The position numbers and the translations under genes were made by a program. Positions 1 to 64,000 of a stretch of DNA of 64,000 bases are shown here, piece by piece. Position 1 is the first letter of the stretch, and each line of letters begins with the position of its first letter. The notes beneath the pieces are model-generated. The model had not been told where the DNA came from. It made no database searches and saw only the letters and a program-made list of their open reading frames with translations. Source of the stretch: Pseudonocardiales bacterium (GTDB lineage Bacteria; Actinomycetota; Actinomycetes; Mycobacteriales; Pseudonocardiaceae); contig JAFATA010000076.1 in assembly GCA_019244165.1 (NCBI GenBank), forward strand, positions 1-64,000, written 5' to 3'.

Positions 1-27
1 GCTTCCGGTGCACCTCGTCGGTCACAC

Positions 28-651
28 TCACGAGCCCTCCAACATCCGCTGGAGGGCGTCCAGCGCGCGGCTGGCGCTGGACTTCACCGTGCCGCGGCTG
101 ACGCCGGTGGCCGCCGCGATCTCCGCCTCGCTCATCCCTCCGTAGTAGCGCAGCACCAGCACCTCACGTTGCCGCGGCGGCAGCCGGCCCAGCGCGACGA
201 CCACGGCCTGATGCTCGGTGGTGAGCATCGCCAGCGACTCCGCTGAGCGCGCATTGGCCTGGTGCGGGGGGACGTAGCCGCGAGCGGTCTTGCGGCGGCG
301 CAGCACGGAACGGGAACCGTTGACCACCGCGGTGCGCAGGTAGCCCAGCGCGGCCGCCTCGTCGCGCAGTCCAGACCAGTGCCGGTGCAGTCCGGTGAAC
401 GCCTCCTGCACGACATCTTCGGCGGTGGCCGCCTCGTCGACCAGCAGGATCGCCAGGCGCACCAGCCGGGTCCGGTGCTGGCGGTACAGATCCTCCAGCG
501 TCAGCAGCGGGGCCTCGGCTGAGGCGTTCTCTGGGGCGTCCAGCACCCGCAGGTGACGCAGCGTCGCTTCGACCGACTGCTGCACGGTCATGCGGTCCAG
601 TGGTTCGTCGCCGTCCACGCCGGAAACGTACTGTGGTCCCGTCACGCCCAT
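28..651 (-). CDS. SigE-family (ECF-like) RNA polymerase sigma factor
   Basis: Small sigma-70 family protein of about 207 residues. Region 2 is seen in the middle (LYRQHRTRLVRLA, then EDVVQEAF), and region 4 near the C-terminus (LPPRQREVLVLRYY followed by the HTH AEIAAATGVSRGTVKS). This is the layout of the actinobacterial SigE-like group, which redirects RNA polymerase to a small regulon. No anti-sigma factor is adjacent. The ATG at 651 leaves only 26 bp to the divergent DUF3151 gene; an in-frame ATG at 591 (MTVQQSVEA) would leave a more normal promoter region and is a real alternative. Family assignment is firm; the regulon cannot be inferred. Confidence 0.88.
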   Translation of the reverse strand: MGVTGPQYVSGVDGDEPLDRMTVQQSVEATLRHLRVLDAPENASAEAPLLTLEDLYRQHRTRLVRLAILLVDEAATAEDVVQEAFTGLHRHWSGLRDEAAALGYLRTAVVNGSRSVLRRRKTARGYVPPHQANARSAESLAMLTTEHQAVVVALGRLPPRQREVLVLRYYGGMSEAEIAAATGVSRGTVKSSASRALDALQRMLEGS

Positions 652-677
652 CCGATCGCGTCTGGGACGAAACAACG

Positions 678-1094
678 ATGACCGTGCACGGCAACCTGTT
701 GGGACCCCACCCGACGCTGCTGCCCGAGCAGCCCGACGCCGAGGCGGCGCTCGCCGCGGCGAACGATCCCGCGACGGTGGCCGCCGCCTACCCTGAATTC
801 TCCGGTGCGTGGGCGGCGCTGGCGCAGCGGGCGCTCGACGAGGGCGACGCCGTGGCCGGCTACGCCTTCGCCCGCACCGGATACCACCGCGGCTTGGACC
901 AGCTCCGCCGCGCCGGCTGGAAAGGTCACGGGCCGGTGCCGTGGTCGCATCGTCCCAACCAGGGTTTCCTGCGCGCCCTGGCCGCGCTGGCCCGGGCGGC
1001 CGCCGAGATCGGCGAGGACGCCGAGGCCCGAAGGTGCCGGGATCTCCTCGACGAATGCGATCCCGCCGCAGCCGGCGCCCTGGGTCTAGGCTGA
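678..1094 (+). CDS. DUF3151 family protein
   Basis: 138-residue soluble protein starting MTVHGNLLG at the ATG at 678. The sequence (YPEFSGAWAALAQ, YAFARTGYHRGLD, GWKGHGPVPWSHRPNQGF) matches the conserved actinobacterial DUF3151 family, whose biochemical role is unknown. In mycobacteria a DUF3151 gene lies close to purA; here purA is 5 kb downstream, which supports the assignment and an actinobacterial origin. A longer reading frame begins at 600, but it would run antisense into the sigma factor, so the ATG at 678 is chosen. The stop is 7 bp before the next gene. Confidence 0.85.
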   Translation: MTVHGNLLGPHPTLLPEQPDAEAALAAANDPATVAAAYPEFSGAWAALAQRALDEGDAVAGYAFARTGYHRGLDQLRRAGWKGHGPVPWSHRPNQGFLRALAALARAAAEIGEDAEARRCRDLLDECDPAAAGALGLG

Positions 1095-1101
1095 AGGGCT
1101 T

Positions 1102-2301
1102 GTGGAGGTTGACGACGAGGCGCGCACGATCGGTGCTCGGCTGCGGCAGGTCCGCGCCTCCCGGGGCAAGTCGCTGCGGGTGGTCGCCGGGCTAGCGGGC
1201 ATGAGCAAGTCGAATTTGTCGCAGATCGAGCGCGGCGAGCGTGCCCCCAGCCTGAGGCAGATCGTGGCGCTGGCAAACGCGCTGGGGATCGCCCCGTCCG
1301 AGCTGACCAGGCTGCCGATACCCGCACCCGCCAACGGGCACACGGACTCCACCACCGAGGCGGTGCGGCTGGCGCTGGATGCGATCGACATCGGCCACCC
1401 TGGCGGGATGGTGCTGCCCGTTTCGGTGCTGCGGGATCAGGTGGCCCGGATCCATCAGCAGCGGCGAGCCTGCGAGTTCGCCGAGTTAGCCACCGACTTG
1501 CCCGAGCTGATCCGGAACCTGCACACCACCCTGGCCACCGGCGCCGAGCACGCCGAGCTGCTCGAGCTGGCCATCCGCCTGCATGTGCATGTCACCCGCA
1601 TGTGGCTCGCCCACGTGGGTGCGCCCACTGACCTGCTCCGCCGGACTGTCTTCCTGATCCGGCACCTGGCCCGGGAGCACGAGGAGGCGGCCACGCTCGG
1701 CGCAGCCATGTTCGCCGTGGCCGACGCACTGCTGGTCGGCGGGGCAGTCCCGTTGGGTCAGGCCGCGCTCGACTCGATCACCCTGCCGCCGACGACCGCC
1801 GACACCGCTGGTCTGGTGGCTCTCGTCACCCAGACCCATGCTCTGGCCGCCATGATGGATGGCCGTCCGGGCGATGTGGGCGCTCCAATGCAGACCGCCA
1901 CGGAGCTGGCTGAGCGGTTCGGCGCCACCGGCGAACCCGACTCCCTGGGGTTTGTGTTCAGCCCGGTTGACGCGGTCACCATGCGGATGCATCTCGCGCG
2001 CGAAGCGGACGAGCCCGACCAGGCGGTGCGCATCGCCGGGGAGGTCGACCCCGAGAGTGCTCCCTTCCCGACGGTCCGGGCCCACTACTGGATCGACTAC
2101 GGCTGCGCGCTGGCCCGGCTGCGGGGGCGCCGTGATGACGCGGTGCTGGCCTTGCGCACGGCGGAGGACCTCTTCCCCACTAGGGTGCGCCGACATCCGA
2201 TGATCCGTGATGTGATCGCTGAGCTGCTCACGCGCTCACGGCGGGATGCGCTCGGTCAGGAGCTGTGGGGCATGGCCTACCGGGCCGGCCTGCCGGTGTA
2301 A
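1102..2301 (+). CDS. XRE-family helix-turn-helix regulator with C-terminal repeat domain
   Basis: 399-residue protein starting with GTG at 1102. Residues about 8-70 form an XRE/Cro-type HTH (RLRQVRASRGKSLRVVAGL, MSKSNLSQIERGERAPSL). The remaining 330 residues are alpha-helical, alanine/leucine-rich and TPR-like, as in actinobacterial regulators that bind small partner proteins or peptides. Two small genes follow in the same direction (2367 and 2596), a frequent arrangement for this class. The HTH assignment is firm; the target promoter and ligand are unknown. Confidence 0.85.
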   Translation: MEVDDEARTIGARLRQVRASRGKSLRVVAGLAGMSKSNLSQIERGERAPSLRQIVALANALGIAPSELTRLPIPAPANGHTDSTTEAVRLALDAIDIGHPGGMVLPVSVLRDQVARIHQQRRACEFAELATDLPELIRNLHTTLATGAEHAELLELAIRLHVHVTRMWLAHVGAPTDLLRRTVFLIRHLAREHEEAATLGAAMFAVADALLVGGAVPLGQAALDSITLPPTTADTAGLVALVTQTHALAAMMDGRPGDVGAPMQTATELAERFGATGEPDSLGFVFSPVDAVTMRMHLAREADEPDQAVRIAGEVDPESAPFPTVRAHYWIDYGCALARLRGRRDDAVLALRTAEDLFPTRVRRHPMIRDVIAELLTRSRRDALGQELWGMAYRAGLPV

Positions 2302-2366
2302 CCCGTCAGGGTGGAGTCCAGTCTGGCCGGACGCCCAGGCGTGAGCACATCCCATGCTCCTCAACC

Positions 2367-2582
2367 ATGACCAACGACGTACCCGGGCCACGCCGGATCG
2401 GCAAGCCCCGCAAGGTGACCCCCGCGAGCGGTGCGCCGCACCGGGGCCCGGTGGGCTTCGCCGTCTTCGTGGCGAGCACTCACGGCGGGCAGATCGTGCT
2501 GGACCCGCCCGCAGCCGGTGCCCCCAAGGTCACGATCGATGAGGACGGGACTCGGGCGCTGCGTGAGGCGTTGATCGAGTGA
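2367..2582 (+). CDS. Small partner protein of the XRE regulator (hypothetical)
   Basis: 71-residue protein starting MTNDVPGPRR at the ATG at 2367. No catalytic motif is visible; the C-terminal part (GGQIVLDPPA, TIDEDGTRALREALIE) looks like a small globular domain. It lies 65 bp after an XRE regulator and just before a small cysteine-containing protein, so it is probably part of that regulatory module, in the position often taken by DUF397-type proteins. An in-frame start exists further upstream at 2265 but would overlap the regulator. The stop codon lies inside a 17-bp tandem duplication. Confidence 0.55.
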   Translation: MTNDVPGPRRIGKPRKVTPASGAPHRGPVGFAVFVASTHGGQIVLDPPAAGAPKVTIDEDGTRALREALIE

Positions 2583-2601
2583 CTGCGTTGATCGAGTGAC
2601 T
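2568..2601. repeat. 17-bp perfect tandem duplication across a stop codon
   Basis: GCGTTGATCGAGTGACT occurs at 2568-2584 and again at 2585-2601. Each copy carries the string GAGTGACTG. The TGA of the first copy ends the upstream gene and the GTG of the second copy starts the downstream gene, so before the duplication the two genes would have had a GTGA overlap. Confidence 0.95.
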
Positions 2602-2844
2602 GGGATGAGCGAGGCCCCGGTGACCTGGTATCTGCGATCGATCGGTGATCAAGATACGCATCGCGGTGTGCTGCGCCCCGCCGAGGGCACGGTGACCGCC
2701 GCATGCGGTGTGACGTTCGTCCCGAGACTGCTTCCGTTCGGTCGCGGTCTGGGATTTTCCGGCGATCCGCCCGACCCCGGGCAGGTCTGCCCGGCGTGCG
2801 CTGATCTTCCTTTCGGACTCCCGCACCCGGGACCCGCGAGATGA
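2596..2844 (+). CDS. Small cysteine-containing (putative zinc-binding) protein of XRE module
   Basis: 82 residues from the GTG at 2596. The visible pattern is H-x-G, then TAACGVTF, then a CPAC knuckle (GQVCPACADL). The same CG...CxxC arrangement is found in the small protein at 25250-25528 beside another regulator remnant. Actinobacterial XRE/DUF397 modules often carry such a mini-protein; zinc binding is inferred from cysteine spacing only. Function is unknown, and the start lies within the second copy of a 17-bp duplication. Confidence 0.55.
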   Translation: MTGMSEAPVTWYLRSIGDQDTHRGVLRPAEGTVTAACGVTFVPRLLPFGRGLGFSGDPPDPGQVCPACADLPFGLPHPGPAR

Positions 2845-3128
2845 GGAAACCCCGGCCGGCCGTCGGTTGAGCCTTGCTCCCGTGCCTTGAGCTCCCGGCG
2901 GCTGGTCGGTTCCACCCAACCAGTGGGGTGGTACCCAGGCGCAACCCACCGGTGCCCGCTCACCTGTGCCCACTTCCTGGACGCCCTCTGGCGCACCAAC
3001 GGCACGATCGCCGGCCAGCTAGCCGGGATGATCATGACGCAGGGCGCTCGTCTGAGCCAGACGTTTGCTACGACCTCTGGGCTTGCAGTGCTGACTGAAC
3101 TCAGAACGGTGGTGCGTCGTTGTCAAGG

Positions 3129-4778
3129 TCAGGTGCTGGCGGGGGTTTGGTGTCGGCTTCGGGTGGTGTCGTCCCAGATACACGAGGTTTCCCAGTCGCC
3201 GTCGGGCCGGATAAACAGCGGTGGTGCTGGTCGATCCCGGAGGAGGGGGTCGGGCAGGGGCTCGATGATCGGGAATGGTCGCAGGTGATAGACGTGGCCG
3301 AGTCGGCTCCTCCACTGGAACACGCCCGGTTCGAGCTGGTGTAGCCGCCAACCGCCCTCATGCTTGAGGCGGTGATCGTGGCGGCAGACGGTGCCGAGAT
3401 TGTGATCGGCGGTGGCCCCACCGTGGGCATGGTCGAGGGTGTGGTCGGTATCGGTGCCGCGAGTGGGGGCGCGACAGCCGATCATGATGCAGAACCGGTC
3501 ACGGATCTCGATGTGTCGGCGCAACGCGGCGCCGGGAAAGCGCCGGATGGGGTCGGCGGCGGTTTGCTGCGCGCTGCCGTGCTGGTGGGCCAGGTCGGTG
3601 ACCACCGGTCCCCAGCTGCCGAGCGCGGCGGGGTCACGGGCGAGCTCGTGCAGGGTGCTGGCGGGGATCTGCAGTTCCACGATCTGCCGGCAGCTGGCCG
3701 TGCGGGTGGGCAAGCCGAGGGGGCGGGCGTGGGTGATGCCGCAGTGCAGCAGCTGCCCGTGGGCGTCGGTGAGGGCAAAGCGCCACTGGCCCCGGGTCAT
3801 GGTGGTGGCCAGAGCGCGGGCCAGCCCGGCGGGGACGGGTCCCCAGCCGGCCAGCTCGGCGGGATACTCATCGCGCCCGAGCAGGGTGGATAGCCGTACT
3901 CGCAGTTCCATGCCCGCACCGGACGGGCGGCGTGGGACCACCGGCTCACCGGCCGCAGCATGCCCGTCCTGAGTCGATGCACCGCTGTCTTCAGGTCCGT
4001 CGTGGTCTGGTTCGTCGTTGTCGCGAGGCTGGTCGTGGCACTCCGGGGCGTCACCCGCTTCGTCGTTGGCTGGTTCGTCGCTGTGGTGGGCAGCGCGCAG
4101 GCGCTCAAGGATGGTGGGGCCGTCGAGTCCGGTGTAAGTGCCGTCGGTCATGCCCAGGAACAGCTCGGCGCGGATGTGGTCGATCGGGCGGGGGTCACCG
4201 GCGTGTTTGGCGGCCTTGGCCAGCTCATCGATGTGCCCGCAGGCCGCCGCGACCCGCTCCACGGGCAGGTTGAGCCCGGAGAGGTTCGCTGAGCCATCGG
4301 GGTTGCGGGAGCCGACCACCTTCCGATCCGCCAGGGCCTGTTCGTAGCGGCGCCGGGCCCACTCTGGGTCCAGCGCGATGGCGAGTTTCTTGATCTGCTC
4401 GATCAGTTGCCTCCGGTCGGAGCAGCCGCTCGACCCCCGCACCAGGACGGCAGGACCCCGGACGCGGCGGGCGTCGAACTCGATGTGCCGACCGTCTGGC
4501 GCAGTCACGGTCAGCCTCACGTCCGCCCGGCGCGGCTGGCTCAGCCAGGCGGATACCGAGGCGGCCAGCACCGCACCCGCGCCGCCGGAGCCGAGCGCGA
4601 TCTCCAACGCGTCGAACACCCCAGCACCCATCTCGCCGGGCCGCACCAGCGCCTGGGCCGGGCGCACCCGGCCCCGCAGAGCGTCCTCGTGCCGCAGCCA
4701 GTCGAGCAACGACCGGAGCACCCCGCCGTCCTCGGCGCTGACACTCAGCAGCAGATCAGAGACGGACTGTGACTGCAC
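3129..4778 (-). CDS. DUF222 domain-containing HNH endonuclease
   Basis: 549-residue protein with a GTG start at 4778. The C-terminal fifth has the HNH nuclease core: DRFCIMIGC, a DTDHTLDHAHGG histidine cluster and the NLGTVCRHDHRLKH metal-site helix. The N-terminal two thirds match the DUF222 architecture typical of actinobacterial 13E12-like repeat proteins, with an acidic low-complexity linker in the middle. Such genes are usually multicopy and behave like selfish or domesticated homing-type nucleases; the target DNA is unknown. It stands alone, 12 bp downstream of the Uma2 remnant. The roughly 280 bp between 2845 and 3128 hold no convincing gene. Confidence 0.9.
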   Translation of the reverse strand: MQSQSVSDLLLSVSAEDGGVLRSLLDWLRHEDALRGRVRPAQALVRPGEMGAGVFDALEIALGSGGAGAVLAASVSAWLSQPRRADVRLTVTAPDGRHIEFDARRVRGPAVLVRGSSGCSDRRQLIEQIKKLAIALDPEWARRRYEQALADRKVVGSRNPDGSANLSGLNLPVERVAAACGHIDELAKAAKHAGDPRPIDHIRAELFLGMTDGTYTGLDGPTILERLRAAHHSDEPANDEAGDAPECHDQPRDNDEPDHDGPEDSGASTQDGHAAAGEPVVPRRPSGAGMELRVRLSTLLGRDEYPAELAGWGPVPAGLARALATTMTRGQWRFALTDAHGQLLHCGITHARPLGLPTRTASCRQIVELQIPASTLHELARDPAALGSWGPVVTDLAHQHGSAQQTAADPIRRFPGAALRRHIEIRDRFCIMIGCRAPTRGTDTDHTLDHAHGGATADHNLGTVCRHDHRLKHEGGWRLHQLEPGVFQWRSRLGHVYHLRPFPIIEPLPDPLLRDRPAPPLFIRPDGDWETSCIWDDTTRSRHQTPAST

Positions 4779-4790
4779 GGGCTCATCGTG

Positions 4791-5385
4791 TCAGACCAGT
4801 AAGTCGAACTCTAGCCGCACGGGGAACGGGACACTGGAGGTGAAGGTGTCGGTGACCGCTCCGGAGTCCGCGTAGCCGAAGTCCTCGGCGAGGTGACAGT
4901 CCAGCAGGGACACCGGCTTGTCGAGGTCCACGATCCAAACGGGGGATGCCGGCGTCGGCGTACTCGCCTCGCTTGATGACGTAATCGAGACGCCCGGAAC
5001 CAGGGAAGACGATCTCCACGACGACCAGCACGTCCGCCGCGCAGAGCAGTCCGCCGTCGCGGTCCACCCGGTCGAGCGCCCCAGTATCGACTACCACCAG
5101 GTCGGGTCGGCGCACCAAGCCGGGCTGATCCGCGGGAAGGCGCCCCAGATCGATATCAACGTCCTGGATGACGCGCATACCCTCAGGGAGCTGCGGGACC
5201 AACTGCATCGCCAGCGCGAGCCCTGCCATATTGTGCTTCGCGGTGGGGCTGGGCGACACCAGGATGCGGCCTTCCATGAGTTCGGTGTAACCCCACCCGG
5301 TCTCACCGAGCGTGGCGTACTCCGCAGCGGTCAGCAGACGGCCAGGGGGCAGGCCGGGTACGCCTAGTGGCTCAGCGGCGGTCAT
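4791..5385 (-). pseudogene. Uma2-family nuclease (DUF820), frameshifted
   Basis: The ATG at 5385 opens a clear Uma2-like frame (LTAAEYATLGETGWGYTEL, EGRILVSPSP, RPDLVVVDTG, VVVEIVFPGSGRLDYVIKR). After GEYADAGIP the family motif WIVDLDKPVSLLDCHLAE is found only in a neighbouring frame. One extra base in the G5 run (plus-strand 4941-4945) accounts for the switch. In the open frame the protein ends with an arginine-rich, non-homologous tail at 4783; in the restored frame it ends at 4791 with PVRLEFDLLV. Uma2 proteins have a PD-(D/E)XK-like nuclease fold. The defect could be a real pseudogene or a homopolymer base-call error. Confidence 0.8.
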
Positions 5386-5399
5386 GACGCCCAGCGTAA

Positions 5400-7406
<2,007 letters not shown>

Positions 7407-7416
7407 GTTGGGTGAG

Positions 7417-7962
7417 ATGGACACCTCCGGTCAGCCTCTGTGGTCGGTCTACGACGAGATAGGCTCTGACTAGGAGCGTCACGCCGCGGGCAGCGGGCAC
7501 GGATCGACCTGCTCCGGCTCGGCGAGCCGTTGCCCTACCCGGCGGAGGCGTTCGATGCGAGCATCTGCGCCCTGGCCATCCACTACGTCGCCGACCGACC
7601 TGCGGCCTTCGCCGAGTTCTACCGCGTGCTTCGAGCCGGTGCCGCGCTCCGTGGTGTCAACCGGGCACCCCACGACCGACTGGCTCCGCATGGGCGGCTC
7701 CTACTTCGACTCGGTGCTCCAAACCGACACGTGGCACCTTCCGACCGGCGACGTACAGGTGCACTTCTGGCGTGAGCCACTCTCGCGGCTGTGCGCAGCG
7801 GCGACGAGTGCAGGCTTCGTCATCGACCAGCTGATCGAGCCCCGCCCAGCGGAGAGCATGCGCGAACTCTTCCCCACCGACTACGACACGCTCAACCGAG
7901 AGCCCGGTTTTCTCATCCTGAGCCTGCGCAAGTTGCCCTGTGCGACACGGCCGCGCAAGTAG
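7417..7962 (+). pseudogene. Class I SAM-dependent methyltransferase remnant
   Basis: Pieces of one methyltransferase lie in different frames. MDTSGQPLWSVYDEIG opens at 7417 and stops at 7473. LPYPAEAFDASICALAIHY (motif II-like) to FYRVLRAGA follows around 7528-7640. VVSTGHPTTDWLRMGG to FLILSLRKLP then runs in a third piece to 7962. The glycine-rich SAM-binding motif I expected between the first two pieces is absent, so the gene has both a deletion and frameshifts and is non-functional. Confidence 0.75.
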
Positions 7963-7997
7963 GCACCAAGAGACTTATCGCTGTTAGCGTCCGGGAG

Positions 7998-8167
7998 GTG
8001 AGCGAGCGCCAGTTTCTCGATCGACTACTCCGTGGTGATCTGCATAACGTCCGGTTCGCGGAACTCTGCAAGCTGGTGAAGGCGGTGGGCAGGCGAAGCC
8101 GTACCAAGTCCGTCAGCTCCTGCGGCTGGTAGAGCAGTATGATCTTACTGTGGAGGGTATCCAGTGA
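7998..8167 (+). pseudogene. hicA: HicA-type toxin with internal deletion
   Basis: The GTG at 7998 begins SERQFLDRLLRGDLHNVRF, an N-terminus typical of HicA-like partners of short HicB proteins. After KAVG the frame breaks. In another frame the normal HicA C-terminus GQAKPYQVRQLLRLVEQYD follows and ends in a TGA at 8165-8167 that overlaps the hicB start. The central segment, which in HicA carries the catalytic histidine (usually GSHH), is missing. The toxin should therefore be inactive while the antitoxin gene remains. Confidence 0.75.
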
Positions 8168-8379
8168 ACGACTATCACATCAACGTGTTCTACAGCGACG
8201 ACGACGGCGGATACATCGCCGACATACCCGATCTTGAGGTCTGCTCGGCATTCGGTGAAACCCCCGAGCAGGCGGTTGCTGAGGTGTTGCGGGCCAAGGA
8301 AGCCTGGCTAGCCGTGGCCGCAGAGGCTGGCCGCGACATCCCTCAGCCGCGTTACCGGCCGGCCATCTACGTCCGCTGA
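8164..8379 (+). CDS. hicB: HicB-family antitoxin
   Basis: 71-residue protein starting with GTG at 8164. YSDDDGGYIADIPDLEVCSAFG and the TPEQAVAEVLRAKEAWL helix form the partial RNase-H-like HicB fold. No DNA-binding tail is present, so it is the short type. The start overlaps the hicA stop by four bases (GTGA), showing the former toxin-antitoxin operon order. With hicA broken, this is an orphan antitoxin that may still neutralise or regulate related toxins elsewhere. Confidence 0.85.
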   Translation: MNDYHINVFYSDDDGGYIADIPDLEVCSAFGETPEQAVAEVLRAKEAWLAVAAEAGRDIPQPRYRPAIYVR

Positions 8380-8425
8380 CATAGCGCCCTCTAGCCATGA
8401 TCGCCGGTGTCGGCCGGTGACCGGC

Positions 8426-11400
8426 TTAGCTGGCTGAGGAGCGCACGGCTGCCAGGGTCGAGGACAGCTCTGCGATAAGCGCTGGGTCGGGCAGCTGAAC
8501 TGCCCCGTACCACGGCAGTTCAGCGAGCACCTCCGGGACGGTCATCCGAGCACCCAGCAGCCCACCCGTGATGGCCGCGACCGTGTCCGTGTCGCCGCCC
8601 ATCCCGACGGCCTGCAGGAGCCCATCCCGCAAGCTCACCGCCCCCCGCGTGCACGCCAGGGCCGCGGTCACCGTCTCGGCCGGATCCAGACTGATCCCGT
8701 CGGCGGGCGGCTGCCAGGTTCCGGCGAGCAGCGCGGCGAGCAGCACACCCAGCCGATCCCCCGCTGCGCACACCGATCTCGCCTGGGCCTCTTCGTCGAT
8801 CGCGATGGTGAGCAGCAGCGCCCCGGAGGCTCCTTCCAGTGCCCACGAGGCACATGCCGCGACCACGCAGGCCGCGACCAGCGCGTCCGGGTCAGGATGG
8901 GTGACCCGGCTCAGTTCGAGGGTACGGCGTCGACGCCGATCCGGATCGTCGAGCGGGGTGGCCCAGCCGATCGGCAACGCCCGCATCGACGCGCCGTTAG
9001 TGGCCTCCCCCCCCCCGCTGGTCAGCGGCGTCCCCGTGGCCCGGAAGTGTTCGATCGCACGGGTGGTGGAGGGACCGAGCCCTGGGATCGACCCAGCCGT
9101 GGCGGCCAGTGCCCGCAGGAACACCTGCCCGTCAGCGGCACCGCCGCGTGCGGCGAGGTGCTGGGCGACCAGCACCGTCAACGCGGTGTCATCTGAGGTG
9201 GCACCACGTTGCCCTCCCTCGCGGGCGGGCAGCGCCTCGATCTGCGCCGGGCTGGCGGGCGCGGGTGAGGACCCCTCCCACGGCACTCCGAGTGCGTCCC
9301 CGCAGGCATAGCCGGTCATCGCCGCTGCGATCCGGTCCGCCGGCGGGTAGGCGAGCACCGGATACAGGTGGACCAACAGCCCGTATCCCCGGGACTGGAT
9401 CGATCGGCGGGCCGCGGCGCCGTGCTCGACGCTCTCCCGTTCCCGGCCGCTGGCCGCGGCGGCAGCCGACAAGGTCAGCTGGGTATGCGTGATGTCGTAG
9501 TGCGTCTGCGATGCGGTGAAGGTGTCGTAGGCGGCACTCGCCAGCCGGTAGGCGGCGGGGCCATCGCCTTCGCGCAGCGCCAGTTCGGCACGGGAATGGG
9601 AGATCTTGGCCCGTTCCAGGGTCTCGCCGAGATCGGCGGCGAGCCGCTCAGCCTCGGCATACAAAGCCAGCCCGGCTTCCTGGTCGCCGAGGGCGATCTG
9701 GCAGCGGCCCAGCGCGTGCAGGTTGTGCAGGGCGCCACGGGCGTCAGCGATCTCGCGCCGCACCCGCAGCGCCTCGCCGTGCAGGCGCTGCGCACTGGCC
9801 CAGTCGTCTCCCCGCGCCTCGGCAACGTTCCCGAGGTTGCCCAGCAACACGGCCTGCAGGCGCAGATCACGCTCGTCCTCCGGCATTCCCGTCACCAGCG
9901 CGAGGGCACGGGTGAACAAGAAACCGCCACGCGTCAGGCCGCCACCGAAAAACGCAATCGCGCCGAGCTCGCCCAGGCAGCGGGCACGCTGAGGTAGTGA
10001 ACCGGAGCGCTCGGCTTCGGTGAGCGCCTGCTGAACATAGCGCTGCGCGTCCGGGAAACGGCCCCGATACAGCTCGATGTCCGCTAATCGGATCAGCACC
10101 TCAATACGGTCGACATGGGATGCCTCCAGAGCCGCACTGGCTTCATCGCGTGCCCCGCAAAAATCTCCCCGAACGAACCTCAGCTGGGAACGGAGCAGCC
10201 GGACCCGCCCGTCGGAAGGCGGGAGTGCCTCGAGGATTTCCTGCGTCTGGTCCCAGTTCCCCAGAGTAATCATGGCGTTGCCGAGGAGCGGACCGATCTC
10301 TTCCAGCGCCAGGTGCGGCCGCACCTTCTGGTAAAGCAGCAACGCCGAATGGTACATCCCGGCCTGTTCGGCGCGTTCAGCGGCCTGCAACGCCGTACGT
10401 ATCATGTCCGCCACCCGCTCGGCCCGTTCGAAATGAAACGCCGCGGCGGCGAACTGCCCAGCCTGTTCGCACCAGTCGGCCGCCCGGCCATGCAGGAAAC
10501 GACGGTAGTTCGCGCCGATCTCCCCGTACACCGCGCGCTGCATCAGCGAGTGCACGAAGCCGATCTCTCCCCGCGGGCTTTCCCGCATCAACTGCAACTC
10601 CACCGCGGCCGACAGCGCCCGGATTGCCGTCCCTGGATCGGCGTCCATCACATAAGCGATCGCCTCGATGCTCTGGGCGGTCTCGGCGACCACCGCCGCG
10701 GCATCCAGGAAACGACGGGTCGTCGGGTCCGCCCTGGCCAGCCGGCGCCGCAGCACCGCCTCGACCCGCGGCGGAATCTCCACCACGTCGCCACGCTGTT
10801 CGTCTTTCCGGGGGGCGAGCAGCGCGAGCGTCTCCTTCAAGAAGAACGGATTGCCCCCGGTCAGCCGGAACAACCGGTCCACCAGCGCCTCGTCGGCTAC
10901 TGAGCCGAGTGCGGCGACCATGTGCACGTACTCGCCGACGTGTGCCCGCTCCAACGGCACGACCGTCAGCACCGCGTACCCTTCCGCGGTCCACCGCGCA
11001 AGCAGATCAGCCAGCTGCGGTGTGTCGGAAAGCTGTTCCTCCTGAATGGTGAATACCACCAGCACCTGGTGACTGCGGATCTTGCGGAGCAGGTAGTTGA
11101 TGAAGAACAGCGTGTCCTGATCGGCCTGATGCAGGTCCTCGACAGCCGACAGCAACCCGTGTTTCTGGGAGATCCCGATCAGAACCCGCGCCAGTTCTTC
11201 GTAGACGCCCTCCATCGTCGCCCCGCGCAGCCGCCGGCTCTCGAGGATCGAGTCGCCGATCCGTCCGAGAAATGCGCCGATGAACGGGATGGAATCCAAC
11301 AACCGCGGCGCGGCGTCCAGCAGGGTTTGCCGGATCCGTTCCCCGCTGCGTCCCAGGTAAGCGGCCAGGGCGTCCTTAAGAGGCAGCAGCGGCTCGGCAC

Positions 11401-11686
11401 CCCGCCCCAGACATTGCACTGAGATCACGGTCATCTCCCGGCGCTGGGCCTCGGCGGCGGCGGCCTGGCTCAGCCGCGACTTCCCGACACCGGACTCTCC
11501 AAGCAACAGCACCGCATGTCCCCCTCCCCCGTGCGCTACCCGGGCCACGTGGTCGGTGAGGAGCTCCAGCTCCAGGGTGCGGTTGACCATTGGTTCCGGC
11601 GCAACCCCGGCGGGCCTGCCGGCATCGTTACCGTTCCCGCTACCGTCCTCCCTGCCGTCCCTACTGCCCTGCCTGCGCCGTGCCAT
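8426..11686 (-). CDS. AAA (STAND-like) ATPase-TPR-ADP-ribosylglycohydrolase fusion
   Basis: About 1086 residues from the ATG at 11686 (MARRRQGSRDG). After a glycine/asparagine-rich leader comes an AAA_16-type ATPase with Walker A LLGESGVGKSRLS and a Walker B-like LLSAVEDLHQAD. Some 450 residues of TPR-like helical repeats follow. The last 300 residues are an ADP-ribosylglycohydrolase (DraG/ARH fold) with GDALGVPWE, TSDDTAL and GGDTDTVAAI, so all metal-ligand motifs look intact. Members of this fold remove ADP-ribose from proteins or process ADP-ribosyl metabolites. The N-terminal part resembles MalT/AfsR-type signalling ATPases but there is no HTH. It diverges from an MFS transporter 119 bp away. 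The frame is open to 11833, but that extension would overlap the transporter. Confidence 0.87.
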   Translation of the reverse strand: MARRRQGSRDGREDGSGNGNDAGRPAGVAPEPMVNRTLELELLTDHVARVAHGGGGHAVLLLGESGVGKSRLSQAAAAEAQRREMTVISVQCLGRGAEPLLPLKDALAAYLGRSGERIRQTLLDAAPRLLDSIPFIGAFLGRIGDSILESRRLRGATMEGVYEELARVLIGISQKHGLLSAVEDLHQADQDTLFFINYLLRKIRSHQVLVVFTIQEEQLSDTPQLADLLARWTAEGYAVLTVVPLERAHVGEYVHMVAALGSVADEALVDRLFRLTGGNPFFLKETLALLAPRKDEQRGDVVEIPPRVEAVLRRRLARADPTTRRFLDAAAVVAETAQSIEAIAYVMDADPGTAIRALSAAVELQLMRESPRGEIGFVHSLMQRAVYGEIGANYRRFLHGRAADWCEQAGQFAAAAFHFERAERVADMIRTALQAAERAEQAGMYHSALLLYQKVRPHLALEEIGPLLGNAMITLGNWDQTQEILEALPPSDGRVRLLRSQLRFVRGDFCGARDEASAALEASHVDRIEVLIRLADIELYRGRFPDAQRYVQQALTEAERSGSLPQRARCLGELGAIAFFGGGLTRGGFLFTRALALVTGMPEDERDLRLQAVLLGNLGNVAEARGDDWASAQRLHGEALRVRREIADARGALHNLHALGRCQIALGDQEAGLALYAEAERLAADLGETLERAKISHSRAELALREGDGPAAYRLASAAYDTFTASQTHYDITHTQLTLSAAAAASGRERESVEHGAAARRSIQSRGYGLLVHLYPVLAYPPADRIAAAMTGYACGDALGVPWEGSSPAPASPAQIEALPAREGGQRGATSDDTALTVLVAQHLAARGGAADGQVFLRALAATAGSIPGLGPSTTRAIEHFRATGTPLTSGGGEATNGASMRALPIGWATPLDDPDRRRRRTLELSRVTHPDPDALVAACVVAACASWALEGASGALLLTIAIDEEAQARSVCAAGDRLGVLLAALLAGTWQPPADGISLDPAETVTAALACTRGAVSLRDGLLQAVGMGGDTDTVAAITGGLLGARMTVPEVLAELPWYGAVQLPDPALIAELSSTLAAVRSSAS

Positions 11687-11805
11687 TCGTGCCTCCCCTG
11701 ACGGGCCTCCCCTGACACCGAACCTGGGGCTCGCCAGGTCCGAAGACTCTACCCTCGCTGCAGGGAGCTTGCCGGCCACACCGGCCGGAGCGTCCACAGA
11801 GGGGG

Positions 11806-13059
11806 ATGGGCGTGGTCGGCTATCAGCACACACGGCAGCTCAGTGGGTGGTCTCAGGAACCCTCCGGGACGGGGAGGTCGCTGGCCGCCCTTGACGGGCT
11901 GAACTTCTTCCTCGCCGACGTCCAGAACGGGCTCGGCCCGTTCCTGGGGATCTATCTGGTCAACCAGCCCGGCTGGAACGCGGCAAGCATCGGGCTGATG
12001 CTGACCCTGAGCGTCGCCACAACCCTGGCCGTGCAGACACCGACGGGGGCCCTCATCGACCGGACCTCCCACAAACGGGCGCTGATCATCGGTGCCACGG
12101 TGCTGGTGTCGGCCGGGGCCGTCATCGTGACCATCGCTCCGAGCTTCGCTGTGGTCGCGACGGCACAGCTGGTGATCGGGGTGGCTGGGGCGGTCTTCCC
12201 ACCCGCCATCGCCGCGATCGCCCTGGGCCTGGTGGGACCCGCCGGCTACACCTACCGCACCGGGCGGATGCAGGCGTTCAACCACGCCGGCAACGTCATC
12301 AGCGCGGCGGCCGTGGGGATCGCCGGCTACCTGGTCTCGATCCGCGCCAGCTTCTGGCTGGCCAGCGTCCTCGGCATCTTCGTGATCGCCACAGCACTCA
12401 CGATCAATCGGCGACTCATCGATCACGATCTGGCGCGCGGCTTCGTACCACAGGACACCGGGACGGGCCCATCATCGGGCTTCGCCGTGCTGCTACGCTG
12501 CCGACCGCTGCTCGTCCTGGCGGTCTCGATCCTGCTGTTCGACCTCGCCAACGACGCCATGCTGCCGATCATTGGCCAGAAGCTCGCCGCCCATCATGCT
12601 GGCCAGGGAATGCTGTTCCAGGCCGCGCTGATCATCGTGGCCCAGATGGTGATGCTCCTCATGGCGATCCTGGTCGCCCACCGTGCGGACCGGTGGGGCC
12701 GCAAGGCCATCTTCCTGGCCGCGTTCCTGGCCCTGCCGCTGCGTGGCGTGCTCTTCGCACTGGCGACCAACTCCACCTGCACCGTCGCGATCCAGGTCCT
12801 CGATGGCGTCGGCACCGGGATCTTGTGGGCGCTGCTCCCCATCATGGTCGCCGACCTCACCCGCGGCACCGGACGCTACAACGTCGCGTTCGGGGCGGTC
12901 ACCACGATGCAGGGCATCGGCGCTGCGCTCAGTACCACGCTGGCCGGCGCCGTCGTCGTCCTGGGCGGTTATGACCTGGCCTTCCTCACCCTCACCGGGA
13001 TCGCGCTACTCGCCCTGGGAGTGTTCTGCTTCGGGGTGCCGGAAACCAGCACCCCGTGA
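11806..13059 (+). CDS. MFS transporter
   Basis: 417-residue membrane protein with about 12 hydrophobic segments. The loop signature after TM2 is present (GALIDRTSHKR) and repeated in the second half (AHRADRWGRKAIF), as in major facilitator drug/sugar:H+ antiporters. The substrate is unknown. It diverges from the AAA/ADP-ribosylglycohydrolase gene, so the two may share a control region at 11687-11805. The membrane protein at 13097 follows after 37 bp. The ATG at 11806 precedes about 30 residues of soluble N-terminus; a later start is possible. Confidence 0.88.
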   Translation: MGVVGYQHTRQLSGWSQEPSGTGRSLAALDGLNFFLADVQNGLGPFLGIYLVNQPGWNAASIGLMLTLSVATTLAVQTPTGALIDRTSHKRALIIGATVLVSAGAVIVTIAPSFAVVATAQLVIGVAGAVFPPAIAAIALGLVGPAGYTYRTGRMQAFNHAGNVISAAAVGIAGYLVSIRASFWLASVLGIFVIATALTINRRLIDHDLARGFVPQDTGTGPSSGFAVLLRCRPLLVLAVSILLFDLANDAMLPIIGQKLAAHHAGQGMLFQAALIIVAQMVMLLMAILVAHRADRWGRKAIFLAAFLALPLRGVLFALATNSTCTVAIQVLDGVGTGILWALLPIMVADLTRGTGRYNVAFGAVTTMQGIGAALSTTLAGAVVVLGGYDLAFLTLTGIALLALGVFCFGVPETSTP

Positions 13060-13096
13060 GGGAACTTCCCGAAGCCCAGGGGCGACCAGTCGTGTC

Positions 13097-14005
13097 ATGG
13101 AATCAGCTGCGTCCCGGGATGCGCGCCGGTGGTTGCAGCTGGTGCTAGGCGCCCTGTGGGTAGTGGACGGGTTGCTGCAGTACCAGCCCTTCATGTTCAC
13201 CCCGGGATTTGCTCGGAGCCTCGTGGCCACGGCGCAGGGTAACCCGCACGCGATCGCCGCGTCGATCACGTGGGCGGCCGGGATCGTCGCCGCCCACCCG
13301 GTGGCTACGAATGCGGCGTTTGCCACGATCCAGGTGCTGCTGGGTGTGGGCATCGCGTGGCGGCCCACCTTGAAGGTGGCGCTGGCGGGGTCGATCGTCT
13401 GGTCGGTGGCGGTGTGGTGGTTCGGGGAGGGACTCGGCTCGGTGTTGACCGGCTCGGCCAACCCGCTGTCGGGCGCGCCCGGGGCGGTGATCCTCTACGC
13501 GCTGCTGGCGGTCCTGCTCTGGCCGACCCACCGGCCCGAGCAGTCCGATCCGGCGTGGTCGTTCGTGGCTGCCCGGCCGGTGGGCCCGCAGGTCGCGCGC
13601 CTGCTGTGGCTGGTGTTGTGGGGCGCCCTGGCGTACTTCGCGGTGCAGCCGGGCTACCGGACCCCGCAGGGCCTGCACGACATGCTCTCCGGGACGGCCC
13701 AGGGCCAACCCCGATGGCTGGCCAGCATCGGCCAGCACGCCGCCGGCCTGGTCGCCGGGCGAGGCGGCACCGTGTCCATCATCATCGCCGTCGTGCTCGG
13801 TGTGATCGCGCTCGGGGTGTTCGTCCCCGTCCCGATCGTGCGGGTCGTCCTGGTGGTGGCTGTGGTGGCCGCGGCGGTGATCTGGGTCGTCGGCGAAGCC
13901 TTCGGTGGCGTGTTCACCGGCCAAGGCACCGACCCGAACACCGGGCCGCTGCTGGCGCTGCTAGCCGCCGCCTACTGGCCGCTGCCAGCGCGCACCGGAA
14001 GGTAG
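13097..14005 (+). CDS. Internally duplicated integral membrane protein
   Basis: 302 residues from the ATG at 13097 with about eight hydrophobic segments. The two halves are related. GFARSLVATAQGNP and WFGEGLGSVLTGSANP in the first half correspond to GLHDMLSGTAQGQP and VVGEAFGGVFTGQGTDP in the second. Tandem duplication and fusion of a four-TM unit is the simplest reading. It converges on the multicopper oxidase gene with one base between the stops. No catalytic or transport signature is recognised. Confidence 0.7.
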   Translation: MESAASRDARRWLQLVLGALWVVDGLLQYQPFMFTPGFARSLVATAQGNPHAIAASITWAAGIVAAHPVATNAAFATIQVLLGVGIAWRPTLKVALAGSIVWSVAVWWFGEGLGSVLTGSANPLSGAPGAVILYALLAVLLWPTHRPEQSDPAWSFVAARPVGPQVARLLWLVLWGALAYFAVQPGYRTPQGLHDMLSGTAQGQPRWLASIGQHAAGLVAGRGGTVSIIIAVVLGVIALGVFVPVPIVRVVLVVAVVAAAVIWVVGEAFGGVFTGQGTDPNTGPLLALLAAAYWPLPARTGR

Positions 14006-14006
14006 C

Positions 14007-16070
14007 TCACGCGCTCATCGGAGGCATCGCGCCATCGCGCATGTCGGTGACGGTGACGACGAAGGGCCGCATCATCTCGGTGTCCTCATGTTCGAGGATG
14101 TGGCAGTGGTAGACGTAGCGGCCGGGAATGTCGAACCGGACGGCCACCTCGACAACGTTGCCGGGATCGACCCTGATCACGTCGTTCCATCCGTGGACCT
14201 CGCTGGGCTGGAAGGTCCTGGGCGGGTTCTGGGTGTCGGGCACCAGCGGCGCTGAGGTCTTGCGGGTCTCGGGGTTGTACAGGTTCACGTTCGCGTCGGT
14301 GACGACCAGGCGGCTCCCGGCCGGGCCGAGCGGCTGGAACTGGGACTGGTGAATGTGCATGGGGTGGGTGTCGCCGGTGGCGTTGACGAATCGCCACACC
14401 TGCCACTGCCCCACCCTGGGCCGCAGCGCCACCCGGTCGTAGAAGGACACCCGGCTACTCGATGGCGCCGGGTCCTGTGCCGCCCAGTCCTGCACCCGGT
14501 AGGTCTTGGGGACCGGATCGCCGGGAAACTGGATAGCGATCCCGCCCTCCGGATCCTCGAGGAGCTCGTGCAGGTAGAGGTGGCCGGGTGGGGTCGTTTC
14601 GGCGAGCAGGATGATCCGCTGGTCAGGCTCGGTGATCGTGAACTGGGCCGGTTCCTCGGCAGGCGCGCCTTGCTGCGGTCCGCGCACGAGGCGGCGAAAC
14701 GTCGGGTTGAGCACGGCCGCCGCAGTGGTGGTGAACAGGGAGTGCGGGGCGCCGCGCGTCGGGGCGTCCTGGTCAAGGTCGATCCGCAGGACCCAGGGGT
14801 AGGGGTTGCGGTCTGGCCGGTCGCCGTGGGTCAGCAGCCTGGCCAGCGGCAGTGGCGGAGCCCCCTGGAATGGGGCCTGCGCGGAGTTGATCAGCAGGAG
14901 CTGTTCGGTGTCGGGCAGGCCGGTGAGGTCGAGCAGGATGTCGATCCGGTCGGAGGACGCCACGGTCAGGGACTGGTCATTGGTCAGCTGCCACGGCCGC
15001 CACAACAGGCCACCGCCGGTGCCGATCACCAGGACCCGGTCGTGCTGGGGCGTGACCACCACCGTGCCGTCCGCGTCGGTGCGGACGCTCACCAGGTGCA
15101 GCCGGTAGGTGCGGGCGTTGCTGGCGTTGAGCAGCCGCAGCCGGTAGACCATCGGGCGCAGCGGCACCCTCGGCCACAGCGTGCCGTTGACGAGGGTGAG
15201 CGGGCCGAAGAACTCCGCGGTATCGGTGGTGACCTTGTGGAGCAGCCGCAGCTCGCCGTCAACAACGTCGAGGTTGCGGTCCTGCAGGACCATCAGGATC
15301 TCCCCATCGGCTGCGGTGGTCGGCAGGCCCAGCTCCCGCTCGCGCGCATCCCGCACCAGGTAACCGCGGCCCACCAGCCCGGAGTAGGCGTGATACCGGG
15401 TGCCGTTCATGGCGTGGTCGTGGTACCAGAGGAACTCCCCGACCTTGCCCAAGCCGAGATCGAGGTTGTCGTAGCTGTTGGGGTAGCCGGAGACCTGGTC
15501 AGCACCGGTGGCCAGCATGTTGTCCGGCCAGCCATCGGCGTCGGACGGTGAGTGCCCGCCGTGCAGGTGGATCGTGGTCCACCCGATCGGGACACTGGAG
15601 GTGTCCTCGGGTGTCCCGCCCTGCGCGCCGAGGTGGTTTTGCACCGAGTCGGTGGCTCCCTGGGGGTCGGGCAGGATCGCGGTCGCGACGGGCAGCCGGG
15701 CCGGTGGCCGCGTCGGATCCCAGGGGTGCGCTGAGGCCGGCAGGCGGTTGCGCCACTGCACCAGCGTCTGCTGGCCGACCGGCGTCTCCAGCAGGGGGCC
15801 GGGTGAGACGATGGGGCCCTCGACGCCAAAGCCCCACACCGGGACGGCCGGCAGCTCGGGGTGGATCGCCATCGTGGTCTCAGCGATGGCGATGTCGTGC
15901 ACGAATCCAGGCCGCAGCTGGTATGCCTGCGGCGGGCTCAGCGACACCTGGAACGGAGCGAGCACCTGATCAGGCCGCATCGGGTTCTGGGGACCCACCA
16001 GGCCGCTCCCGTTCGGTGGCGCCGTCTGCCCAGCCTCCACCGTCGGTGAGATCCGCCCTTGACCAGCCAT
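14007..16070 (-). CDS. Multicopper oxidase
   Basis: 687-residue protein from the ATG at 16070 (MAGQGRISPTV). All four copper-binding clusters are visible: HLHGGHSPSDADG, WYHDHAMNGTRYH, HPMHIHQSQF, and YHCHILEHEDTEMM supplying the type 1 Cys and the trinuclear His pair. The arrangement resembles CotA/phenoxazinone-synthase-like three-domain oxidases that couple substrate oxidation to reduction of oxygen to water. No clear signal peptide is seen, so it may be cytoplasmic or use an unusual export route. The open frame continues upstream to 17576, but that stretch is antisense to the AAA ATPase and is rejected. Confidence 0.92.
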   Translation of the reverse strand: MAGQGRISPTVEAGQTAPPNGSGLVGPQNPMRPDQVLAPFQVSLSPPQAYQLRPGFVHDIAIAETTMAIHPELPAVPVWGFGVEGPIVSPGPLLETPVGQQTLVQWRNRLPASAHPWDPTRPPARLPVATAILPDPQGATDSVQNHLGAQGGTPEDTSSVPIGWTTIHLHGGHSPSDADGWPDNMLATGADQVSGYPNSYDNLDLGLGKVGEFLWYHDHAMNGTRYHAYSGLVGRGYLVRDARERELGLPTTAADGEILMVLQDRNLDVVDGELRLLHKVTTDTAEFFGPLTLVNGTLWPRVPLRPMVYRLRLLNASNARTYRLHLVSVRTDADGTVVVTPQHDRVLVIGTGGGLLWRPWQLTNDQSLTVASSDRIDILLDLTGLPDTEQLLLINSAQAPFQGAPPLPLARLLTHGDRPDRNPYPWVLRIDLDQDAPTRGAPHSLFTTTAAAVLNPTFRRLVRGPQQGAPAEEPAQFTITEPDQRIILLAETTPPGHLYLHELLEDPEGGIAIQFPGDPVPKTYRVQDWAAQDPAPSSSRVSFYDRVALRPRVGQWQVWRFVNATGDTHPMHIHQSQFQPLGPAGSRLVVTDANVNLYNPETRKTSAPLVPDTQNPPRTFQPSEVHGWNDVIRVDPGNVVEVAVRFDIPGRYVYHCHILEHEDTEMMRPFVVTVTDMRDGAMPPMSA

Positions 16071-16227
16071 CGCCCCTCGCCTCCTCCTCCAGCGGCGCGC
16101 CCCAGGGCACCCTTCCACACCAGCCGCGAGGAGTGTCAACCGAATATCGCTGGGCTCCACCGCCGCGTGGCGGCGAGACTCCATGGCCGCGTGGCGGTTA
16201 GCCGCAGCGTCAGGGGATGATGACGGT

Positions 16228-16341
16228 ATGGGTAAGCACGAGAAACCGCAACCGGAACCGGAACCGACCCCGACGGGCTCCAACCCTGCCCCGGGCCCGC
16301 CGCCGCCTGAGGGTCCGGGAGGCAAACACGCGAAGAAGTGA
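16228..16341 (+). CDS. 37-residue MGKH...GKH proline-rich peptide
   Basis: The ATG at 16228 encodes MGKHEKPQPEPEPTPTG followed by a Pro/Gly-rich stretch and GGKHAKK, with the stop at 16339-16341. It shares the MGKH start and a distal GKH with the 50-residue peptide at 30897, which is coupled to a PIMT-like methyltransferase. No modifying enzyme is adjacent here. The context is an intergenic region between the multicopper oxidase and the AAA ATPase. Coding status rests on the shared N-terminus and biased composition only. Confidence 0.5.
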   Translation: MGKHEKPQPEPEPTPTGSNPAPGPPPPEGPGGKHAKK

Positions 16342-16415
16342 CCGCTGCCGGCACGCCGATCGGGGTTTATTGCGGAATCTGCGTTCAACGCTAGAGAGCC
16401 AGATACTGTCCGAGC

Positions 16416-17612
16416 ATGGACCCGGTGCGTAACCCGTTCGCCCCCGGTGCCGGCCAGCGGCCGCCCGAGCTGGCCGGGCGAGACCGCGAGCTGGCCGCCT
16501 TCGAGGTAGTGCTGGAGCGGGTGGCCCGCGGCCGTCCCGAACGCTCCCTGGTGCTGACCGGTCTGCGCGGAGTGGGCAAGACAGTGCTGCTCGGCGAGCT
16601 CCGGTCGATGGCGATGCGCCGGGGGTGGGGTGCCGGCAAGGTCGAGGCACGCCCGGAGGGCGGGCTGCGCCGCCCGCTGTCGGCCGCGCTGCACCGTGCG
16701 GTGCGGGATCTCGCGCTGCGCCACCGCGCCCCGGACCGGGTCACCGATACGCTCGGGGTGCTCAAGGCCTTCGCGTTGCGCGCCACGCCGCGGGACGCCA
16801 AGCTGCGGGATCGCTGGCAGCCGGGCATTGACGCGCCAGTCGTCGCGGGCCGGGCCGACTCCGGGGATATCGAGATCGACCTGGTGGAGCTGTTCACCGA
16901 CGTCGCCGAGCTGGCCACCGACGTCGGCACCGGGGTGGCGCTGCTGATCGATGAGATGCAGGACCTGGCGCCCGGGGACATCTCCGCGCTGTGCGCCGCG
17001 TGTCACGAGTTGTCCCAGTCCGGGGCGCCGCTGGTGGTGGTCGGTGCCGGGTTGCCGCACCTGCCGGCGGTGCTGAGCGCGTCGAAGTCCTACTCCGAGC
17101 GGCTGTTCCGCTACCTGCGGATCGATCGGCTGGATCGTGCCGACTCCGACCGCGCGGTGGTCGCACCGATCGAGCGGGAGGACGTCGCGATCACCCCCGA
17201 GGCGCTGGACACGCTGTTCGAGACCTCCGGCGGCTACCCCTATTTCGTGCAGGCCTACGGCAAGGCCGCCTGGGACGCCGCTCCCACCTCGCCGATCGGG
17301 ATCCTCGACGTTCAGGTGGCTGCGCCCGAGGCCGAAAGCGAGCTGGCGGTCGGGTTTTTCGGGTCCCGGTTCGAGCGGGCCACTCCCGCCGAGCGGGAAT
17401 ACCTGCAGTCGATGGCCGAGCTCACCGGCGGCCAGGACACGCCGGTCGGCACCGCCCAGGTGGCCCAGGCCCTGGGCCGCCGGGCCTCCTCGCTGTCCCC
17501 CGCCCGGGACAGCCTGCTCAAGAAGGGGCTGGTCTACTCCGGGGAGCGGGGGCAGGTTGCGTTCACCGTCCCGCATTTCGGACGTTTCCTGCTCGGCAGG
17601 CTGGCTGACTAA
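16416..17612 (+). CDS. AAA-family ATPase (Orc1/Cdc6-like ATP-binding protein)
   Basis: 398-residue protein starting MDPVRNPFAPG. Walker A is GLRGVGKTVLLGEL near residue 50 and Walker B is ALLIDEMQDL near residue 185. A sensor-like segment VVVGAGLPHLP follows, and a C-terminal winged-helix-like region (LGRRASSLSPARDSLLKKGLV) is present. This AAA_16/ATPase_2-like layout is common in actinobacteria as a single-gene unit of unknown role. It is followed by a palindrome and a good terminator. Confidence 0.85.
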   Translation: MDPVRNPFAPGAGQRPPELAGRDRELAAFEVVLERVARGRPERSLVLTGLRGVGKTVLLGELRSMAMRRGWGAGKVEARPEGGLRRPLSAALHRAVRDLALRHRAPDRVTDTLGVLKAFALRATPRDAKLRDRWQPGIDAPVVAGRADSGDIEIDLVELFTDVAELATDVGTGVALLIDEMQDLAPGDISALCAACHELSQSGAPLVVVGAGLPHLPAVLSASKSYSERLFRYLRIDRLDRADSDRAVVAPIEREDVAITPEALDTLFETSGGYPYFVQAYGKAAWDAAPTSPIGILDVQVAAPEAESELAVGFFGSRFERATPAEREYLQSMAELTGGQDTPVGTAQVAQALGRRASSLSPARDSLLKKGLVYSGERGQVAFTVPHFGRFLLGRLAD

Positions 17613-17621
17613 ACTCCGATC

Positions 17622-17639
17622 TTCACTCGAACGAGTGAA
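17622..17639. promoter_or_regulatory. Perfect 8-bp palindrome after the AAA ATPase gene
   Basis: TTCACTCG-AA-CGAGTGAA, 10 bp after a stop codon and 180 bp before the groES-like gene. It is compact enough to be an operator for a dimeric regulator, or a short hairpin. It does not match the CIRCE element (TTAGCACTC...GAGTGCTAA), though the half-site ACTC/GAGT is shared. Confidence 0.4.
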
Positions 17640-17698
17640 TCGACGGTGGGTCGGCCGGCGCGTGTAACAACGCCATCGCGCGGTGCGATGACACGGGT

Positions 17699-17752
17699 AG
17701 CCCCGTGATGCTGTTGGACCCCCGACCCGGCAGCCTCACGGGGCTTTCCTTT
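17699..17752 (+). terminator. Stem-loop terminator between AAA ATPase and groES-like gene
   Basis: AGCCCCGTGA (17699-17708) pairs perfectly with TCACGGGGCT (17736-17745), with an inner GCTG/CAGC pairing. A T-rich stretch, TTTCCTTT, follows at once. This is a normal intrinsic terminator for the AAA ATPase transcript. Confidence 0.75.
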
Positions 17753-17778
17753 GCACCGAGGTTGCACCGAGGTAATAG
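17751..17778 (+). promoter_or_regulatory. Candidate promoter with tandem 11-bp repeat for groES-like gene
   Basis: TTGCACCGAGG is repeated in tandem (17751-17761 and 17762-17772). The first TTGCAC can serve as a -35 box, 16 bp before TAATAG at 17773-17778. This lies 40 bp upstream of the GTG start. The assignment rests on pattern only. Confidence 0.4.
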
Positions 17779-17817
17779 GGCCGTCCCCAGCGGCGAGCGA
17801 GCGGTACCCTCATCGCC

Positions 17818-18138
17818 GTGTCCGACAGCAAGCTCGAGATTCAGATGCTCCACGATCGTGTCATGGTGCGGCTGGTAGGCGGGGACGGCGAGCGCCGCAG
17901 CAGCGGGGGAATCCTCATCCCGGCGACGGCGCAGGTAGCCAAGCGACTGTGCTGGGGCGAGGTGTACGGCATCGGTAACCACGTCCGCACCGTCCAGGTC
18001 GGCGACCGAGTGCTGTTCAACCCCGACGACCAGTTCGAGGTGGAGGTACACGGATGCGCATACCTGGTCATGCGGGAACGGGACCTGCAAGCGGTGGCCA
18101 GTGAGCGCACCGAACACGGGACGGGCCTGTATTTGTGA
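17818..18138 (+). CDS. GroES-family co-chaperonin (stand-alone, divergent)
   Basis: 106-residue GroES-fold protein from the GTG at 17818. LHDRVMVRLVGGDGERRSSGGILIPATA covers the first strand and the mobile-loop region, and the GDRVLFNPDDQFEVEV roof region is present. It lacks an adjacent groEL and differs from the housekeeping sequence, so it is a paralogue or has a specialised role. Its TGA overlaps the GTG of the VanW gene by four bases, suggesting translational coupling to a cell-wall protein. Confidence 0.85.
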   Translation: MSDSKLEIQMLHDRVMVRLVGGDGERRSSGGILIPATAQVAKRLCWGEVYGIGNHVRTVQVGDRVLFNPDDQFEVEVHGCAYLVMRERDLQAVASERTEHGTGLYL

Positions 18139-19916
18139 CGCCACCCGAGGAACCGGCGCAGCCCGGGTGGTGGCTCGACCCCGATAGCACCCCAGAGAGG
18201 ACCACTGGGATCCCGGTGCGCCACCGCAGGCGTGCGGCCAGGCGTCCTCGAACCCTGCCCCGCGCGGGCATCGTCGCGGCTGCCGTGCTCGGGGCGCTCG
18301 CGCTGATCTATGGCATCGACCTCGTGACCTCCGCGGGTAAGGTTCCCCGCGGCGTCACCGTCGCGGGAGTGCCCGTCGGCGGGATGACCCGGCTCGCGGC
18401 CCAGCGGCGGCTGCATGCGCAGCTCGGTCCGCATCTGGAGGCGCCGATCGCGCTGCGCGTCGGTGACGTCGATGCCACCCTTGAGCCCAGCCAAGCCGGC
18501 TTCACCCCGGACTGGGCCGCCACCCTCGCGCAGGCAGGCGGGCAGCCACTCAACCCGTGGGCCCGCCTGGTCTCGCTGTGGCGAACCCGCAACGTCCGCT
18601 TAGTCACCCAGAGTGACCGGGCAGCGCTCACCGCGGCCCTGCAGAAGCTGCGCAGCCGCACCGACCGGGAGCCAGTCGAGGGCACGATCCGCTTCGCGGG
18701 AACCCGACCGGTCCCGGTCACCCCCCGATCTGGCCAGCGTCTGGACCTCCCCGCCGCCACGGACCTCATCCTCGCGACCGGGGTTCCCGGCGGCACGGTG
18801 CGCCTGCCCGTGCAGACCCAACCGGTGCGTACCACCGCCGACGGGATCGCGGCAACGCTGCGTGAGGTCGTCGAACCCGCGGTGTCGGCCCCGGTCACGG
18901 TCACCGGAGTGGGCGGCAAGGCCGTGCTCACACCGGAGGTCATCGCCTCAGCGCTGCGGTTCGCCCCGGACAGCCAGGGTGGCCTGACCACCACCCTCGA
19001 CAATCCCACGGTGATCGCCGCCCTGAGCCCGCAGCTGGCCTCGACCCAGCGAGTAGCCAAGAACGCCGAGGTCCTGGTCCAGGGCGGCGCGCCGGTGGTG
19101 CTGCCCTCGGTCGAGGGCCGTGGTATCGACTGGGCCGCCAGCCTGCTACCGCTGCTCACTGTGCTGCACAACTCCGGGGCGGCGCGCACCCTGCCGGCTA
19201 GCTACGTCGCCCTGCCCCCGACCCTGAGCACCCAGCAGGCCCGCGCGCTCGGGATCACCACCCCGATCAGCACTTTCACTACCAGCGGGTTCGCCACCGA
19301 CTCCGGGCAGAACATCCGCCGGGTCGCCGAGCAGGTCAACGGGGCGATCGTGCGGCCAGGAGAGACGTTCAGCCTCAACGGGTACACCGGCCCGCGCACC
19401 GCCGCCACCGGGTACGTGGACGCCGGGATCATCGACCACGGCCGTCCCAGCCGGGGCATCGGCGGCGGCATCTCCCAGTTCGCCACCACGATCTACAACG
19501 CCGCGTACTTCGCGGGCATGACCGACGTCGAGCACAAGGAGCACAGCTACTACATCAGCCGCTACCCCGCGGCCCGGGAGGCCACCGTGTTCGAGGGCAC
19601 CATCGACGTCAAGTTCCGCGACGACTCCCCCACTGGCATCCTCATCCAGACGGCGTGGACCCCCTCCTCGATCACCGTGACGTTCTGGGGCACCAAACAC
19701 GTCGACGTCGAGTCGATCACCGGGTCACGCACCAACTTCACCGACCCGAAAACCGAGGTCATCCACGACCAGCCGTGTACCGCCACGCCAGGCTCCCGTG
19801 GCTTCACCGTCACCGACACCCGCGTCATCCGCGACGCCACCACCCACGCGGAGCGCAGCCGCCACACCCGCAAAGTCACCTACGACCCCATCCCCCACAT
19901 CATCTGCGCGGCCTAG
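18135..19916 (+). CDS. VanW family protein with YoaR/PG-binding domain
   Basis: 593 residues from the GTG at 18135. A basic N-terminus and one TM segment (GIVAAAVLGALALIYGIDLV, about residues 46-66) anchor it. The outer part begins with the repeat motif PRGVTVAGVPVGGMT seen in YoaR-like peptidoglycan-binding domains. It continues to a VanW domain around residues 380-530 (RPGETFSLNGYTGPRT, GIGGGISQFATTIYNAA). VanW proteins are cell-envelope proteins of unknown chemistry, sometimes linked to glycopeptide resistance. It is co-translated with the GroES-like gene. Confidence 0.9.
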   Translation: MTPPEEPAQPGWWLDPDSTPERTTGIPVRHRRRAARRPRTLPRAGIVAAAVLGALALIYGIDLVTSAGKVPRGVTVAGVPVGGMTRLAAQRRLHAQLGPHLEAPIALRVGDVDATLEPSQAGFTPDWAATLAQAGGQPLNPWARLVSLWRTRNVRLVTQSDRAALTAALQKLRSRTDREPVEGTIRFAGTRPVPVTPRSGQRLDLPAATDLILATGVPGGTVRLPVQTQPVRTTADGIAATLREVVEPAVSAPVTVTGVGGKAVLTPEVIASALRFAPDSQGGLTTTLDNPTVIAALSPQLASTQRVAKNAEVLVQGGAPVVLPSVEGRGIDWAASLLPLLTVLHNSGAARTLPASYVALPPTLSTQQARALGITTPISTFTTSGFATDSGQNIRRVAEQVNGAIVRPGETFSLNGYTGPRTAATGYVDAGIIDHGRPSRGIGGGISQFATTIYNAAYFAGMTDVEHKEHSYYISRYPAAREATVFEGTIDVKFRDDSPTGILIQTAWTPSSITVTFWGTKHVDVESITGSRTNFTDPKTEVIHDQPCTATPGSRGFTVTDTRVIRDATTHAERSRHTRKVTYDPIPHIICAA

Positions 19917-19921
19917 CGCGC

Positions 19922-21757
19922 TCAGAAGGCGTCTTCGGGGAGGTCCATCAGCGTGTTGTCGGTGGTCTCGACGAGGGTGCGGCGCACAGTGAGCTCGGGG
20001 AGAACGTTGCGGGCGAAGAACGACGCCGCCGCAACCTTGCCCTGGTAGAACAGCTCGTCCTTCGGGGAGACCTCCCCGGCCAGGGCGCTCAGGGCCACCT
20101 CCGCCTGGCGCAACAGCAGCCAGCCGATCAGCACGTCGCCCGTGCTCATCAGCAAGCGCACGGTCTGTTGCGCGACTTTGTAGACGTTGCGCGGGTCCTG
20201 CTGCGCCGACATCACAAAGCCGATCATCGCGCTGATCATCGCCTGCAGCTCACCCAGTGCGGTGGCCAGCAACGCCCGTTCCTCCTTGAGCAGGCCATGA
20301 TCGCTGCCGGCATCCAGGAACGCCTGAATCTCCTTGTTCACCTGTCCGAGTGCCCGGCCTCCGTCCCGGACGATTTTGCGGAAAAAGAAGTCCTGGGCTT
20401 GGATGGCCGTGGTGCCCTCGTACAAACTGTCAATTTTGGCGTCGCGAATGTACTGCTCGATGGGGTAGTCCTGCAGGAAACCCGACCCGCCCAAGGTCTG
20501 CAACGACAAGGTGAGCATCTCGTAAGCCCGCTCGGAGCCTACCCCTTTGACCACGGGTAGCAGCAGGTCGTTGACTCGTGCGGCCAGCTCGGCTTCCTCG
20601 CCACCGATCTCGGCTGTGTCCTGGTAGCTCGCGGCGTAGAGGTACAGCGCGCGCAGGCCCTCGGTGTAGGCCTTCTGCAGCATCAGCATCCGGCGCACGT
20701 CGGGGTGGTGGGTAATCGTCACCCGCGGAGCGGTCTTGTCGCGCATGCACGTGATGTCAGCACCCTGGACTCGCTGCTTGGCGTACTCCAACGCGGTGAG
20801 ATAGCCGCTGGACAACGTCGCGATCGCCTTGGTGCCGACCATCATCCGGGCATAACAGATCACCTGGAACATCTGCGCGATGCCGTTGTGCACGTCGCCG
20901 AGCAGCCAGCCGACCGCAGGTGTGCCATGCGCGCCGAAAGTGAGCTCACAGGTGGTGGAGGCCTTGATACCCATCTTGTGCTCGACGCCGGTCACGAACA
21001 CGCCATTACGGACACCGAGTTCGCCGGTGTCGGTATCGAAATGGTATTTCGGTACCAGAAACAGCGAGAGGCCCTTGGTTCCCGGGAGCGGGGTGATCCC
21101 GGGACCTTGGGGCCTGGCCAGCACCAGGTGCATGATGTTGTCGCTCAGATCGTGCTCGGCCGAGGTGATGAAGCGCTTCACCCCCTCGAGGTGCCACGAG
21201 CCATCGGGTTGCAAGATCGCGCTGGTGCGCCCGGCGCCCACGTCTGAGCCCGCGTCGGGCTCGGTCAGCGCCATGGTCGCGCACCAGCCCTTATCGATCA
21301 TGAGTTGGGCCCAGCGCCGCTGCTCGGGGGTGCCGTTGTGGTGCACCACAGCGGCCATGCTGGGGCCACTGAGGTACATGAACACCGCCGGGTTGGCGCC
21401 CAGCATCAGCTCCGAGGCGGCCCAGCGCAGGGTGGCCGGGGCGCCGTAGCCGCCCAGCTCGGCAGGCAGATCCAGCCGGTACCACTCACCGTCCCACAGC
21501 GCCTGGTAGGACTTCTTGAATGCCGCGGGGAGCTCGATGCTGTGCGTCTGGGAGTCGAAGGTCGGCGGGTTGCGATCGGAGGAGGCGAAGGACTCCCCCA
21601 GTGGCCCGCGGGCCAGCCGGTCAAGCTCGGTGAGCAGGGAGTGCGCGGTGTCGTGGTCCATCTCGGCGTACGGGCCGACACCCATGCGCTCCTGTACCCG
21701 GAACACCTCGAAGAGGCTGAACTCCAGGTCGCGGAGATTGCTCTTGTAGTGACCCAT
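19922..21757 (-). CDS. Acyl-CoA dehydrogenase, FadE5-like
   Basis: 611-residue flavoprotein starting [19 protein letters not shown] at 21757, the N-terminus typical of mycobacterial FadE5. The FAD/substrate signature [16 protein letters not shown] and the C-terminal dehydrogenase domain with [18 protein letters not shown] are present. About 120 extra C-terminal residues match the AcdB-type extension of the long family. It catalyses the first dehydrogenation of fatty acyl-CoA beta-oxidation. Upstream lie two CTAGTAAC direct repeats in the promoter region. It converges on the VanW gene. Confidence 0.92.
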
Positions 21758-21796
21758 GTCCTCGCTCCGACGCCCTCGTGACACCGAACCTACTCA

Positions 21797-21828
21797 CTAG
21801 TAACAACAGCTTATTACCGGCTAGTAAC
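21797..21828 (-). promoter_or_regulatory. Direct repeats CTAGTAAC upstream of FadE5-like gene
   Basis: CTAGTAAC occurs at 21797-21804 and exactly again at 21821-21828, a 24-bp offset or about two helical turns. The pair is 40-71 bp upstream of the ATG, where a TetR- or FadR-type lipid regulator would be expected to bind. The binding protein is not in the window. Confidence 0.45.
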
Positions 21829-21944
21829 CCAGGCAAGTCCGGCACGTCGCGATGTGAGCGCGCACACGTTCAACCTGAGTACAGTTCTAGATCAAGCCGT
21901 CCGGGGAACACCTCGGTTGTGATATTCGACCCGAGAGGAGAGCC

Positions 21945-22463
21945 GTGATGACAGTGCCGGGGCGGCGACGCCGCTACACCCCACGCCGTTGGGATCCCTT
22001 TGCCGGGTTTCCCGGGTTTGACGATTTATTTGACCAGATGAACCGGATGTTGAGCAGCGCGTTCCCCGATGTGGCCAAGATCAGCGTCAACTCCTGGTCA
22101 CCGCCGGTGGACATCCAGGAGACCGACAACGAGTACCTGATCGAGGCGGACCTGCCCGGAGTACGCCCAGACGACGTCACCATCGACTTGCAGGGCAGGG
22201 AGCTGCGCATCGGTGGCGAGTACGGCACCGCGGAGCAGGAGGAGAGCGAACAGCAACGCCTTCGCCGGACCGGTCGCTTCGACTACCGGCTGACGCTGCC
22301 CGGCGAGGTGAGCAGCGAGTCCTGCACAGCCGACCTCGAGCACGGTGTCCTGCGGTTGCGGCTGCCGAAGGTCGCCCCCAGCGTCCGCAGGCGCATCCCG
22401 GTGCACACCCGACCCCAGATCGACCAATTGCCATCGGGAGCCGCCCCCTCCGCAACCGAGTAG
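21945..22463 (+). CDS. Hsp20/alpha-crystallin small heat-shock protein
   Basis: About 172 residues. The gene starts at the GTG at 21945 or the adjoining ATG at 21948, preceded by a purine-rich GAGAGGAGAG site. The alpha-crystallin domain runs from SPPVDIQETDNEYLIEADL through the GVRPDDVTIDLQGREL strand to the EHGVLRLRLPK C-terminal box. The N-terminus is aromatic (RWDPFAGFPGFDDLF), as in class A small heat-shock proteins that hold unfolding proteins. An imperfect HAIR-like palindrome (CCTGAGT...GATCAAG, 21874-21896) lies upstream, but its spacing is wrong for HspR. It converges on the NADH dehydrogenase gene. Confidence 0.93.
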   Translation: MMTVPGRRRRYTPRRWDPFAGFPGFDDLFDQMNRMLSSAFPDVAKISVNSWSPPVDIQETDNEYLIEADLPGVRPDDVTIDLQGRELRIGGEYGTAEQEESEQQRLRRTGRFDYRLTLPGEVSSESCTADLEHGVLRLRLPKVAPSVRRRIPVHTRPQIDQLPSGAAPSATE

Positions 22464-22466
22464 CGA

Positions 22467-23759
22467 TCAGCCGGTGTCCAGCGGGACGGCTGGCGCTTGC
22501 ACCAGGCCCAGGTGCACTCGCTGGCGCGGGAGGAGGGCATCGAGCGCCCAGTCCACTGCCGTGCGGATCCGGTTGCCGGGCATGGCGGCCAGGTGGTAGG
22601 CCCGGGTGACGGCCTTGGCCGCCGTCCCGGACAGTGCCACGTTCAGCGGGTTGGCCGCCGCGTCGCGACCCCCGAGGTCCACGAGGAACCCCAGGTCGCG
22701 GTGCCGGTAGGTCGCCGGGTGGCCGCGTCCGAGGGAGGCGGCCACATTGCGGGCGGCGAGTTTGCCTTGCCGCACGGCGTGCTGGGCGGTCATCGCAGTG
22801 AGCTGCCCGGGCCGGGTAACGTCCGGGACGGCGGCGGCGTCCCCGCAGGCGAACACCCCCGGGCTGCCGGCTACCCGCAACTGGGTGTCCACGGCAATGC
22901 GGCCCCGCTCCAGCGGCAACCCGAGTAGCTCGACCAAGGGGTCGGGGCGCACCCCCACACACCAGATCAACGTGCGGGTAGCCACGAACTCCCCGGTGCT
23001 CAACCGCACTCCCTCGGCAGTCGCCTCGTCCACTGAGGTGCCGGTCAACACCTGCACTCCCCGCTCGCGCAACACCCGATCCGCGGTCGCGGACAGCCGG
23101 GGATCCAGCTCGGGCAGCACCCGCGGGGCCAGGTCCAGCAGTAGCCACCGCATCGGCTGCCCGGCCAGCTGGCGATTCCCCGCAGCCAGGTCCCTGGTGA
23201 GTAGCGGACCCTGGGCGGCCACCTCGGTGCCGGTGTAGCCGGCGCCGACCACCACAAACGTGCAGCGCGCCGCCCGCTGGTCGGGATCGTCGGTAGCGGC
23301 AGCGAACTCGACCTGGCGGGTGAGGTGGTCCCGGAGGTAGAGCGCCTCGGGGATGCCGCGGAACCCGTGGGCGTATGCGGCCACCCCGGGGACGGGCAGC
23401 AGCTTGTTCACACTGCCTACCGCGAGCACCAGCCGGTCGTATCCCAGGTGGTGGCGACCGCCTTCGGGGTCGGCGTAGCTGATCCGCCGGGCACCCAGGT
23501 CCACCCCGTCGACGTCACCCAGAAGCAACCGCACCTCCGGCAACGTCGCGGCCAGCGACACGGACACCCGCCGCGGATCCAGCACCCCGGAGGCCACCTC
23601 CGGCAGCAGCGGCAAGTACAGGAAGTAGTCCGTCGAGTTGACCACCACGACCTCCGCAGCGCCGCCCAAGCGCCGCGATAGGCCTCGGGCAGCATGGAAC
23701 CCGGCGAACCCGGCTCCAACGACCACAACCCGCCCCAACGCCTCCGACGACGTGGCCAT
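22467..23759 (-). CDS. NAD(P)/FAD-dependent oxidoreductase, type II NADH dehydrogenase-like
   Basis: 430 residues from the ATG at 23759. The N-terminal FAD Rossmann motif is VVVVGAGFAGFHAARGL, the NAD-binding motif FVVVGAGYTGTEVAA lies near residue 165, and FACGDAAAVPD near residue 300 is the second FAD contact. These are the three hallmarks of NDH-2 enzymes, which pass electrons from NADH to quinone without proton pumping. The C-terminus is amphipathic (WALDALLPRQRVHLG), in keeping with membrane association. It stands alone. Confidence 0.88.
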   Translation of the reverse strand: MATSSEALGRVVVVGAGFAGFHAARGLSRRLGGAAEVVVVNSTDYFLYLPLLPEVASGVLDPRRVSVSLAATLPEVRLLLGDVDGVDLGARRISYADPEGGRHHLGYDRLVLAVGSVNKLLPVPGVAAYAHGFRGIPEALYLRDHLTRQVEFAAATDDPDQRAARCTFVVVGAGYTGTEVAAQGPLLTRDLAAGNRQLAGQPMRWLLLDLAPRVLPELDPRLSATADRVLRERGVQVLTGTSVDEATAEGVRLSTGEFVATRTLIWCVGVRPDPLVELLGLPLERGRIAVDTQLRVAGSPGVFACGDAAAVPDVTRPGQLTAMTAQHAVRQGKLAARNVAASLGRGHPATYRHRDLGFLVDLGGRDAAANPLNVALSGTAAKAVTRAYHLAAMPGNRIRTAVDWALDALLPRQRVHLGLVQAPAVPLDTG

Positions 23760-23890
23760 CAGCCCTCCCGACAGTGGCGATCCCGACAAGGCGATCGAGT
23801 CCGGGGCGATCGAGTCCCGGCCGGCCCACGCTATCCCAACCGGGCCGTTTGTGGCGGTGCTGGACGGGTACCTCCTGCTGACCTGAGCAG

Positions 23891-24378
23891 GTGCCGCCAG
23901 TCGGGGAAAGGGATAACCATGGCGTGCGGATCGACCACACCGACGACTCGCTGACCGTGGGCGAGCGGGGTCCGACGCTACTGGAGGACTTCCACGCCCG
24001 CGAGAAGACCACTCATTTCGATCATGAGCGGATCCCGGAGCGGGTGGTGCACGCCCGCGGGGCGGGTGCCTATGGCACGTTTAGGCCCGACGCGGTGGCC
24101 ACGCTAGGTGCTGATGGCTACGCGATGCACTTCATCACCGAAGCATCAAGCACGCCAAGCCGGTCGTCGCGCTTGGCGGCGGCGCCACGCTGGTGGGACG
24201 GGCCACCGCGCAGGTCGTGACGCTAGCCGCCACCGACGGGGCCGTGGTCAACGAGCACGGCGTGCTGGGCGCCCCGTCGGCCACCACCGAACTTCCTGAG
24301 GGGTTGGTCGAATCGTTCTGCGACCTGCTCGCCGGCCACCGGGTATGGGCCCGCCCCCGGGCCGCCATCCCCGCGTGA
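23891..24378 (+). pseudogene. katE: Large-subunit catalase (KatE/HPII type), internally deleted
   Basis: The 5' part encodes the conserved catalase N-terminus ([47 protein letters not shown]). About 20 codons later the sequence jumps to the HPII C-terminal amidotransferase-like domain ([13 protein letters not shown]). After a further frameshift near 24143 it continues as [17 protein letters not shown] and on to the TGA at 24376-24378. The whole haem-binding core is gone: about 160 of roughly 700 residues remain. It is a dead gene. Confidence 0.82.
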
Positions 24379-24397
24379 GCCCCCGCGCAGCTACCCT

Positions 24398-25138
24398 GTG
24401 CTCTCCGTGGCCCCTGCCCCGAGCGAGCCGAGGGAGTACCGACCGCTGCTGACGCAGCGAGCGCGGCGCCCGGCAGTGATCGTCATCGTGCTGGCGATCA
24501 CCGTGGTCGTCGTGCTCGGCTTGCGCTATGCCGACCAGGACATGCCCGGGCGGCTGGACCGCGGGGTGGACGCGCTGATCAGAAACCACCTACGTCCCGA
24601 CCAGCCCCTCACCCGGGCGCTGGTCAGCCTCGGGACCCTCCCGCACGCTGCCCTTCTCCTCGCCGCCGTCACCAGCGCCGCGGCCGCTGCCCGGCGGTGG
24701 TCGGGCGTGCTGCTCACCCTCGTCGGCACCGTGACCGCGACCACGATCACCGAGCTGATCCTCAAACCGCTCGTCGGGCGGCTGCGCTTCGGGCATCTGT
24801 CGTTCCCCAGCGGGCACACCACGGTGGTCGCCGCACTCGCCATCGCGGGTGCGATCCTCATCGGGGGAGCGCGGTGGCCTCGGGGTATCGTCGCGCGCCT
24901 GCTCAGCGGTCTTGTGCTTCTCGCCCTCGCTGCCGGCGTCGCGGTCTCGCTGGTCACCGAGCGCATTCACTACACCACCGATACCCTCGCCGGCTACTGC
25001 GTCGCCCTCGCGACCGTGCTCACCGTGGCGCTGTGTCTCGACTTACCTCACAACCGCCGTTCGGCTCCGAATGGCGGTCACAAGACCCTCGCCAGCCGCC
25101 ATTCGGCTCCGAATGGCGACGACAGTGGAACCGGCTAG
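24398..25138 (+). CDS. PAP2-family membrane phosphatase
   Basis: 246 residues with a GTG at 24398. There are about five hydrophobic segments. The three phosphatase motifs are present in variant form: KPLVGRLRF, SFPSGHTT with the catalytic His, and ERIHYTTDTLAG with the nucleophilic His. Such enzymes dephosphorylate membrane lipid phosphates, including undecaprenyl diphosphate. The last 30 codons carry two palindromic repeats giving the repeated peptide SAPNG, which look like an insertion into the tail. It begins 20 bp after the katE remnant. Confidence 0.88.
   Translation: MLSVAPAPSEPREYRPLLTQRARRPAVIVIVLAITVVVVLGLRYADQDMPGRLDRGVDALIRNHLRPDQPLTRALVSLGTLPHAALLLAAVTSAAAAARRWSGVLLTLVGTVTATTITELILKPLVGRLRFGHLSFPSGHTTVVAALAIAGAILIGGARWPRGIVARLLSGLVLLALAAGVAVSLVTERIHYTTDTLAGYCVALATVLTVALCLDLPHNRRSAPNGGHKTLASRHSAPNGDDSGTG
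25053..25118. repeat. Two copies of a palindromic repeat in the PAP2 C-terminal tail
   Basis: Copy 1 (25053-25078) has arms ACCGCCGTTCGG and CCGAATGGCGGT around CT with one mismatch. Copy 2 (25097-25118) has perfect 10-bp arms CGCCATTCGG/CCGAATGGCG around CT. The shared core is GCC(G/A)TTCGGCTCCGAATGGC at a 42-bp offset. Both are in frame with the PAP2 gene, adding RRSAPNG and RHSAPNG. Confidence 0.9.
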
Positions 25139-25249
25139 CCGCCGGGAGCTGGAGACTGTGCGGGAGCAGTCGACCGACGGCCAGCCGGGGTCTTACGGAG
25201 CTGCGAGTTCTCTGCCGTCGCCGCGGCCGGGGTGCAGCATTCGCCAGAG

Positions 25250-25528
25250 TCACCCGGGGCAGCGATGACGGCCGCGCCGCGCCCGGCCGGTGGTGGGCTG
25301 GGTGGCCGCCGTCATCGCGGTGCATGCCGCGCAGGACCGACCGACCGGCGCGGCCAGTGCCGCAGCCACCACGCGGTATCCACACACCGCCTGGTACACC
25401 CCGCTGCGTTGGCCGGCGGCCGCGTCCTCGTCGGTCACGTCGTGCGCCAGGCCGTCGACACAGCAGGTGATCGGGGTGGTGTACCGCCGCCCAGCAACCC
25501 TCGGCGGCGGCGCGTCGGTGCCTGGCAT
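25250..25528 (-). CDS. Small cysteine-rich (putative zinc-binding) protein beside regulator remnant
   Basis: 92-residue frame from the ATG at 25528. TPITCCVDGLAHDV, then YQAVCGYRVVAAAL, then GRSCAACTA form the CG...CxxC pattern of small actinobacterial proteins encoded near XRE/DUF397 modules; compare 2596-2844. It lies opposite and immediately upstream of a DUF5753 regulator fragment and a DUF397 gene. No function is known. The C-terminal 20 residues are low in complexity and the true end may be earlier. Confidence 0.5.
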   Translation of the reverse strand: MPGTDAPPPRVAGRRYTTPITCCVDGLAHDVTDEDAAAGQRSGVYQAVCGYRVVAAALAAPVGRSCAACTAMTAATQPTTGRARRGRHRCPG

Positions 25529-25639
25529 CTACGGACCTCTCGCTCTCGGTGTAGTGGGCGACGGCGGCCCCGGCCGGATCGGGGGATGGGACACGGCCGG
25601 AGCCGCCGCCAGCTGTGGTGGAGCTGGTGGAACGCCGGG

Positions 25640-26257
25640 GCGCACAGTCTCCGACGCTCCACCAGAGGCTGGTGGCAGGACTACGGCGACATCCTCAGCG
25701 AACCAGTGGAAATGCTCATCGAGCTGGAGGTGCACGCCGCCTGGATCCGCAGCTACGAAGGCCACCTGATCCCCGGGCTACTGCAGACCAGCGAGTACGC
25801 CGAGCGGATCATGACCGCCGGTTCCATGCACATCCGGGTGGCCGACATCGACTGCTACCTGGAGCTGCGGATGCGCCGCCAGAAGCGCCTGGCCGAGGGC
25901 ATGCGCTTCACCGCCATCCTCTCCGAAGCCGCGATCCGCCAGCAGGTCGGCGGCCCGACCGTGCTGCGCGAGCAGCTCCGTCACATCACCCGGGCCATCC
26001 GCGAGTACGACGTCACCGTCCAGGTAGTGCCCTTCACCGCCGACGCCCACGCCGCGCTGGGCGCCTCCTTCGTCATCATCCAATGGCCCGACGAGGACGA
26101 CGCCGAAGCCGTCTACGTCGATGGAGAGACCATCTGGACCGTCCACGAGCGGGATGGCGCCATCCGGCAGTACGTGCACGCCTTCGCCTCCGTACAGGCC
26201 CAAGCACTCCCACCCCGAGAGTCCCTCGACCTCATCCACACCGTCATCAAGGACTAG
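25640..26257 (+). pseudogene. DUF5753 (Scr1-type) regulator lacking its helix-turn-helix
   Basis: From about 25640 the frame encodes the DUF5753 sensor half of XRE-family regulators: WWQDYGDILSEPVEMLIELE, AAWIRSYEGHLIPGLLQT, RRQKRLAEGMRFTAILSE and ASFVIIQWPDEDDAEAVYV. The expected N-terminal HTH of about 70 residues is missing. The open frame does extend to 25232, but that part is arginine-rich and non-homologous. The first usable start inside the homologous part is the ATG at 25712. The fragment may still be translated, but it could not bind DNA by itself. A DUF397 gene follows 4 bp later, as in intact modules. Confidence 0.75.
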
Positions 26258-26261
26258 CACC

Positions 26262-26483
26262 ATGACCATCACCCGCGTCGCGCCGCAGGCGGCCCTGGCC
26301 GGCGCGACCTACCACAAGTCCACCCGCAGCACCGCCAGCGGTAACTGCGTCGAGGTCGCCGATCTTCCCGGTGGCCACCGCGCGGTCCGCGACAGCAAGC
26401 ACCCCACCGGCCCAGTGCTGCGCGTCACCAGCACCGCCTGGGCCGCCTTCATCACCGCCCTGCGCACCGGCGAGTTCGCCTGA
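26262..26483 (+). CDS. DUF397 domain-containing protein
   Basis: 73 residues from the ATG at 26262. YHKSTRSTASGNCVEVADL, AVRDSKHPTGPVLRVTSTAW and FITALRTGEF give the full DUF397 pattern. These small proteins are encoded directly after DUF5753 XRE regulators in actinobacteria and act as their partners in developmental or antibiotic control. Here the partner regulator has lost its HTH. A palindromic element begins 16 bp after the stop codon. Confidence 0.9.
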   Translation: MTITRVAPQAALAGATYHKSTRSTASGNCVEVADLPGGHRAVRDSKHPTGPVLRVTSTAWAAFITALRTGEFA

Positions 26484-26498
26484 CCCCCACCCGGCTCA

Positions 26499-26572
26499 TG
26501 CTGTCCGTGAACTCGACACCACCGACGTTTCACGGCCCGCCAACGTCGCTGGTGTCGAGTTCACGGCTTCGG
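26499..26572. repeat. 74-bp palindromic element, copy A
   Basis: The left arm at 26505-26529 (begins CCGTGAACTCGACACC) pairs with the right arm at 26542-26566 (ends GGTGTCGAGTTCACGG), 25 bp with one mismatch and a 12-base loop. The flanks TGCTGT and GCTTCGG are shared with copy B at 35299-35372. It follows a stop codon, so it can act as a terminator, but repetition at two unrelated loci points to a REP/MITE-like element. Confidence 0.93.
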
Positions 26573-26573
26573 G

Positions 26574-26690
26574 ATGGATGATCGGCTGGCCGAGGCAGGT
26601 CGGGCCACAGCCGGTGACAACGTCTCCGGCTGGCTCGCCAAGCTGGTGCGCGCCGAGCGGCTGGAGGAGACCGACGGGGCGCGAGCTTGA
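26574..26690 (+). pseudogene. Antitoxin C-terminal fragment
   Basis: A 38-codon frame from the ATG at 26574 (DDRLAEAGRATAGDN, then WLAKLVRAERLEE). It ends in a TGA that overlaps the TTG start of a MazF/PemK-like frame, the usual antitoxin-toxin order. It begins 2 bp after palindromic element A, and its expected N-terminal half is not seen upstream. It is therefore probably the tail of an antitoxin cut off at the element. Confidence 0.5.
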
Positions 26691-26987
26691 GGCGCGGTGA
26701 GGTCTGGCGCTATCAAGCAATCTCGCGATCCCGGCCGGTGCTGGTGGTTAGTTGCGACGAACTCGGGCGACGCCGATCAGCCAATTGCAGTCGACGTCAC
26801 GCCCTTCAGCCCGCAAGGGCCGGCCGCGCTGCTCACCGTGCACCTGGGTGAGGAACTGGGCGGCTACGCGCGATGCCGCACCATCAGCTTCGCCGATGCC
26901 CAACGCTTCGCCGAACTACGCGGCACCGTCCCCGAGTCGACCATGGAACAGGTCGACATGGCGCTGCGCGCCGCGCTGAGCCTGTGA
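26687..26987 (+). pseudogene. MazF/PemK-family toxin, frameshifted
   Basis: From the TTG at 26687 the frame reads RRGEVWRYQAISRSRPVLVVSCDEL, the start of a MazF-fold RNase. Around 26762-26768 the frame must change to continue GDADQPIAVDVTPF, GGYARCRTISFADAQRF and MEQVDMALRAALSL, the normal MazF/PemK C-terminus. A single small indel therefore inactivates the toxin, unless it is a base-call error. The start overlaps the antitoxin fragment's stop. Confidence 0.7.
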
Positions 26988-27040
26988 AGTTCCTGACTTT
27001 ACCGGGCACTGGTTCGGCACTCACTCATGAAGGAGCCAGA

Positions 27041-27830
27041 ATGGACGCTGATAAGCCTACAACAGAGATCGGACATGACTTTCAGCCGGGCACCCGGTGG
27101 GGTCAGTCTCGAGTGGCCGAGCACTATGACAACCTCGGCGGTGCTTGTGACTGGGTGCTTGGGTATCCATTTATGATACGCGAGCTGGTCCGCGACGCCA
27201 CCCCCGAGTCCGTGCTGGATCTAGGTTGTGGTCCGGCAAGATCGCCGCGCACTTGGCCACGACACTCGGCTGCCGAGTCGTTGCTGTCGATCCGTCACCG
27301 GCCATGCTCGCGGTGGGTGTCGACCGCCACAACCACCCGCTTGTGGAATACAGTTTGACGAACGTGAGGACTTAACGTTCTTGACCGACAAGAGCATGGA
27401 CGCGGCCATATGCTGTTTTGTGTTCGTCAACGTGTCCCATGCGGAGCGCATCCAACGTCTCACGCGGGAGGTTCACCGAGTGCTCCGCCCGGGAGGCCGT
27501 TTTATTGTGCTCGATGTCCATCCAGACAGCACCGGAATCCAGTTCGCCGGCCACCGTAACGGCTTGCTCGGGGAAACCTACCGCGATGGTCAGCTCCGCC
27601 CGGCTGTACTCGGTCCCCCCGATACTGCACAGATGCACTTGATCGATTACCATTGGTCTCGGGCAAGCTATCGAGACTTTCTGCAATCCGCCGGTTTCAA
27701 AGACTTGAGGGAACAGGCACCGGTGCTCGCCGATGCCCGCGACCTCGCAGAGCTTCGGCTCTTGGCTGGTCCCTGGATCGCGGAGCGACACTGGCCTCCG
27801 TTCCTCCTCATCACCGGACACAAGCACTGA
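27041..27830 (+). pseudogene. Class I SAM-dependent methyltransferase with two frameshifts
   Basis: After a good AAGGAG site the ATG at 27041 starts a methyltransferase whose motif I (SVLDLGCGP) is read in one frame. It continues from 27235 in a second frame (GKIAAHLATTLGCRVVAVDPSPAML) and from about 27350 in a third (DLTFLTDKSMDAAICCFVF, HRVLRPGGRFIVLDVHPDS) to the TGA at 27828-27830. Joined, the protein would be about 262 residues and otherwise complete. The substrate is unknown. Two separate small deletions suggest decay rather than one sequencing error. Confidence 0.78.
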
Positions 27831-28106
27831 CGGGGAGGGCTCAGCCTTAACCGTGAGCGACAAGGTAAGTGGTCTACTTCTGGCGCAAACACAGGAGGGT
27901 TCGACCTGGACGAGCGTGCCCGACACGTAAACGGCGCGGTGCTGGAAGATGCCTCCCAGCAGGTGCTGGACCCCGACGATGACACGCGACCTCGACGAGG
28001 CCAGGATCACCGAACTAACCGGGTGCTTGCCGCGAGCATCCCGACGGTGACCAGATAGCAACTTTCACGGAAATTTCGAACTCGACATGGGGTCATCCGA
28101 CGACGT

Positions 28107-28451
28107 CTACATGAGCCGACGAGGTCCTTCACATATCAACAACTTGCTCCCAATTGTACTGCGGATTAGAGAAGTGTCCATAAGTTGCCGTTTTGCCCTC
28201 CTGTTGTCGTCACCCAAGGAGACATCAATCATCACCGGCTGCTCGCATCCGAATACATATGCCACTGAAACGAGACAGCTCTCGACAGTTCCCGCAGCAA
28301 CCACACTCTTTGCGGCTAATCTTGCCATGTATGCACCGGACCGACCTACCTTCGATAGGTCTTTGCCGGAAAAAGATCCGCCTCCGTGGGGGACCAGCCC
28401 ACCATAGGTGTCTACCATCATCTTTCTCCCAGACAATCCTGTATCATTCAC
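28107..28451 (-). CDS. C-terminal part of a divergent SAM synthetase (MetK-like)
   Basis: The GTG at 28451 overlaps the TGA of the upstream ORF by four bases. The 114-residue product has strong MetK C-terminal motifs: [39 protein letters not shown] and [21 protein letters not shown]. It ends somewhat early and lacks the usual FGH/F-rich tail of housekeeping MetK. Joined to 28448-29113 it would make a shortened methionine adenosyltransferase of about 335 residues. Either a one-base deletion split one gene, or the two halves are made as coupled subunits. Base composition is clearly more AT-rich than the flanks. Confidence 0.72.
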
Positions 28452-29113
28452 GAAGCCCCATTATAAAATTTGACTGATTGTTGAAGAATACGCGCGGGAT
28501 CTGTGGCGGCTAGAACCTTCGACACGGCCTCGTTCATGATGACATGCTCAAGATCTTCAAGGTCGGTGTCAGCGTCGTGCTGGACACTAATGACCAAAGA
28601 CTCAACAGCTCCATTATTGACCGTGACCTGGACTTTTCCGTCAGGGCGAAACAAGTTTGTCTTCTCGCACAGAGAGTCGATCTCCCGTGCCATTGCATTC
28701 ACTACGTACTGACCAAATGGCAAATTGTTGTGAATACAATCACATGCGAATCCATACATGACTCCTTGGTCGCCAGCTGCCCCGATAGATACTGCCCGAC
28801 CGAGTTGCTCGGATTGCTTACCGATTACTTTTATTATTCGCAGCTCTTCGTTGTAGCCGATTTCACAATAGATAGACTTTGCAATGCTCGCGACGTCTAC
28901 CTTTGCCGACGAACTCACCTCCCCAGCAACCACTAGAGTGCTACCCGAGCCCATACACTCGACCGCCACTCTCGAACGCTCATCCTCACGTAGATACTCG
29001 TCGAGAATTGCGTCGCAGATCTGATCACACACCTTATCGGAGTGGCCCTTCAGAACGCTTTCGACCGTGTAACGCGAGTGCAACGACAGGTGAACTGGCA
29101 CTTCAGATCGCAT
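28448..29113 (-). CDS. N-terminal part of a divergent SAM synthetase (MetK-like)
   Basis: 221 residues from the ATG at 29113. It carries the MetK start [23 protein letters not shown] (canonical HPDK reads HSDK), the [15 protein letters not shown] hexapeptide region and [10 protein letters not shown], so both substrate-binding motifs are recognisable. It is far from a housekeeping MetK in sequence and composition. It overlaps the upstream membrane-protein gene by 11 bp, forming a two-function operon. Its own frame ends at 28448 within the region equivalent to the MetK centre, where about eight residues appear to be missing. Family assignment is firm; activity is uncertain. Confidence 0.75.
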
Positions 29114-29813
29114 AGTGCTGCTTCAGCTCCTCCCAGTCGGCGTTCATCTTTTCATTCAATTTTTCATACACTCGGTCACTCAGCGGCGATTTGTTGTAAG
29201 CAAGAGTGGTCTCGTATTCAAGCAATAGAATAATCCCGTCTTGCAACTCCTTGCCACCGCGAGGAGAGTAGAATCTGGAGGATGGGGAGTGCGATAATGT
29301 CGTCCCTAAGACTGAAGTAGGCGACAGCCAAGAAGGCGCCTGAATTGTCACGTTCTTGATAACGATCCTCCTTGTCATCTCCTTAGCTATATTATAGGCG
29401 AAGAAGCAGTTCTCAAAACAGTTCACGACGAGCTTGTAGTGCCCGGGAGGCATGGAATCGCTCGAGAAATAACCAGTCAAGTCCTTTCCTAGGAATTTGG
29501 AACCTAGGGAACTATCGATGAATCCTGCTCTGCGTAGTCGCGCAGTCGCCGAAGACACGAACGTTTCCGTGACAATGTTAATCACGTAGTAGGAGACAAT
29601 AAGTATGTAGTTTGCAAAGGCTACGGCTTCGACAGTTCCGGTCGGAGCACTCTGACCAATGCTGCCGTATTTCAAGAGTGGGGTTGCAATCGACAACGTC
29701 CCGACTGAGTACAGCAAGACTGTGCCCATTCGGCGCCATTTAGCCAGCTGTTCGAAACTAGTCTGGTATGGGAGGATTCTCCGGAGTAGTTGCTTGTTCG
29801 AAAGGTGAGCCAA
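29103..29813 (-). CDS. Two-TM membrane protein of unknown function, operonic with MetK-like gene
   Basis: 236 residues. Two hydrophobic segments lie at about 29-46 and 66-86. They are followed by a cytoplasmic-looking region with ARLRRAGFIDSSLGSKFLG, YKLVVNCFENCFFAYNIAKEM and a charged C-terminus ([17 protein letters not shown]). Small two- or four-TM proteins with a soluble tail of this size act as membrane effectors in several nucleotide-signalling defence systems; that link is inference from shape and context. The gene is AT-rich, starts the operon and overlaps the SAM-synthetase-like ORF. I do not recognise a named family. Confidence 0.7.
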   Translation of the reverse strand: MAHLSNKQLLRRILPYQTSFEQLAKWRRMGTVLLYSVGTLSIATPLLKYGSIGQSAPTGTVEAVAFANYILIVSYYVINIVTETFVSSATARLRRAGFIDSSLGSKFLGKDLTGYFSSDSMPPGHYKLVVNCFENCFFAYNIAKEMTRRIVIKNVTIQAPSWLSPTSVLGTTLSHSPSSRFYSPRGGKELQDGIILLLEYETTLAYNKSPLSDRVYEKLNEKMNADWEELKQHYAI

Positions 29814-29893
29814 CCCTCACTCACTGTATAAATAACTCACGGAAACGCATTGTCGGACATCCCTTCTGGAGATCTTCAATCCCTAGATTCTTC

Positions 29894-29910
29894 ACACTTG
29901 TGTCAAGTGT
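29894..29910. promoter_or_regulatory. Inverted repeat ACACTTG-TGT-CAAGTGT
   Basis: A perfect 7-bp inverted repeat with a 3-bp spacer, 81 bp upstream of the two-TM gene start. On the minus strand it contains TTGACA, a consensus -35 box, so it could be an operator covering a promoter for the membrane protein/MetK-like operon. No well-placed -10 was found for that box. A second candidate, CCGACA with TTTATA, lies closer to the gene. Confidence 0.45.
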
Positions 29911-30165
29911 TCAGGTGGCTCGGGGAAGGCGGGCGTGGGCGTCGACGTGGCGGGTGATGGTAGCCAAGGCTGCATCTGAGGTCGGGAGGGGCTTGGGGTT
30001 GGTTAGCGGCGGTGAGTGGGATCAGTATCAGGTTGTAGATTTTGGTGTAGAAGATCGCGATGCGGATGCCGCCATTGGTGAGGGTGTTGGGGAGGCGGCA
30101 GGTGAGTCCGGCCAAGCGCAGCCGGCGCAGGTCATAGGTCATCTGGTTGGGGCAGTAGTCGGAGC
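29911..30165 (-). pseudogene. Decayed C-terminal fragment of a conserved actinobacterial protein
   Basis: The minus strand encodes NQMTYDLRRLRLAGLTCRLP and then GIRIAIFYTKIYNLILIPL, followed after a frameshift by ALATITRHVDAHARLP and a stop at 29911-29913. This winged-helix-like tail is familiar from longer actinobacterial proteins whose function I do not know. Only the last 80 or so residues are left, fused by read-through to the vapC remnant upstream. Confidence 0.5.
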
Positions 30166-30195
30166 AAGGGTAAGGAACTCGCGGGATGTCGCAGA

Positions 30196-30577
30196 CTACA
30201 GGAGGTCGAGGTCCAGGTCCGGGGCGATCCGCTGCAGCCGTCCCGGGTCGGCGGTCAGCACCGCCCAGTCGCTGCTGGGCGACGTGCACAACATGACCGG
30301 CCGTCGCGTCGAACATGTCGGCATCGGTGAGGAGCCGGTCAACCCGGCGAGCGTTGGCCGCGTCGAGCTCGCCGAGCACGATCATTGAGTGGCCCATCAC
30401 TTCGGCCAGCTCTTCACCTGCGTCGGGCCGGACCGCGCGGACTTCAGCTAGGGCGAGCGTAGGCAGGTACAGCACGAGCCCGGCAGCCTCAGCAGTGGCG
30501 AACCAGGCGAGTGCAGACAGCCGTCCCCGGATCAACGCGGCCAGCGCAGAGGCATCGACAACTTTCCCGCCGATCAC
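30196..30577 (-). pseudogene. vapC: VapC-type PIN-domain toxin, frameshifted
   Basis: The GTG at 30577 starts VVDASALAALIRG, with the first catalytic Asp of a PIN RNase. It continues through LPTLALAEVRAV and LTDADMFDATAGHVVHVAQQR. Near 30272 the frame slips. The expected end, AVLTADPGRLQRIAPDLDL, lies in another frame and stops at 30196. The PIN aspartates DAS and TAD are thus split. The start overlaps the antitoxin stop by four bases. Confidence 0.72.
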
Positions 30578-30788
30578 GCGGCAGGGGCTGCGACGGGGTG
30601 GCGTCGGCGGACCTCATCGTCACCCGGCCAGTCCAGACCGCACGCGGCGTAGACGCGGCGATAGTCCTCCAGCGATGGCGCACCGTGCCGAGCCACCATG
30701 CGGGCCACGATTGCCCGGTTGCGTTCCGTGTCGCTAGCGTCAGGGGGAGCGAGCGGGGCAGGCCCTCATCGGTGCGGTACTGCGTCAT
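30574..30788 (-). pseudogene. vapB: VapB-like antitoxin, frameshifted
   Basis: The ATG at 30788 starts MTQYRTDEGL. The rest of the antitoxin (RNRAIVARMVARHGAPSLED, YAACGLDWPGDDEVRRRHP) is in a different frame and ends at 30574, overlapping vapC as GTGA. An indel near 30765 is needed to join them. The family is judged from gene order and the C-terminal pattern, not from a clear DNA-binding domain. Confidence 0.55.
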
Positions 30789-30896
30789 ACGGGCAAGGTA
30801 TCCCATTCTGCTGGCACCTCCCGCCCGCGTTCGCGGTAGGGTCCTGACTCACCTGGGACCGCCGACAGGCGATCGCCGCGCGACGAGGGGGTGCCT

Positions 30897-31049
30897 GTGG
30901 GTAAGCACCACGATAGGGACAAGGAAGAGGACGAGAGAAAGCGGCAAAGCGACGGTCAGGTGCCAGCAGGTATCGGGGTGTCACCGAAGGAACCCCGAGG
31001 CAAGCACAGCGCGCCTGAGCCAGACGAGTCCGACGAGGACGAGGAGTGA
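30897..31049 (+). CDS. 50-residue charged peptide, candidate imiditide/pamtide precursor
   Basis: The GTG at 30897, 7 bp after a GAGGGG site, encodes a 50-residue peptide. It opens MGKHHDRDKEEDERKRQ, has a central SDGQVPAGIGV and ends with a strongly acidic tail (EPDESDEDEE). The only Asp-Gly pair is at residues 19-20, the preferred chemistry for aspartimide formation. Its TGA overlaps the GTG of a PIMT-family methyltransferase by four bases. Precursor-plus-methyltransferase pairs of this kind define the imiditide/pamtide RiPPs; that this peptide is the substrate is inferred from the context. Confidence 0.72.
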   Translation: MGKHHDRDKEEDERKRQSDGQVPAGIGVSPKEPRGKHSAPEPDESDEDEE

Positions 31050-32413
31050 CCGATCCGGCGGCCCTACGGCGCCGGATGGTCGATGACCTCACCACGGGTG
31101 GCTTCCTGGAACCCGGGTGGCGGGAGGCGTTTCTCGCCGTGCCCCGGCATGCGTTCATCCCGGACCTGGTGTGGCAGGAGCAGCGCCGTGACCTGGTGCC
31201 GTTTCACCGGGCTGATGACCCGAGCCGGTGGCTGCGGCTGGCGTATGCATCCCGGCAAGTCATGATCACTCAGGTCGATGACGGACACCCGGTGGGGCCA
31301 GGACTGATCGGAGACTGCATTTCTAGCTCGGCAAGCCAACCCAACGTCGTCGCCCTCATGCTGGCCGCCCTGGGAGCGCAGCCCGGGATGAGGGTCTGCG
31401 AGATCGGCACCGGCACCGGCTACAACGCCGCCCTGCTGGCGCAGCGGCTCGGAGCCGATCACGTGACCAGTATTGAGGTCGACCCCGAGGTGGCAACCCG
31501 GGCCCGCGCAGCGTTAGCCCGGACCGGGTTCGGCGCCGTCCTGGTCATCACCGGCGACGGTGCGCACGGATATCCGCCCCGAGCACCCTTTGACCGGGTC
31601 CTGGCGACGGCGGCGGTCCAGCGGGTTCCCTACGCGTGGGTGGCGCAGACCCGGCCGGGCGGGCGGGTGGTCACGCCGTGGGGAACCGCGTACCTCAACG
31701 GCGCCTTGCTCTCGCTCACCGTAGGTGAGGAGGGCACCGCGACCGGCCGCCTGGTGGACAACGTGGCGTTCATGTGGCTGCGCGACCAGCGCATCCCGCT
31801 GACCTGGGTTCGTGACTGCGTGTACGACGAAGACAACGCCGCGGTCAGCACGACCGACCTCCACCCCGCCCGGGTCACCGACGACTATCACGCAGCGTTG
31901 GCCATCGGGATCCTGGTGCCGGATTGCGAATACCGCTACTGCCAGGCCAGGGATGACTCCGGTGAGTACACCGTATGGTTTCTTGACCCGAACTCCCGAT
32001 CCTGGGCCAGCCTCGACTACCTTCCCGGCGCTGACACCCATGAAGTCAACCAGCTGGGTCCCCGCCGTCTCTGGGACGAAGTCGAAGCCGCCTACCGCTG
32101 GTGGGTCCGGGCCGGTAGCCCGACGGCGGAGCGGTGGCATTTCACCGTGACACCACAGTGTCAAGAAATCTATTTGGACCAAGAAATATCCCTGGACTCA
32201 CCGGGAGGAGCTATCGATCTCCACGGCGGGAACGCCCCTCGCGGTGGTGTTGTCTTGCACGATGCATCCGGTGGAGCCGCGGGTAAGCACCACCCCGCGT
32301 TTGAGGTTCGGGCCGAGCAGCTTGTTCTTGCGCACCTCGACGCCCGGCCAGTGGCGCAGGCTGACCGCCTGATCACCATTGGTCACACAGGTATTGCCGA
32401 GGAAGGTGATTGA
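31046..32413 (+). CDS. Protein-L-isoaspartate methyltransferase-like RiPP enzyme
   Basis: 455-residue frame with a GTG at 31046. Residues about 90-230 are a PIMT-type class I methyltransferase: SSSASQPNVVALML (substrate loop), RVCEIGTGTGYNAALL (SAM motif I), VTSIEVDPEVATRAR and FDRVLATAAVQRVP. A further 150 residues (WLRDQRIPLTW, EYTVWFLDPNSRSWASLDY, WRFTV-type end) match the C-terminal extension of PIMT homologues in fuscimiditide- and imiditide-type clusters. The last 75 residues, from about 32190, are antisense to the next gene and look non-homologous, so the natural end was probably near 32190. It likely methylates an Asp of the upstream peptide to form an aspartimide. Confidence 0.85.
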   Translation: MTDPAALRRRMVDDLTTGGFLEPGWREAFLAVPRHAFIPDLVWQEQRRDLVPFHRADDPSRWLRLAYASRQVMITQVDDGHPVGPGLIGDCISSSASQPNVVALMLAALGAQPGMRVCEIGTGTGYNAALLAQRLGADHVTSIEVDPEVATRARAALARTGFGAVLVITGDGAHGYPPRAPFDRVLATAAVQRVPYAWVAQTRPGGRVVTPWGTAYLNGALLSLTVGEEGTATGRLVDNVAFMWLRDQRIPLTWVRDCVYDEDNAAVSTTDLHPARVTDDYHAALAIGILVPDCEYRYCQARDDSGEYTVWFLDPNSRSWASLDYLPGADTHEVNQLGPRRLWDEVEAAYRWWVRAGSPTAERWHFTVTPQCQEIYLDQEISLDSPGGAIDLHGGNAPRGGVVLHDASGGAAGKHHPAFEVRAEQLVLAHLDARPVAQADRLITIGHTGIAEEGD

Positions 32414-33241
32414 CCGGGAGCCCGCCGGGGCCGCGCTCTTGCCGCTCTCGTCACCAGTGGCGATCAGGCAGTTCTCCCCGACGTTGCGGCAGGCGTTGCC
32501 GACGATCTCGACATCGAAGGTGGCGGGACGGCCGGCGTCGAAGGTCTGGAAGCAGTCGGGGTGGGCCGAACGCGCACCGGCGGAGATATCCTGGATCACG
32601 TTGCTGATGATCCGGTGACCGTTGCCGAAGAAGCGCACGCCATCGGCGTCACCGGCATCAGCCGGCCCACCAGCTGGCACTGTCGCAATCACCAGGTTCT
32701 CGCGTACGGTGATCCGCTGCCCGCTGAGGTAGATGCCGGTCGTGGCGACGTGCGTCACGGTGTTGGACTGCAGGGCGGAGTCGATGCAGGAAGCACAGAC
32801 GATCCCGCCCCGCTGAGTGTTTCGAATCGTATTCTTCTGCGCCACGATGCCGGTGCCCGCCAGCAGCAGCTCGCCACCACCGGTGATCGTGAAACCCTGA
32901 ATGACGACGTGATCGGCGAGGATGTGGAACTGGTGAACGACGGTGTGCCCATCGGAGACGAGGCTGATCGGCGCGTTGGTGGTGCCAGAGCGGGTCATTG
33001 TCAGATCCACATCGGCGAGGTCAGCACCGACAAAGCACAGCATGTCTCCCGGAACGGCAGCGGGGAGCGCGGCGCGGGCGTCCGCCACGCTGCGGATGGT
33101 GCGGGTGCAGGGTGCTCCATCTGCGGAGACACCGGCGGCGGCAACGCCGGTGGTGAGCAACCCGAGACCCAGCAGCGCCACACCACACACTGACATCGTG
33201 CGGGTGAGCGGTGTCACCGATCCTGAGCCGAAGACGCGCAT
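32198..33241 (-). CDS. Secreted right-handed parallel beta-helix protein
   Basis: 347 residues from the ATG at 33241. A signal peptide is visible (SVCGVALLGLGLLTTGVAAAG). The mature part has many short repeats of the pectate-lyase/NosD-type beta helix (HVVIQGFTITGGG, GIVAQKNTIRNTQRGGI, ALQSNTVTHVATTGIYL, VEIVGNACRNVGENC). Paired cysteines suggest disulfides. It is likely an extracellular polysaccharide-binding or -cleaving protein; no lyase catalytic set can be assigned. Its 3' end overlaps the methyltransferase frame by 216 bp on the opposite strand. Confidence 0.82.
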   Translation of the reverse strand: MRVFGSGSVTPLTRTMSVCGVALLGLGLLTTGVAAAGVSADGAPCTRTIRSVADARAALPAAVPGDMLCFVGADLADVDLTMTRSGTTNAPISLVSDGHTVVHQFHILADHVVIQGFTITGGGELLLAGTGIVAQKNTIRNTQRGGIVCASCIDSALQSNTVTHVATTGIYLSGQRITVRENLVIATVPAGGPADAGDADGVRFFGNGHRIISNVIQDISAGARSAHPDCFQTFDAGRPATFDVEIVGNACRNVGENCLIATGDESGKSAAPAGSRSITFLGNTCVTNGDQAVSLRHWPGVEVRKNKLLGPNLKRGVVLTRGSTGCIVQDNTTARGVPAVEIDSSSR

Positions 33242-33311
33242 TGCTACAAGGGTAACGCTCAGTGCGGCCTGAATTACTCTCAGCGAGCTCAAGACACGGG
33301 AGGGTGTCGTG

Positions 33312-35297
33312 ATGGCCAAGCCTTCTGAGGCGTGCGCCGGGGTCGACGTCGGGGGCACGTTCACCGATGTCGTGGTGCATGCCCCCGGTCACCGGCCCCG
33401 GGCGGTGAAAGTGCCGACCACCCCGGACAACCAGGCGGTGGGAGTGCAACGAGGTGTCGAGCACGCCTGGCCGGGTGCGCCATTGCGGCTGCTGCCGCAT
33501 GGCACCACCACGGCCACCAACGCGGTGCTGCAACGCACCCTGGCCCGGACCGTCTTGGTGACCACCGACGGGTTCGCCGATGTGCTGCAGATCGCCCGGC
33601 AAGACCGGCCCGCGCTCTATGACCTGACCGTCACCCGTCCCGCACCACTCGTGAGCCACGAGCAGGTGGTGACCGTCCGCGAGCGGATGAGCCCGCAGGG
33701 CACGGCGGTCATTGCGCTGAGCGAGGAGGAGATCGACCGGGTGGTGCGCCAGGTGCAGCGCCTGGAACCGGAGTCGGTGGCGGTGAGCTTGCTGTTCAGC
33801 TACGCGGATGAGGCGCACGAGCGGCGGCTGTGCGCGGCGTTGCGCAGCCTTCAAGTGCCTATTACCCGGTCCAGCGCGCTGCTGGCGGAGTTCCGCGAGT
33901 TCGAGCGGACCTCCACGTGCGTGCTCAACGCCGCCCTGGCACCCGTGATGCACCGCTACCTGTCGCACCTGACGGCCCGGCTGCCGGGCCCGACGATCAC
34001 TGTGATGACCTCGGGCGGCGGCACCGCGGGCGTCGATTTCGTGGCCGATGCCCCCGTGCACACGCTGCTGTCGGGACCCGCCGCCGGTGTCGTCGCGGCG
34101 GGTGCCGTGGCGCGCTGCGCCGGCTTTGAGCACGCGATCGCCTTCGACATGGGCGGCACGTCCACCGACGTGTGCCTGATCAGGAATGGTCAGCCCGAGG
34201 TGTCCACGTCCGCGCAGATCGCCGGGTTGCCGTTTCGCACCCCGGCGGTCGGGATCCACACCGTGGGCGCGGGCGGCGGGTCGATCGCCTGGGTGGACGC
34301 CGGTGGTGCGCTGCGGGTCGGCCCGGCCTCGGCGGGTGCCGATCCCGGCCCAGCCTGCTACGGGTTAGGGGGCAGCGCGCCGACGGTCACCGACGCGCAC
34401 TGCGTGCTGGGCCATCTCGATCCGGACCGGGAGCTGGGCCCAGCAGATGGCACAGGGCTGCGCTTGGACGTCGAGGCGGCCGCCCGTGCCATCGGCACGC
34501 TCCCGGAGCCGGCCGGGGGGGCACTCGGGATCCTCACGGTGGTGCGAGCCACGATGGCGCGCGCCCTGCGCAGAGTCAGCACCGAGCGCGGCGTCGATCC
34601 GGCGCACTTGGCGCTGGTCGCCTACGGTGGCGCCGGCCCGCTGCACGCCAGCGCCCTGGCCCGCGAGCTGGGCTGCCGCGCGGTGGTGGTGCCGCCGACA
34701 CCGGGAGTGCTCAGCGCGCTGGGCCTGCTGCTCGCCCCGGCCCGCTATGAGGCATCCCGGACGGTGATGGCGCCGGCCGGAGACGATCTCACCGACACCT
34801 GGCAGGCACTGGAGACCCAGGCCCGCGACGAGCTTCGGCACCAGGGGGTGACCGGGGAGGTCACCCTGTCCCGAGTTGCCGACGCCCGCTACGCCGGCCA
34901 GTCCCACGAGCTGCGCCTTGCTGTCCCCAATCCCGACGCCGGGGCGGACCTGGCGCCGTTGCTGCACCGCGCGCACCGGCAGGCCTACGGCTACGCCGTC
35001 CCCGACGAGCCCGTCACCATCGTCACGCTGCGGGTGGTGGCGCGGGGCGAACCGATCCTGGCGCAGCCACCGCAGGACTGGGATTTGGGCCAACCCGCGC
35101 CGGAGCGGTCTCGCGAGATCGGCCTGGCGGGCCAGACCGTGACGGCCCGGGTGGTGTCCCGGGCGGGGCTGGTGGCCGGTGACGAGGTCGGCGGCCCAGC
35201 GGTGATCGAGCAGTCGGACACCACCACGCTGCTCGCCCCCGATGAGGTCGCCGTGGTGGATGAGGCCGGCAACCTGGTGGTGCGCCTGCCTGGCTAG
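33312..35297 (+). CDS. hyuA: Hydantoinase A/oxoprolinase family protein
   Basis: 661 residues from the ATG at 33312 (a GTG precedes it directly). N-terminal ASKHA-type phosphate motifs: [15 protein letters not shown], and later [14 protein letters not shown] hydantoinase/oxoprolinase core follows with [23 protein letters not shown] and [17 protein letters not shown]. HyuA works with HyuB in ATP-dependent hydrolysis of hydantoins, 5-oxoproline or related cyclic amides. hyuB is found at 36825, but a secreted amidase and a palindromic element lie between. The substrate is not predictable. Confidence 0.92.
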
Positions 35298-35298
35298 G

Positions 35299-35372
35299 TG
35301 CTGTCCGTGAACTCGACAGCACCGACGTTGACGGGCCTTAAAAGGTCGGTAGTGTCGAGTTCACGGCTTCGG
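35299..35372. repeat. 74-bp palindromic element, copy B
   Basis: Arms at 35305-35326 and 35345-35366 pair over 22 bp with two mismatches (CCGTGAACTCGACA / TGTCGAGTTCACGG). Outer flanks and total length equal copy A at 26499-26572, while the loop differs. It begins 2 bp after the hyuA stop codon. Confidence 0.93.
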
Positions 35373-35477
35373 TTGCCTACGCATTTAAACATTCTCCAGA
35401 TCCAAAAACAGGTATCGAGCAAGGCGCTTGAGCGTGTCGTGAGAGGCTGAGGGCCGCTAGTCAGTGATAATCACCAC

Positions 35478-36767
35478 GTGGTAGATATGGGTAGCGGTCG
35501 ACGGGTGTCTGCTGCCCTTCTGATGGCGGCGGTGGAATTGGCTGCCGCGCTATCGGGGTCCGGGACGGCTGCCGCGGGGCCGGGCGGCAAGGTGGAATGC
35601 CCGGCCGGGCTGGTATGCCACCTCACCCCGGCCGCAGCCAACAACTATGATACGGCCGAGCGCCCGGATGACGGTGACGGCATCCGTTATATCGTCATCC
35701 ACGATACCGAGGAGCGTTACGACCTGGCGGTCGCCAGGTTCCAGAACCCCAGCAGCCGTGTCTCGGCGCACTATGTAATCCGGTCCTCTGATGGCCAGAT
35801 CACCCAGCTTGTCCGCACCAGGGACATCGCCCACCACACCGGGAACTACTGGTTCAACATGCACTCCATCGGCATCGAGCACGAGGGCGTCCTTGTTGAT
35901 GGCGCCCGGTGGTACACCACACCGATGTACCAGGCCTCCGCCCGGCTCGTGCGCTATCTCGCAGCGCGCTACCACATCCCTTTGGACCGTAACCACATCC
36001 TCAGCCACGAGGAGATACCCGGTTCCACGCCAGAGGATGTCGCCGGGATGCACTACGACCCCGGCCCGTACTGGGACTGGGCGCGCTACTTCCACCTGCT
36101 CGGCGCCCCCCTCTGGGATAGCCCACTGCCGCCCGCCCGCATCCCGGCCACACTGGTGGTGACAATCGCGCCGCGCTTTCCCACGAATAGTGAGCCGGTG
36201 CAGAGCTGCGTTGGTGACAGCTGCACGGCCCTGCCCCGGCAAGGCAGCAATATGGTGTACCTGCACACTGGGCCCAGTCTTGAAGCCCCGCTGATCCGGG
36301 ACCCGGCGTTACACCCGGATGGCTCCCCGGGGACCACCCGGGTCGCAGACTGGTCGGCCAAGGCAGTCACCGGGCAGTCTTTCGTGGTGGCCGGGCGCAC
36401 CAGTGGGTGGACGGCGATCTGGTTTGGCGGCCAGATGGCCTGGTTCCATGATCCACTGAACCAGGTGAGCGCGCTGGGGCACGGCCCGCTGATCACGCCC
36501 CGCCCAGGTCGCCCGGCGATCCCGGTGTACGGCGCTGCCTTTCCGGAGGCTGCCGCCTACCCGCCGGCAATCCCGGTGACCGCCGTCGTACCGCTGCAGT
36601 ACACCATCCCCGCTGGGCAGTTCTATGTCGGCGTGGACCGGGGGTTCGGGGACTACTACGTGCGGCATAGCCACGACCTGGTGGTGGGCAACCGGCGCCT
36701 GGTGGAGATCTCCTTCAACCACCGGCGGGCCTTTGTCGACGCCAGCGACGTTCTTATCCTGCGCTGA
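35478..36767 (+). CDS. Secreted N-acetylmuramoyl-L-alanine amidase (Amidase_2)
   Basis: 429 residues with a GTG at 35478 and a signal peptide ending near TAAAGPGG. The Amidase_2 domain covers about residues 60-200: [12 protein letters not shown] (first Zn His), [39 protein letters not shown] and a distal His in [10 protein letters not shown], so the zinc-site set appears complete. The C-terminal half has SH3-like repeats ([18 protein letters not shown], then [18 protein letters not shown]). It would cut the sugar-peptide bond of peptidoglycan. It sits between hyuA and hyuB, which is unusual. Confidence 0.88.
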
Positions 36768-36824
36768 GCTACTACCGTGCCCAGTGAGTCGCCAAGCACT
36801 CGAGGGAGCGTGGGGGCAGCGTGC

Positions 36825-38399
36825 ATGGTTGAGCTGTCCGGGGTTGAGCTGGAGGTATTCCGGCACGCCCTGGCCGGGGCCGCCGAGGAGATGGGGGTGG
36901 CGCTGCGGCGCGCGGCGTACTCCCCCAACATCAAGGAGCGCGCCGACTGCTCGGCAGCGGTGTTCGACCCGGACGGGGAGATGGTGGCGCAGGCCGAGCA
37001 CATTCCGGTGCACCTGGGCTCCATGCCGGCCAGCGTCCGCGCGGTGCTCGATACCTACGGCGCACTGCGACCCGGTCAGCAGGTATGCGTCAACGACCCG
37101 TACCTGGGTGGCACCCACCTGCCAGACCTCACGATCGTCGCCGGCGTCTTCACCGACTCCGCCTTCACCGACTCCGCGGAGCTCCTCGGCTATGTGGCCA
37201 ACCGCGCCCACCACGCCGACGTCGGCGGAGCGGCTCCGGGGTCCATGCCGGCCAACGCCACCGAGATCGCGATGGAGGGGCTGCGCATCCCCCCCATCCT
37301 CATCGCCGACGCCCAGGGGGAACGCGCCGACGTGGTGGCCCTGATCGCCGCGAACTCGCGGACACCCGGCGAGCGCCGGGGCGACCTGCGGGCGCAGTTC
37401 GCCGCCAACCACGTCGGGGCCCGGCGGCTGCGGGAGCTGGCTAGCCGGATCGGGTCGCCGCGACTGCACCAAGCCATGGCGGCCGTCTGCGACTACTCCG
37501 ACCGGCGGGTCCGGGCCGCCGTCCGGCAGATCCCGGACGGGTGCTACCGCTACTGCGACGTGTTGGAAGTCGGTGCCGGGGTCACCATCCGTGCCGCCCT
37601 TACCGTCGCCGGCGAGGAGGTGACGATCGACTTTGCCGGCACCGACCCCCAAATCCCGGTGAACCTCAACGCGGTGTTCGCGGTGACCCAGTCCTGCGCG
37701 ATGTTCGTGTTCCGGATGCTGACCGACCCGGACGCCCCGCCCAACGCCGGCTGCTACCGGTCACTGCGGGTGCACGCACCGGAGGGTTCCGTAGTGAACG
37801 CGACGTTTCCCGCTCCGAGTGCGGCCGGCAACGTCGAGACCAGCCAGCGGATCGTGGACGTGCTGCTCGGCTGCTTCGCTCAGGCGATTCCCGAGCGGGT
37901 GCCGGCGGCAAGTCAGGGCACGATGAACAACCTGCTGATCGGCACCGGTGGCGAGCACGCGTTCAGCTACTACGAGACGCTGGGCGGCGGTGAGGGGGGC
38001 ACCCCCAGCCGTCCCGGCATGTCCGGGGTGCACACCGGGATGACCAACACCCGGAACACCCCCGCCGAGGCCGTCGAGGTGGACTATCCCTTGCGGGTAT
38101 GGCGCTATGAGCTGCGCTGCTCCTCGGGTGGCGCCGGGGCGCACCCCGGTGGAGAGGGTCTCATCCGTGAGCTGGAGGCACTGACCGACTGCACGCTGAC
38201 CGTGCAGTCCGAACGCCGGGAACACCCCCCGTGGGGGCTGGGCGGTGGGCAGCCGGGGGCGGTGGGCCGTAACATCCTGCGCCGGGCTGACGGGACCGAG
38301 GTCCAGCTGCCCAGCAAAGGCACCTGGCCCTTGCGTCGCGGTGACCGGATCCGCATCGAAACCCCCGGCGGCGGCGGCTGGGGAGAGCCCGTGACATGA
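36825..38399 (+). CDS. hyuB: Hydantoinase B/oxoprolinase family protein
   Basis: 524 residues from the ATG at 36825 ([12 protein letters not shown]); an in-frame GTG at 36777 gives 16 more residues. Family motifs: [56 protein letters not shown] and [11 protein letters not shown]. It pairs with HyuA to hydrolyse hydantoin-like or oxoproline-like rings. The gene ends TGA 40 bp before the EACC1 gene. Distance from hyuA (1.5 kb) shows an insertion or a shuffled operon. Confidence 0.92.
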
Positions 38400-38439
38400 G
38401 TATGCTATGTATCTTCATCACGGATAGCGGGGCAAAGTC

Positions 38440-38826
38440 ATGACTGAGGGGGTCGCTCGGCTCGGCCTGTGCATTGACGCGGGACCGGAAGCCGACGCCG
38501 CGGAACTGGATGAGCTGGCTGTGCAGCTGCGGGAACAGCTGCTGGAGCTGGACATCGAGCGCGCTGATCGCGCGACCGCGGGTCAGGCGCCGCCCGGTGC
38601 GCGCGCCGGTGAGATTCTCCTAGCGGGCGCGCTGACCGTCATGCTTGCCCAGTCTTCGGGGCTGCTCACCGCGCTTGTCGAGACAGTGCAGTCGTGGGTC
38701 TCCCGCAGTGGCGGGCGCAGCGTGAAACTGGAGATCGACGGTGACGTGCTGGAGGTCACCGGGATCACGCGGAGAGACCAGCGTGAGCTGATCAAGTCCT
38801 GGATCGACCGGCACACCGATCGGTAA
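38440..38826 (+). CDS. Effector-associated constant component 1 (EACC1)
   Basis: 128-residue protein from the ATG at 38440. An N-terminal helical part (DELAVQLREQLLELDIE) leads to a hydrophobic helix (GEILLAGALTVMLAQSSGLL) and the EACC1 hallmark end SVKLEIDGDVLEVTGITRRDQRELIKSWIDRH. EACC1 proteins are small, constant partners of variable effector genes, often caspases or trypsin-like proteases, in actinobacterial conflict systems. The caspase gene follows after 8 bp. The exact role, adaptor or inhibitor, is not established. Confidence 0.82.
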   Translation: MTEGVARLGLCIDAGPEADAAELDELAVQLREQLLELDIERADRATAGQAPPGARAGEILLAGALTVMLAQSSGLLTALVETVQSWVSRSGGRSVKLEIDGDVLEVTGITRRDQRELIKSWIDRHTDR

Positions 38827-38834
38827 GGCCGCCG

Positions 38835-41099
38835 ATGAGCGACACGAGAGCCGCGCTGCTGGTCGGCTGCTCCAAGTACGGACCCGACTTCCGCCAGCTG
38901 CCGGCGCTAGCCCGGGACATCGACGCGTTGAAATGCGTGCTCAAAGACCCGACGATTGGTGATTTCACGGTAGCCCCCCCACTGCGCAATGAGCAGTCGG
39001 GGACGGTTAAGCAGCAGATAGAGAAATTCTTCGCCGACCGCAAGCCGGATGATCTGTTGCTGCTCTACTTCTCGTGCCATGGGATTCAGGATGGACGAGG
39101 GCGGCTGCACCTCGTGGCAGCCGATACCAAAAAGCAGCGGCTGGGTTCGACAGGGATCGCGGCACGCTGGGTCAAGGAGCAGATGGATCATAGCCGCTCG
39201 CAACGCATCGTGTTGCTGCTTGACTGCTGCTACGGCGGAGCGTTCACCAGGGGCCCGATGCACAGAAGTGCCGACCCCGAGGAAATCATTGAGCAGCTCG
39301 GTGGCCGGGGCCGCGTGGTCATCACCGCGTCAGACACGATGGAGCTTGCCTACGGGTCGGAATTCACCAATGCCGTGGTCCACGGTTTGCAGACCGGGGC
39401 CGCTGACCTCGACGGCGACGGCCGGGTATCGGTCAATGAATTGTATCGCTACGTGTACGACCAGGTCCAGCGGAACGCGCCAGACCAAACGCCAACCATG
39501 TCGGCGGATGGGGTGCGTGGCGAACTCTATCTGGCAAAGAATCCCCATGCGCTAATGCCGCTGCCGGCCGAGCTCGAAGGAGTCTTAGCAAGCGAGAGTG
39601 CGTGGAAGCGATTGTGGGCAGTCGACGGTTTACAGCGTCTGCTGGCCAGTGACCACCCGGAAGGGCAGAAACGCACGGCGCGACAAGCCTTAGTCCGGTT
39701 ACGTGACGACGGCACTGACCCTGACGTTCGGGCGGCCGCCAGCGAGGCGTTGCCCGCAGTTTCCCCGCGACCTGACATCACAGATCGTCGACGTCCACAC
39801 TATCACCGGCTGGTGGGGGCCGGTCTGGCGTTGGCGGTGGTGCTGGCGTTGATTATTGCGTCAATTCTCATACCTAGACCACCTCCCACATCTGAGGCGT
39901 GCTCGCCGATCACCAAACCCGCCGACGGTACCCTCTCCTTCGGGACGTTATTCCCGAAGACCGGGGACTTCGACTATACGGGTCCAGCATTTGACGCTGG
40001 CGTGCAATTGGCGATGAAGGACATCAAGGACGCCGGCGGCATCCCTGGCATCCAGGTGAAGCTCGATGACACCAGCCAGCGTGACGAGGGCAACCCTTCC
40101 GCTGACACCGCCAGCCAGTCGGTTGACGCGCTGCTTTCCGGCAACGTCGATGTGATCATTGGTCCCGCGACGTCGGCGGTGGCCCTCAAGGTGATCGACA
40201 AGGTCACCTGCGCAGGTGTGATCATGTTTTCACCCGCGAACACTTCGCCGGTGTTCACCACCTACCCCAGCCATGGGCTTTACTTCCGCACCGCGCCGCC
40301 AGACACGCTCGAGGGCCCCGTGCTCGGCAAGCTCGTCGTCGATGACGGCAATTCGACGGCGGTGGTGATGTCGCGCGACGACGTGTACGGCAACTACATG
40401 CGGGAGGCGACCGCAAAAGCGATCCAGAAATTCGGGGGTCGGGTACTCGACTCCTTTTCTTACGACCCGAACACACGCGACTACGACAAGGAAGTTCAGC
40501 GAATCAAAGCCAAGAACCCCGACGCGATCGTCCTGATTAGCTTCAACGAGGACGCCTCTATCCTGACCAAAATGATCAAGGAAGGTCTTGGTCCGAGGAA
40601 CAAACGAGTGTACGACCCTAATATGGCCAGCGTCTTGGCCGGCGAGGTCAACCCCCGGAACCCGGGCGTCTTGGCCGGCATGAAGGGAACCTCACGGTAT
40701 GCTGGAGACGAGGCCTTTGTGAAGCGGCTACGGGAGATCAGTCCTGAACCACTCCAGGACCCGACCTACGCCGCGCAGGCCTACGACGCGGTGATAATCA
40801 CCGCACTGGCGGCAGCGGTCGCCGGCACGGACGCACCCGCCGTCGTCGCGAAAGACATCAACGGCGTGACGAGGGCCGGCGAGAAATGCACCAGCTTTGC
40901 CGCCTGCATGGCGCTGGTAAAAGACCACAAGGACATCGCCTACGTCGGAGCTTCCGGACCGCTGGAGTTCACCGATCATGGTGAGCCCAGCACGGACACC
41001 TACGTTATCAGCGAAATCCAACCCGACGGCACGGTCAAGCCCCTCAAGATCGTGAGGGCCAACTCTCCAGAGTATCCACCAAGCGGGATTCACCAGTGA
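38835..41099 (+). CDS. Membrane-spanning caspase with extracellular periplasmic-binding-protein domain
   Basis: 754 residues. Residues 1-235 are a caspase (peptidase C14) with the dyad His82 (LYFSCHGIQD) and Cys132 (LLLDCCYGG). Residues 245-310 are helical, HEAT-like. A single TM lies at about 327-347 (VGAGLALAVVLALIIASIL). Residues 366-754 are a LivJ-type periplasmic binding protein fold (GTLFPKTGDFDYTG, GVQLAMKDIKDAGG, IIGPATSAVALKVI, AQAYDAVIITALA). No N-terminal signal peptide is present, so the caspase should be inside and the binding domain outside. This is the plan of a receptor whose ligand controls an intracellular protease. EACC1 is the upstream partner. A 64-bp palindrome lies downstream. 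Confidence 0.9.
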   Translation: MSDTRAALLVGCSKYGPDFRQLPALARDIDALKCVLKDPTIGDFTVAPPLRNEQSGTVKQQIEKFFADRKPDDLLLLYFSCHGIQDGRGRLHLVAADTKKQRLGSTGIAARWVKEQMDHSRSQRIVLLLDCCYGGAFTRGPMHRSADPEEIIEQLGGRGRVVITASDTMELAYGSEFTNAVVHGLQTGAADLDGDGRVSVNELYRYVYDQVQRNAPDQTPTMSADGVRGELYLAKNPHALMPLPAELEGVLASESAWKRLWAVDGLQRLLASDHPEGQKRTARQALVRLRDDGTDPDVRAAASEALPAVSPRPDITDRRRPHYHRLVGAGLALAVVLALIIASILIPRPPPTSEACSPITKPADGTLSFGTLFPKTGDFDYTGPAFDAGVQLAMKDIKDAGGIPGIQVKLDDTSQRDEGNPSADTASQSVDALLSGNVDVIIGPATSAVALKVIDKVTCAGVIMFSPANTSPVFTTYPSHGLYFRTAPPDTLEGPVLGKLVVDDGNSTAVVMSRDDVYGNYMREATAKAIQKFGGRVLDSFSYDPNTRDYDKEVQRIKAKNPDAIVLISFNEDASILTKMIKEGLGPRNKRVYDPNMASVLAGEVNPRNPGVLAGMKGTSRYAGDEAFVKRLREISPEPLQDPTYAAQAYDAVIITALAAAVAGTDAPAVVAKDINGVTRAGEKCTSFAACMALVKDHKDIAYVGASGPLEFTDHGEPSTDTYVISEIQPDGTVKPLKIVRANSPEYPPSGIHQ

Positions 41100-41228
41100 A
41101 AGACCGACACTGGAGTGAGCGCCCTCGTCACCGTCGAGGCCCTCGCTCTAGCTGGCCGACGTCGGCGGCGCGGCTCTATTGCTCACTCTCATCGTCCAGC
41201 AGCCCATCGCAGGCAGAGACGCACCTTA

Positions 41229-41292
41229 TGATCAGCGAAACTGTGGCGTGGCCGTGTAGGGGCGCACGGCCACGCCACAGTTTCGCTGATCA
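41229..41292. repeat. 64-bp element with perfect 28-bp inverted arms
   Basis: The left arm 41229-41256 (TGATCAGCGAAACTGTGGCG...) is the exact complement of 41265-41292, with an 8-base loop. It lies in the 394-bp gap between the caspase gene and the DedA gene; the rest of that gap has no convincing gene. The size is similar to elements A and B but the sequence differs. It would form a very strong hairpin in either transcript. Confidence 0.95.
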
Positions 41293-41493
41293 AGCACCGC
41301 TTCGCATCACAGGCGGGCACGAGCCGGTTTGTGAGTCGATTCCCGGCGGCGACACGGGGTTGATCGCCGTTTGTGTGCGTACAGCGACACACGTTGTCGC
41401 TCAAGGCACATAAACGATGATCTCCGTGCGCTGAGTTGGACAGCAGCAGCTGTCGGCAAGCCAGCTCCGGTGCCCTTGGCAGTCAGGGGGCCG

Positions 41494-42123
41494 ATGAGTG
41501 ACGATCGGGGCATGGTGCTCGATGCACTGCGGGCACTTCCGCCGGCTGCGATGCTCATCGTGGCGTTCCTCTGCCCGGCGCTGGAAGCCTCCACCATGCT
41601 CGGCGTGATCTTTCCCGGAGAGATCGCGATCCTGGTGGCGGGGGCCGCCGCGCAGGTGGGGACGTTGTCGCTGTGGACGGTCATTCCGGTGAGCGTGGCG
41701 GGAGCGGTCATCGGCGACGCGGTGGGATTCGGCGTCGGTCGTCGCTACGGCGCGCGGGTGCTGGCCCGCCTACCCGACCGGCTGGTGCGCCCGGAGGCGG
41801 TGCGCTCGACCAACGAACTGCTCTGCCGGCGCGGGCCGATCATCGTGCTGATCGGTCGCCTGACCGCGCTGCTGCGGGCACTGGTCCCCGGCTTGGCGGG
41901 AATGAGCGGCCTGAGCTGGGGGAGGTTTCTGCCCTACAACCTGCTCGGCGGGGTGATCTGGGCGACCGCGGTGGCGGTGCTGGGCTACTTCGCCGGTGCC
42001 GGCCTGGCGGTCGTGCAGCACCGGCTGGGCATAGTCAGCGACATCGTGCTCGGCGTGCTGGCCGCGGCGGCGCTCGTGATGTACGTGCGCTCTCATGTCC
42101 GGCGGCGGCAATCGAGACACTAG
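41494..42123 (+). CDS. DedA/SNARE-associated family membrane protein
   Basis: 209 residues from the ATG at 41494, with an AGGGGG site 5 bp upstream. Family motifs: LGVIFPGEIAILVAGAAAQ near the N-terminus, GDAVGFGVGRRYG, and GRLTALLRALVPGLAGMS before WGRFLPYNLLGGVIW. Four to six hydrophobic segments. DedA proteins are membrane transporters or scramblases linked to undecaprenyl-phosphate and lipid recycling, and to antimicrobial tolerance. The arginine-rich C-terminus ends in the cytoplasm. Transcribed alone. Confidence 0.9.
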   Translation: MSDDRGMVLDALRALPPAAMLIVAFLCPALEASTMLGVIFPGEIAILVAGAAAQVGTLSLWTVIPVSVAGAVIGDAVGFGVGRRYGARVLARLPDRLVRPEAVRSTNELLCRRGPIIVLIGRLTALLRALVPGLAGMSGLSWGRFLPYNLLGGVIWATAVAVLGYFAGAGLAVVQHRLGIVSDIVLGVLAAAALVMYVRSHVRRRQSRH

Positions 42124-42245
42124 CCCACGAATGGGTGGACCGTTGACCAAATCATTGTCGACTGACTATGATTCAGCTCGCGGCTAGACGGACCCGTCTC
42201 AACACAATCACCGGTCCACCTACTCAATCTCTAGAGAGGACAATC

Positions 42246-43418
42246 ATGACCGACTACGATCCGAGAACGGCCACTGGAATTCCCACCGAGCCCGTCGGCT
42301 CCCTCCCCCGATCTTCTAAGCTGCAGGCCGCCTACGCTGCCTACGATGAGGGAAAGATCGATCTGGCAGCACTGGAAGCCGAACAGGACGCCGCGGTCCG
42401 CGATTCGATCGAACGCTTTGAGGCCACCGGATCACCGATCATTTCCGACGGCGAACAGCGTCGGTCGAGCTTTGCCACCTACTCCATCACCGACACCCTG
42501 ACGGGGACCGGTCTTGCCGACAACCTCGGCCCCGGCGGCCAGTTCTTCGCGATCTTCGCCGATGGCCACGGGCGTCAGCTTCCGCGTCTCACCGGTGGCC
42601 CCTTCCGGTATAAGACATACGCCGCCGATACCCTGAAGAAGTCCATCGGCATAGCGAACGTACCGATGAAGCAGGCCGTGATCTCGCCCTCCATGCTGGC
42701 CCTGCTGTACCCGTTGCACGACGAAGTCCACGGATACTCCCGGGAACAATTCGAAGAAGACCTCGTCAACGAATGCGAAAAGGACATCCGCGACGCCTTC
42801 GCCGCCGGAGCAGCCCGGGTTTCTATCGACTTCACCGAGGGCCGGCTGGCCACCAGAGAAGATCCACGCAACCCGTGGACGGGCGCTGGCTTGCTTCCGC
42901 ACTTCATCGAGCTCGACAACCGCGTACTCGCGCGCTTCACAGCGGAGGAGCGGAAAAAGATTGGCATCCACACCTGTCCGGGCGGGGACCGGGACTCGGT
43001 TCACAGCGCTGATGTTCCCTACAACAACCTGCTCCCGAGCATGTTCCAGATGAACGCCGGCTACTTCCTCATCCAGCTGGCCAGCGAGCGGGACAAGGAT
43101 CCGGTCTACCGGTCCATCGGGGAACACCTGCGCGATGACGCGGAAGGGGTGGCGCAGATGGCTTACATTGGGGTGATCAACCCGGGGAACCCCCGCGTCG
43201 AGAGCGCCGCGGAGGTCCGCGATGCGCTGGTGAGAGCGTCCAGCTTCATCCCGAAGGACAGGCTCGGCTCCACCGACGACTGCGGCTTCTCGCCATTTAG
43301 CATCGATGAGAAGCCGAACCACGGTTCGCCTGACTACGCTCGCGAGATCGCGTTCCAGAAGATCAAGAGCAGGGTCGAGGGGACCAGGATGGCCGCCGAG
43401 AAGCTCAGCGTCAGCTGA
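42246..43418 (+). CDS. Cobalamin-independent methionine synthase C-terminal-like protein
   Basis: 390 residues from the ATG at 42246. The (beta/alpha)8 MetE C-terminal fold is shown by TEPVGSLPRSSKLQAAY, DGEQRRSSFATYS and the zinc-ligand set: His/Cys in GIHTCPGGDRD, Glu in DFTEGRLA, Cys in STDDCGFSPF. It lacks the N-terminal MetE half, so it belongs to the short MetE-like group that transfers methyl groups from folate or other donors to thiols. Whether homocysteine is the acceptor is not known. No SAM or cobalamin riboswitch is seen upstream. A tRNA-Sec gene follows. Confidence 0.88.
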   Translation: MTDYDPRTATGIPTEPVGSLPRSSKLQAAYAAYDEGKIDLAALEAEQDAAVRDSIERFEATGSPIISDGEQRRSSFATYSITDTLTGTGLADNLGPGGQFFAIFADGHGRQLPRLTGGPFRYKTYAADTLKKSIGIANVPMKQAVISPSMLALLYPLHDEVHGYSREQFEEDLVNECEKDIRDAFAAGAARVSIDFTEGRLATREDPRNPWTGAGLLPHFIELDNRVLARFTAEERKKIGIHTCPGGDRDSVHSADVPYNNLLPSMFQMNAGYFLIQLASERDKDPVYRSIGEHLRDDAEGVAQMAYIGVINPGNPRVESAAEVRDALVRASSFIPKDRLGSTDDCGFSPFSIDEKPNHGSPDYAREIAFQKIKSRVEGTRMAAEKLSVS

Positions 43419-43447
43419 GTTCGCGGGCGACCCCTAAAATCCCGCAC

Positions 43448-43540
43448 GGAGGCGTATGGGTTCCTGGTGGTCCCCGCGGTCTTCAACACCGACGTGGTCG
43501 AGTACCTCGACCAGGCGGGTTCGATTCCCGTCCGCCTCCG
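43448..43540 (+). tRNA. selC: tRNA-Sec (selenocysteine), anticodon UCA
   Basis: The acceptor stem GGAGGCG (43448-43454) pairs with CGCCTCC (43533-43539), with G as discriminator. The anticodon loop is CTTCAAC with anticodon TCA. The long variable arm TGGTCGAG-TAC-CTCGACCA and the T-arm GCGGGTTCGATTCCCGT are clear. UCA anticodon plus a long extra arm identifies selenocysteine tRNA. CCA is not encoded. selA, selB, selD and any obvious selenoprotein are absent from the window. Confidence 0.93.
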
Positions 43541-43674
43541 CCGACCCAGCGCAAGCGCCTAGGCTGCGCTGTCCTGATCATGGAACTCCTAGCCCGCCGC
43601 GGCGTCCCCGCCAAGTCCCAACGGCACCCACGAACTCCGGGTTTTGCCGGAACCGGGGGCGGGTATCCGCGGGC

Positions 43675-44115
43675 GTGGCAGTGCTTAACGTGGTCATCGA
43701 GCGACCACCCGAAGCGGTATGGGCCCTCCTGGAGGACGGCCACTCCTATGCCGACTGGGTCGTGGGCACCCAGCACATCCACGAGGTCGACGAGACGTGG
43801 CCGGCCGTGGGCTCGTGCATCCGCTTCACGGCCGGCGTCGGCCGGTTCACCATCCACGACACCACGACCGTGCGGCGGCTAGAGCCCGGGCGGGAACTTG
43901 AGTTGGAGGCGCGGGGGGGCCAGTTCGGTAGCGCCCGGATCTCCTTTGACGTGCGACCATGGGGTAAGAACACCCTGGTCATCATCGACGAGCACCCGCT
44001 GAGGGGACCGACCGCACGCTGGCACAACGCGGTCCTTGAGGTCCTGCTCCGGGTCCGCAACCGCCGCATGCTGGAGAACCTGAACCACGCGGTCAAGAAC
44101 CGCACTTTCCCATAA
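43675..44115 (+). CDS. SRPBCC-family (polyketide cyclase/lipid-binding-like) protein
   Basis: 146 residues from the GTG at 43675 (a second GTG is at 43681). The fold is shown by ERPPEAVWALLEDGHSYADWV, GSCIRFTAGVGRFTI, TVRRLEPGRELELEA and a long C-terminal helix (HNAVLEVLLRVRNRRMLENL). Such START-like proteins bind hydrophobic ligands in a central cavity; the ligand is unknown. It lies just downstream of the tRNA-Sec gene and converges on the oxidoreductase at 44150. The frame is open from 43456 but that part runs through the tRNA. Confidence 0.82.
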   Translation: MAVLNVVIERPPEAVWALLEDGHSYADWVVGTQHIHEVDETWPAVGSCIRFTAGVGRFTIHDTTTVRRLEPGRELELEARGGQFGSARISFDVRPWGKNTLVIIDEHPLRGPTARWHNAVLEVLLRVRNRRMLENLNHAVKNRTFP

Positions 44116-44149
44116 CGCCCCCGATGACAGCCAGAGCTACCTCCTCAGC

Positions 44150-45757
44150 TCAGCGGCCGATGGCAAGCCGGACGGTGGCCGCGGCGAAACGCTGACTGCG
44201 CGCCCGGTGGCCGCGCAGCGCGGCCCGGGCGGCGTTCGCGCCGCATGCCCCGTGCACCGCGCCCCCAGGGTGGGCCGATGACGAAGCGAGGTACAGGCCG
44301 GCGATGGGTGTCTCCGGACGCCCGAGGCCCGGGGTGGGGCGGAACACCAGTTGCTGGTGAATCGCGGTCGTGCCGCCGTTGATCGCGCCGCCGACGAGGT
44401 TGGCGTTGTGCGCGGCGAGCTGCGGCGGGGGCGTCACCGTGCGGGCCATGATGCGGTCCCGGAAGCCGGGGGCGAACCGCTCGATCTGCTGTTCGATGCG
44501 GTCGGCGAAGATCTCCTGGTCTCTTTTGTCCCACGTTCCCGAGATGCCCTCATCACCGGCGTCGCCACGTACCTGCCGGGGCACGTGGGTGTAGGCCCAC
44601 AGTGATTCGGTGCCTGCCGGGGAGCGGCACGGGTCGGCCGTGGTCATCTGCCCGACGAGCACGAACGGCCGAGCGGGCACCCGTCCCATGCCGATGTGCG
44701 CGGTGTACTCGGTCATCTCGTCCATACTGGCCGAGACATGCACGGTGCCGGCGCCCGCAGTGTCAGCCGCCGACCACGGCACCGGCGCACGCAACGCCCA
44801 GTCGAGCTTGAAGGTGGCGTAGTCCCACTGGAACCGCCGCATATCGTCACGCAGCCGAGGCGGGAGGTGGCTCCAGCTGACCAGCCCGCCATAAAGGTAG
44901 GTGGCGGCGATAGCGGCCAGCACTGCGCGGCGGGCCACGACGCTGTCGCCGTCAGCAGTGCGCACACCGACCGCGCGACCCTGGCGCACCACCACCTCCC
45001 GGACCGCCGCGCCACAGCGCACCGTCCCCCCCTTGCTCTGCAACCGGCGCACCATCGCCGCGCTGAGCTGCCCGGCACCGCCCTCAGGGACCGGGAAGCC
45101 GTACTGCTGGCCCAGCATCGACAGCAGCCAGCCGAACATGGCGCTGCCATTCATCTCGGGCATCTGATCGGCGTGCAGCGCACACCCGGCCAGCAGCAGC
45201 GATCCGCCGGGTCCGGTGAACTCCTCCTCGGCCAGCCGGCGCACCGGCAGCAGCCCGAAGCGGGCAAACCGGAGCAGTTCACGCGGGCCGAGCGCCGCCA
45301 CCAGCCGGGCACCAGCGCGCACCGGCGGGAACGGCACGAACAGCGCGTCGAGCAAGGGGGGGCTGACGCGCTGCCAGGTACCGTAGAGCCGTTTCCATGC
45401 CGCTCCGTCACCCGCCCCCAGCGCCTCCAGCCCGCTCGCCGTCTGCTCCAGGTCCCGCGTCAGGACGGCGGTGCGCCCGTCGAGTAGCGGATGTGCGAGG
45501 ACGCTGGGCGCATGGACCCAGCGCAGCCCGTAGCCTTCCAGCTGCAAGGCGTTGATGGCGCGCGACGCCGCGCCGAACGGGTAGAACGCGCTACACAGGT
45601 CGGTGACGAACTCCGGCGCGGGGCCATTCGCGCTGCGCACCGCACCGCCGGGCTCGGGTTGCTCCTCTAAGACGAGGACCTCCCACCCGGCGTCGGCGAG
45701 CATGTTCGCCGCCACGAGCCCGTTGGGTCCGGCACCGATCACCACGGCATCGGCCAT
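44150..45757 (-). CDS. FAD-dependent oxidoreductase, phytoene-desaturase/PYROXD2-like
   Basis: 535 residues from the ATG at 45757. The N-terminal FAD motif AVVIGAGPNGLVAANMLADAG ends with EEQPEPGGAVRS. The C-terminal CrtI-type FAD contact is PETPIAGLYLASSSAHPGGAVHGACG. This family oxidises or isomerises polyenes and other hydrophobic substrates; PYROXD2-like members are common in actinobacteria with unknown substrates. No crt genes are adjacent, so a role in carotenoid synthesis is not supported. Transcribed alone. Confidence 0.87.
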   Translation of the reverse strand: MADAVVIGAGPNGLVAANMLADAGWEVLVLEEQPEPGGAVRSANGPAPEFVTDLCSAFYPFGAASRAINALQLEGYGLRWVHAPSVLAHPLLDGRTAVLTRDLEQTASGLEALGAGDGAAWKRLYGTWQRVSPPLLDALFVPFPPVRAGARLVAALGPRELLRFARFGLLPVRRLAEEEFTGPGGSLLLAGCALHADQMPEMNGSAMFGWLLSMLGQQYGFPVPEGGAGQLSAAMVRRLQSKGGTVRCGAAVREVVVRQGRAVGVRTADGDSVVARRAVLAAIAATYLYGGLVSWSHLPPRLRDDMRRFQWDYATFKLDWALRAPVPWSAADTAGAGTVHVSASMDEMTEYTAHIGMGRVPARPFVLVGQMTTADPCRSPAGTESLWAYTHVPRQVRGDAGDEGISGTWDKRDQEIFADRIEQQIERFAPGFRDRIMARTVTPPPQLAAHNANLVGGAINGGTTAIHQQLVFRPTPGLGRPETPIAGLYLASSSAHPGGAVHGACGANAARAALRGHRARSQRFAAATVRLAIGR

Positions 45758-45918
45758 GCGGTCACTCCTTAGTCGGTTAGCCGGGCACAGGAGCATGAGC
45801 TGTGATCAGTCATTCCCCGCCGAGGCCCGGTGAAACGTGCTAGGCATGCCGTTTGGTCACCGTAGCGGGCGGGTAGTAGGCAGCCTGGTGTAAGGCGAGG
45901 GCTTTAAGGGAACGTCTC

Positions 45919-46980
45919 GTGACAACAGTCGCACGGCCGCGATGGGGTGCTCGCCAGCTGATGGTGCTCGTGGCCGCAGGGTTACCGGTGCTCGCTGGAT
46001 GCTCGGCGGTGGGTAGCCCGCCCGGTCCGGTTGCCTCCAGCGTCGTCCTGCGGACCGAGGTGCCGGTGCACGAGCCCATCTGGTCTGAGCACGCGGAGGC
46101 GCTGTTCGCTCTGACCGGCGACCACCGGATCGCGAAGATCGACCCTCCGGGGCGATCCAGCGCACCAGCTACGGCGCGCACCACGCTGTCGGCGCCGTTC
46201 CCGGATGTCGGCGAGGACCTCGTCACCGGTGCGGCGGTGGTGTATCTCCCCCAGCCGGGTCTCGGCCACCTTGCCGCCGTCAGCGACACGGACCTGCGCC
46301 AGCTCGCAACCCTGCCGGCCGGGCCCTCGCCGTCCTTCCTCGCCCTGGACTCCGGCTCCGACGACCTGCTTGCCCTGTCCCGGGACCGCTCGCGGGTGAC
46401 CCCGCTTGACCTGCACGACAACCGGGTTCTGCCGGCGCAGGACGTGCGCGCGGAACCAGAGGCGGAGGTGGACGGCGCCACGCGGGGACGGCGCATCGAC
46501 TACTACCTGGTCGGCCCCGGGGGTATCACCCACTACGAGGGTGCTCCGGGCTCGGTGCACGACGAGGGAAAGATCAACATTAGGGCTGGGAAGACCGCGA
46601 CTGACTTGGTCAAGTCCTCGCGTCTCTACGTTGCGGAAAGGGGTACCGACCGGCTGCTCGCCCTGGACTCCGGGCGCGGCGGGCACGGCCTTCAGGTAGT
46701 GGCGCACGCCTCGCTGGGCGAGCCCGTGCGCTACCTCGGCGTGGACCAGGTCCGGATCTACGCGGCAACCGAGCACAAACTGGTGGTGTTCACCACGAAC
46801 AGCTTCGAGGGCTATCACAACCAGACATTCCCGATCGTCACCACGATCGACTTTCGCAGCGCGCTGCGCGGTCCAGCCCGCAACGCTGCGCTCAGCGGCC
46901 TGGCAGTCGGCCCCGACCGGGTCTACCTGACGCTCAGGGGACAGCCCTCCCTCCTGAGCATCGCCAAACCAAGTATCTGA
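45919..46980 (+). CDS. Putative lipoprotein with beta-propeller-like repeats
   Basis: 353 residues with a GTG at 45919. A lipoprotein signal ends in the lipobox LAGC with Cys28. The rest consists of repeated blade-like segments (EALFALTGDHRIAKIDPPG, LGHLAAVSDTDLRQLATLP, RLYVAERGTDRLLALDSG, LGVDQVRIYAATEHKLVVF), suggesting a surface-attached beta-propeller. No enzyme motif is seen. A small gene follows 17 bp later. Confidence 0.75.
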   Translation: MTTVARPRWGARQLMVLVAAGLPVLAGCSAVGSPPGPVASSVVLRTEVPVHEPIWSEHAEALFALTGDHRIAKIDPPGRSSAPATARTTLSAPFPDVGEDLVTGAAVVYLPQPGLGHLAAVSDTDLRQLATLPAGPSPSFLALDSGSDDLLALSRDRSRVTPLDLHDNRVLPAQDVRAEPEAEVDGATRGRRIDYYLVGPGGITHYEGAPGSVHDEGKINIRAGKTATDLVKSSRLYVAERGTDRLLALDSGRGGHGLQVVAHASLGEPVRYLGVDQVRIYAATEHKLVVFTTNSFEGYHNQTFPIVTTIDFRSALRGPARNAALSGLAVGPDRVYLTLRGQPSLLSIAKPSI

Positions 46981-46997
46981 CTGACCCGGGGGGCGAG

Positions 46998-47330
46998 GTG
47001 CGCGAAGAGGCAGCGAGCAAGGGGGCGCCGGGCGTGGACGCCGACCTCGATCTGATGATCGCCGCGGTCAGGGCACTGCGGGAACTCGCGTCCGATCCGG
47101 ATAAGGCACCAGACGGCGCGCGGGTCTACGACTTCAGCATCCGGTGGGGAACGCTGTTGCACGGCCGGCTGGAGCGGCTGGCCTACTACCACGGCCGAGG
47201 CGAGCTTACGCCGCAGCAGCAGGAGCGCTATCAGGAGCTTTGCGCCCAGCTACGGCACTCGTTGCCACTGGTCGAGCGATTAGGCCTGGCACGTCCAGGT
47301 TTACCTCGGGGAAACCAGAACGTCAGTTAA
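46998..47330 (+). CDS. Small hypothetical helical protein
   Basis: 110 residues from the GTG at 46998. Mostly helical and charged (DLDLMIAAVRALRELAS, RWGTLLHGRLERLAYYH, QQQERYQELCAQLRHSLPL). No recognised domain or signal. It follows the lipoprotein gene by 17 bp and is likely co-transcribed with it. The function is unknown. Confidence 0.6.
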   Translation: MREEAASKGAPGVDADLDLMIAAVRALRELASDPDKAPDGARVYDFSIRWGTLLHGRLERLAYYHGRGELTPQQQERYQELCAQLRHSLPLVERLGLARPGLPRGNQNVS

Positions 47331-47702
47331 TCTTTGCCCGAACACCATCTCCACCATGTTCGCACACTTTTTCACCGCCAGCTTCCACCCGTTGCCAAAG
47401 AGTCAGTCATAAGCCGTTTCCGAAAGCAAATCTGACACTGCCGGTCTGCGCGTGTTGGCAGCGAGTCAAGGACGAGAGACGACGACCTCAGCGCGGACAC
47501 AAAGGGTTTTCACTCGCCGCCAGAGAGTCAATCATTGGCCGTGTTGACACAGGCTTCAGCGGACGCTTAGCATCTCATTTCGCTAAGCCCGAACTAAACT
47601 TGGTTCGTATCGAAAAACACGCGAGGAGTGCGGCGAGTGGCGAGGTACACCTGCCCCCGGTTCGAGGTGGGACTATCCTTGGAAAACCCGAAAGGAGGGA
47701 TC
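47331..47702. other. Intergenic region of 372 bp
   Basis: No convincing gene, RNA or repeat is seen. Composition is slightly less GC-rich than the neighbours. The last 15 bases contain the strong AAAGGAGGG site of the small peptide gene, so a promoter for that gene should lie here, but none could be fixed. Confidence 0.5.
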
Positions 47703-47810
47703 ATGCTAGGCCAAATCCTGAGCGGCCTTCTCGGCAGCGTCGGCAGCGGACTCAGCGGTATTTTCGGCAGCCTCGGCAGCGGGCTCACCAGCATTTTCGG
47801 GCTCCTCTGA
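47703..47810 (+). CDS. 35-residue glycine/leucine-rich amphipathic peptide
   Basis: The ATG at 47703 follows an excellent AAAGGAGGG ribosome site at 5-bp spacing. The peptide is MLGQILSGLLGSVGS continuing with a near-repeat of (L)GSxGSGLxSIFG units and ending IFGLL, with no charged residue. The internal repeat (GSVGSGLSGIFG / GSLGSGLTSIFG) would give a membrane-inserting helix. It is followed by a long hairpin at 47831. It could be a small membrane protein, a pore-forming peptide or a type I toxin-like peptide. Confidence 0.62.
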   Translation: MLGQILSGLLGSVGSGLSGIFGSLGSGLTSIFGLL

Positions 47811-47830
47811 TGGCTTCGGGATGGTGAACC

Positions 47831-47897
47831 GACAACGGCCTCTGCTGCGCTATGAAAGTTCCTCGGCGCCATTTTCATAGCCGGAGAGGCCGTTGTC
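47831..47897 (+). terminator. Long bipartite hairpin after the small peptide gene
   Basis: GACAACGGCCTCT (47831-47843) pairs perfectly with AGAGGCCGTTGTC (47885-47897). An inner GCTATGAAA (47849-47857) pairs with TTTCATAGC (47873-47881). At 67 bp it resembles the other palindromic elements in size but has a unique sequence. It may terminate the peptide transcript before the permease gene; there is no T-run. Confidence 0.75.
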
Positions 47898-47940
47898 TCC
47901 CTGTATCACAGGGCTCATCTCACGGAGTGAAGGTCAGTAC

Positions 47941-49176
47941 ATGAAACTGCGGGAGGCGTTACTTATCGCGCTGCGCGGGGTGCGCGCCCACCGGCTGCGC
48001 TCCGCGCTGACCATGCTGGGTCTCATCATCGGAGTCTCAGCGGTGATCCTGCTCGTCGCCCTGGGCGATGGGGTGCAACGAACGGTGGACGCCCGCATCG
48101 AGCCGCTGGCCAACCTGATCAGCGTGGTGCCCACGTCGGATTATATCCGCGGAGGAGGCCCGGCGGAAAACCTGACCAACGCCGACGTTGCGGCATTACG
48201 GGCAGCACCCGACCTCCTCGCTGTCACCCCGGTGCTCACCAAATCAGAACTGATCCAGACCAAAATTGACCGCTCCATCGCCCTGTCCCAGGCGAGCATC
48301 GTTGGCTCCACCGCCCACTGGTTCGAGGTGAACAGCCGTGACCCCCAGGCAGGATCGTTTTTCGACGAAGCTGACTCTAACGCCAGAGTAGTCGTGCTGG
48401 GACCCACCGTGGTGACCAACTTGTTTGGCGGCAACCCCGGGGCTGCCGTGGGCAGCAGAGTCCAGATCGCCCGCCAGTACTTCACGGTCGTCGGAACAAT
48501 GAAGCCCGTCGGACTTCCGGGTGACAACGAAGTGATCATGCCGCTGAACACCGCACGCAACGATGTATTCGGTCACAAGGACATTGTGAACCAGGTCACG
48601 ATCCAAGCCACCTCGGCGACCACCGTACCCGCCGCCGAGGCCACGGTGAACAGCATCCTCGACGCCCGACATCATATCCATGACCCCGCAGCTCGGGATT
48701 TCCAGGTCCAGACCTTTACCGCCACGCTCACCAGGCTTACGCAGATCCTTCGTATCCTCACTTTGTTCATCGCCGCGGTCGCCGCGATCTCCCTGCTCGT
48801 CGGCGCGGTGGGTGTGTTGAACATCATGCTGGTGTCGGTCACCGAACGAACCCGCGAGATCGGCATCCGCAAGGCGATCGGCGCCACCAGGGGCGCCATC
48901 CTCAAACAGTTCCTCATCGAGTCGATCGTCCTGGCCGGGCTGGGCGGGATCGCCGGCGTCGGCGCCGGGATCGGGCTGGCTTTGCTCGGCGGCGTCGTCG
49001 CGCACGCCCTGGCCTCCCATCTCGGCCCCACCTTCGCCGGGTTCACCCCCATCGTGACCGCCCCTCCAGCCGCGGTGTCGTTCCTGATCAGTCTCGCGAT
49101 CGGGCTCCTCGCCGGGGTCTACCCGGCCTACCGGGCCGCCCGGCTGCGTCCCATCGAAGCCCTCCGCTACGAATAG
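47941..49176 (+). CDS. FtsX/MacB-type ABC transporter permease
   Basis: 411 residues from the ATG at 47941. One N-terminal TM (RLRSALTMLGLIIGVSAVILLVAL) is followed by a large extracytoplasmic MacB-type domain of about 220 residues. Three C-terminal TMs follow with the conserved ERTREIGIRKAIGATRG coupling segment and a PAYRAARLRPIEALRYE end. Such permeases export peptides or lipoproteins or act as mechanotransmitters. The expected ATPase is not adjacent. The preceding gene encodes a small hydrophobic peptide, a conceivable substrate. Confidence 0.9.
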   Translation: MKLREALLIALRGVRAHRLRSALTMLGLIIGVSAVILLVALGDGVQRTVDARIEPLANLISVVPTSDYIRGGGPAENLTNADVAALRAAPDLLAVTPVLTKSELIQTKIDRSIALSQASIVGSTAHWFEVNSRDPQAGSFFDEADSNARVVVLGPTVVTNLFGGNPGAAVGSRVQIARQYFTVVGTMKPVGLPGDNEVIMPLNTARNDVFGHKDIVNQVTIQATSATTVPAAEATVNSILDARHHIHDPAARDFQVQTFTATLTRLTQILRILTLFIAAVAAISLLVGAVGVLNIMLVSVTERTREIGIRKAIGATRGAILKQFLIESIVLAGLGGIAGVGAGIGLALLGGVVAHALASHLGPTFAGFTPIVTAPPAAVSFLISLAIGLLAGVYPAYRAARLRPIEALRYE

Positions 49177-49179
49177 CCC

Positions 49180-49452
49180 TCAGGTGCGAACAGCGGGGGA
49201 CAAAAACTCCGACTCGGGCAACCTGACCCCGGTGTGCGGAGCGGAGCACGCGGGATTGGTGCAGCTCAGAGCTACCATATAGGCGTCGGAGTCCTCGCTG
49301 AGGAACAGGAACCCCAGGTACAGGGCGTCACCGACGGCGAAGGTATCGCCACCGCAGGCCCGGCAGCTCCCGTGCTTGCGACCGACCTGCTCCAGCACCC
49401 GGTGCTTCTGCTCGCCGGTCAGTACCGTCAGCTCCGGGCGGATAGCGCCCAT
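49180..49452 (-). CDS. Small zinc-ribbon-like protein at end of oxidoreductase operon
   Basis: 90 residues from the ATG at 49452. A possible metal site is formed by CRACGGDTF and CTNPACSAPH, each with two cysteines. It overlaps the stop of the cytochrome b/sulfite-oxidase-like gene, so it is the last gene of that unit. No catalytic domain is seen. It may help assemble or regulate the enzyme; this is inference from position. Confidence 0.65.
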   Translation of the reverse strand: MGAIRPELTVLTGEQKHRVLEQVGRKHGSCRACGGDTFAVGDALYLGFLFLSEDSDAYMVALSCTNPACSAPHTGVRLPESEFLSPAVRT

Positions 49453-50948
49453 CAGATCTCCACTTCCCTGTCGTAGTACACGTTGTCCTCACGCCAGCCG
49501 CCCATGCCCTGGCCGATGCCCTGGCAGGTGGAGACGAACTCGATGCGCTCGATCCACTTCGCCATTTTGAAACCAACCTGGTTTTCGATCCGCAGGCGCA
49601 GCGGGGCACCGTGTTTGATGGGCAGCGGGTGCCCGTTCATCTCGTAGGCCAGCAAGCACTGCGGGTAGTACGCCAGCGGCAGGTCGATGATCTCGTAGAA
49701 CTGCCCGGAGCCTTCCGCGCTCGGCTCGTCCCGGCCGGTATCCTGCATCGTCAAAAAGCAGACATGGCGAGCCTGGGGAAGCGGCTTGACCATGTTGACC
49801 ACCTCCCGGAACGGCACCCCGCTCCACTCACCAATACTCGACCAGCCCTGGACGCAGTTGTGCAGCACCCGCTGGGTCTGCTTCTCACCCAGCGCCCGCA
49901 GCTCCGCCAGAGTGAAGGTCATGGGGTTTTCCACCAGGCCGCCCACCTCCAGTTTCCAGTCGACGAAGTTGTGCACGGCCATGATCTTGTAGTCGTCGCT
50001 GTCCGGTGGTTTACCGTTGACCCGGTGTTCGGCGGAGAGTTGCGAGGACGAATAGTGCTGCGCGGAGGCCAGCGGGCGCAGAATCAACCGCCGGGCCGGG
50101 ATCAGCACGGAACCGAGTGCCCGCTGCACCGTGCGCGGGCTGCGCAGGCTCCACTGCGTGGCCGCGATGTGCACCAGCACGATCGCGGCGATGATCACCA
50201 GGGAGGCCGTGAGCGCCCAGCCCAGATGACGCGCCTCGCCGAAGATCATGAGGGCGGTGAGCTGGGGCCAGCCCCAGAGGCCGATCATCATGAGGTGCAC
50301 GGCGATGAAGGCGATAAAGGCGAGCAGGCCCAAGAAGTGCAGGCTGCGCGCTCCCTGCCGGCCACCCCACAGTCGCACATACCACGGGAAACGCGCCTCG
50401 ACTGCTGGCGACTGCGCGGCACCGGTCAGGATCAGAAACGGCGCCAGGATGAATATCACCCCGGCGTAGGTCAGCTTCTGGACCGCATCCAGGGGCTGGC
50501 CTGGTAGCGGCGCGGGCAGCTTGAAGCTGAGGTAGGTGAGGGTATCGTTCCACGCCTGGGGAAAGATCGACCACGAGTACGGGATGTAGCGGTGCCACTG
50601 GCCGGTCGCGAACAGCAGGATATAGTAGGCGATTCCGACGAGTATCCAGCCGATCACAGTGATGAAGTGCCAGTGCCGGCCCATCCCGAGCATCTTGTGA
50701 CCGGGCAGGGACAGGATGGCGGAATACGACTCCTCCTCATCCAGGGTGTCGTAGAGCTTGTCGGTGAGCATGGTCTTGCGGGTGAGCCTGGCCCATTCGG
50801 TGCCGGGCTTGCTGTCGTTGCGCCAGTAGAGCTTAGGATGAGTGGAGAGGATCTCTATTCCACTGCGGATGAGCAGGGTGACGAAGAGGACGTTCACCCA
50901 GTGCTCGATCCGCAACCAGGCCGGATAGTCAAGCTGAGTCACGGTCAC
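49452..50948 (-). CDS. Cytochrome b-type membrane domain fused to sulfite-oxidase-like molybdopterin domain
   Basis: 498 residues with a GTG at 50948. Residues 1-270 contain five or so TM segments and histidines placed as haem ligands (RIEHWVNVLF, GMGRHWHFITVIG, LHFLGLLAFIAFIAVHLMM), as in cytochrome b561/FdnI-like subunits. Residues 310-498 are an oxidoreductase molybdopterin domain with the Mo-ligand Cys in HNCVQGWSSIGEWSGVPF and NGHPLPIKHGAPLRLRI. Fusing both makes a one-protein membrane redox enzyme like a joined YedYZ (MsrPQ). The substrate is unknown. It lies downstream of a four-TM protein and an enolase-like enzyme. Confidence 0.88.
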   Translation of the reverse strand: MTVTQLDYPAWLRIEHWVNVLFVTLLIRSGIEILSTHPKLYWRNDSKPGTEWARLTRKTMLTDKLYDTLDEEESYSAILSLPGHKMLGMGRHWHFITVIGWILVGIAYYILLFATGQWHRYIPYSWSIFPQAWNDTLTYLSFKLPAPLPGQPLDAVQKLTYAGVIFILAPFLILTGAAQSPAVEARFPWYVRLWGGRQGARSLHFLGLLAFIAFIAVHLMMIGLWGWPQLTALMIFGEARHLGWALTASLVIIAAIVLVHIAATQWSLRSPRTVQRALGSVLIPARRLILRPLASAQHYSSSQLSAEHRVNGKPPDSDDYKIMAVHNFVDWKLEVGGLVENPMTFTLAELRALGEKQTQRVLHNCVQGWSSIGEWSGVPFREVVNMVKPLPQARHVCFLTMQDTGRDEPSAEGSGQFYEIIDLPLAYYPQCLLAYEMNGHPLPIKHGAPLRLRIENQVGFKMAKWIERIEFVSTCQGIGQGMGGWREDNVYYDREVEI

Positions 50949-50955
50949 CTCTCCC

Positions 50956-51001
50956 GTCAGTCATGCCGCTCTGTCAGTCATGCCGCTCTGTCAGTCATGC
51001 C
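50956..51001. repeat. 17-bp tandem repeat (2.7 copies) at a stop codon
   Basis: GTCAGTCATGCCGCTCT at 50956-50972 and 50973-50989, then the first 12 bases again at 50990-51001. On the minus strand each copy reads GGCATGACTGAC, so the stop codon of the four-TM gene is present three times, all upstream of the cytochrome b gene. Confidence 0.95.
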
Positions 51002-51476
51002 ACTGGCGCCGGTGGGGGTAGGCGACGTTCATCCCCGTGAGCACCGTGACGTGCACGCCCACAAACAACGCCGCGAGCGCCATCGCGAAGGTGCCCAAGG
51101 GGTAGTCCCACCAGCCCACCAGCTGCGGCAGGCCAGGCAGGCCCCCGGTGCGGCTGGCGAGATACATCGCCAGCGACGCCGCCGACACCAGGCTGCCCAC
51201 CATCCACCCGACCCAGACCAGCCCGGGCCTGCGCCCAGCCACCATGCCCACCGAGGCCAGCACCGCGGCGGCGGCGAGCAACGCGAAATACCCAGCCAGG
51301 TAGGCGGGGTAGGCCGGTAGCGGGAAGCCACCGGCCAGCCAGTACAGCCGGATTGCCGCCACGCCAAGCAGCAGCACGACGCCGGAGGCCGTCGTCACCC
51401 GTGGGCCGTTGAACGCGAAGTACCGGTAGAAGGAGATGAGCTTGTCGAGCCCTGTCCACCGGAGCAGGGTGCTCAT
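50991..51476 (-). CDS. Four-TM membrane protein
   Basis: 161 residues from the ATG at 51476. Four hydrophobic segments are clear (GVVLLLGVAAIRLYWLAG, GYFALLAAAAVLASVGMVA, VWVGWMVGSLVSAASLAM, MALAALFVGVHVTVLTGMN). No conserved catalytic residue is recognised. The start overlaps the enolase-like stop by four bases, and the next gene is the haem/molybdopterin enzyme, so it may be a membrane partner of that enzyme. Confidence 0.75.
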   Translation of the reverse strand: MSTLLRWTGLDKLISFYRYFAFNGPRVTTASGVVLLLGVAAIRLYWLAGGFPLPAYPAYLAGYFALLAAAAVLASVGMVAGRRPGLVWVGWMVGSLVSAASLAMYLASRTGGLPGLPQLVGWWDYPLGTFAMALAALFVGVHVTVLTGMNVAYPHRRQWHD

Positions 51477-52612
51477 CGGCTCGCCCCCGTGCGGTACCGC
51501 TGCAAATCGGCGTGCTTGACGTCCAGGCCCAGCCCGGCCCGGGAGCGGTCTGGGCGCAGCACACCGCCGCTTTCGGGCTCGAGCACTCCGTCGAAGGCGA
51601 GGCGCTCGATGCGGACGTGGTCGGGGAAGTACTCCAGGTGACGCAGGTGCCAGACAGCAGCACCGACGTGCGCGCTGACCTGCGGCGCGCAGTGCAGCGA
51701 CAGCTCGATGCCGCGGGCATCACACAGCGCGGCGACCCGCAGCACCCCAGAGATCCCCAGGGCCCGGGTGACGTCGGCCTGCAGGCAGTCGACCGCGCCA
51801 GCGTCCAGCATCTGCTGGAAGTAGGGCAGGTGGTAGCCGTACTCGCCAGCGGCGATGTCCATCCCGCCCGGCCCGCGGTCCCGCAGCAACCGCAGACCTT
51901 CCAGGTCATCGGAACTCACCGGTTCCTCGAACCACCGCACCCCGTGCTCGCTGAACCGCTGCGCCCAGCGCAACGCCTCCTTGCGGGAGTAGGCGCCGTT
52001 GGCGTCCACGAACAGCTCCGCCGCCTCGCCGATCGCCCGGCGTGCCGCGTGCACCCGCTTCGGGTCGGCATCGGGGTCACGGCCGACCTTCATCTTCACC
52101 CGCGGGATCCCTGCCTCGACCCACCCGGCGAGCTGCGCTGCCAGAGTGTCGTTGTCATAGGAGGTGAACCCGCCGCTGCCGTAGATCGGCGTGACCTCGT
52201 GCAGGGCGCCGATCGAGATCACCAGCGGCACGTCCAGCAGCCGCGCCCGCAGATCCCACAGCGCGATGTCGACCGCTGAGATCGCCTCCGCCACCACGCC
52301 CGGCTTGCCGAGGTTACGCACCGCATGCTGCATCGCCGCCCACGCCGCGGCGGGCCTCAGCGCGTCGCGGCCCGTCACCACCCCGGCGAGCATCCCGTTC
52401 ACCACCGTGGCAGCCGACGGGCCGGCGTAGGTGTACCCGGTCCCCGTGCGTCCACCAGCGTGCGCGGCCACCAGCACCAGCGTGGTGTGGTCCCAGGCCA
52501 GGGTGCCGTCGGATTCCGGGGCATCGGTGGGAAACTGGTAGGCCGCAACATCGAGGTGCTCGATCGGGATCGCGTCTGACGCCTTGGTCCTCACGGCCGG
52601 AGAGTTACCCAC
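51473..52612 (-). CDS. Enolase-superfamily enzyme (mandelate racemase/muconate lactonizing-like)
   Basis: 379 residues, GTG start at 52612. The barrel domain carries RVKMKVGRDP (KxK acid/base lysines), FVDANGAY, WFEEPVSSDD and IAAGEYGY (three metal-ligand acids), and LSLHCAPQVSAHV. The set fits proton abstraction next to a carboxylate with Mg2+. Sugar-acid dehydratases and racemases are the usual members; the substrate is not predictable. It is the first gene of a four-gene unit ending at 49180, coupled by ATGA to the four-TM gene. Confidence 0.88.
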   Translation of the reverse strand: MGNSPAVRTKASDAIPIEHLDVAAYQFPTDAPESDGTLAWDHTTLVLVAAHAGGRTGTGYTYAGPSAATVVNGMLAGVVTGRDALRPAAAWAAMQHAVRNLGKPGVVAEAISAVDIALWDLRARLLDVPLVISIGALHEVTPIYGSGGFTSYDNDTLAAQLAGWVEAGIPRVKMKVGRDPDADPKRVHAARRAIGEAAELFVDANGAYSRKEALRWAQRFSEHGVRWFEEPVSSDDLEGLRLLRDRGPGGMDIAAGEYGYHLPYFQQMLDAGAVDCLQADVTRALGISGVLRVAALCDARGIELSLHCAPQVSAHVGAAVWHLRHLEYFPDHVRIERLAFDGVLEPESGGVLRPDRSRAGLGLDVKHADLQRYRTGASR

Positions 52613-52624
52613 CGGTGCGGGAAC

Positions 52625-54691
<2,067 letters not shown>

Positions 54692-54722
54692 CTGCGGCGT
54701 CCCTACCGTTGACACCGGTGGC

Positions 54723-55624
54723 CTACCGTTGACGCAGCCGGACGTCGAGGGCGTCCCGCAGCGCGTCGCCGACAAAGTTGAACGCGAGCACGATGAGCAG
54801 GATCGCCACCCCGGGTGGATAGATCTGCCACCAGTACCCGTCGTAGAGGTAGGCCGTACCGCTGGAGAGCATCTCGCCCCAGCTCGCGGCGGGCGCGGAG
54901 AGCCCGAAGCCCAGATAGCTCAGCACCGCAAAGATCAGAATCGAGTCGGCCACCGCGAACGTGGCCTGCACGACGATCACCCCGATCGCGTTCGGGATGA
55001 GATGACGCAGCACGATGCGCCCGCCGCCCCCACCCATCACCCTCACGGCCTGCACGTATTCCCGGCTTCGCAGGCTGAGCACCTCGCCCCGGACCAGCCG
55101 GGCGGGTATCAGCCAGGCGAACAGCGCGATGATGGCGATCATCGTGCCGAGGGTGGGCGGGATGATCGTGGCGATGAACAGCAGCATGAACAGCACCGGG
55201 ATGGACAGCACCACGTCCACGATCCGCATCATCACGGTGTCCAGGACGCCACCGACGTAGCCGGCGAGGGCACCCCAGAGCACCCCGACCGCCGAGGCCA
55301 TCACCGCGGCGGCCAGCCCCACCTCCAGCGAGCTCTGCCCACCGGCCATCAGCCTGCCCAGCTCGTCGTAACCGAGGTGGTCCGTGCCCAACGGATGGGC
55401 CGCACTCGGCGGCAGGCTCGCCGCCGCCAGGTTCGTGTAGACCTGATCAGTGTGGTAGACCAGCGGCCCGAGGAAGCAGAACAACGCGATCCCCACGATC
55501 AGCCCGACACCGAGCACGGCCAGCCGGTTCGCCGTGAACGTCTGGCCTAGGGTGCGCCACAGGCCACCGCCGGCCGATGGCTCCCCACCTACCGGTGCAC
55601 TCAGGGCAGTGAGATCTGTGCCGG

Positions 55625-55628
<4 letters not shown>
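54723..55628 (-). CDS. Peptide ABC transporter permease, DppC-like
   Basis: 301 residues from the ATG at 55628. N-terminal TM, then five more; HPLGTDHLGYDELGRLMAGG is the conserved DppC/OppC segment. The EAA-type coupling loop is in SREYVQAVRVMGGGGGRIVLRHLIPN. Its start overlaps the DppB stop by four bases. It pairs with DppB to form the pore for peptides or nickel-type ligands. Confidence 0.92.
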
Positions 55629-56568
<940 letters not shown>

Positions 56569-56572
<4 letters not shown>

Positions 56573-58412
56573 GAGGTGAAGTGCCACCTCTCCGGTTGCA
56601 GGTTTCCCTGGGTGAGCGCGCTGAACGTGCCGTCGGTGGCGAGGGTGGACTTGACTGCGGCGACGTAGTCGGGATCAGGCTGGTAGATCACCGGGACCTG
56701 GCGGGCGAGGTAGTCCTCATAGGCGGTGAGGGCGTTCGGGTCGCTGCCGTAGAGAGTGGCATCGATCAGCTTGTCCGCGGTGGGGTCGTGGTAGCTGCCG
56801 GCGTTGAGCGCGCCACCGGTGGCGAACAGGCCATCACCGGTCGGATAGGTGCCGAACTGGATACCACCGAAGTCGGACAGCTGCCAGGAGCAGGCGCTCT
56901 GGTCGGGAGTGCACGCGTTGTCCTGGGCGAGGACAGTGTTGAAGGGCTCCCCGCGCAGGTCGAGCTGGATGCCGGCCCGGGACGCGTCGGATTTCATCGC
57001 GCTCACCTGCGTCTCGATCTGCTGGATCGCGGTGGCGTAGTCCAGCCGAAACTCCAGCCTGGTGCCTGCCGCGATGCCGGCGCCGCACTCATCGGGCGCG
57101 GTGCCCGGGCGCAGACAGGTGTCCACCCCACCCGGGATGACCGACCAGCCGTGCGAGGACAGCAGCTGGCGGGCCGCAGACGGGCTGTAGCGGTAGGTGC
57201 CCTGCTGTTCCAGCACGCTGGCGTAGGGGTTGGGCGGGCCGACCGGCACCGGACCGTAGGCGGGGATGCCGTACCCGGAGTAGACCGCGTGGATGATCGC
57301 CGGCTGGTCCACCAGGTGCTGCAGTGCCTGCCGGATGTAGAGCTGCTTGAAGATCGGGCCGGTCGCTGGGTTGTTGAAGTTGATAATCACGTACCCGATA
57401 AAGAACTGGGGCACCGCGAAGACCTGGTAACCCCCTCGCCTGACCGCCCGCAACTGCGGGAAATCGTCGGCGGGCACGTACCCGACGTCGATCGCGCCGG
57501 CTCTGATCGCGCTGAACTCCGCCGCCTCGGAGGTGAATGGCAGCTCTTCAAGACTGGCAATCGTGGGCCGGTAGGGACCGCCGTAGTGCGGGTTGGCCGT
57601 CATGCTCAGCTGGCCGGTGGTGGAGTACGAGGTCAGCCGCCACGGCCCGTCCACCACCTGCCACAGCGGGTTGGTGGCGTAGGTGGCGAGGTTCGCGGCC
57701 TGGCCGGCGAGGAAGTCATAGACCTGCTTTGCTCCCGCCGCGGTCAGGTCGTCGTCACCCGGCGAGCCGGTCGCGGAGGTCTTGTCCCAGGTCAGCGGCA
57801 ACGGGCTGAGGAGTTGGAGCTGGTCGGCGGTGAACCACTGCGGGTTCACACTGCGCTTGAGCGTGAGCGTGAGCTGGTATTTACCGGTCGCGGTGTAGCT
57901 GGCGAGGTTGTCCGGGATCTCACCGGGGGTGTAGTTGCCGTAGTTGGCCGGACTCTCCTTCACCGCGGCCTTGAGCAGGTTCAGGAAGAACACCACGTCG
58001 CGGGCATCCACCGGCTCGCCGTCGGACCACTGGTAGGTGGTTTTCATGTTGATGGTCACGACCGTGTTGTGCTGCGAGTAGATCGGCTCCTGTGCCAGGC
58101 TCAGGGTGTCGTCAATGACCGGTTGGTCCCCCTTGGGGGCATAGTACAGCGGCCGGTACATCAGGTACTGGAACTCGTTGATGGTATAGACGGTGTACTG
58201 CTGCGTCGGCGTGATCGGGAAGATGTAGTTCGGGCTCGCCCCGGGGGCCTCCGCGATGGTCACCGTGCGGCCCTGGCTCAGCGTGGCGCCCGACGCCGGG
58301 AAGCTGGAGCGTGCGCCACTGCACGCTGCGACCAGCATGGCAGCGGCCAGCAGGACAGGGGCCAGCAGGACAGGGGCCAGCGCAAGGGCCACCAAGCCTC
58401 TCCGGGGGCGGA

Positions 58413-58416
<4 letters not shown>
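56569..58416 (-). CDS. Peptide ABC transporter substrate-binding lipoprotein
   Basis: 615 residues, TTG start at 58416 overlapping the asd stop (TTGA). A lipoprotein signal ends in LVAACSG with Cys32. The family-5 extracellular binding domain is seen in [46 protein letters not shown] and [19 protein letters not shown]. It captures oligopeptides or related solutes for the adjacent permeases. Coupling to lysC and asd suggests amino-acid or murein-peptide salvage, which is inference. Confidence 0.92.
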
Positions 58417-59509
<1,093 letters not shown>

Positions 59510-59513
<4 letters not shown>

Positions 59514-60775
59514 CGTCCAGTCCCGGCGTAGACGACGGCCCGCTCCTCGCCGCCTAGCTCGAACGCGGCGTGGATCGCGCGCACCGCGTCGTCCAGTTGT
59601 TCGGCCCGCACCAGCACCGAGATCCGGATCTCCGAGGTGTTGATGGTCTCGATGTTGACCCCGGCCTGGGCGAGCGCCTCGCAGAACTGCGCGGTGACTC
59701 CCGGGTGTGACCGCATCCCCGCGCCGATCAGCGAGACCTTGCCCACGTGGTTGTCGCACAGCACGTCCGTGAAATCGATCTGCGGCTGCATCGCGCGCAG
59801 CGCCGCAACCGCGACAGGTGCGTCGAGTTTGGGCAGCGTGAAGGTGATGTCGGTGCGCCCGGTGTCGCCGTGCGAGATGTTCTGTAGCACCATGTCGATA
59901 TTGAGTTCGGCGTCGGCGATCACGCGGAAGATACGGGCGGCCTTGCCTAGCTCGTCAGGCACCCCGGTCACGGTAATTTTCGACTCGGAGCGGTCGTGCG
60001 CGACGCCGGTGAGCATGGCCTGTTCCACGGTGAGATCCTCCATTGATCCAGAGACCATGGTGCCGCGGTTTCGGCTGTACGACGAGCGGACGTGGACCGG
60101 TATCTGAGTGCGCCGAGCATATTCGACGCAGCGCAACATGAGCACCCGGGCCCCGCACGCCGCCATCTCCAGCATCTCTTCGTAGGTGATGGTGTCGAGC
60201 TTGCGAGCGTTGGGCACGATCCGCGGGTCGGCGGAATACACGCCGTCCACATCGGTGTAGATCTCGCACACGTCCGCCCGCAGCGCGGTGGCCAGCGCCA
60301 CCGCGGTGATATCGGAGCCCCCGCGACCCAACGTGGTGACGTCCTTGGTGTCTTGGGCCACCCCCTGGAACCCGGCCACCAGCGCCACGGCGCCCTGGTC
60401 CAGCGCATCGCGCACCCGGCTCGGTGTCACATCGATGATGCGGGCCCGGCCGTGCGCGGCGGTGGTGATCACTCCGGCCTGGGAGCCGGTGAACGAGCGG
60501 GCGTCCACACCCAGGGCGTGCACCGCCATGGCGACCAACGCGTTAGAGATCCGTTCGCCCGCGGTCAGCAGCATGTCCAGCTCACGCTGAGACGGTTGCA
60601 GCGACACCTGACTGGCCAGCTCGAGCAACTCGTCGGAGGTGTCACCCATCGCCGAGACCACCACGACGACCTCGTTGCCACCCGCCCGGGTCTGAACGAT
60701 CCGCTGGGCGACCTTCTTGATCCGCTCGGCACTGTCCACCGAGGAGCCGCCGTACTTCTGGACAACGAGCGCCAC
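59510..60775 (-). CDS. lysC: Aspartate kinase
   Basis: 421 residues from the GTG/ATG-equivalent start at 60775 ([15 protein letters not shown]). The kinase motif VQKYGGSSV and [14 protein letters not shown] are followed by two ACT domains ([18 protein letters not shown] and [19 protein letters not shown]) that bind lysine/threonine for feedback control. As in related actinobacterial genes, an internal start could give a separate beta subunit. First gene of a unit continuing into asd and a peptide ABC transporter. Confidence 0.97.
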
Positions 60776-60798
60776 GCGACCTCCAGACCCACAACGGC

Positions 60799-60836
60799 GG
60801 GCCGTGACCCCCGAACGGCCAGGGGGGTCACGGCCC
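60799..60836 (-). terminator. Strong hairpin between DUF4383 gene and lysC
   Basis: GGGCCGTGACCCCC (60799-60812) pairs perfectly with GGGGGTCACGGCCC (60823-60836) around a 10-base loop. It lies 19 bp after the DUF4383 gene stop and 24 bp before the lysC start. It has no T-run, so termination may rely on stem strength or it may act in lysC leader control. Confidence 0.7.
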
Positions 60837-60854
60837 GGGAGTCCTGCCGCTTAG

Positions 60855-61328
60855 TTAGGCGGTAGCGACTTGACGGCCGCCCAGCGCCCTGAGCAGGCCT
60901 GTCCCAAAGATCAACGTGAGTGCAGCGGTAACCAGGTGCAGGAAGTTGTCTCCGGCCAGGCCGCCGGGGATGGACAGCAACGAGAGGTAGCCCAGAAAAC
61001 CAATCACAGTGGCCAGCGTGTACACCCCCCCGATCGCGATATTCAACCCTTCGTTGCCGGCGGCGGTAAGCGCGAACGCGCCCAACAGCCAGAACGCGCC
61101 AATGCCGAGGTGCACGATGTTGTGGAAGGGGTTGAGCATGAAGATACCGAACAGTGAATGGTTCGTCATCTCGGTGATGCTGCCGAAGCCGGTGATGAAG
61201 AACCCGACGATCCCACCGACGATGTAGACGATGCCGGCGATCATCGAAAAGTTCTGCTCAAGCGTCCTGGGAGTCCCCCTGCTCTGGAGCTGGATCCCAA
61301 ACTTGTCCTCTGGGCTAACAAACGCCAT
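60855..61328 (-). CDS. DUF4383 family membrane protein
   Basis: 157 residues from the ATG at 61328. Four TM segments with the family pattern: MIAGIVYIVGGIVGFF, NPFHNIVHLGIGAFWLLGAF (conserved NxxHN-H), LATVIGFLGYLSLL and DNFLHLVTAALTLIFG. DUF4383 proteins are small actinobacterial membrane proteins of unknown function. The conserved histidines in the membrane hint at metal or haem binding, not shown. Transcribed alone with a terminator downstream. Confidence 0.88.
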   Translation of the reverse strand: MAFVSPEDKFGIQLQSRGTPRTLEQNFSMIAGIVYIVGGIVGFFITGFGSITEMTNHSLFGIFMLNPFHNIVHLGIGAFWLLGAFALTAAGNEGLNIAIGGVYTLATVIGFLGYLSLLSIPGGLAGDNFLHLVTAALTLIFGTGLLRALGGRQVATA

Positions 61329-61576
61329 GTCTGTCCCTTTCCCATTCTGAGGTGCGGTAGGCCTGCCCGCGCCAGCACCTCAACCTGTTCCTGGTACGCA
61401 CTTCGGCTCGCGGCAGCCCACGGTTCACCAGTTGGCCGACAGATCACCTCATGGGATGCTAACACCCTGTAACCAGCGGGTGGGATGCCGGGGGTGGCCG
61501 CGTAGCGGTCGCTGCGCGCGCGTAGGGTGCGGCACTCCGTGACCAAGCCCCTACGGAAAGTGGTGAAGTGGGCACT

Positions 61577-62269
61577 ATGGCTACCCAGACCACGACTACC
61601 CGGACTGCGGCTACCCAAGCGATGACTGCTCTGCGCAACGCCCTCCGCACGTGGCGGGGGCTGGTCATCATCACCGGGGTGCTGCTGGCCCTGGGGCTCG
61701 GAACGGCTGCCGCGATCTGGGGGCCGGGCCTTTTCACCCACGGCCACTCCGCGCAGACGGCGACTACGGCACACCAGCCGACCGTCTCGGACAGCTCCAA
61801 GCCGGTCGGCTTCAGCGAGTTCCGCAGCGAGCAAGCCGGCTTCCAGCTCGCCTACCCGTCCACCTGGACCAAGCTGAGCCCCAAGGATCCCCAGGTCCTC
61901 CTGCTGGTCTCGCAGGGCACGCAGGACTCCTTCCTGGTGCGTGCCAACGAGCTCCCAGAGCCAATCGGACCACAACAGCTCCCAGCCGCCAAACAGCTGA
62001 CCGACAAGATCGTCACGTCCAACAAGTCGATTCAGATGATCACTGATCCGAAACCGCTCATGCTCGGTGGGCTTCCTGGTTTCTTCTACTTCTACTCCTT
62101 CAAGGACCCCACCACTGGGCAGGAGGGCGCGCATTCCCACTTCTTCCTGTTCAATGGCAAGACTATGATCAGCATGGTCTTCCAGGCTCTGCCCAAGGAG
62201 CATTTCTCCGAGGCCGCGAAAACGTTCGACAAGATCGCTGCCTCCTTCCGTGTGCTGACGAAGCACTGA
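61577..62269 (+). CDS. Membrane-anchored secreted protein (PsbP/LpqN-like fold)
   Basis: 230 residues from the ATG at 61577 (a GTG at 61568 adds three). The N-terminus is Thr/Ala-rich. One TM lies at about 28-48 (GLVIITGVLLALGLGTAA). A Thr/Ser-rich linker leads to a compact domain starting FRSEQAGFQLAYPSTWTKL and ending ASFRVL, typical of PsbP/LpqN-like exported proteins. The function is unknown. It converges on purB with 3 bp between the stops. Confidence 0.72.
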   Translation: MATQTTTTRTAATQAMTALRNALRTWRGLVIITGVLLALGLGTAAAIWGPGLFTHGHSAQTATTAHQPTVSDSSKPVGFSEFRSEQAGFQLAYPSTWTKLSPKDPQVLLLVSQGTQDSFLVRANELPEPIGPQQLPAAKQLTDKIVTSNKSIQMITDPKPLMLGGLPGFFYFYSFKDPTTGQEGAHSHFFLFNGKTMISMVFQALPKEHFSEAAKTFDKIAASFRVLTKH

Positions 62270-62272
62270 ACC

Positions 62273-63691
62273 TCACAAGATCGCACCGGGACGGTAGGTG
62301 GCCGCTTGGGGGTAGCGGGCCAGCACGGTGTCCACCGCAGCCAGGACCGCGGCGATCTGCTCAGCGGCAGCCCCGGTGAACTCTCGGTGCTGCGCCAGCA
62401 ACGCGTCCAGATCAGCCCGGTCCAGCGGCAGTCGGGGGTCATCAGCCAGCCGCTGGATCAGGCCATTTTCCGCCCCGGTCACTCTCATCGCCAGCGCGGC
62501 CGCGACGGCGTGCTCCCTGATCACCGCGTGCGCGCTCTCCCGTCCCATCCCGGCGCGCACCGCGGCGAGCAGTATCTTCGTGGTAGCCAGGAACGGCATC
62601 GAGCGCTGTAGCTCCCGCTCGATCACCGTCGGGTAGGCGTCGAACTCCTCGAGCACCGTGAGGAAGGTTTCCACCAGGCCATCGAAGGCGAAGAACGCAT
62701 CGGGCAGCGCGACCCGGCGCACCACCGAGTCCGACACGTCACCCTCGTTCCACTGCGAGCCGGCCAGCTCGGCCACCATCGAGGCATACCCGCGAAGCAC
62801 CACGGCCAGGCCGTGGACGCGCTCACAGGAGCGGGGGTTCATCTTGTGCGGCATGGCGCTGGAGCCGACCTGGCCGGGCTGAGATCCCTCGGTTACCAGT
62901 TCGTGACCGGCCATCAGCCGGATCGTGGTCGCCAGCGACGACGGCGCGGCGGCCAACTGCACCAGGCAGGTGAGGACCTCATGGTCCAGCGATCGCGGGT
63001 ACACCTGCCCGACGCTGCTGAGCACCCGGTGAAAGCCCAGGTGCTGGGCCACCCGCTGCTCCAGTGCCGCTAGCGCGCCCGGATCACCCCCGAGGAGATC
63101 TAGAGCGTCTTGGGCGGTACCCATCGGGCCCTTGATCCCGCGCAGCGGGTAGCGGGCCAGCAGCTCCTCGAGCCGGGCGAAAGCCACCAGCAGCTCGTCG
63201 GTCGCGCTGGCGAACCGCTTGCCCAGCGTGGTGGCTTGGGCCGCGACGTTGTGGCTGCGCCCCACCATGACCAGCTCGGCGTACTGGGCGGCGTGGCGGC
63301 CCAGCTGGGCGAGCAGCGCCACACAGCGGTCCCGCACATGCTCCAGCGAGCGGAGGATCTGAAGTTGTTCGACGTTCTCCGTGATATCCCGGGACGTCAG
63401 CCCCTGATGAATCTTCTGATGACCGGCCAGCGCGTTGAACTCCTCGATGCGCGCCTTGACGTCGTGCCGGCTCACCCGTTCCCGGGCCGCGATCGACTCG
63501 AGATCCACCGCAGGCACCGCCCGCTGGTAATCGTCGAGCACCCGCTGCTCTACCGGCACCCCCAGATCAGCTTGGGCGCGCAGCACCACCAGCCACAGTT
63601 GCCGCTCGAGCACGACCTTGTACTCCGGTGACCACAGCCGGACCAGCTCACCGGAGGCGTACCGCGCTGCCAGCACGTTAAGGATCACCAA
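62273..63691 (-). CDS. purB: Adenylosuccinate lyase
   Basis: 472 residues. The superfamily signature GSSAMPHKMNPRSCE is present near residue 280. The catalytic-His segment is seen in QGLTSRDITENVEQ, with the second region VGRSHNVAAQATTLGKR. It cleaves adenylosuccinate to AMP and SAICAR to AICAR in purine synthesis, acting after PurA (6123-7406) for AMP. The start at 63691 is non-ATG; a GTG three bases downstream (VILNVLAARY) is also possible. Confidence 0.97.
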   Translation of the reverse strand: MVILNVLAARYASGELVRLWSPEYKVVLERQLWLVVLRAQADLGVPVEQRVLDDYQRAVPAVDLESIAARERVSRHDVKARIEEFNALAGHQKIHQGLTSRDITENVEQLQILRSLEHVRDRCVALLAQLGRHAAQYAELVMVGRSHNVAAQATTLGKRFASATDELLVAFARLEELLARYPLRGIKGPMGTAQDALDLLGGDPGALAALEQRVAQHLGFHRVLSSVGQVYPRSLDHEVLTCLVQLAAAPSSLATTIRLMAGHELVTEGSQPGQVGSSAMPHKMNPRSCERVHGLAVVLRGYASMVAELAGSQWNEGDVSDSVVRRVALPDAFFAFDGLVETFLTVLEEFDAYPTVIERELQRSMPFLATTKILLAAVRAGMGRESAHAVIREHAVAAALAMRVTGAENGLIQRLADDPRLPLDRADLDALLAQHREFTGAAAEQIAAVLAAVDTVLARYPQAATYRPGAIL

Positions 63692-63722
63692 AACAGCCTA
63701 CGACCACTCGCGACCAGGGCCT

Positions 63723-63941
63723 TCACCTCCGCCGCTTCGCCAATGCATCAGCGCCTGCCAGCGGGTGGACCAGTTCGGTGACCGCAGCCATTCCCGCGGA
63801 CCGGGCCACACTCGGGTCCGACGTGCCGATCCGAACTCGCCGTAGCAGCCGGTACACACCCTGTAACATGTCCACCCTGCGCCACGATAGCTCCAGCGCA
63901 GGGTGGGGGTCCTCACAGCTGAGGTGTTTGTAGCTTCGCAA
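63723..63941 (-). CDS. Small hypothetical protein upstream of purB
   Basis: 72 residues (SCEDPHPALELSWRRVDMLQ, then VYRLLRRVRIGTSDPSVARS, ending in KRRR). No known domain is recognised. It lies 31 bp upstream of purB on the same strand. A second frame of similar length overlaps it, so coding status is uncertain. Confidence 0.3.
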   Translation of the reverse strand: MRSYKHLSCEDPHPALELSWRRVDMLQGVYRLLRRVRIGTSDPSVARSAGMAAVTELVHPLAGADALAKRRR

Positions 63942-64000
63942 CCGGCATCATCCCAGTTAGAGCGATACCCATCATTAGCGTCATTACCACGTCGAGACTA

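Follow-up and report, generated by a model that had tools for sequence, protein, structure and literature searches.

A short open reading frame that overlaps the start of a PIMT-like methyltransferase gene raises two questions: what does the enzyme make of the peptide, and which property of the product is kept by selection? The locus lies in a stretch of 64,000 nucleotides (the window) from a Pseudonocardiales bacterium. The genome (G000) is a 3.74 Mb assembly of 85 contigs, 88% complete with 4.4% contamination, and its nearest named relatives are Pseudonocardiales MAGs.

The peptide gene and its methyltransferase

The pair and its motifs are located as follows.

30886 to 30891, plus strand: AGGGGG, a ribosome-binding-like site 5 nt 5' of the peptide start, read from the sequence
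30897 to 31049, plus strand: precursor peptide gene (50 aa) of the imiditide / type I pamtide type, supported by profile, alignment and dN<dS against two orthologues
30951 to 30956, plus strand: GAC GGT codons of D19-G20, the predicted methylation and aspartimide site (AAC GGT in orthologues L084 and L085)
30999 to 31007, plus strand: GKH, the second conserved motif (G35-K36-H37)
31046 to 32413, plus strand: PIMT-like methyltransferase (PAMT) ORF of 455 aa, its family domain ending near 32180, supported by TIGR04188, PCMT and an AlphaFold2 model
32102 to 32122, plus strand: WxxxGxP motif of the C-terminal domain (W353-V-R-A-G-S-P359), with W353 and P359 invariant in 37 rows

The peptide ORF starts with GTG, and its product is MGKHHDRDKEEDERKRQSDGQVPAGIGVSPKEPRGKHSAPEPDESDEDEE. 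An in-frame GTG at 30891 is an alternative candidate start; position 30897 is favoured because the MGKH N-terminus is conserved. The peptide stop overlaps the GTG start of the methyltransferase at 31046-31049 (GTGA). The 50-aa product contains 14% Asp, 10% Gly and 10% Pro, lacks Cys, and is charged at both ends, with MGKH at the N-terminus and GKH plus an acidic tail at the C-terminus. The GKH motif is presumed to be part of a C-terminal recognition region. The initial annotation had described a good ribosome site, the GTGA overlap and one Asp-Gly pair, and all three are present, the single Asp-Gly being D19-G20. It had also placed the end of the unit at 32190, where there is no stop; the methyltransferase frame extends to 32413.

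The enzyme matches NCBIfam TIGR04188, the ATP-grasp system methyltransferase (E 1e-98, 331 bits). This is below the cut-off of 380 bits, which most relatives in the genus also miss and which five exceed among the matches listed. Pfam PCMT matches at 2e-33, ending at residue 245, and the family domain as a whole ends at about residue 374-379 (about 32180). In an AlphaFold2 model of residues 1-385 (mean pLDDT 94.4, pTM 0.91), the chain is ordered to about residue 379, and residues 380-385 are the only stretch with a pLDDT below 50. Over its full length, the model is matched best in the PDB by 1DL5, a PIMT of Thermotoga maritima that has a C-terminal extension. The WxxxGxP motif is named for RiPP-associated PIMTs in section 11 of PMC13001092. 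The window enzyme carries both this motif and the C-terminal extension of more than 100 aa that characterize PAMTs. That it is a PIMT homologue with a C-terminal extension is supported by the PCMT match to residue 245, the motif and a predicted fold resembling 1DL5. Past the family domain, the frame continues on the strand opposite the 3' end of a beta-helix gene. About 76 C-terminal residues are probably a non-native read-through tail, so the window copy of the enzyme could be impaired.

On the window's contig (C25), no match was found to the ATP-grasp family TIGR04187, LANC_like or Lant_dehydr_N, all of which are present elsewhere in the genome. The reported absence of a nearby ATP-grasp or LanB/LanM enzyme thus stands. 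The precursor gene adjoins the PAMT gene with no other primary enzyme from the three families searched on the contig, and its product has the charged termini of the class. D19-G20 provides the conserved site for the window peptide, with Asn in its place in the nearest intact orthologues. Judged from its genes and motifs, the locus is an imiditide / type I pamtide pair. Characterised imiditide pairs are described as acting alone on linear peptides, methylating Asp (PMC13001092, PMC10787088), and the window methyltransferase, which had been put forward as the sole modifying enzyme, bears the features of these lone-acting enzymes. Type I precursors average about 45 aa with 17.3% Gly, 16.8% Pro and 10.2% Asp according to PMC10787088; the Gly and Pro contents of the window peptide are below these averages of about 17%.

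The closest characterised systems are SpaA-SpaM of Streptomyces sparsogenes and NmaA-NmaM of Nonomuraea maritima. They share with the window a two-gene layout, a linear charged peptide (about 45 aa), a lone PIMT homologue with a C-terminal domain, one conserved acidic site beside Gly/Pro, and charged ends. The window peptide differs in being richer in Glu, Lys and Arg and poorer in Gly and Pro, and in belonging to an MGKH...[D/N]G...GGKH subfamily. Its enzyme falls in a clade where the other scorable precursors are Asn-Gly. A pair recovered from S. sparsogenes (L155) is probably SpaA-SpaM itself, though the strain number differs from that of the paper. The graspimiditides (fuscimiditide, amycolimiditide) have a homologous methyltransferase (TIGR04188) beside an ATP-grasp enzyme, whereas the window contig has no ATP-grasp match and its precursor is linear. 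Besides the pairs, G000 holds about 16 loci with ATP-grasp (TIGR04187) and methyltransferase genes, counted by eye, and lanthipeptide dehydratase matches, which makes for a heavy complement of such clusters in an assembly of 3.7 Mb. Cysimiditides, or type II pamtides (FcaA-FcaM), are likewise two-gene units with a homologous enzyme; the window peptide, having no Cys, lacks their CxxCxGxG zinc ribbon. Repair PIMTs (Escherichia coli Pcm; T. maritima 1DL5) have the same catalytic fold, but the window enzyme is paired with a dedicated peptide.

Recurrence of the peptide and the borders of the cassette

The window enzyme has 64 matches in its own genome, many of them preceded by a peptide of the same family. 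Peptides of the form MGKH...[D/N]G...GGKH occur upstream of many homologues in this genome, in the genus, in Actinomadura and in Nocardiopsis, which is the recurrence that the initial annotation had called for as a check and whose absence it had named as refuting. A profile built from 11 seed peptides was run on the ORFs upstream of 160 distinct methyltransferases. It scored at least 20 bits upstream of 46 of them (35 of 149 when non-seeds alone are counted), against a best score of 13.5 bits for the 11,014 remaining small ORFs of those loci. The remaining 114 of the 149 non-seed enzymes, with scores below 20 bits, include graspetide-type enzymes preceded by ATP-grasp and pairs with other peptide subfamilies. 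Within the genome of the window, 12 of the 13 profile matches that abut an enzyme come from seed loci of profile A1, so this count is largely by construction.

In an alignment of 23 peptides, H4, G35 and H37 never vary, and M1, G20 and P33 hardly do. In all 13 close peptide pairs compared, dN is lower than dS (0.16 vs 2.43 for the window and L084; 0.06 vs 0.50 for L018 and L178); the 13 comparisons reuse some sequences, and dS approaches saturation in part of them. These substitution patterns indicate that the peptide is under purifying selection.

A six-frame search of the family with the peptide profile, with 24 candidates scored per genome, found the peptide in 7 of 297 genomes and 3 of 46 genera (E 0.001). 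In the genus, at E 0.01, it was found in 7 of 11 genomes, with 14 matches in G000, 12 in G006 and at most 3 in the rest. Searches of the class (394 genomes) and the order (397 genomes), which scored 17-18 first-look candidates per genome, gave marginal matches outside the genus (best E 1.2e-3 and 6.9e-4, respectively). Seven further profile matches (window 16228, L242-L246 and L248) include one with an intact enzyme (L248), three with a truncated, frameshifted or remnant enzyme, and three in which none was seen. The copy in the window is an orphan.

16228 to 16341, plus strand: degenerate copy of the peptide, MGKHEKPQPEPEPTPTGSNPAPGPPPPEGPGGKHAKK, that lacks both a methyltransferase and [D/N]G, found by the peptide profile

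This orphan copy adjoins an AAA_16 ATPase gene. In L009 and L168, the upstream ORFs carry a GGKH/GGRH motif before the DG or DA site, as if the halves of the peptide were permuted.

The pair behaves as a movable cassette, as judged from locus comparison. The window from 26 to 40 kb was compared with three orthologous loci, and the sole stretch shared with them runs from 30893/30897 (30999 in L086) to 32154/32164; the fetched flanks are otherwise without matches at 1e-8. The 3' border and the neighbouring gene are as follows.

32165 to 32201, no strand: 3' cassette junction, where homology to the pair ends (32154-32164) and pair-free beta-helix homology begins (32201-32202), from locus comparison
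32198 to 33364, minus strand: convergent beta-helix gene, shorter than its homologues by a few codons at its junction end, from locus comparison

Three genomes of the genus (L239, L240 and L241) hold the beta-helix gene without an adjoining pair, and their copies retain a C-terminal tail that is missing from the window copy. L239 also has, next to this gene, a homologue of the weakly PIN-like gene found beside the pair in the window, and this locus is therefore close to an unoccupied site. The event seems also to have cost the enzyme its native stop.

Several other features were observed in and around these loci. In G006, an Nramp-type transporter ORF (L199 7396-9393, minus strand) ends in the second half of a precursor peptide and adjoins the 82% orthologue of the window enzyme. 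A low-GC island at 28448-29813 (minus strand; GC 0.49-0.53 vs 0.61-0.76 around it) consists of two overlapping genes. One encodes a 4TM effector-like protein (PADLOC PDLC00726, 1.7e-37), and the other a SAM synthetase with the N and central domains and no C-terminal domain match. This island is possibly an unrecognised defence-type operon. A gene at 38835-41099 (plus strand) encodes a caspase of the EACC1-associated type fused to a periplasmic-binding-protein domain. Short stretches of the form RELDTTD...NVG.VEFT, or its reverse strand, recur near 26.5 kb and 35.3 kb and in L023 and L040; they are perhaps an interspersed repeat.

Alternation of Asp and Asn at residue 19

The proposed target, Asp19, holds for the window, which has D19-G20, and fails as a fixed residue, since the nearest intact orthologues carry Asn. 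The site reads SDGQVP in the window, vs SNGQVP in L084 (enzyme identity 79%) and GNGQVP in L085 (78%); the codons are GAC GGT CAG in the window and AAC GGT CAG in the orthologues. The nearest orthologue of all (L086/L199, 82%) is unscorable for Asp or Asn because its peptide is broken. Across the 23 aligned peptides, residue 19 is the sole column that is Asp or Asn in every row, with 1 Asp and 9 Asn in the clade of the window (10 rows) and Asp in all 13 other rows. A small residue follows the site in all 23 rows (Gly, or Ala in two Asp-type rows), and all other Asp-rich columns vary. The nine Asn-type peptides hold 12 Asn in total, nine of which are at the site.

In an IQ-TREE phylogeny of 47 methyltransferases, labelled 9 Asn, 34 Asp (two of them Asp-Ala) and 4 unlabelled, all nine Asn-Gly pairs fall in one clade of 12 rows (98/94). 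This clade is made up of the nine Asn types, the window and two unscorable rows. The window is nested in a 4-row set (99/100) whose other two scorable members are Asn, and the fewest Asp/Asn changes on the tree are two. An earlier tree of 48 rows with graspetide-type outgroups gave 98/95 and also two changes; it shares most of its rows with the 47-row tree and is not independent of it. Site states were set by eye for L008, L009, L059, L060, L098, L101 and L106. L198/L020, which is frameshifted, and L179 were left out of the tree. Also outside it are L242, an Asn type with an enzyme remnant, and L246, an Asn type with a frameshifted enzyme whose profile-detected Asn-Gly peptide resembles that of L173, which is in a different clade. 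As Asp is the state outside the clade, the changes would be from Asp to Asn once and then from Asn back to Asp in the lineage of the window. The pair itself adds a member to a class already known; what is new here is that Asp and Asn alternate, the window copy being the revertant. The enzymes of the Asn and Asp groups show diagnostic differences at four positions (186, 236, 313 and 325), and 58 enzyme columns are near-invariant over both groups, hence by definition kept in the Asn clade.

Asn-Gly is the fastest-deamidating pair. Asn deamidates via a succinimide, which is the aspartimide group, to isoAsp and Asp, and the characterised RiPP PIMTs OlvSA, ThfM and AmdM methylate isoAsp too (both from PMC13001092). 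Because Asn-Gly deamidates via the same succinimide, the product under selection would seem to be the ring or isoAsp, and an Asn precursor could reach this product without the first methylation. The restriction of the site to two ring-capable residues followed by a small residue likewise suggests selection on the ring or isoAsp. In the text of PMC10787088 and PMC13001092, as far as consulted, there is no mention of Asn at a precursor target site, which the supplementary lists may tabulate, and no Asn precursors are reported in the titles and abstract openings of the literature matches listed. A tentative reading, which we hold as a possibility rather than an expectation, is that in the Asn lineages the Asn-Gly ring would form spontaneously, with the PIMT acting downstream on isoAsp as a slow timer with reset, and that the window would be a reversion to the Asp route.

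It is unlikely, in our view, that residue 19 has ceased to be modified in the Asn lineages and that the enzyme targets another Asp, with D19 of the window incidental. Such an account would accord with the description of characterised imiditide enzymes as Asp-methylating and with the retention of Asp8 in 9 of 10 and Asp6 in 6 of 10 peptides of the window's clade. A free site should drift, however, yet position 19 is only ever Asp or Asn and is always followed by a small residue, and none of the other Asp-rich columns is constant across all 23 peptides. Asp8 precedes a charged or polar residue, which is a poor place for ring formation. Another target Asp was considered and set aside, there being no second Asp column kept over the 23 rows. 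Loss of enzyme function in the Asn clade was also set aside on the 58 near-invariant columns, which are kept there by the definition of that set and fall short of proof of activity.

Quite improbable is that the peptide serves as an activator, anchor or regulatory partner, the real substrate of the methyltransferase being another protein. In favour of a partner role are the high charge of the peptide, the existence of orphan peptides and broken enzymes, and the lack of a recognised transporter among the scanned neighbouring proteins, which include the product of a caspase-domain gene 6.4 kb downstream. Against this, the most constrained interior position is the aspartimide-prone [D/N]-G, and for two homologous pairs published work has established that the peptide is the substrate of the enzyme.

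Very improbable is that the enzyme of the Asn lineages N-methylates the Asn side chain, giving a product that differs from aspartimide: although gamma-N-methyl-asparagine occurs in nature and Asn is kept alongside the same near-invariant enzyme columns, the characterised members modify a carboxylate, and an amide nitrogen would be another kind of acceptor. That the small ORF is a chance ORF beside an ordinary protein-repair PIMT, as could be feared in a GC-rich region where spurious ORFs are common, is extremely improbable, and for the family refuted, in view of the separation of the profile scores from the 11,014 background ORFs, dN<dS in every close pair, and the C-terminal domain, which is absent from repair PIMTs of the E. 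coli type.

Proposed pathway and phage copies

We consider it probable that the locus is an imiditide / type I pamtide unit in which Asp19 is converted to aspartimide and then to isoAsp, and in which the product rather than the residue is conserved. The peptide would be translated from its own start and the methyltransferase probably by coupling through the GTGA overlap. The enzyme would bind the linear charged peptide, probably via MGKH at its N-terminus and GKH with the acidic residues at its C-terminus. By analogy with SpaA-SpaM and NmaA-NmaM, the side-chain carboxylate of Asp19 would then be methylated. As in characterised relatives, the amide of Gly20 would attack the ester to give aspartimide, which would hydrolyse mostly to isoaspartate. 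In the Asn-Gly sister lineages, we infer that deamidation could close the same ring unaided and that the resulting isoAsp/Asp would be what the enzyme acts on. The conserved product would be aspartimide/isoAsp and not the encoded residue, and the window copy would have gone back from Asn to Asp.

Homologues of the enzyme are also carried by phages. Eight Streptomyces phage records, which represent the five phages PapayaSalad, Ididsumtinwong, Bioscum, Austintatious and Alderaan, hold a homologue with 41-44% identity over 80-94% of the query.

L264 3732-5137 (MK305888.1), also L265 and L266: Streptomyces phage pair beside a DUF5753 repressor and lysis genes

A peptide gene ends 8 nt before the phage enzyme in all three phages examined. 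From an inner ATG, the peptide of Austintatious and PapayaSalad reads MSGKHGGGSGSGSGGSQQDDSSSGRQHGGGGSETSGGNSSDGSGPSKK; that of Alderaan is a close variant. In Austintatious, gp24-gp27 are transcribed leftward and sit between the lysis genes and gp28, an HTH protein with DUF5753 (E 3.6e-44); gp29 apart, the genome otherwise runs rightward. Two loci from Streptomyces genomes (L119 and L125) are prophages of this kind, with endolysin identities of 97 and 93% and tail protein identities of 98 and 89%. Predicted viral contigs contributed 38 loci, and a type I-like peptide ORF was seen by eye upstream in 16 of the 37 examined; 2 of these 16 may duplicate isolated phages, and such contigs can include host flanks. 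Among the literature matches listed, none deals with these phages or with pairs carried by phages. In the Saccharomonospora phage PIS 136, a methyltransferase annotated in two pieces (L267 3917-4638, JX006077.1) adjoins HTH_31 and DUF397 genes.

The association with regulators extends to bacterial genomes. An XRE-DUF5753 gene was found in the fetched stretch of 24 of 47 pair loci, from 47 named genomes of other genera (L110 not counted), vs 2.05 expected from a genome-wide density of one such gene per 250 kb. The count should be conservative, since the loci were searched by tblastn with three queries and the genomes by HMM. DUF397/DUF5753 genes had already been noted beside graspetide groups 11 and 13 (PMC13097080). 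In the window's own genome, which has 39 DUF5753 matches, only 2 of 15 pairs lie within 5 kb of one, about as the density predicts; these are the window pair (4.7 kb) and a pair on contig C59 (0.4 kb). The position of the phage pairs next to a repressor weakly suggests an intracellular or host-modulating role rather than that of an exported antibiotic.

If this account is true, evolution keeps aspartimide/isoAsp and not the residue that gives rise to it, and the ring itself would be the functional product. The Asp/Asn clade would separate an essential methyl-ester or enzyme step from an essential ring or isoAsp, which Asp-only systems cannot do. Linking aspartimidylated RiPPs to biological function is described as the field's bigger challenge in a 2026 review (PMC13001092). 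Isolated Streptomyces phages with the pair beside a repressor would make it possible to look for a phenotype by genetics.
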